This document shows positions 1-22,366 of a stretch of 22,366 bases of DNA, one piece after another. Position 1 is the stretch's first letter. Every line of letters begins with the position of its first letter. Source of the DNA: a virus. The stretch lies in IMG/VR virus record IMGVR_UViG_3300022745_000149, positions 1 to 22,366 of that record. The stretch is one strand, 5' to 3'. Both the position numbers and the translations under genes were made by a program. Under the pieces are notes generated by a model. It did no database searches. It had not been told where the DNA came from and was given only the letters and a program-made list of their open reading frames with translations.

Positions 1-192
1 CTTAGTCAACACACTCCGCAACTTGTCCAACCCTTGTCCGATCTCGTCCATGATCCGCATCGCATCTTCCAGCGACTTTCCGCGAATCTTGGAATCGACG
101 TATTTGTCGAAGGTGTCGAAGTCGCCGTTGTTAATCCGTCGCTTTGCGTCTGCGATTCTTGCCTCGTTCACGATTGGGGATGTGATTGTCAT
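1..192 (-). CDS. Small phage protein, C-terminus cut by window edge
   Basis: An open frame of 64 codons runs off the left edge without a stop. It begins MTITSPIVNEARIADAKRR and continues as a charged, probably helical protein. I do not recognise a family. The start at 192 was chosen because AGGAG lies 5 nt upstream (AGGAGTAATTATG), a spacing and spacer seen at several other genes here. The same frame stays open back to an ATG at 288, just after the ssb stop, which would add 32 residues, but that ATG has no Shine-Dalgarno sequence. It follows ssb in the same direction, so it probably belongs to the early operon. The function is unknown. Confidence 0.7.
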   Translation of the reverse strand, partial: MTITSPIVNEARIADAKRRINNGDFDTFDKYVDSKIRGKSLEDAMRIMDEIGQGLDKLRSVLTK

Positions 193-297
193 AATTACTC
201 CTAAAAAGAAAGGATTGGTTACCTTACCCGTTATGTCACGGAAGCCGACTGCATGGATTGCTCCATTCGTCTCTGTCACCAGTCTCATGAATCGTTG

Positions 298-732
298 CTA
301 GAACGGACAGTCATCGTCAGCTACTTGTTGTCCTTCCATTCCTCCAGCGCTTGCACGTTTAGTCTCTTGCTTAGGCTGTTCGCTGCTTCCACCGCCTTCG
401 CGACCTCCTAAGAATTGGAACTCCTCAACCACGACCGACAACTTGGAACGCTTGCCGCCGCCCTGCTTATCTTCCCAAGTATCGAACTTCAGCCGACCTT
501 CCAGATAACACGGCTTTCCCTTGCTCATGTACTGGTTGAAGGTTTCGCCAGTCTTCCCAAATATCGTGCAGTCGATGAATGTCGTGTCCTCACGCTGATT
601 GCCGTCTGCACCTTTGAACTTGCGCGACGTTGCCAATCCGAACTCGCAAACAGCCGTTTGATTGGGCAGGTATTTAAGCTGAGGGTCGCGGGTTAAGTTT
701 CCGATCAACATCACTTTATTTAAACTCGCCAT
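298..732 (-). CDS. ssb: Single-stranded DNA-binding protein (SSB)
   Basis: The 144-aa protein is a bacterial-type SSB. Residues 1 to about 110 form the OB fold, with the family opening NKVMLIGNLTRDPQLKY, the middle motif TTFIDCTIFGK, and YLEGRLKFDTWEDKQG. A Gly/Gln/Lys-rich linker follows, and the protein ends in the acidic tip DDDCPF, the equivalent of the DDDIPF tail through which SSB recruits replication and repair proteins. The length is slightly short for the family (E. coli SSB has 178 residues). It would coat single-stranded DNA during phage replication and recombination. Its ATG overlaps the stop of the 129-aa gene upstream (TAATG), and GGAG lies close by, so translation is probably coupled. 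Its place after a RecE-like nuclease fits a recombination/replication module. Confidence 0.97.
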   Translation of the reverse strand: MASLNKVMLIGNLTRDPQLKYLPNQTAVCEFGLATSRKFKGADGNQREDTTFIDCTIFGKTGETFNQYMSKGKPCYLEGRLKFDTWEDKQGGGKRSKLSVVVEEFQFLGGREGGGSSEQPKQETKRASAGGMEGQQVADDDCPF

Positions 733-1121
733 TACTTATTCTCCGTTTGAGCCTGTTGCGCCTGCTTTGCTGCCGGAACGACCGGACGCACACGCAGGCA
801 TGGTTGATTCTTTTTTGCACCGACATTCGTTGTCGTGTGATAAACTGTGATTCGCTTGCCGATCCAATCTTCGCCCTTGCAGCCGTAAAGACTCACAAGC
901 GTATTGATGTTGGTTTTGTTCAAGACCATTTTTTTAGGCGTTTCCTTGAACATCAGCACAGCCTTGCGATTTGTCTTTCCTCCCTGCATCATCAGGTCTA
1001 GCATCTGAACCGATGCGATGGTCAGTGTTGCTTCTTCTCGGCCTTTCGCCATGAGATCAGCCGCACCCAAGTAATCGCTTGGACACATAAGCTCATCACC
1101 TACAAACGCTGGTATTGACAT
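732..1121 (-). CDS. Phage early protein of recombination module, function unknown
   Basis: The 129-aa protein starts MSIPAFVGDELMCPSDYLGA, and AAGGAG lies 5 nt before its ATG. Its central part (KMVLNKTNINTLVSLYG, then EDWIGKRITVYHT, then CLRVRP) matches, from memory, a pattern in small phage proteins of the form 'lvLNKTNaxxi...ygd...WiGkxItlyp...irvRp', which often sit beside exonuclease, annealing-protein and SSB genes. I know of no assigned biochemical function. A Gln/Ala/Lys-rich tail follows. It sits between the nuclease and ssb, 9 nt after the first and overlapping the second by 1 nt. This is the slot where a RecT/Redbeta-type annealing protein is often found, but no such family is recognisable in it. 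Confidence 0.85.
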   Translation of the reverse strand: MSIPAFVGDELMCPSDYLGAADLMAKGREEATLTIASVQMLDLMMQGGKTNRKAVLMFKETPKKMVLNKTNINTLVSLYGCKGEDWIGKRITVYHTTTNVGAKKNQPCLRVRPVVPAAKQAQQAQTENK

Positions 1122-1130
1122 TGTTGCTCC

Positions 1131-1997
1131 TTAAATAGTTTCCGTTGTGCCGCCGATTTCGATCTCGACTGCATTTCCATCCATGAACGCATACTCTGGA
1201 TACGCCAAAGTAAGCTCGATTTCGTTCCATTCGTCTGTAAGGTTCGTGTCAATCTTGGCCTGATGAACAAGCCCAAGCCCTTTGCGAAATAACGCTAATC
1301 CACGATCTAATTCGCGATCTGGAAAGTTGTATGTAGCGACACGATAAATGCCGTACCTGCTCGGCCTGGTTGCTGCGTAGATCATCTTTACAGGCAGCAT
1401 GTAACCGCCCTGCTGATAGATTCCTGAACGATAGGCAGCCATGCTTACGTCATAGCCATACGTCATTGCCTGATTTGCAATCTCACGCACAGACCATCCG
1501 CCGCCGTATGTCTTTGTGTCTGCAATAGCCACCTGCGGCTTATACCAATCAACCAGTCCCTTGCATCGAATCAACTCGAAACCGTCAGCGGTTTGGATGG
1601 TTTCATCCCAAACAACGCATACCTGAGATTCATATTCTGTGTATTCGCGGGCCAGCTTGTGAGACATCACCGCTTCGTAAATAAGGATTGCTGTTCGGTG
1701 TGCTGCCAGCGTCATATACGTAACGTCTGGATTATCCGCACATGCTTTGTCATACTTATCGCCAACGCGATTACCAGACCACGGCTTGTACGTCTGCTCG
1801 AACTTTTCAAAGTCTGTCAATGCAGCATCAACAGCCGATCCAAGTTCCATCGCCGCACTCGTCTCTGAACGAATACCTGCATCGTGCCGGCGAAGGTCGT
1901 CGATTGATTCAAGAGCGACCTTGACCATGCTCGGATTTACCGCATCAATCGCGTCGTATTCTTCCCGGCTCATGTTGTAGTAGATTCCTGGCTTCAT
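1131..1997 (-). CDS. PD-(D/E)XK exonuclease, RecE-like/DUF3799 type
   Basis: The 288-aa protein resembles the C-terminal nuclease domain of RecE-type phage exonucleases, which resect double-stranded ends for strand annealing. It opens GIYYNMSREEYDAIDAVNPS, like the 'GiYydisneeYHa..giSkS' start of that family. The nuclease core is visible as KGLVDWYKP (D150) and IADTKT (D160, K162), followed by the QAMTYGY motif (Q176, Y180) typical of RecE/RecB-like nucleases. At the usual 'lGtavHa' position the sequence reads ELGSAVDAAL, so the conserved His is an Asp. The start at 1997 overlaps the previous stop as ATGA and has AAGGAA just upstream. The frame stays open to 2021, but that reading would cover the neighbour's end. 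SSB lies two genes downstream. Confidence 0.88.
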   Translation of the reverse strand: MKPGIYYNMSREEYDAIDAVNPSMVKVALESIDDLRRHDAGIRSETSAAMELGSAVDAALTDFEKFEQTYKPWSGNRVGDKYDKACADNPDVTYMTLAAHRTAILIYEAVMSHKLAREYTEYESQVCVVWDETIQTADGFELIRCKGLVDWYKPQVAIADTKTYGGGWSVREIANQAMTYGYDVSMAAYRSGIYQQGGYMLPVKMIYAATRPSRYGIYRVATYNFPDRELDRGLALFRKGLGLVHQAKIDTNLTDEWNEIELTLAYPEYAFMDGNAVEIEIGGTTETI

Positions 1998-2215
1998 AGT
2001 TCCTTCATCCTTTCCTCGCACTCACGCCCCAACCGTTCAACGATCATTTCCCTGAACGATTCGCCGTACTTGTCCTCGGCCATCTCGATAAGTTCCAACC
2101 CGTAATACGCAATCACCGCTTTGAGGATTGACGACTCTGAGCAGTACTTGGTGACATGCTCAAACGTCACACCGTCCTCGATGTCGCGAATGATTTCTTT
2201 GCGGGTCAGGTTCAT
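1994..2215 (-). CDS. Small acidic helical protein, unknown
   Basis: The 73-aa protein opens MNLTRKEIIRDIEDGVTFEH and is Glu-rich and probably all-helical, ending ECEERMKEL. No family is recognised. Its stop overlaps the nuclease start (ATGA). Its start is unusual: the ATG lies only 9 nt after the last base of an intrinsic terminator stem and 4 nt after its U-tract, and there is no Shine-Dalgarno sequence. A GTG at codon 16 preceded by GAGG is an alternative start. Translation presumably depends on read-through transcripts, on leaderless initiation, or on the alternative start. Confidence 0.72.
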   Translation of the reverse strand: MNLTRKEIIRDIEDGVTFEHVTKYCSESSILKAVIAYYGLELIEMAEDKYGESFREMIVERLGRECEERMKEL

Positions 2216-2219
2216 AATT

Positions 2220-2256
2220 AAAAACTGGTGCGGTGGTGTCTAGTCATCCGCACCAG
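2220..2256 (-). terminator. Intrinsic terminator inside the early operon
   Basis: Read on the minus strand, CTGGTGCGG (2256-2248) pairs perfectly with CCGCACCAG (2233-2225) as a 9-bp GC-rich stem with a 14-nt loop. Five T follow directly (2224-2220), then AATTATG, the start of the next gene. The loop holds the TAG stop (2242-2240) of the small upstream reading frame. There is no U-tract in the plus direction, so it acts on leftward transcription only. Confidence 0.85.
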
Positions 2257-2416
2257 TAACGCGACACGCTCCAAACGATGCCGCGTTGTTTGCACCACCG
2301 GCTGCGTGAACACTCACGCATACAACCGGCTCTGCAAAGTGGTTATTAATCCCGCCGCGAACAATCAAGCCCGCGACGGGCAGCGGAGGAGGAGGACTAT
2401 TCTGAAGCACCTTCAT
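2240..2416 (-). CDS. Possible 58-aa small protein ending inside a terminator
   Basis: This 58-aa frame starts MKVLQNSPPPPLPVAGLIV and ends in ACRVTGADD. It overlaps the last 20 nt of the previous gene in another frame. I see no good ribosome binding site, so translation would rely on coupling, and no family is recognised. Its last codons form the 5' arm of the terminator at 2220-2256 and its stop is in the loop, so a ribosome finishing here would cover that arm. The frame also contains a perfect 6-bp palindrome with a 4-nt loop (2304-2319). It could be a genuine small protein, a leader-type frame, or non-coding. It fills an otherwise empty 180-nt stretch. Confidence 0.4.
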   Translation of the reverse strand: MKVLQNSPPPPLPVAGLIVRGGINNHFAEPVVCVSVHAAGGANNAASFGACRVTGADD

Positions 2417-2576
2417 AGTGCATCGCGTCTTTCGGGTTCGACAAAACTTCAATGACGTTGCTCTTGTACTTCTCGTTGATCTGCATGATGTGCAGCCGCG
2501 ATTTCATAATTAAACGCTCGTAGCGTTCGATGTTTTGTTGCTCGGCTTTGACCATAATTTCGTCTGCAAGTGTCAT
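2397..2576 (-). CDS. 59-aa small helical protein, unknown
   Basis: This short gene begins MTLADEIMVKAEQQNIERYE and ends DAMHYEGASE. Its ATG at 2576 is preceded by AAGGAG eight bases upstream (AAGGAGTAATTATATG), one of the best ribosome binding sites in the region, and the frame is uninterrupted for 59 codons to TAG at 2397. The composition is charged and helical, with a possible coiled coil from residue 8 to about 42. No family is recognised. It lies 59 nt after the ParB-like gene, in the same operon. Confidence 0.72.
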   Translation of the reverse strand: MTLADEIMVKAEQQNIERYERLIMKSRLHIMQINEKYKSNVIEVLSNPKDAMHYEGASE

Positions 2577-2635
2577 ATAATTACTCCTTAAATCCGCCCC
2601 ACCGCGTTAACGATGGGGAAGATGTCGCAACTAAA

Positions 2636-3451
2636 TCAGGCGGCTTTTTCTTCTGTGATTTTTCTAGACTTAGCTGCGTAAGTTGCACTGCGCTGTCTAA
2701 GAGCATTTTCTGCCATTATCTTTATTGGGTCTTTTTGATGCTTTCCAAAGTTGTATAAATCTTCAAGCATTAAAAGTGCATCGTCGCGGTTGCTTACCTT
2801 GTGAAGCATTCTTGGATAACGCCTTGCTTGCTGTGCAAAACGGTTCATATCCAAACCCTTGCAATGCCATATCGCGTATAACGCACCAACAACTGATCGA
2901 ACCCCAATATCATTGTTCAGGCTGTTTAACTCTCGGTATACATTCATCACGTCATTCGCGAGTTTCCTGCTGCTTATCTTCCATGTTCCACGCTTAATTG
3001 CATCCAGGTGATTACGTTCGGTTGCGTTATTCCCTAAAATTGCAATTGCGATAGCCAGAGGTATCTCGTTATCGTTTGTGAAGTCGAGAAGTTCGACGAA
3101 ATCCTTATTCTGTTTGGCTGCGTGTGAAGCGACAAAGTTTTTCAAGTTCCAAGGAACTCCAGTACCGCTGATTAGAACTGGATCAATTCGTATATCGTTT
3201 TCAATTACGTATGGAACTTCGATCTTTAATTCAGATGCCAACGCAAAACGATGTTGTCCTTCTGTAATGAATAATTTGCCTGATGTTTTTTTAACAATCA
3301 TCGGCATATATTCCAGCCAGCCAAACTCCTCAAGTGATTTTTTCAATAGTTTTCGGCGTGTTCCATTAAGTTCAACATCTCTGTTTCCGCCCTGATATTC
3401 AAACATTTGATAGTTTTTTGTTCTATTAATAACTAGTTGCGACTTGCTCAT
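2636..3451 (-). CDS. ParB/Srx-fold protein, second copy
   Basis: The 271-aa protein has a ParB N-terminal-like domain in roughly its first 110 residues. The motif FITEGQHRFALASELK (about 61-76) corresponds to the ParB 'GxxR' nucleotide-binding box, preceded by a strand pair (MPMIVKK...SGKLFI). The C-terminal half (about 110-271) is mainly helical and unrecognised, and I see no clear ParB helix-turn-helix. It ends in a basic/Glu tail. AAGGAG lies 8 nt before the ATG. It directly follows another ParB-domain gene, but no ParA partner or parS-like site is visible, so plasmid-style partition is not supported. Related phage proteins have been linked to DNA binding, CTP binding or nuclease activity; which applies here cannot be read from the sequence. 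Confidence 0.8.
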   Translation of the reverse strand: MSKSQLVINRTKNYQMFEYQGGNRDVELNGTRRKLLKKSLEEFGWLEYMPMIVKKTSGKLFITEGQHRFALASELKIEVPYVIENDIRIDPVLISGTGVPWNLKNFVASHAAKQNKDFVELLDFTNDNEIPLAIAIAILGNNATERNHLDAIKRGTWKISSRKLANDVMNVYRELNSLNNDIGVRSVVGALYAIWHCKGLDMNRFAQQARRYPRMLHKVSNRDDALLMLEDLYNFGKHQKDPIKIMAENALRQRSATYAAKSRKITEEKAA

Positions 3452-3463
3452 ATTACTTGCTCC

Positions 3464-4222
3464 TTACTTGTTTGAATTACACCATCTCGCGACCAAATCT
3501 AAACCGTCTGATCGAAGCGGGTCATTCATTGAAATTGTTTTTAAAATATTGATTGCGCCGTGCGCAATCTCGATGCCCTTTCCTCTCCGTGTTGAAGTTG
3601 TCTTTTCCGTAATTGTTACGAGTTCTTCGATCTCCTTTCCGGTTTCACCGTCTATGTATGTTTTGGTTGGCTTGGTTGGTTTTTCTTCCTCGCCGATTTC
3701 GTGAGAAAGAGTTCTAGATGAATTAATCTTTGACGTATCCATCGCGAACGTCTTTCCATTTCTTGTTACTTCCCTTATCTGCTGATTGTCAGCAGATAGC
3801 TTTCTATATTTTCCTACCATTGTGTTATGCACCCCAACATGATCCGCAATCGCCCGATCCGACATCTTCGCAGAGTTCGGATGCGACAACGCAGCACGAA
3901 CAGCACGTTCCTTGTCCGCGTTCGTTCGGCGAAGGCCAGCTTGGTCGTGGGTCTTATTCGCCCCATAGCTGAACCATTGTGCGGCTTGCAAATCGCCTTG
4001 GTGGATGTTGCAGGCGATAACGTCGCCGCCTGCAAGCTGATGCGCGTTGTAACGATGAAAGCCATCTGCGAGCCAATACCTGTCACCGTCAAAGAAAACA
4101 TCGACAGGAGGAAGCTCGTGCAATTGATCCGCCATCTGCTCAACACGTTCGCTGTCAAGTTCTGACCGTGGCTGAGTTCCGCCGTCCGTGCGTATGTCTG
4201 AAAGTTTTAACTTCTTGCTCAT
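3464..4222 (-). CDS. ParB N-terminal domain protein with helix-turn-helix
   Basis: The 252-aa protein starts MSKKLKLSDIRTDGGTQPRS, typical of ParB/RepB-like proteins in which this strand leads into the fold. The box WLADGFHRYNAHQLAG (about 50-65) is the nucleotide-binding 'DGxHR' motif. RRTNADKERAV (about 98-108) and the helix-turn-helix MSDRAIADHVGVHNTMVGKY (120-139) follow. The Lys/Glu-rich C-terminal part is unassigned. The family is widespread in bacteria and phages, usually without a ParA partner, and is thought to bind DNA. ATG 4222 was chosen because the 12 residues before it, from a TTG at 4258, do not look conserved. The ribosome binding site (GAG) is weak. It is followed 12 nt later by a second ParB-domain gene. 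Confidence 0.85.
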   Translation of the reverse strand: MSKKLKLSDIRTDGGTQPRSELDSERVEQMADQLHELPPVDVFFDGDRYWLADGFHRYNAHQLAGGDVIACNIHQGDLQAAQWFSYGANKTHDQAGLRRTNADKERAVRAALSHPNSAKMSDRAIADHVGVHNTMVGKYRKLSADNQQIREVTRNGKTFAMDTSKINSSRTLSHEIGEEEKPTKPTKTYIDGETGKEIEELVTITEKTTSTRRGKGIEIAHGAINILKTISMNDPLRSDGLDLVARWCNSNK

Positions 4223-4345
4223 CTGTGTCTCGCTATCATTGGAGTAAAAACCAACCAAGCCCGTTAATGAACAGCACCTACAACCTTTGCAACTCCGATA
4301 AACGGACTCGTTATAAAAATAAATCAGACTTTTCTAAGACATCGA

Positions 4346-4555
4346 CTACGAACACGTGCTACAATCAGAACTCGCCGATCCGACAGCCTTGCCGTTCTCG
4401 ACGTTCTTCCGTGGTTCTGATTGAAGCTGCGTTTTAATAGCATCAATGAACGATTCGGGAGTTGTTTCGTAAACCGTCGTGGTCTTACTTTCTCCCGTTT
4501 CTGGGTCGCGGGCTGTTACGTAAACCCGTTTAACTTGTTTCTTGGTTAATGTCAT
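4346..4555 (-). CDS. 69-aa first gene of the early operon, probably leaderless
   Basis: The protein opens MTLTKKQVKRVYVTARDPET, continues as a beta-like basic segment (SKTTTVYETTPESFIDAIK), and ends in a Ser/Cys tail (SSDCSTCS). No family is recognised. No Shine-Dalgarno sequence precedes the ATG. Instead, a promoter-like TTGCAA-16-TATCTT ends 8 nt before it, so the transcript would begin at or next to the start codon. It is the first gene leftward of the divergent control region and so probably heads the early operon. The 123-nt gap before the ParB-like gene contains no clear gene; a weak TATAAC element is visible there. Confidence 0.68.
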   Translation of the reverse strand: MTLTKKQVKRVYVTARDPETGESKTTTVYETTPESFIDAIKTQLQSEPRKNVENGKAVGSASSDCSTCS

Positions 4556-4563
4556 TGATTAAC

Positions 4564-4591
4564 AAGATACAGTCTTGAAAGACTCTTGCAA
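4564..4591 (-). promoter_or_regulatory. Early leftward promoter, nearly leaderless
   Basis: On the minus strand the -35 TTGCAA (4591-4586) is followed by a 16-bp spacer and the -10 TATCTT (4569-4564). Each hexamer matches the sigma70 consensus at 4 of 6 positions. A start 7-9 nt downstream falls at 4557-4555, and 4555 is the A of the ATG of the 69-aa gene, which lacks a Shine-Dalgarno sequence. The tandem operator covers the spacer and the -35. Confidence 0.5.
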
Positions 4592-4593
4592 GA
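4573..4593. promoter_or_regulatory. Tandem palindromic operator, two TCTTGnAAGA sites
   Basis: Two 10-bp inverted repeats, TCTTGAAAGA (4573-4582) and TCTTGCAAGA (4584-4593), differ at one base and lie 11 bp apart, one helical turn, so dimers could bind the same DNA face. The flanks extend each palindrome (AGTCTT-GA-AAGACT and CTCTTGCAAGAG). They lie between the divergent 69-aa gene and the ribbon-helix-helix-like gene, overlapping the leftward promoter. A third, weaker match (TCTTACAAAA) follows at 4598. The likely ligand is the neighbouring regulator. Confidence 0.7.
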
Positions 4594-4642
4594 GAAATCT
4601 TACAAAATATTTCTCCAGTCTTTCGTTGAAAGAGGTAAGTCT

Positions 4643-5038
4643 ATGCTGTTTAATTACTTACAAATGGAAGAAATAAATAGAAACTTTCGGTTAATTAAAC
4701 CAATATCACGATTGCTTGACGAAATGGCGAGCAAATTATTCGGGAAACGTGGGCAATCGTATGTTATAACCGCTGCATTGCTGTTACTTCGCAGCCTGAA
4801 TGATGAAGAAAGGCAAAAGCTGTTAATCAGTGCCATGTCAATAAAAGCACAAAGCCCCGAGCAAGTTGACGACTTGTTGCTCAAGGCCAGGGCTTTTAAT
4901 GGTTATCTTGCTTCGGATAAATCAACGCTCATCGTTGACCCATCCGATAACGGGAATCTTGCCGACAAAGGACTTCCTACGCTCGGCAATCGCGATACCA
5001 GCGGCAAGGGATCGGCTAATAAGGCAACGAGAAGATAG
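4643..5038 (+). CDS. Ribbon-helix-helix-like regulator candidate
   Basis: The 131-aa protein is one of the few rightward genes. Residues about 11-50 fit the ribbon-helix-helix layout: a strand (NFRLIKPI), a first helix (SRLLDEMASKLFG), a turn (KRGQ) and a second helix (SYVITAALLLLRSLNDEE). Arc/MetJ/CopG-type repressors have this pattern and bind short palindromes as dimers, often cooperatively in tandem. The C-terminal half is Gly/Asn/Asp-rich and ends basic (GSANKATRR). ATG 4643 was chosen because AGAGGT lies 7 nt upstream; the frame is open back to a TTG at 4586, but that codon lies in the operator. The tandem palindromes upstream suggest self-regulation and control of the early operon. The fold call rests on pattern only; an unrelated helical protein is possible. 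Confidence 0.7.
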   Translation: MLFNYLQMEEINRNFRLIKPISRLLDEMASKLFGKRGQSYVITAALLLLRSLNDEERQKLLISAMSIKAQSPEQVDDLLLKARAFNGYLASDKSTLIVDPSDNGNLADKGLPTLGNRDTSGKGSANKATRR

Positions 5039-5152
5039 GCGACTGTTTATTAAATACCTATGGTTTTTCAGGTCTATAACGTCGTCATGCTCGCCGCCGT
5101 ACATGCGGATAGAACCGTCAACCATCACAATCTCGATCTGATCTGCAATCAT
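4922..5152 (-). CDS. Possible 76-aa protein, overlapping the regulator tail to tail
   Basis: The frame begins MIADQIEIVMVDGSIRMYGG with GGGAG 5 nt before the ATG and a promoter-like element further upstream. The first 38 residues lie in DNA not otherwise coding and look natural (alternating hydrophobic and acidic residues). The last 38 are antisense to the end of the regulator gene and are Arg/Ser/Ile-rich, less convincing. Either a real convergent gene overlaps by 117 nt, or only a shorter product or regulatory RNA is made. No family is recognised. Confidence 0.4.
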   Translation of the reverse strand: MIADQIEIVMVDGSIRMYGGEHDDVIDLKNHRYLINSRLSSRCLISRSLAAGIAIAERRKSFVGKIPVIGWVNDER

Positions 5153-5179
5153 GTCGCTCCCTGTAAAATGTTATCGTTA

Positions 5180-5208
5180 ATGTTAATATTTTGTTCAGTG
5201 TATTGCAA
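5180..5208 (-). promoter_or_regulatory. Candidate leftward promoter of the 76-aa frame
   Basis: Minus-strand TTGCAA (5208-5203), a 17-bp spacer and TAACAT (5185-5180) each match consensus at 4 of 6 positions. The predicted start lies about 20 nt before ATG 5152, which has a GGGAG site. The -35 hexamer is a palindrome shared with the rightward candidate. Confidence 0.35.
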
Positions 5209-5231
5209 ACAAAAACCAGAATTGTGACAAT
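5203..5231 (+). promoter_or_regulatory. Candidate rightward promoter of the membrane protein
   Basis: TTGCAA (5203-5208), a 17-bp spacer and GACAAT (5226-5231) precede the GGAG site and ATG 5255. Both hexamers are partial matches. An inverted repeat TGACA-6-TGTCA (5226-5241 area) overlaps the -10 and could be an operator. Confidence 0.3.
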
Positions 5232-5254
5232 GTTGTGTCAGTATTGGAGAATCT

Positions 5255-5476
5255 ATGAGCAAAGTAACAACTCAAAAAACTGGAAAGATATGGAAGCTGC
5301 AAATTATGCTGGCCGTGCTTTTAATGCTCGGCTCTGGCGTGATGTGTTTTATTCTTAGCCAAGTACCGAAAACGGAAGCGAATAAGAATCTGCTTGCGGT
5401 TTGTATTCTCGCATTGGCGTTTAGTCTCGTCTGGTATTTATTCGCCAAGTTCTGCGCATGGTGGGCGAATGGATAG
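5255..5476 (+). CDS. Small membrane protein with two helices
   Basis: The 73-aa protein has a basic N-terminus (MSKVTTQKTGKIWK), a first hydrophobic segment (about 16-35, IMLAVLLMLGSGVMCFILS), a short polar loop (PKTEANKN), and a second segment (about 45-66, LLAVCILALAFSLVWYLF), ending in CAWWANG. GGAG lies 5 nt before the ATG. Two closely spaced membrane helices in a small phage protein are compatible with a class II holin, but also with a superinfection-exclusion or other membrane protein. No endolysin or spanin lies beside it, so the lysis role is only a possibility. It is transcribed rightward, opposite to the late operon that ends just beyond it. Confidence 0.78.
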   Translation: MSKVTTQKTGKIWKLQIMLAVLLMLGSGVMCFILSQVPKTEANKNLLAVCILALAFSLVWYLFAKFCAWWANG

Positions 5477-5483
5477 GCGCAAT

Positions 5484-5512
5484 AAAAAACCCCGACCTAA
5501 TTAAGATCGGGG
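5484..5512 (-). terminator. Intrinsic terminator of the late operon
   Basis: Minus-strand CCCCGATC (5512-5505), loop TTAATTA, GGTCGGGG (5497-5490), then six T (5489-5484) and ATT. One C-A mismatch interrupts the stem. It starts directly after the TAG stop of the last late gene (5515-5513). The plus-strand side lacks a U-run, so it is mainly leftward. Confidence 0.9.
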
Positions 5513-5740
5513 CTATTCCTTCGGCGGCGAGCATCCACAGCCGCCACGGTTTATATCTGCTTTCACTTCCTCCAGCGGCGGAAACTCTGATTCATCGGCC
5601 AGCGGAAACTTACCTTTTGGGCAATCGCGTCGGCCTGCATGATCCCTTATGTCGATGTTGTCGATGGTGCATAGACACGTACCGGCGCAGGGGCGTTGGC
5701 GGTGGTTGCAGTTGTGGCAGATGCTTATAAGACTTACCAC
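5513..5740 (-). CDS. Cys-rich zinc-ribbon-like protein, last gene of the late operon
   Basis: The 75-aa protein has nine Cys: CHNC (8-11), CAGTCLC (about 18-24), DCPKGKF (about 39-45) and CGC near the end (GGCGCSPPKE). The spacing suggests one or two metal sites of zinc-ribbon type. The start is GTG 5740, inside the last codons of the previous gene (overlap of 7 nt), so translation is probably coupled; no independent ribosome binding site is visible. It has no signal peptide or membrane segment. Its function is not recognised. Its place after the tail/adhesin genes, together with the CCCC cluster in its neighbour, suggests a late role, perhaps a virion-tip component or a host-takeover protein. 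Confidence 0.68.
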   Translation of the reverse strand: MVSLISICHNCNHRQRPCAGTCLCTIDNIDIRDHAGRRDCPKGKFPLADESEFPPLEEVKADINRGGCGCSPPKE

Positions 5741-6357
5741 GACAGCGTTATGTTGGCAGTTAGGCCAGTAAAATGAACCCGGAAGCTATCGTCTTGGCTT
5801 GTACTAGAATATGTGTCACCGCTTTTTTTGCAGAACGCACTGCTTCCCATATGTACAACCCAACCATATACGTTGGGTGAATATAGTACTGTTTTATCGG
5901 TATAAAAGTTTACGTATGCGTTACCGTTTGTTTCCCAAAACAAATCTATTTTTCCGTAGATCGTTTCGGTTGAAAGAATTGTAGAACAAGTTGTGTCTGC
6001 CGTTGCATACGTGTAAAGAGTAATGACTATCGAACTTGTTTCTGGATGCGCAAGAAAAGTAGAGTCATCCATTGTTGACCAATATTTAGTTCCGAATCCG
6101 TCTGTATATTGGTATGTTAGATCATACGTTCCATTGGGATTGGTATCCGTGCTGTTTCGATTTGCAGAAAACAACGCACCGTCCTGAACGCAAATATTAT
6201 AGGATATGTCGGCTATTGTTACCGTAACCGTTGCACTTGTCGGAGGACCGCCGCAGCAGCAACAAGTATTTGCGCTACCGTCAGACAATTGGACTCGTCC
6301 AGAACTGTCCAAAATTACATTCCCGCTAGCATCAAGTAGTCTGTCGCCAGCAGCCAT
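5734..6357 (-). CDS. Beta-rich adhesin-like protein with CCCC cluster
   Basis: The 207-aa protein starts MAAGDRLLDASGNVILDSSG, where 'LDASGNVI LDSSGRVQ LSDGS' is a short internal repeat. Next comes a four-Cys run (TCCCCGGPP, residues 31-39), then about 165 residues rich in Thr, Ser, Tyr and Asp that look all-beta. No enzyme motif is seen. ATG 6357 was chosen because it lies 1 nt after the previous stop, with GGTGG upstream; a GTG at 6369 in the same frame is an alternative. Its position at the distal end of the tail block fits a tail-tip, fibre or adhesin protein. That is inference from place and composition. Confidence 0.78.
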   Translation of the reverse strand: MAAGDRLLDASGNVILDSSGRVQLSDGSANTCCCCGGPPTSATVTVTIADISYNICVQDGALFSANRNSTDTNPNGTYDLTYQYTDGFGTKYWSTMDDSTFLAHPETSSIVITLYTYATADTTCSTILSTETIYGKIDLFWETNGNAYVNFYTDKTVLYSPNVYGWVVHMGSSAFCKKSGDTYSSTSQDDSFRVHFTGLTANITLSW

Positions 6358-6358
6358 A

Positions 6359-6997
6359 TTAGCAACCACCCGATCCGGGATACTCGCCAGCGTCCCAAAG
6401 TTTTAGGGTTGTTCCATCGTAGAAGGCCAGGCCGTAGGATGATCCGGCGGTTACTAAACCGTAGGGGCGGGTTTTGGCGAGTGCGACAGATGTGCCAATC
6501 GTTGTACCGTCGAGCGTTTTAACTGTGTACGTGTACGACGCAGCAGACGTTTTAGAACCGTTTGATCCGCCAGTCTGCGTAACGGTCACCGCGAATACTT
6601 GGCTTGCGTTGGCTTGGATAACATAGGCGAGCCTGCGACCGTTTGCGTCAACGTCTGCGAGTGCAACAAGTGCATAGCTATTTGTTCTGATTCCGTGCTG
6701 TGCTGTTCCGGCTTCACGAAAGTAAACGATTGTCAGATTATCGCTCGACGGAACAATAAGATTCCCCGGCAACGATAGATTCGACGAGCGTGAAATATTT
6801 CCAACCAACCCACCGCATAAAACGCCCTTGTAAACGCCCCCGCCTGTTTCCGTTCCAGTTATCTTTGCAACCGCAACGTCGAGCTTAAAATCCGTCTCAT
6901 TGACATTACGACCGCCGCCACCGTTTCCGCCTTGCCCGATCAATTGCGCAATACGATCTCGTGCCGCTGCCGTTGCGTATAGTGGTTGTGCGTCCAT
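6359..6997 (-). CDS. Tail-tip or fibre candidate, unknown
   Basis: The 212-aa protein has an Ala/Arg-rich helical start (MDAQPLYATAAARDRIAQLI), a Gly-rich linker (GQGGNGGGGR, about 21-30), and a beta-rich body with alternating small and aromatic residues, ending KLWDAGEYPGSGGC. The section FAVTVTQTGGSNGSKTSAAS followed by YTYTVKTLDG resembles repeated parts of phage structural proteins placed after the tape measure, though I cannot name the family. It overlaps the previous gene by one base (TAATG) and lies 1 nt before the CCCC protein. Probably a virion surface protein. Confidence 0.8.
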   Translation of the reverse strand: MDAQPLYATAAARDRIAQLIGQGGNGGGGRNVNETDFKLDVAVAKITGTETGGGVYKGVLCGGLVGNISRSSNLSLPGNLIVPSSDNLTIVYFREAGTAQHGIRTNSYALVALADVDANGRRLAYVIQANASQVFAVTVTQTGGSNGSKTSAASYTYTVKTLDGTTIGTSVALAKTRPYGLVTAGSSYGLAFYDGTTLKLWDAGEYPGSGGC

Positions 6998-7902
6998 TAC
7001 TTAGTTAATTGCAGAGCCGAGAATGGTTTTGGGTCGTAAAGTTCGTAGCGAAGAAATATCGCGTTTTTGGCTGACTCGATATTCATGTAATCGTTATTCG
7101 ATGGGGTCGTGTTATTGGTTGATGCCAGTCCAGGCCCGTACTTGTAAGTGTCGGTGTCGTAGACGTGACCTTTACCATTTAAGCGAACAGGCCCGGCCTT
7201 AGTTCCATCTTTGAGGTAAATCTGCAAAGGCTGGTCGCCGTTCGATGTCGTCTTTTGCCACGCCCGCTCGCCAATGTCGAGTATTCGAGTTCTCCAACCA
7301 TCGCGACGAATTGAGATGCGATAAAGACAACGCACCGCCTTTGAGTTGCGGTCTACATCTTCTTCGGGAATGTAAGCGTCGAGAATACCTTGACCAGGCT
7401 GAATTGTTCCATAGCCCGGTAAGGTAAATGCGTCGGAGTTGACGCAATCGGCGTAATCAATTCCAAGTCCGATGTTGTACGACACCTCATAGCGTCGGTA
7501 TTCGTAGACGAGATCGGTATAACGTCGCTTAACTGGATTTTTGAACGGGTCTAGCGATGAATTGGTAATCGCGTTTCCAAGCCGGTCACGATCTACGTCA
7601 ACATCTGACTTCACCTGAATCATTCTCCATTTTGGCGGCGGGAATGAATTTGCATCGAAGCCAGCCAGCGTTTGCGCCGAATACTTTATTCGTACAACAA
7701 ACGTCAGCGGCCCTTTAGGTGATGAGACGTAAGGGTCTTCTGCAATTAATTGCAGGTCAAGATAGTAAGGAGTTCCCTTGAATATTCCGACCGCAGATAA
7801 TGCCTGATCCGCAGTCGTAACACCCGAAACTAAAAACTCACGATTAGCGAATTGGCCTGTTTGCCATTCCGCTTTTGACCAATCTTCGGTTACGTATGCC
7901 AT
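6997..7902 (-). CDS. Distal tail/baseplate protein candidate
   Basis: The 301-aa protein directly follows the tape measure gene and overlaps it by one base (TAATG). In siphophages this slot encodes distal tail or baseplate hub proteins. The sequence mixes beta segments with charged loops: RREYxVSYN-like RRYEVSYNIGLGIDYAD near the middle, a YRISIRRDGWRTRILDIGER stretch, and a KDGTKAGPVRLNGKG segment near the end. No family is recognised with confidence, so the role is inferred from position. Confidence 0.75.
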   Translation of the reverse strand: MAYVTEDWSKAEWQTGQFANREFLVSGVTTADQALSAVGIFKGTPYYLDLQLIAEDPYVSSPKGPLTFVVRIKYSAQTLAGFDANSFPPPKWRMIQVKSDVDVDRDRLGNAITNSSLDPFKNPVKRRYTDLVYEYRRYEVSYNIGLGIDYADCVNSDAFTLPGYGTIQPGQGILDAYIPEEDVDRNSKAVRCLYRISIRRDGWRTRILDIGERAWQKTTSNGDQPLQIYLKDGTKAGPVRLNGKGHVYDTDTYKYGPGLASTNNTTPSNNDYMNIESAKNAIFLRYELYDPKPFSALQLTK

Positions 7903-9200
7903 TACATTAATACCAGTCCGGTAGATTTTGCCCCTTCAACGCCCGCCTTAACACCGTCTTTGATGTAGCCGGGAATTGCGCCCGTAACTAAGCCGATAAG
8001 TTGTTGCATCAAACCGTTTGCTTCTTGTTGCTGGCTTACCATTCGCTCTTGCGCGGATTGAGAAACACCTGTGAGGAATCGGGAGTTTTGGGCTTCCGCT
8101 AATTGTGCCGGTGATTTATCGACATTCGGGCCGAATAGTTTGTCCCAAATCATCGATCCTGCATCAGCACCAAAAGCCTTCAACTTTCCAAGTGCATTAC
8201 CGATTGCGTTTGGGCCTGCATCGTTCTGTGCCTTTTCGAGTAACTTCTGCAATTCTGCTTTAGACGATGCGATTTCCTTGAGGCGTGTCGCAGCGTCTGC
8301 ATTGGCCTTATCAGCAAGTCCTTTTGCGAGTTCACCTTTATCTAGCTTGATCTGGAAATCCTGCGTCATGGTTTGAACCATGCGGGCTGCGGCGGCTTTA
8401 CCTGCGCCGGGCGATTCCTTTTCAGCAATAGCAAGAATGTCCTTAGCCGATTTGCGTGCGCGTTCGGCTTCATCGGATCGTCCCTGCTTGTCCAGATCGG
8501 CTGCTTTTTTCTGCAACTCTAATGCAGCGTTATAAGCCTTGTCTGAACGCTTTTGCATTTCGTCATCGTCGAGAAACAGATTGACCATTGATCCGGCAAC
8601 CTGACCAACTGCTGCGTTCCAGACTTCCAGCACCGATTTCATGTGCGTCTGCAAGAAATCGACGATTGATACCAGCATGTCATCCCATACTTGCAGGATG
8701 TTAGCTTTAGCTGTTAGGAATGCGACCTCCAACGCCTGCAAAGCAATCTTGCCAGCCAATCCCCATTCGCCCGCTAGAATCGCGTTGGTGATTCCCTTGA
8801 TTACATTGCCTACTGATTTAACCGTATCCCATAGATCGCTCACCATTGACGTAATGAACTGAACAATCCAAGGCGACAATTCACCGGCAACCCATTCGCC
8901 GAACGATTTTAGGTAATCCCAAACCGTACCGAATGCGGAAACGCTAACCGCTGAAATTGTGTCGAAGTTCTTGTAAATGAGGTATGCAGCACCAGCTACG
9001 ACTGCACCGACAGCAGCGATTTCAACGCCTGCTGTCAATGCAGATAACGCAATCGCACCAAACCCACCAGACGCACCGCCAGCCGAAGCCGCAGCCGATC
9101 CGATGTCACGGTTAAACCCTTCGACGTTAGCCTTGGCCGAATCAAATGCCGGGCCTGTCTGGTCAAATGCGCGTAGAACGATGTCGAGACTTGATTGCAT
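7902..9200 (-). CDS. Tail tape measure protein (short)
   Basis: The 432-aa protein shows tape-measure features. The N-terminal segment SLDIVLRAFDQTGPAFDSAK is the usual 'i.l.a.D..s..f..a' start. A Gly/Ala-rich hydrophobic region (about 35-75, including ALTAGVEIAAVGAVVAGAAY) follows, then amphipathic Trp-containing helices (about 85-200), and a long Ala/Lys/Glu coiled-coil-like stretch (about 225-345). It sits between the tail chaperone and the distal tail genes, as in lambda gpH. It is short: at about 1.5 angstrom per residue the tail would be near 65 nm. The ATG overlaps the previous stop (TAATG). No lysozyme or peptidase domain is seen. Confidence 0.88.
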   Translation of the reverse strand: MQSSLDIVLRAFDQTGPAFDSAKANVEGFNRDIGSAAASAGGASGGFGAIALSALTAGVEIAAVGAVVAGAAYLIYKNFDTISAVSVSAFGTVWDYLKSFGEWVAGELSPWIVQFITSMVSDLWDTVKSVGNVIKGITNAILAGEWGLAGKIALQALEVAFLTAKANILQVWDDMLVSIVDFLQTHMKSVLEVWNAAVGQVAGSMVNLFLDDDEMQKRSDKAYNAALELQKKAADLDKQGRSDEAERARKSAKDILAIAEKESPGAGKAAAARMVQTMTQDFQIKLDKGELAKGLADKANADAATRLKEIASSKAELQKLLEKAQNDAGPNAIGNALGKLKAFGADAGSMIWDKLFGPNVDKSPAQLAEAQNSRFLTGVSQSAQERMVSQQQEANGLMQQLIGLVTGAIPGYIKDGVKAGVEGAKSTGLVLM

Positions 9201-9604
9201 TAATCAATAACCTTTAGTTTGCGTTTCCACTCTGATTTTTCGCGGGAAATAAACTCGTGAATACGAATTGCGGATTCGGACTGATCAAGCCAACCACCCG
9301 CAACAGGTAGAAAACCTTTATCAGCCATGTCAGACATTCGGAGGGCGTCGAAAGCGTTGTTACCACAGTAGACTTTTGGGCAGCCGATAACTTCGATCTC
9401 TGTACCGTCATCCTGCTGTAGCATGATCGGATTTGATCTATCACGGCGGTCGCGACAATTACCCGGCGTACAATTTGTACACGCCTGGCCTGCCCATATC
9501 CCGACCGCCAATGCTACTTTGATCGGTCTTGCTCCGTGATACCGCCTGAGATTAGAGCAGAAAGAAGAATGCGAACCTCTGCGATGCTTGCCACGTCGCC
9601 GAGC
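9200..9604 (-). CDS. Tail assembly chaperone, -1 frameshift extension (gpGT-type)
   Basis: This frame is in the -1 phase relative to the 97-aa chaperone gene and overlaps its end, the arrangement of lambda G/GT. It has no ribosome binding site of its own; the frame is open back to a GTG at 9631. The canonical slippery heptamer AAAAAAG at 9610-9604 would join the first 68 residues to 134 from this frame. The first part after the slip is very basic (ARRRGKHRRGSH), which looks like a shadow of the other frame, so a slip closer to 9514 may be the true event. The later part looks natural and carries Cys motifs CTNCTPGNC and CPKVYC, possibly a metal site, then FLPVAGGWLDQSESAIRIHE. The product would help wrap the tape measure during tail assembly. 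Confidence 0.7.
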   Translation of the reverse strand, partial: ARRRGKHRRGSHSSFCSNLRRYHGARPIKVALAVGIWAGQACTNCTPGNCRDRRDRSNPIMLQQDDGTEIEVIGCPKVYCGNNAFDALRMSDMADKGFLPVAGGWLDQSESAIRIHEFISREKSEWKRKLKVID

Positions 9605-9807
9605 TTTTTTCCATCTTCCAGCACCACCCACGGCGCAACCGAATCAACGATTGACCGAACAGCCTGACCGCCTCTACCCGATTGCTGCATCTGGTCGAGT
9701 TTGTCCGCCAGTTCTGCGCACTCGTAACAGGTCGGTTGTTTAAGTGTGTACTCAATCTCGCCGGCAAACACTTTGAAATGTGCGCCGGGCTTAAAAACGA
9801 TAGCCAT
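9514..9807 (-). CDS. Tail assembly chaperone (gpG-type)
   Basis: The 97-aa protein lies between the tail tube and tape measure genes, the invariant place of siphophage tail chaperones. It is acidic and helical after a short beta start (IVFKPGAHFKVFAGEIEYTL), with helices at about 26-57 and 70-90 (ASIAEVRILLSALISGG). AAGGAG lies 9 nt before the ATG. A -1 extension frame overlaps its last 30 codons. Members of this group chaperone the tape measure protein and are absent from the mature virion. Assignment is by position, size, composition and the frameshift arrangement rather than by a diagnostic motif. Confidence 0.8.
   Translation of the reverse strand: MAIVFKPGAHFKVFAGEIEYTLKQPTCYECAELADKLDQMQQSGRGGQAVRSIVDSVAPWVVLEDGKKLGDVASIAEVRILLSALISGGITEQDRSK
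9604..9610 (-). other. Slippery heptamer A-AAA-AAG in frame
   Basis: On the minus strand the chaperone frame reads GGA AAA AAG, so the heptamer is in the X-XXY-YYZ phase required for -1 frameshifting (the same heptamer as in E. coli dnaX). The overlapping frame is the -1 frame. I see only a weak downstream hairpin (GCGA...TCGC). It lies 29 codons before the chaperone stop, earlier than usual for G/GT genes. Confidence 0.5.
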
Positions 9808-9831
9808 AATTCTTGCTCCTTCTAAAAATGA

Positions 9832-10767
9832 TTAGGTAAATGCGATTGTGATTGATCCGTTGACCTGTAGTTTCAGATCGTTTTTTGCAACGCCTGATCG
9901 GTCGCCAAGTTTCGGGAACTCTGCGATTTGCAGATTGGTTGCGGTAATCGTTGCGATGTTTCCAGTCGTTGAACCGACAACCGCAACGATAGAACCGATC
10001 TGAGTTGCGGCCCGATAGGTATCGTGCCAGTCTTTCGTTGCGTTCAAGACCGCTTCGGGGTCGATTGTTATTACCGGCATCCGATTACCGATCCAGCCGC
10101 CGATGTAACCGCCAAGCGAATTAGCATCGGGTCGCAGGAATACTTGGTTGCCAAGATCAATCGACATGGTACTGATCTTGTAAGACGTTGACGAATCGAG
10201 CGTGAACGCAGAAGCCTGCGCGAAGATTGGCGAAACGACTTCTTCGTATGTGATCGATGTGAGTTGTGTAGCGTCGTCTGGATTTTTGCTGCTGATTTCG
10301 TGATAGCCGCCCATAAAATCCCATTCGCAGATAACCGGCTTGCCCGATGTGAAACTCATCTTGAGATTACCCATCAGGCCGCGACCGAATCGTCGCAGCC
10401 CATCAGTATTCAGAGCAGCGGATACAGCAGCCCACGAGCTTGTCGTGTTGCTGGTTGCGTACGTATTCGACGACGACGAAGGCATACCAACGGCAGGGAA
10501 CAACTTCGCAGCCCAATTGGGATCTCCGGTTGAACCGTCGCCATGCAGCTTTGTTTTGAACGTGAGCTTTGTCGAATAATCTTCGGGCGGTGAAACGTCT
10601 GTGCCAAGTCCACCATCAGAACGCAGGCGAGGAGTCACCTTGCCGATGATGTCCAAGACTGGATCATCGCAGCGAAAACCGGCATCCGTGTTGATTGGTG
10701 TCGAGTAAGTTCCGTACGTACCCTCGGCCTTTACGGTCAGGGTACGCTTATTGTACATAAGCGGCAT
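9832..10767 (-). CDS. Major tail tube protein
   Basis: The 311-aa protein is beta-rich, with YNKRTLTVKAEGTYGTYST at the start, a typical tail-tube opening in which a short peptide leads to the first strand. TKLTFKTKLHGDGS and GNLKMSFTSGKPVICEWDFM resemble paired strands of tail-tube folds (the latter like 'g.kItwsaGe...vefef.G'), and the end DLKLQVNGSITIAF is a strand pair. It is located just upstream of the tail chaperone and downstream of tail completion genes, which is the tube's place. AAGGAA lies 9 nt before the ATG. The chain would polymerise as hexameric rings around the tape measure. Confidence 0.83.
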   Translation of the reverse strand: MPLMYNKRTLTVKAEGTYGTYSTPINTDAGFRCDDPVLDIIGKVTPRLRSDGGLGTDVSPPEDYSTKLTFKTKLHGDGSTGDPNWAAKLFPAVGMPSSSSNTYATSNTTSSWAAVSAALNTDGLRRFGRGLMGNLKMSFTSGKPVICEWDFMGGYHEISSKNPDDATQLTSITYEEVVSPIFAQASAFTLDSSTSYKISTMSIDLGNQVFLRPDANSLGGYIGGWIGNRMPVITIDPEAVLNATKDWHDTYRAATQIGSIVAVVGSTTGNIATITATNLQIAEFPKLGDRSGVAKNDLKLQVNGSITIAFT

Positions 10768-10779
10768 GTTTAATTTCCT

Positions 10780-11274
10780 TTATGGATTAACGTTTGAATA
10801 GGGAGACTTGTAGGGGTTGTTCTTTTCGGTTGCGAAACGAACAGCGATATTTACTTGCACGACAAATCGACCGCTTGAAGGCATGACAAAGTAGCCGGGT
10901 GATTTAATGATTGTTTCCTGCGCCAGACCGCCGCGATTCAGGCTTGATTCTTGATAGGTCAAAGCCTTTTCAACATCGGCCCGAAATATATTCATTGCCT
11001 TGTCAGGCGGTTCGGTTAAATCTTCTGCGGGGTTGATGTAGCAGTCGATGAAGTACGGTTGTTCCCACCAGTCCTGACCTATTGATTCTTCGGGAACGCG
11101 AATGGGACTACCCTGCCGAACTACCGCAAGACTCTGCCCCGCAAGCGGAGCATTACCGCCCTTTTTAATACGCTCGACCGTTACATCGTTCGCGTATCCA
11201 TTGACCTTGCGAATCGTCTTGAGCGTATCAACTATGTCTTGCGTGATTCGTTCGTTTACTGGTAGGAAGTTCAT
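10780..11274 (-). CDS. Tail terminator/completion protein candidate
   Basis: The 164-aa protein begins NERITQDIVDTLKTIRKVNG followed by YANDVTVERIKKGG, a helix-then-strand start that resembles tail terminator-like proteins of siphophages, and has YFIDCYINPAEDL and GRFVVQVNIAVRF strands that would form the central sheet. The overlap with the gpZ-like gene (TAATG) and its place just before the tail tube match lambda gpU, which caps the tail and joins it to the head. The identification rests on pattern and position. Confidence 0.72.
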   Translation of the reverse strand: MNFLPVNERITQDIVDTLKTIRKVNGYANDVTVERIKKGGNAPLAGQSLAVVRQGSPIRVPEESIGQDWWEQPYFIDCYINPAEDLTEPPDKAMNIFRADVEKALTYQESSLNRGGLAQETIIKSPGYFVMPSSGRFVVQVNIAVRFATEKNNPYKSPYSNVNP

Positions 11275-11993
11275 TAATAACCTAAGTAGCCGGTGATTTC
11301 TTCGTATGCGTAGCTGATGTCGCTGCGTGTAACGTCATCGAACGCCATTACTTGTTGAACCATCTGATCGCGAAGTTCAAACATTGCTTCACGTTCAATG
11401 TCTTGTAGTTCGTTTGGAGTCTTGTTGACGATTGATTTAAGAGACGGGCCAAACGCTTCTGAGATTGGCAACCGTCCTGCGCGATGCCTTCCAGATGTCT
11501 TATCACGTTGCCATACGTTTAATTCTGGATCGTTCGGCATCGTCGAAATAAACGCAGCCGCAAGATGTACCGGCGAACCGCCTCGTGTCGGTTGAGCAAA
11601 TACTCCGCGTTCGTCCTCTCGTGCGCCGTAGTCGATTAGCGGTATCGCCTCGCTGCTGATACTGACCATCGAGTAACCATCCCGCTGCGTTGCATAGGTA
11701 GTCGATACCCGCTTTTCGATTTGTTCTTGCGGTAGATTTACCTCTTTTACGAGACGATCAATAACGCGACGTTTAACCCCATCAGCCGCGTCGTTTAGTG
11801 CCTGCACCGTGTACTTCTGCGGCATTTGCGCGAGCTGATCGAGCTGCGCCAATGTCTGCAAATACGCAGGTTGATCAATAGTGATATAGGTAGCGAGGTC
11901 ACGGAATCGCTGTGCGTTGTCCTGCTGATTCTGGTAAACATCTGCGTCCAGAATCGCATAATCGGGATCGTTCCTATCTACGATGGAGTCCAT
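11274..11993 (-). CDS. Minor tail protein Z-like (tail completion)
   Basis: The 239-aa protein resembles the minor tail protein Z family. The first third is helical (QNQQDNAQRFRDLATYI). ALNDAADGVKRRVIDRLVKE (about 64-83) matches the family's N-terminal helices with 'lN..a...r....r.l...', and GRHRAGRLPISEAFGPSL (about 167-184) corresponds to the conserved 'R.g.rLPi...fGPsv' motif. The last part is a helix rich in Glu/Gln. Lambda Z (192 aa) acts late in tail assembly, near the connector end. It overlaps its neighbours by one base on both sides, so the genes are probably co-translated. Confidence 0.83.
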   Translation of the reverse strand: MDSIVDRNDPDYAILDADVYQNQQDNAQRFRDLATYITIDQPAYLQTLAQLDQLAQMPQKYTVQALNDAADGVKRRVIDRLVKEVNLPQEQIEKRVSTTYATQRDGYSMVSISSEAIPLIDYGAREDERGVFAQPTRGGSPVHLAAAFISTMPNDPELNVWQRDKTSGRHRAGRLPISEAFGPSLKSIVNKTPNELQDIEREAMFELRDQMVQQVMAFDDVTRSDISYAYEEITGYLGY

Positions 11994-12892
11994 TACGTGA
12001 ATGAAACAGTCACGCCATCGCCCATGTTCACTTGATTGCTCTTAGCACCTTGCGAGCAGATAACGCCGTTGGTAAATGTGATCGAAAGAGCAGAATTATT
12101 GTCGGCTTCGATCTTCGATGATGCGCCGTAAATCGTGCAGTTCGTAACCGTGCGACTGATTGCCGATGTAGAGAAGTCCGCAACGCCTGCCGAGTTGACA
12201 TACAGTGTCGTTATCGTCCCGGTCGAGTTGCTAATCAGTTTGCCGGAGATATTCGCGGTCGTAATCGCACCGCTGCCGATTGTCTCCAGTTCGCCGCCAT
12301 CCTGATTGATCGTTGTTGCCGCACAATACAACTTGATCTTGCCTCGCTTCTGGTTGAGCGTCGTCAGCGTAGTACCGCCACCGATAACCAGATAAGCTGC
12401 GTCTCCGTCAACGTGAATCTTCGACCATGTAGTAGCTTCGTTGGGAGCGAATAGTCCAACGCCAACCGTGCCACCCTTGACGCTCAATACGTTGCTTGCG
12501 TGCGTTCCTTTGAGCATCACGCATGGGAAGCCGCTAGAACCAACTGTGCGAGCGTTGTTGTAAACCGTTGTCGTATTCTGGATTGTGTAATAGTCCAACG
12601 CAATCAGCGACGGGCCTGTACCTGATGTCTGTCCATCTGGTTCAAGATATAGATCAACAGTCGTCGCACCGATCTTTAGCGGAGTTGTTGTGCTGCCGAC
12701 GTCATAAGCGTACGAGCGATAGACGCGAATCGACGCCAGCGTGATTGCGGATTGATCTGAACCGACAAGTCCCTGCGTTGCGCGACCATCAAATATGATA
12801 TTATCGCCGGTCGTCGGTGCTGATCCGGCTGACCAGTTTGTTCCAGTTCCGAATGCAGTTGATGTAGTTCCTAGCCATACATTATTTGCCAT
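11993..12892 (-). CDS. Beta-solenoid-like repeat protein, possible head or tail decoration
   Basis: The 299-aa protein opens MANNVWLGTTSTAFGTGTNW followed by SAGSAPTTGDNIIFDGRAT, the 'W.G..s..f.t..NWs.G..Pt.gDn..fd' signature of a repeat family common in planctomycete-type surface and phage proteins. The rest is Thr/Ser/Gly/Asn-rich with periodic hydrophobic positions (LTTLNQKRGKIKLYCAATT, ITTANISGKLISNSTGTITT), consistent with stacked beta coils. It lies between head-tail connector and gpZ-like genes, an unusual place for a fibre, so it may be a head fibre, a connector-associated decoration or an adhesin. AAGGA lies 10 nt before the ATG. Confidence 0.78.
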   Translation of the reverse strand: MANNVWLGTTSTAFGTGTNWSAGSAPTTGDNIIFDGRATQGLVGSDQSAITLASIRVYRSYAYDVGSTTTPLKIGATTVDLYLEPDGQTSGTGPSLIALDYYTIQNTTTVYNNARTVGSSGFPCVMLKGTHASNVLSVKGGTVGVGLFAPNEATTWSKIHVDGDAAYLVIGGGTTLTTLNQKRGKIKLYCAATTINQDGGELETIGSGAITTANISGKLISNSTGTITTLYVNSAGVADFSTSAISRTVTNCTIYGASSKIEADNNSALSITFTNGVICSQGAKSNQVNMGDGVTVSFT

Positions 12893-12898
12893 TGTGTT

Positions 12899-13246
12899 TT
12901 ATCCTTGAACCGGAATCGAGAAATGCCATAAGCCGGAATCTTGACCAACCAGACCGCCAAGCGTGTATGTCTTTGTTGATGAGTCAGATTGACGACCTTT
13001 GATGGTTATCGTTTCTGCGCCAACGATCGGTTCTGCAACTCCGTCTGTGTCGTTCGCGCAAAAGTAAATATCGACCGTTGGCGCAAATGACTGACCGCTG
13101 CCGTAGGGAGCGACCGCGTTGTATGTCGTCAAAACATAAATCTGATCGGTTGTCCCGTCCCGATGTGTGTAAGTTTGAAGCGTTGCACCGAGCGACTTGA
13201 TATGACCAAGCGCATCACTTTCGAGCATTGAATCCCATTCACTCAT
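12899..13246 (-). CDS. Head-tail connector/stopper candidate
   Basis: The 115-aa protein begins with a helix (MSEWDSMLESDALGHIKSLG), then looks all-beta (ATLQTYTHRDGTTDQIYVLT, VDIYFCANDTDG, ETITIKGRQSD, SGLWHFSIPV). Size, fold pattern and position between capsid and tail completion genes suit a head closure protein such as lambda gpFII. The C-terminal KTYTLGGLVGQDSGLWHFSI could also place it in another small-connector family. The overlap with the preceding gene is one base (TAATG). Confidence 0.6.
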   Translation of the reverse strand: MSEWDSMLESDALGHIKSLGATLQTYTHRDGTTDQIYVLTTYNAVAPYGSGQSFAPTVDIYFCANDTDGVAEPIVGAETITIKGRQSDSSTKTYTLGGLVGQDSGLWHFSIPVQG

Positions 13247-13767
13247 TAGTTTCGTATTACCTTGCAGCCGTGTTCAGATAGTTCTTGAATCAGTTGATTA
13301 ACGATTTCGGTCTCTTTCGCCCATCGCGTTTCGCTTCGGTTGTATCCCGCCTCTATCCCGTCCGCGTCGAGTTTCCCCGCCATTGTCATACCGTAGATGT
13401 TGATCGTTTTCGCACCCATACTCGCTGCGTGAACCATTGCTGCTGTCGCAGTGAAAAGCGAATAGTTTATAGTTGGTGACAGATACGGTAATTCCGCGAT
13501 TACATTTAGCGGTTTCGGCCATTTGAAGCCCTTGCGAAGTAATGACTCTTTGCTGTTCTTGCTGGTGATAAGTTCAGGCGAACCCTGAACCTGCGAAGCC
13601 CAATTGATGATTCCTCCGCCGGGCAAGTCGCTGATCCAGTCGAGTGCAACCCAATGCGTAACAGGTCTTAGAATCGCAGCACGGTTGATCCCGTAGACAA
13701 TCCCGTCAACCTGCGGGGCGTTTGCCAGCGACGGGCCGGGGCAAAGGATGGTTACGGTTTCACGCAA
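13246..13767 (-). CDS. MptE-like/DUF115-type Rossmann protein
   Basis: The 173-aa protein has a nucleotide-binding-like opening VTILCPGPSLANAP with the GPSL motif found in the MptE-like group (6-hydroxymethylpterin diphosphokinase-related, also in Maf flagellin-glycosylation proteins). Next come VYGINRAAILRP, THWVALDW and, later, ATAAMVHAASMGAKTINIYG ('a...A...Ga..I.l.G.D' in the family). The usual acidic residue after the last motif is replaced by MTMAG here. The start is uncertain: TTG 13767 has a weak GAG 6 nt upstream, and TTG 13815 would overlap the methyltransferase by 64 nt. It may handle a sugar or cofactor for a virion or cell-surface modification, but no substrate can be read. Confidence 0.75.
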   Translation of the reverse strand: MRETVTILCPGPSLANAPQVDGIVYGINRAAILRPVTHWVALDWISDLPGGGIINWASQVQGSPELITSKNSKESLLRKGFKWPKPLNVIAELPYLSPTINYSLFTATAAMVHAASMGAKTINIYGMTMAGKLDADGIEAGYNRSETRWAKETEIVNQLIQELSEHGCKVIRN

Positions 13768-14234
13768 AACCAACTCGGTAAATACTGCTCGTCGGTGATA
13801 GTGATATTCAGACAATTCAACGCCGCGAACTCGTCTACCGCCTCTATAGTCGGTAGATAACTCTTGTCATAGTCGTGCCCTGAGAATGTCCCGCCTCGTT
13901 TGAGTTTGGGCCACCATTCACGCATCCATCTTCCTCCGCATTGTCCCGTATGGGCATAGGCGTCAATGTAGATAGCGTCAAAGTATTCGTCGGGAAAACG
14001 AACGACTGCTGATTCAAGTGGTTCGCGGATAATTTCAGATCGTCCAGAGAACACTTGTAATCGATTCGTACAACGCTGAAACTCGCGTTCGTCATGGTGA
14101 TCGCTCCATCGGTCTATCGAATACAACTTTACGACCGAATCATTTTTAAGAATCGTTTCCGAAAACTCACCAGCAGCAACGCCAAGTTCCGCAACGATGC
14201 CGCTAAAAGTGTTTGCTAGATCGTCTCTAGTCAT
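13752..14234 (-). CDS. Class I SAM-dependent methyltransferase
   Basis: The 160-aa protein has the Methyltransferase_24-like signature: motif I AELGVAAGEFSETIL (15-29) binds SAM, YSIDRW (38-43) supplies the ribose-binding acidic residue (D41), DAIYIDAYAHT (86-96) resembles the motif with the catalytic/metal-site acid, and KRGGTFSGHDYD (112-123) is the typical late motif. It lacks the target-recognition features of DNA methylases (no DPPY/NPPY or PC motif), so it more likely acts on a sugar, small molecule or protein. Its ATG overlaps the end of the HNH gene by 8 nt and there is no clear ribosome binding site. It overlaps the MptE-like gene, suggesting a joint pathway. Confidence 0.82.
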   Translation of the reverse strand: MTRDDLANTFSGIVAELGVAAGEFSETILKNDSVVKLYSIDRWSDHHDEREFQRCTNRLQVFSGRSEIIREPLESAVVRFPDEYFDAIYIDAYAHTGQCGGRWMREWWPKLKRGGTFSGHDYDKSYLPTIEAVDEFAALNCLNITITDEQYLPSWFCVKP

Positions 14235-14991
14235 TTTGACTGTTAAAATACGCTTCGACTTTATCGCGTATTTCTATTGCTCTTTCCGTTCCGTATTTCT
14301 TGGTGAGCCATTCGAACGCATTTCTATTATTCTTGCTTATATTGCACTTCTCGCACATCGGAACCATGTTTTTCTTTACCGTTCCGGGGCATGTAGAATC
14401 AGATAGTGGAATCCAGTGGTCAAAATGTGTTTTTACTAGTAAGCCAAGCGGAACGTCGCATATGCAGCAGTTGTTATTGAAATATTCAATCGCCATCTGC
14501 ATGTCAGATTTTCGCCATGAAGATTTAAATCCCCTTATTCTTGCACGACGATTTATTACGGCGATATATTCCTGATGCTTGTACTTTTCGGGATTTTTGC
14601 TCTTGCTTCTCTCAATTGATGCGTTAACTTTTTCTTTGTTTTCCAGCCTATAACGTTTTCCGTATTCCTTTTTTTCTTCCGCATTCAGCCAATAATACTC
14701 TTTTGCTTTTTTCTTTTTTTGATCTGGATTGCTTGAGTATATAGACTTCTGCTTTTCCAGTACCGATATTTTATTTTTACGATACCATCGATCCTTGATT
14801 TCTTTTACTAGTTCGGAGTTGTTTAATTCCCAAACCCTACGTTTTTCAACTAGTCTTTCCCTGTTAACAATCTCCCATTCTCTTTTTCTTGCAGATTCAC
14901 AAGACTTGCATTCTCTGCGATTTTTTGAAAATTGATCCGAAGTCTTTACTTGATTGCACTTACTGCATTGCTTAGTATGTGATTCAGCCAT
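14227..14991 (-). CDS. HNH endonuclease with N-terminal zinc ribbon
   Basis: The 254-aa protein carries a zinc ribbon (C9, C12, C28, C31), a Lys/Arg/Glu-rich helical linker (about 35-145), and a C-terminal HNH domain: NCCICDVPLG (C175/C178), THFDHWIPL (H189, H192), N208, MCEKCN (C213, C216, N217). Such proteins are often free-standing homing endonucleases in phages. The DNA is visibly more A/T-rich than the neighbouring head and tail genes. ATG 14991 was chosen because AAGGAG lies 8 nt upstream, while the ATG at 14997 is too close. A strong promoter lies 70-100 nt upstream. Alternatives are a packaging-associated HNH (usually next to terminase) or a defence/counter-defence nuclease. Confidence 0.88.
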   Translation of the reverse strand: MAESHTKQCSKCNQVKTSDQFSKNRRECKSCESARKREWEIVNRERLVEKRRVWELNNSELVKEIKDRWYRKNKISVLEKQKSIYSSNPDQKKKKAKEYYWLNAEEKKEYGKRYRLENKEKVNASIERSKSKNPEKYKHQEYIAVINRRARIRGFKSSWRKSDMQMAIEYFNNNCCICDVPLGLLVKTHFDHWIPLSDSTCPGTVKKNMVPMCEKCNISKNNRNAFEWLTKKYGTERAIEIRDKVEAYFNSQND

Positions 14992-15026
14992 GACCATTGC
15001 TCCTTAAAAGCGTGGTTTCGGTTAGG

Positions 15027-15056
15027 GCCGGTTAAGTGTTACAGCACTTGATCGGC
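15027..15056. promoter_or_regulatory. Interrupted palindrome at the predicted transcript start
   Basis: GCCG-gtt-AAGTG-ttacag-CACTT-gat-CGGC is symmetrical with two paired blocks (4 and 5 bp) around equal 3-nt spacers. It begins right where transcripts from the promoter at 15064-15091 should start. It could be an operator or a 5' hairpin that protects the mRNA of the HNH gene. Confidence 0.5.
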
Positions 15057-15063
15057 TCGCTTT

Positions 15064-15091
15064 ATTATACTGCAACTTATCGGAGAATCAA
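15064..15091 (-). promoter_or_regulatory. Strong internal promoter ahead of the HNH gene
   Basis: Minus-strand -35 TTGATT (15091-15086), 16-bp spacer and a perfect -10 TATAAT (15069-15064). The predicted start is near 15057, giving a leader of about 65 nt to ATG 14991. The -35 overlaps the T-run of the preceding hairpin. This is the best sigma70-like promoter I see in the late block. Confidence 0.65.
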
Positions 15092-15118
15092 AACCCGCCT
15101 ACCACCTTTCGATGGTAG
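15090..15118 (-). terminator. Possible weak terminator after the 108-aa gene
   Basis: Minus-strand CTACCA (15118-15113), loop TCGAAAGG, TGGTAG (15104-15099), then GCGGG and four T (15093-15090). A GCG/CGC pair could extend it with a bulge. The spacing of five bases before a short T-run makes it weak. It lies 20 nt after the stop of the 108-aa gene, at the end of the capsid gene group. Confidence 0.4.
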
Positions 15119-15137
15119 ACAGGCGAAAGGAGCAGGA

Positions 15138-15464
15138 TCATCGACCTCGAAGTCGTTCGGTATGGTATTCTCGGAGGGTTTGTTCCTTACCTCCAACAAA
15201 AACCTTTGCGTCATTGTCGTATCGACGAAGATGCTCTTCTTGCAGAGATCGCTTGGTAGGCGCAGGCGTCTTTTCTATGGTTATCGAACCATTCGCCTCG
15301 TAGCGAGCGTTTAGAACCTCACCAGACCTTGCTGATTGACGCTCAATGCTACGAATTTCGTTCATAGCCTTGATTTTGTCTTTCTTGGCATCTGTGTTTC
15401 CACTCGAAACAGCCTCGGCCAATTTCCGGTAAGATTCGTGTGCTTTTTTATATTCTGCTGACAT
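15138..15464 (-). CDS. Small charged head-region protein, unknown
   Basis: The 108-aa protein begins MSAEYKKAHESYRKLAEAVS and is very rich in Lys, Arg and Glu, with helical segments at about 3-50 (to MNEIRSIERQSARSG) and near the end (LQEEHLRRYDND...TLREYHTERLRGR). No family is recognised. ATG 15464 was chosen because AAGGAA lies 8 nt upstream; an open frame reaching 15581 includes antisense-like residues and the capsid stop. It follows the major capsid gene after a strong hairpin. A structural, connector or capsid-accessory role is possible from position only. Confidence 0.75.
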   Translation of the reverse strand: MSAEYKKAHESYRKLAEAVSSGNTDAKKDKIKAMNEIRSIERQSARSGEVLNARYEANGSITIEKTPAPTKRSLQEEHLRRYDNDAKVFVGGKEQTLREYHTERLRGR

Positions 15465-15500
15465 AGTAATTTCCTTAAATTTCAAAGCCTGCTCCACTAT

Positions 15501-15525
15501 GCGGAGGCGGAACGCCCGCCCCCGC
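15501..15525 (-). other. Strong RNA hairpin after the major capsid gene
   Basis: On the minus strand GCGGGGGCGG (15525-15516), loop GCGTT, CCGCCTCCGC (15510-15501): ten pairs with one G-U. It lies 16 nt after the capsid stop. No T-run follows, so it is not a classic terminator; it may protect the 3' end of the capsid message or slow transcription. Confidence 0.7.
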
Positions 15526-15540
15526 ACCGTGAAATCTAAA

Positions 15541-16518
15541 TTAGGACAGAGTAACAAGAGCGCATTTTTGCCACATTCCATAAGCGATACCGCGTGAAGC
15601 AGTTACGCCAAAAAGGTGACGGTTGTTTTTGAACTCTTCTTCCGAACCAGCACCGATAAGTGACGACTGTACGCCAGCCTCTTCGGTTCGGATAATCGCT
15701 GCTGTACCCATTCCTGGGTTTCCGAAGAAGAAGTAAAGCTTGTCGGCTGCGGTGATGCGTGTCGGAACGTATTCAACGCTAATGTTGAATCCACCCCAAG
15801 CAAGAATCGGGTTATTGTTGCCAGAACCAGTGCCAAGGTTGGAAAGACCCAAAGCGTTCTTGATGCCGACATAATGTCCTTGTTTGGTGACAAGAATTGT
15901 CACATCGGTAACGCCTTGGTTGATCGGTTCGCCCTTGTCATCGGTCAGAGTCATCATATAAGCGATGGTCTGAGTGATAATGTCGGCGGCTTCGGTCGTG
16001 GTTAGCGTTGAAGTCGTAGCGACGTTGGCAGCCGGTACTTCGGTAGCGGTCAGATCGTTGGTCTGGTTTGAACCAGATTCGTTGTGATCTGTGTCGAACA
16101 GGTATTGGGAATCGTACGCAAGACCAAGCGTTCCGGCTTCGCCTGCGGTAATCCAATCACCCACCAACTTATTCCAGTGGGTTGCAGTACGAACCGCGAG
16201 GTCTGCAACACGCTGGCGAAGCTGACCCGTCTTATCGCGACGAAGATCAGGAACGGAGATTGCAAGCGTTGCCTCGTAATCGTAGTTAGTTACGGTCAGC
16301 GTGTACTTGTTTAGCGGCTCTTCCGTGCGTCCGCCAACCCACTTACGCATTGCCGGAACTTGACCTAAAAAAGCAAGTTCTTCTACCGCACGAGTTGAAG
16401 GGATAAGAGTTGAAACGCGAGGAGCCCAAATAGACTCGTTTGCCGCTTCCAACCGGGGATAAAAGTCTGCGACAATGTCGCGACTGTCCAAAACTCCAAA
16501 TTGATTGCCTGCTGGCAT
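15541..16518 (-). CDS. Major capsid protein, Mu gpT-like family
   Basis: The 325-aa protein resembles the Mu gpT major head subunit family. The motifs PSTRAVEELAFLGQVPAMRK (about 41-60), WVGGRTEEPLNKYTLTVTNY (about 61-80), EATLAISVPDLRRDKTGQL (about 82-100) and LAYDSQYLFDTDH (about 133-145) follow its 'y.wlg.vp.mreW.g.r...l..y...v.n..yE.tv.v.r.dl..D..g' pattern. It should adopt the HK97 capsid fold. The length is close to gpT (305). AAGGAAA lies upstream of the ATG. It follows protease/scaffold and cement protein genes, and a strong hairpin lies just past its stop. Assembly of the prohead would be followed by cleavage and cement binding. Confidence 0.9.
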   Translation of the reverse strand: MPAGNQFGVLDSRDIVADFYPRLEAANESIWAPRVSTLIPSTRAVEELAFLGQVPAMRKWVGGRTEEPLNKYTLTVTNYDYEATLAISVPDLRRDKTGQLRQRVADLAVRTATHWNKLVGDWITAGEAGTLGLAYDSQYLFDTDHNESGSNQTNDLTATEVPAANVATTSTLTTTEAADIITQTIAYMMTLTDDKGEPINQGVTDVTILVTKQGHYVGIKNALGLSNLGTGSGNNNPILAWGGFNISVEYVPTRITAADKLYFFFGNPGMGTAAIIRTEEAGVQSSLIGAGSEEEFKNNRHLFGVTASRGIAYGMWQKCALVTLS

Positions 16519-16551
16519 AGTTATGTTTCCTTATTATTGATTGTTAGTTAA

Positions 16552-16989
16552 TTAGATCGAACGCTTGTAGGTTGCTTCGAAGTAGACCAGGCATTTATTG
16601 GTGCGGGTCGAATCGTAGCGAACCAGCTTACCGATTGCCGAATTGCTGGTAGATGCGAGCGTGAACGTGTCGTCATCGCTGGCATAGACGGTGTCGCCTA
16701 CGTCATTGATGTTGTCGCCGTTGGTAACGGTAAGCCACACGTAACCGCTTGAACGAACCTTGATGTTCTTCGCTGCGGCTGCGCCTGCGCTGTTATCGCA
16801 ATTCTCGATAGCGAATCCAAGGAAGTTGTCGCCAGCAGCAAGCGGGCGGCCAGTTCCGGTAGAAGATGATTCACCAACAGCTGCGCCGAGATAAATAATA
16901 TCTGATGCAATTGCTGGGATTTCGTTATAATCAGGGCTTCCGCCGTTGTTTTCAAACGCACGGGCCTTATCGACTGCTAAAGTTGCCAT
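16552..16989 (-). CDS. Capsid cement/decoration protein (DUF2190-like)
   Basis: The 145-aa protein matches the capsid cement pattern. A variable N-terminal part is followed by IIYLGAAVGESS, then FLGFAIENCDNSAGAAAAKN (with 'GiA...a..G..v.v...G'), IKVRSSGYVWLTVTNGDNIN, VGDTVYASDDDTFTLAS and IGKLVRYDST. These fit small beta-rich proteins that bind the outside of the capsid and stabilise it against DNA pressure, like lambda gpD in function. It lies between protease/scaffold and major capsid genes, and AGGAG lies 9 nt before the ATG. Confidence 0.86.
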   Translation of the reverse strand: MATLAVDKARAFENNGGSPDYNEIPAIASDIIYLGAAVGESSSTGTGRPLAAGDNFLGFAIENCDNSAGAAAAKNIKVRSSGYVWLTVTNGDNINDVGDTVYASDDDTFTLASTSNSAIGKLVRYDSTRTNKCLVYFEATYKRSI

Positions 16990-17009
16990 TTGTTATTTCT
17001 CCTGTGAGG

Positions 17010-17528
17010 TTATTTCTTGAGGTTTCGGAATTGACCGTTGATCTCAGCGACACGAATCGCAACGTAGCGTTCCTTTGTCGTGAAGCCTTCGGGTTTCTTG
17101 TTTTCCCATTCCCATTCCGCGAGGGCTTTGGGTTCTGATTCTGTCGGCTGCTGGTTCGGGGCTTGCGCCGTGAAACCAATTGCGGCCTGTCCTGTTACTT
17201 CTTTTGGAAGTTTGTTCTTCAGTTCTTCGATTTGCTTACGTGCATAAGCGACGTATTCAACCGATGCCTGAGCGACCGTCGCGTTCTTTTCGAGCATGTC
17301 GATAACAAAACCGTTATCTTCCTTGCCAGGGAAAAGCGCACGCAGATCGTTGACCGACGCAGCCTTTGCATCGACCATCGGAGCATCTGCTGGCGCAGGA
17401 TCTGACGGTGCTGGTTCTGGTGTCGGTTCGGTTTCAGTTTCCATCAGAGCATCAACGTCAGTGCGGAGTGAAGTAACCGCCTGCGTCAACGCTTCGACAG
17501 AAGCTGCCAACTCTTCTAAAGTTGCCAT
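17010..17528 (-). CDS. Nested scaffold protein (Nu3-like internal start)
   Basis: Inside the protease gene and in its frame, AGGAG (17542-17538) lies 9 nt before ATG 17528, starting MATLEELAASVEALTQAV. The product is a 172-aa protein with an N-terminal coiled coil, an acidic Pro-rich linker and a Lys-rich end (AEINGQFRNLKK), as expected of a capsid scaffold. The ribosome binding site is as good as those of separate genes here, and internal initiation is known for lambda Nu3. It would form the prohead core and be degraded by the protease. Confidence 0.75.
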   Translation of the reverse strand: MATLEELAASVEALTQAVTSLRTDVDALMETETEPTPEPAPSDPAPADAPMVDAKAASVNDLRALFPGKEDNGFVIDMLEKNATVAQASVEYVAYARKQIEELKNKLPKEVTGQAAIGFTAQAPNQQPTESEPKALAEWEWENKKPEGFTTKERYVAIRVAEINGQFRNLKK

Positions 17529-18137
17529 GTTGTTAATCTCCTGTTTAATCCCCGCGTTCAGATTCGGGGCTTTGGGGTATTTGCTAAGATCGAAAACATT
17601 AGTGAGCTTCACGGTGTCCGCGATCTTGTCGGCAAAACCGTTTGCTATTGCTTCATCTGCATTCATCCACGTCTCTGCATTCATCCATTGCTGGATCGTT
17701 TCGACGGTTTGACCAGTGCGTTCTGAATAAGTCTGAGCGATGGAAAGACTCATTCGATCCATCATTTCTGCGGCTTGACGCATATCGTTTGATTCGCCCG
17801 ATACAGTCCCGCCCGCGTTGTGGATCATCATGTGTGCGTTCTTTGCGATCTGGATTTCGTCAGCGGCCATCGCGATTACCGAACCAATTGAAGCCGCTAC
17901 ACCATCGATCATGCAGGTAACTTTTGCGGGATGTGCCTTGAGTGCGTTATAGATTGCGATTCCATCGAATACTGAACCGCCTGGCGTATTCATTCGCAGC
18001 GTGATTTGATTGGTATCGATTGCCTGCAACTCTTTGGCGAATGTCGCAGCGGTGATTCCACCTTCTCCGCCGATGACGTTGTAAATCAGGACTTCGGCAT
18101 TATCTGCCTTGTTTTCGATTGAGTACCAGTTAAGCAT
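17010..18137 (-). CDS. ClpP-like prohead protease with fused scaffold domain
   Basis: The 375-aa protein has an S14 ClpP-like domain (about 1-185): NTPGGSVFDGIAIYNAL, the nucleophile region DGVAASIGSVIAMAA (S83), the histidine region MMIHNAGG (H106), and ETWMNADEAIANGFADKI, where E155 aligns with the usual catalytic acid or D161 may serve. From M204 a scaffold-like part follows, with a coiled-coil start (LEELAASVEALTQAVTSLRT), a Pro/Glu linker (about 237-255) and a charged C-terminal region. This is the layout of lambda gpC/Nu3, where the protease processes the prohead and the C-terminal part scaffolds assembly. Its start overlaps the portal end by 8 nt. Confidence 0.92.
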   Translation of the reverse strand: MLNWYSIENKADNAEVLIYNVIGGEGGITAATFAKELQAIDTNQITLRMNTPGGSVFDGIAIYNALKAHPAKVTCMIDGVAASIGSVIAMAADEIQIAKNAHMMIHNAGGTVSGESNDMRQAAEMMDRMSLSIAQTYSERTGQTVETIQQWMNAETWMNADEAIANGFADKIADTVKLTNVFDLSKYPKAPNLNAGIKQEINNMATLEELAASVEALTQAVTSLRTDVDALMETETEPTPEPAPSDPAPADAPMVDAKAASVNDLRALFPGKEDNGFVIDMLEKNATVAQASVEYVAYARKQIEELKNKLPKEVTGQAAIGFTAQAPNQQPTESEPKALAEWEWENKKPEGFTTKERYVAIRVAEINGQFRNLKK

Positions 18138-19626
18138 TTGCGTTATCCTGTTTAGGTTGCGAAGGCATGTTTGCGCCGGGATCGCGAGTCATTGTCGATT
18201 TGATTGGATCAACAACGCCTGATGTATTCTTCTTCCAGTCCTTTAGTTGCGTTGTGATCTGGTCTGCGTTACGGCTTCTCTCTTCCATAACCATCTGCGG
18301 AGACTTCACGCCCATATCAATCTGCAACAGATCGCTTTGAACGTCCGTCACGGGATCGGTGTAATCCCATGCCATTCCGATAAACTTGTGTTTCAGGTAA
18401 TCAGCGGGCAACGCAGAAACGAATCCGCCTGTATTGATCTTGTGCGTGACTGCACGAGCAAAAACAGTGTCGAGCCACTTGCACTCGAAAAACTCCTGCT
18501 TAATCCTGCAAGATCGATAGAAGCCGTTTAGACCAATTCGAGCTGATGCAAAGTTGCACGTTGACAAGTCCTTTGCGATCATCTCTAGCGGCATGTTGAA
18601 TGGGATGCCAACAAGTCGCAGAAGCGTTCGAACGAACTCTGGCGTTTGGGCCATCGGCTGCTTTGCGTCAACCTGAACCGTTTCGTCGGCCTGGCCGACC
18701 CATTTAAGCATTCCATTTTCAAACGTCATCGCCCGCTGTTGGTTGCCCGACGCATCGGTCATCGTCGAAAGCGATTGGCGGGTCTTGGCTGCGCCTGATT
18801 CCTTGAATATCAGACCGAATACTGTAGCCATCCATGCAGCCGTTGAAACACCGTCGATATAACGGTCAAGATGATTGAGCAGATCAAAGATCGTGCTGTA
18901 GCATGTCAAGCCGCGAATCTGGTTCGGGTCGTCGATGTGTGCCAGATGAATAAAGTTTTCAGCAGCTACACGGGTAAACTTTCGCTTACCGTACTCGTCA
19001 GCGTCCAGAATGTGATACGCCATCGGCTGGCCGACGCGGTTAAACTCAATTCCATCAATGATCTGTGTGCCGAACTCGTCGATCTTCCCGTACATTCCAT
19101 CGGGAGTTTTAATCAGATCGCGGGCAATCGTTTGAAGTCGCAACTTTCCAGCTTCAACAATGAAAGCCGTTCCAATGTCACCGTCATAGCGGCTCTTACT
19201 CCACGTCATCCGCTGCAAAGCAGAACCAGTGAACGTGTTGCGAATGTCCGCGTGATCGATCCAGTCGTACCAGTAATCTGTTACTTCGCGATTGAAGTCG
19301 GGCGAAGATGTTTGAGCCTGAAAGCTAAACCCATCTCCAACCACGTTATCAGTTTCAGTATCAACCAACGCACGACCAAACGGGTTGTTCTGATACGTCT
19401 GACGCGCACGATAACACTGCATCTCAGAGTTATGTCGTTCTGATGCGGTCTGGTATTTGTAGCTCGTTTGCTGGCTGAACGCTTCAGTTAAACGAGTAGC
19501 CATGCCGCCGCGCATCTCGTTCTCAATGCGCAACTGCTCGAAATGCGCACGAGCTTCAGCCCTTGAGCTTGCCCATGTAGGGAAATGTCGCTCAATAAAC
19601 TTTTCGTAAAATGGTTTGTCTGCCAA
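18130..19626 (-). CDS. Portal protein, lambda gpB family
   Basis: The 498-aa protein belongs to the lambda-type portal family. The N-terminal part contains ARQTYQNNPFGRALVDTETD and NVVGDGFSFQ (the 'R...rNnp.a...v......vG.G' box), then TWSKSRYDGDIGTAFI, FNRVGQPMAYHILDADEYGK and DDPNQIRGLTCYSTIFDLLN with HLDRYIDGVSTAA (the clip/wing helices), and GIPFNMPLEMIAKDLSTCNF (the 'lgvP.e.l..D.s..NySSaR' box). The tail is helical and ends Gln/Asn-rich. Twelve copies would form the DNA entry vertex and connect terminase to the head. The start is TTG, with AAGG 9 nt upstream, lying 5 nt after the previous stop. Confidence 0.94.
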   Translation of the reverse strand: MADKPFYEKFIERHFPTWASSRAEARAHFEQLRIENEMRGGMATRLTEAFSQQTSYKYQTASERHNSEMQCYRARQTYQNNPFGRALVDTETDNVVGDGFSFQAQTSSPDFNREVTDYWYDWIDHADIRNTFTGSALQRMTWSKSRYDGDIGTAFIVEAGKLRLQTIARDLIKTPDGMYGKIDEFGTQIIDGIEFNRVGQPMAYHILDADEYGKRKFTRVAAENFIHLAHIDDPNQIRGLTCYSTIFDLLNHLDRYIDGVSTAAWMATVFGLIFKESGAAKTRQSLSTMTDASGNQQRAMTFENGMLKWVGQADETVQVDAKQPMAQTPEFVRTLLRLVGIPFNMPLEMIAKDLSTCNFASARIGLNGFYRSCRIKQEFFECKWLDTVFARAVTHKINTGGFVSALPADYLKHKFIGMAWDYTDPVTDVQSDLLQIDMGVKSPQMVMEERSRNADQITTQLKDWKKNTSGVVDPIKSTMTRDPGANMPSQPKQDNANA

Positions 19627-19631
19627 TGCTG

Positions 19632-19874
19632 TTACCTTGGTGAGCCGAAGGACGCAAGACCGATTCCGCCGCCATCTGATGCGTTCACTTGATCTTGCCA
19701 GAACTGAATCTTTGCCGTGATCTCGCTGGCGTTTGCGCGAGTCAGAGTCCGCCCATTCACTGCATGAGATACGCCATACATGCCAACGTCTGCATCAGCC
19801 TTCATCCAAATCTTGAGCATGTGTTCCGGCGTATAGTCGGGGATGTTATTGATGTCTGAGATTGATACAGCCAT
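19632..19874 (-). CDS. Head-tail joining protein, gpW-like
   Basis: The 80-aa protein sits between large terminase and portal, the exact place of lambda gpW. The layout also fits: helix (TPEHMLKIWMKADADV), beta hairpin (GMYGVSHAVNGRTLTR), then helix (NASEITAKIQFWQDQVN) and a Gly-rich tail. Lambda gpW (68 aa) binds below the portal after DNA packaging and permits tail attachment. Its ATG directly follows the terminase stop (TAAATG). Family membership is likely but rests on size, order and pattern. Confidence 0.78.
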   Translation of the reverse strand: MAVSISDINNIPDYTPEHMLKIWMKADADVGMYGVSHAVNGRTLTRANASEITAKIQFWQDQVNASDGGGIGLASFGSPR

Positions 19875-21836
19875 TTACCAGCGTCCTTGTTTTCGTGATG
19901 CGAAATCGCTAACGGGAATTGCGTTATCTTCGATTGCCTGAATTGGTTTATTCTGGTCTTGGTTCTCGTCTTGATAGACTTGACCGGCGCACGCAGCCAA
20001 TGCCGCAGCGTCAAGACCGTGATTGTTTCGATTGATTGCAACCCATCGCGTTACCAACCCCTTACCCGCAACAAACTCTTCTTCCTTCTTTTCAGCGACG
20101 AAGTGCTTGCATATCCATAAATGCTCATGCGGCGGGGATTGGTATAAAGTCAATGCGCCGGATTCGGTTGTCTTGACGTTTAGCCTTGAATGAATCCAGC
20201 TCTTCCAGTGATCCGAGTTGACTTCGATAACCGGCTTGCGGCATGTCGGCATCGTCACAAGCATATAACCGTCTTTAACTGCCTTGACGATTGTTCCGGT
20301 GTCTCGCTTCTCGCCAGCCAAACCACCAAACCGACGCACGCCCAAACCGAATGATGGGAAGCAATTCTCTGACTCTTCGCAGAACTTTGTTACCACGCCT
20401 GGCAACCATCCGCGATCAAAGAACGATAAAGAACTCGTCATCGTTCCGTTACTTGTTTTCCACCCTTGCTTTAGAACCGTGTCGCGAAAGTCACGCATCG
20501 CGAGCAACAATGCTTTTTCTTCCTCGATCTCGTCACTTGCTACTTCCTGACGACCATAATCGATGATGTGCGGTGTAACACCATTGCGCCACGCAAACGC
20601 AACCCAATGGCATAAACGCTTTCCTTGATCCATTCCGACCGTGATGAACGTCGCATCGTCTGGAACAACGCCACGACCATAGCTAATAGTTCTGCGTGCA
20701 ATCGAGCTTGAATCCTGCGTTGTCAGTGTTGTTGCTTCCGACGAGTAAGGCATCGCCCATACGTATTGCAACATTTGACGTTCGGCTAAGTCCGTGTCAG
20801 CGGCCCGCGAAGCCTTCCATTCGTCAACGCCTACGACCGATTGATCTTCGAGCAGGTTGTTTACGAATGAGACACGAAGCCCGAATGATTTAGTGTCTGG
20901 CACTGGCCCATGCACAATCCCGCTTCTGTCAATCGTCTGCCCTGCGTGAACGATACGACAATCTCGATTCGCGTTCTTGCGATCATCTTCTGACCAGGCC
21001 GTTCCGCATGACGGACAAATCAGATGGGCTTCTCTTGCGGCTTCGTTTTCGGTGTCTGCTGTCTGCCAGCCCGCGAAATGGTTTCGCTCTGGCAAAACAT
21101 ATTCGCCGCAGTGCTGGCACTTGATATATATTCTGCTATTCGTACCGCCCGTCACTTCTCGCCAGATGCGACCCGATTCTGTCGAAGCCGTACACTCTCG
21201 ATAGATTCGCTTCATTGAACCATAAGCACGACAGCAACCTTCGATCTGCGTCAGCTTATCAGTCTCATCCGACTTGCCGCCCGATTCATCCATTCCATCG
21301 GTTTCTGTTTCGACAATGACACGGGCCGTAAATCCTGCGCGGCTTTTATCCGATCCGCCGCCCGTCATAAATCGAAGAACAGCACCGTTTGCAAATTGAA
21401 TCGTTACAAACTCACCGCCACGACTTCCCGATCCTACCTTCGGTATCATGTCCGCATAACGCGACGACTTAATTACCGGCAACAGATCGCGATTCCATTT
21501 GTCCATCGCCATATCAGTTGTCGGAACTGCATAGATAACAGTCTCGCGCAACTCAAACAGGTGATAGCAAACCGGAATTGCCGAACCAATCAGCGTCTTA
21601 CCGCCCTGACGCATCGCAGTTAATGAAATCGATGTCCAGTTACCTGAATCGATCTGGTCTAAATAAAGACCGTTCCACGGATTGCGATCGCAAGAAAACC
21701 GTCTGCCTTCGTGCGGGCCTGTCGGGAGAATGATCTCCTGTTCGGCAAACTCCCGCATCGTGCGCAACCTTGGAACGCGAATCGCTTCACAAAGGTTATA
21801 CGCATAGTCATACTCGGCCCGGTTCACTATCTTCAA
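19875..21836 (-). CDS. Large terminase subunit, lambda GpA family
   Basis: The 653-aa protein packages DNA into proheads. The N-terminal ATPase has the adenine-binding/Walker A-like RQGGKT (76-81), and the probable Walker B is ARVIVETETDG (171-181). Two CxxC pairs (C240/C243, C274/C277) form the zinc site typical of the GpA family. The nuclease domain has GMDQGKR (D403), SFFDRGW (D474) and a final acidic motif NNHGLDAAALAA. The length is close to lambda gpA (641). The start is not ATG: TTG 21836 or GTG 21827 are possible, and both overlap the end of the small subunit gene, implying coupled translation. Confidence 0.96.
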   Translation of the reverse strand: MKIVNRAEYDYAYNLCEAIRVPRLRTMREFAEQEIILPTGPHEGRRFSCDRNPWNGLYLDQIDSGNWTSISLTAMRQGGKTLIGSAIPVCYHLFELRETVIYAVPTTDMAMDKWNRDLLPVIKSSRYADMIPKVGSGSRGGEFVTIQFANGAVLRFMTGGGSDKSRAGFTARVIVETETDGMDESGGKSDETDKLTQIEGCCRAYGSMKRIYRECTASTESGRIWREVTGGTNSRIYIKCQHCGEYVLPERNHFAGWQTADTENEAAREAHLICPSCGTAWSEDDRKNANRDCRIVHAGQTIDRSGIVHGPVPDTKSFGLRVSFVNNLLEDQSVVGVDEWKASRAADTDLAERQMLQYVWAMPYSSEATTLTTQDSSSIARRTISYGRGVVPDDATFITVGMDQGKRLCHWVAFAWRNGVTPHIIDYGRQEVASDEIEEEKALLLAMRDFRDTVLKQGWKTSNGTMTSSLSFFDRGWLPGVVTKFCEESENCFPSFGLGVRRFGGLAGEKRDTGTIVKAVKDGYMLVTMPTCRKPVIEVNSDHWKSWIHSRLNVKTTESGALTLYQSPPHEHLWICKHFVAEKKEEEFVAGKGLVTRWVAINRNNHGLDAAALAACAGQVYQDENQDQNKPIQAIEDNAIPVSDFASRKQGRW

Positions 21837-22311
21837 CCATTCGCTTTAGTTGGGACTGAACATCTGTTACAGCCTCATTGATAATTTGCGCCGGGTCATT
21901 TCCATAACGCTTTTGAACAATCTCGACCGCACGACGAATCGCCCCGAACAATTTCACATGAATCGGCTCAATCTCAGATCGTGCGACCAGCTCGCCTTTT
22001 GCCTTCTTAAAATCAAGCTCGGCGTGATTTGCTTTCCATTCTCGTAATCGTTCAAGATTCGGTGAATCGCTTCCCGCATAGAGCATCGCGTCGTCACCAT
22101 CCTGGGGTTTGGCAACTTCGGCAACCTTTTGTTTGATGCGATATTCGACAACAGCAGGAGCGTAAACCCTAAGCGATGCGTGACCGCTTTTGCCGCTAAA
22201 AGATTCTGGGCTAAGGTTTGGCCTTATCGCGTTATCAAAATGCGCTGCGCTTATTCCTATGAGCTTGGCTGCGTCTTTACGAGTCAACCACAATGCGTCG
22301 TCTGCTGCCAT
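21808..22311 (-). CDS. Small terminase subunit, Nu1-like
   Basis: The 167-aa protein has an N-terminal winged-helix-type start LWLTRKDAAKLIGISAAHFD (8-27), as in lambda Nu1, where it binds the cos region. A variable basic linker follows, then a helical region (LERLREWKANHAELDFKKAK, about 85-104) typical of the small terminase 'r...a......k...G.lv......' segment (GELVARSEI follows). The C-terminal part contacts the large subunit. No Shine-Dalgarno sequence precedes ATG 22311. The 55 bases to the window edge hold only a TATAAG element; a late promoter may lie beyond the edge. Confidence 0.9.
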   Translation of the reverse strand: MAADDALWLTRKDAAKLIGISAAHFDNAIRPNLSPESFSGKSGHASLRVYAPAVVEYRIKQKVAEVAKPQDGDDAMLYAGSDSPNLERLREWKANHAELDFKKAKGELVARSEIEPIHVKLFGAIRRAVEIVQKRYGNDPAQIINEAVTDVQSQLKRMVEDSEPGRV

Positions 22312-22366
22312 GATACAAGTTCAGTTTGCTGTCGCGCTCTTATAAAAGTTTATGGGTTTTGCCACC

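Follow-up and report, generated by a model that had tools for sequence, protein, structure and literature searches.

Introduction

In the lambdoid phages (cI-OR-cro) and at immB of the telomere phages N15 and PY54, divergent regulator genes surround a short promoter region that bears the operators, sites of 16–18 bp read by the helix-turn-helix proteins CI and Cro, and related phages differ in operator specificity. In immI of phage P22 (Arc/Mnt), dimers of Arc, a small beta-sheet repressor, bind a pair of subsites that are separated by roughly one helical turn and lie between the -35 and the -10 of Pant. In the toxin–antitoxin operon relBE, the operator relO comprises two adjacent 12-bp palindromic half-sites of about one helical turn each, to which dimers of the ribbon-helix-helix protein RelB bind cooperatively, repressing the promoter (PMC2812701); the same work gives a G-X-S/T/N turn for ribbon-helix-helix proteins. 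YefM, which is not a ribbon-helix-helix protein, binds two short tandem palindromes spaced 12 bp centre-to-centre over a promoter (PMC4803016). Leaderless mRNAs in phage switches have a precedent in cI and cro of PY54 (PMC4488713).

Here, we describe a candidate divergent control region in an uncultivated phage, IMG/VR record IMGVR_UViG_3300022745_000149. The whole record, a compact 22-kb genome of 22,366 nucleotides, was analysed and is referred to below as the window.

Results

Genome layout and completeness

Coding sequence in the 22.4-kb genome amounts to 20,639 bp on the minus strand and 618 bp on the plus strand. Plus-strand genes are limited to 4643–5038 and 5255–5476, so that the palindrome region described below is the sole divergent junction of the phage; a terminator-like hairpin (5514–5488) marks the end of the minus-strand block. 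Packaging, head, and tail genes encode a lambda-like terminase, a portal, a ClpP-type protease, a Mu gpT-like head protein, and tail proteins, and further products include an SSB, an exonuclease VIII-like protein, and two ParB-like proteins. No tyrosine integrase and no serine recombinase or resolvase was found in this genome or in that of its relative, with positive controls detected, nor was ParA or another lysogeny gene detected. At the DNA level, the annotated phage collection contained no match to this phage group.

A single relative was found, IMGVR_UViG_3300022745_000154 (G001), which is 21.7 kb long and collinear over its length. The two records share an identical 127-base end (window 1–127/22366; G001 21529–21655/1), and joining the record ends closes the terminal ORF in frame within a few codons in both phages (ending ...LRSVLTKGGKTHKLL and ...LRSVLTKGGLRQI, each followed by a stop). 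The common ends and the ORF closure suggest circular assemblies cut at a 127-mer, in which case the two records would be complete circular genomes and probably derive from one metagenome. Given the 127-bp identical end, a boundary in the assembly graph was judged a likelier cause of the contig termini than physical cos ends.

Tandem palindromes over a predicted leftward promoter

Two operator candidates lie 11 bp apart, measured start-to-start. O1, TCTTGAAAGA (4573–4582), is an imperfect palindrome that extends to AGTCTTGAAAGACT (4571–4584), with 6-bp arms around a GA centre; O2, TCTTGCAAGA (4584–4593), is a perfect palindrome that extends to the 12-bp CTCTTGCAAGAG (4583–4594), with 12/12 bases paired. 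When the 22-kb window was scanned for two palindromes with the same 5-mer half-site 10–12 bp apart, this pair was the sole match, and random genomes with the dinucleotide make-up of the window gave an expectation of 0.05 pairs per 22 kb. The probability of finding such a pair in 87 bp of local composition was P = 4e-4; the pair is far beyond chance. The exact tandem pair was matched four times in other viral contigs, each time within coding or repetitive sequence, and these matches were judged to be chance.

The initial annotation had placed two palindromes TCTTGnAAGA, 11 bp apart, at 4573–4593, over the -35 and spacer of a leftward promoter. These coordinates were exact, with the whole -35 contained in O2 and O1 lying within the spacer. 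The promoter candidate, TTGCAA-16-TATCTT (4564–4591, minus strand), consists of TTGCAA at 4591–4586 and TATCTT at 4569–4564 and matches 8 of the 12 consensus bases. Its sigma70-type score was the best on the minus strand of the region (8.7, against a 95th percentile of 7.6 for random sequences of 150 bp), and it was absent from the results of a stricter 9/12 promoter scan. Nearly every gene of the phage lies downstream of this candidate.

Transcription from this promoter is predicted to start at 4557–4555. An in-frame TAA stands two codons before ATG 4555, which leaves no ATG, GTG, or TTG start upstream of 4555. It had been proposed that the transcript begins at the A of ATG 4555, in front of which no Shine-Dalgarno sequence was seen; the absence of the latter was confirmed (duplex +0.5 kcal/mol), and the proposed start is possible, although not to the exact base. 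Other genes of the window without a Shine-Dalgarno sequence are found at 1994–2215, 11274–11993, 13752–14234, and 21808–22311. In the relative, the counterpart of the small gene beginning at 4555 has a consensus promoter, a leader of 26–33 nt, and the Shine-Dalgarno sequence AAGGA. Judging from one predicted promoter with an 8/12 match, in an arrangement not conserved in the relative, the leftward transcript is possibly leaderless.

Further operator-like sequences occur towards the divergent gene. A weak third copy, TCTTACAAAA (4598–4607; 2 mismatches, 1 on the other strand), is speculative. An inverted repeat, TCTTTC-GTT-GAAAGA (TCTTTCgttGAAAGA, 4619–4633), covers the -35 of the best-scoring promoter-like sequence in the rightward direction and includes CGTTGAAAGA (4624–4633), which has two mismatches with respect to the operator. 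Because the background of 2-mismatch operator matches is 2.7 per kb, the copies at 4598–4607 and 4624–4633 are suggestive only. The inverted repeat at 4619–4633 might, speculatively, serve as an operator for the divergent gene.

The leftward genes

The first leftward ORF (P0002; 4346–4555, minus strand) encodes 69 residues. Its C-terminal ~23 residues are common to a 67-aa ORF of the relative, P0004 (EPRKxxENxKAxxSASSDCSTCS), and its N-terminal part is unrelated. The amino-acid differences in the common part all come from replacement changes, and the coding status of P0002 is therefore only moderately supported. By eye, its N-terminus reads as hairpin-helix, and no DNA-binding family was matched in Pfam or PHROGs searches; the N-terminus of P0004 is DNA-binding-like, with a weak TacA1-like match (E 0.07–0.14) and a match to phrog_5333 (E 5e-4).

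The next gene of the leftward operon (3464–4222, minus strand) encodes a ParB-N/StrR-like DNA-binding protein, the N-terminal region of which is nearly identical in the relative. As this region is kept although the palindromes differ, the protein is unlikely to read them; it may be a second transcription regulator. The nearest matches to this ParB N-domain protein are plasmid-encoded, from Acaryochloris, Gloeocapsopsis, and Rhodovastum, and some of them are annotated as StrR-like regulators. No ParA was found near the gene, and a search of genome contigs with the ParB-like protein returned no relatives.

The divergent 131-aa gene

The divergent gene, P0001 (4643–5038, plus strand), encodes a probable repressor of 131 aa. 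ATG 4643 is preceded by the Shine-Dalgarno sequence GAGGT (-7.1 kcal/mol), and an alternative ATG at 4664 would give a protein of 124 aa. The best plus-strand promoter match, TTGAAA-17-TTTAAT (4626–4654), spans the annotated start of P0001, has its -35 inside the 4619–4633 repeat, and, if used, would begin P0001 at ATG 4664; GAGGT before ATG 4643 favours 4643 as the start and a transcript start further upstream. No good rightward promoter overlaps O1/O2, the best one overlapping the separate inverted repeat, and the earlier suggestion that the protein represses its own gene was not supported. A minus-strand gene at 4922–5152 overlaps P0001 convergently, and in the relative L002 7036–7251 overlaps 7153–7572 in the same way, each overlap being about 100 bases long. 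The small antisense protein (EIVMVDG...YGG) is homologous between the phages, and the overlapped regulators are not.

P0001 had also been described as having a ribbon-helix-helix-like N-terminus. A layout of strand (about 15–19, FRLIK), helix (21–33), turn (G37-Q-S39), and helix (38–52) can be drawn by eye, in which the turn fits the G-X-S turn given for ribbon-helix-helix proteins (PMC2812701). Pfam, PHROGs, and PDB sequence searches with P0001 found no ribbon-helix-helix family, no profile, PDB, or structural result pointed to a DNA-binding fold, and PF01402 and PF03869 (Arc family) matched nothing in either phage genome. Against a home-made ribbon-helix-helix profile built from eight sequences, P0001 scored no better than its own shuffles, and no candidate could be told from shuffles; hhalign against the same profile gave P = 0.62 for P0001, which is not significant, 0.012 for P0003 (the divergent protein of the relative), and 0.018 for P0004. 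The structure prediction proposed in the initial annotation did not help, single-sequence AlphaFold giving an unusable all-helical model of P0001 (pLDDT 50), and the P0003 model was likewise too poor for a fold search. The claimed N-terminus is thus plausible as a strand-helix-(G-X-S)-helix by eye, but family, PDB, and profile searches did not match it. Because YefM reads tandem palindromes with another fold, the DNA layout is no proof of a ribbon-helix-helix either; such a fold is a tentative assignment for P0001. Relatives of P0001 were absent from viral contigs, genome contigs, annotated phages, and plasmids, and in viral contigs neither the 69-aa protein nor the 139-aa protein of the relative had relatives beyond the single sibling.

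Joint replacement of the divergent gene and the palindromes

In the relative, the equivalent locus (L002 7153–7877) contains a divergent 139-aa gene, P0003, and the small 67-aa gene P0004. Similarity between P0001 and P0003 was undetectable. A search for TCTTGnAAGA in related phages had been suggested; in the sole relative, the motif is absent from the 12.6 kb checked, even with one mismatch. The palindrome found in its place is GCTAGC, of which the complete genome of the relative has three copies (16559, 16607, and 16648, corresponding to L002 7553, 7601, and 7642), all within 95 bp (G001 16559–16653, L002 7553–7647). One copy falls where the divergent gene begins, another precedes the -35 of TTGACA-16-TATCAT, and the third immediately follows its -10. 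A shuffled-genome test of clustered palindromes was inflated by self-overlapping palindromes, and a non-overlapping test was used in its place, giving P = 0.0005 for a 6-bp palindrome to be present three times within 123 bp. Common to both phages is thus a layout of palindromes over a leftward promoter and a divergent gene with a Shine-Dalgarno sequence.

DNA identity between the phages rises from ~30–47% to 94% exactly at window position 4423 (L002 7800). Just downstream of this breakpoint (4423/4424), a block of 119 bp (4261–4379; L002 7844–7962) is identical in the two genomes, and neighbouring DNA is about 88% identical. Most of the block is non-coding sequence that separates the small ORF from the ParB/StrR-like gene; RNA structure was not indicated (z -1.3 and -0.3), and Rfam gave no match. 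It is possibly an origin, a protein-binding site, or the result of recent recombination. An inverted repeat, GCTACAATCAGAAC/GTTCTGATTGAAGC, is located at 4358–4371 and 4414–4427, its outer arm exactly at the homology breakpoint.

In this one pair of phages, regulator and operator appear to have changed together. Replacement of both the divergent gene and the palindromes at the same locus points to an exchangeable repressor/operator cassette of the immunity type. The comparison with the relative considerably strengthens the initial interpretation of the locus, which is partly supported.

Discussion

Our preferred reading, to which we give a little better than an even chance, is that the locus is an exchangeable repressor/operator cassette and the main divergent control region of the phage, with the 131-aa protein as repressor. 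P0001 would most likely occupy O1 and O2 with neighbouring dimers spaced by one helical turn; as DNA layout alone, the 11-bp spacing fits such binding to short tandem palindromes. Bound protein would cover the -35 and spacer and switch off the leftward operon, that is, the small ORF, two ParB/StrR-like proteins, the exonuclease, an unassigned 129-aa protein, and the SSB, from which transcription possibly reads on past the joined genome ends into the genes for packaging and structure. In the sibling, another repressor would act on another palindrome at the same site, such that neither phage would recognize the operator of the other (heteroimmunity). Whereas the palindromes, their overlap with the predicted promoter, the one-directional genome, and the joint replacement in the sibling are observed, the roles of P0001 as palindrome binder and repressor are inferred.

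Which protein reads the palindromes is the point on which the main rival differs. Along with the palindromes, the small leftward protein (P0002, 69 aa; P0004, 67 aa) had its N-terminal half exchanged, and that of P0004 is weakly antitoxin- or ribbon-helix-helix-like, including the TacA1-like and phrog_5333 matches; the small protein could therefore control its own promoter in the manner of Cro or an antitoxin, the divergent gene doing another job or forming the second half of a two-regulator switch. We consider this unlikely, as the N-terminus of P0002 itself matches no DNA-binding family and its coding status has only moderate support. In a two-protein immunity switch of very small phages, which we hold to be quite unlikely, the repressor, the tandem operator, and a DNA-binding, Cro-like N-terminus would be swapped as one block, making co-resident siblings heteroimmune. 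Recombination at the conserved 119-bp site would then split the small gene, with the C-terminal tail SASSDCSTCS common to all types and the small Cro-like protein expressed from a nearly leaderless message. That the palindromes are a host-regulator site or structural signal rather than the target of a phage protein would accord with P0001 being an orphan; it is very unlikely, since, if the two phages have a common host (the contig ends suggest one metagenome), a host site should be kept, and it was instead replaced with the neighbouring genes.

What the region is for is a separate matter. It had been called the decision switch of the phage, of which the divergent control region is upheld by the relative, whereas, as no integrase or serine recombinase was detected in either genome, the region may only time early genes, a role that fits as well as a lysogenic decision. 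In a strictly lytic phage, the divergent gene would lower early transcription after infection, with neither lysogeny nor immunity, and the compact 22-kb genome and the absence of detected lysogeny genes (integrase, serine recombinase, ParA, or others) suit such a timing switch. Extrachromosomal prophages do not require an integrase, however, and immunity regions typically show just such a full exchange of regulator and operator between siblings, with a sharp breakpoint; we regard the timing switch as a possible but somewhat unlikely explanation.

On the preferred reading of a repressor/operator cassette, this uncultivated phage group has a compact control region that lends itself to testing, and its two collinear siblings differ in the regulator/operator pair that they carry there. 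Should the 131-aa protein prove to be the repressor, it would be an orphan whose operator can be read from the sequence, and even phages of ~22 kb would swap immunity specificities as cassettes.

Among the known systems, relO resembles O1/O2 in its adjacent half-sites of about one helical turn each, but relBE is a toxin–antitoxin operon, whereas here a divergent candidate repressor stands without a visible toxin partner. The YefM-YoeB operator also has two short palindromes over a promoter, read by a fold unlike the layout proposed for P0001. Compared with immI of P22, the gene order and associated genes differ, and P0001 and P0003 have no Arc-family (PF03869) match. The lambdoid, N15, and PY54 regions differ in their lysogeny genes, none of which was detected in this phage, and in their helix-turn-helix proteins and longer operators, in place of which the present locus has tandem palindromes of 10–12 bp and no detected helix-turn-helix; like them, it sets divergent candidate regulators around a short promoter region with putative operators, and, as among those phages, operator specificity would differ within the sibling pair.
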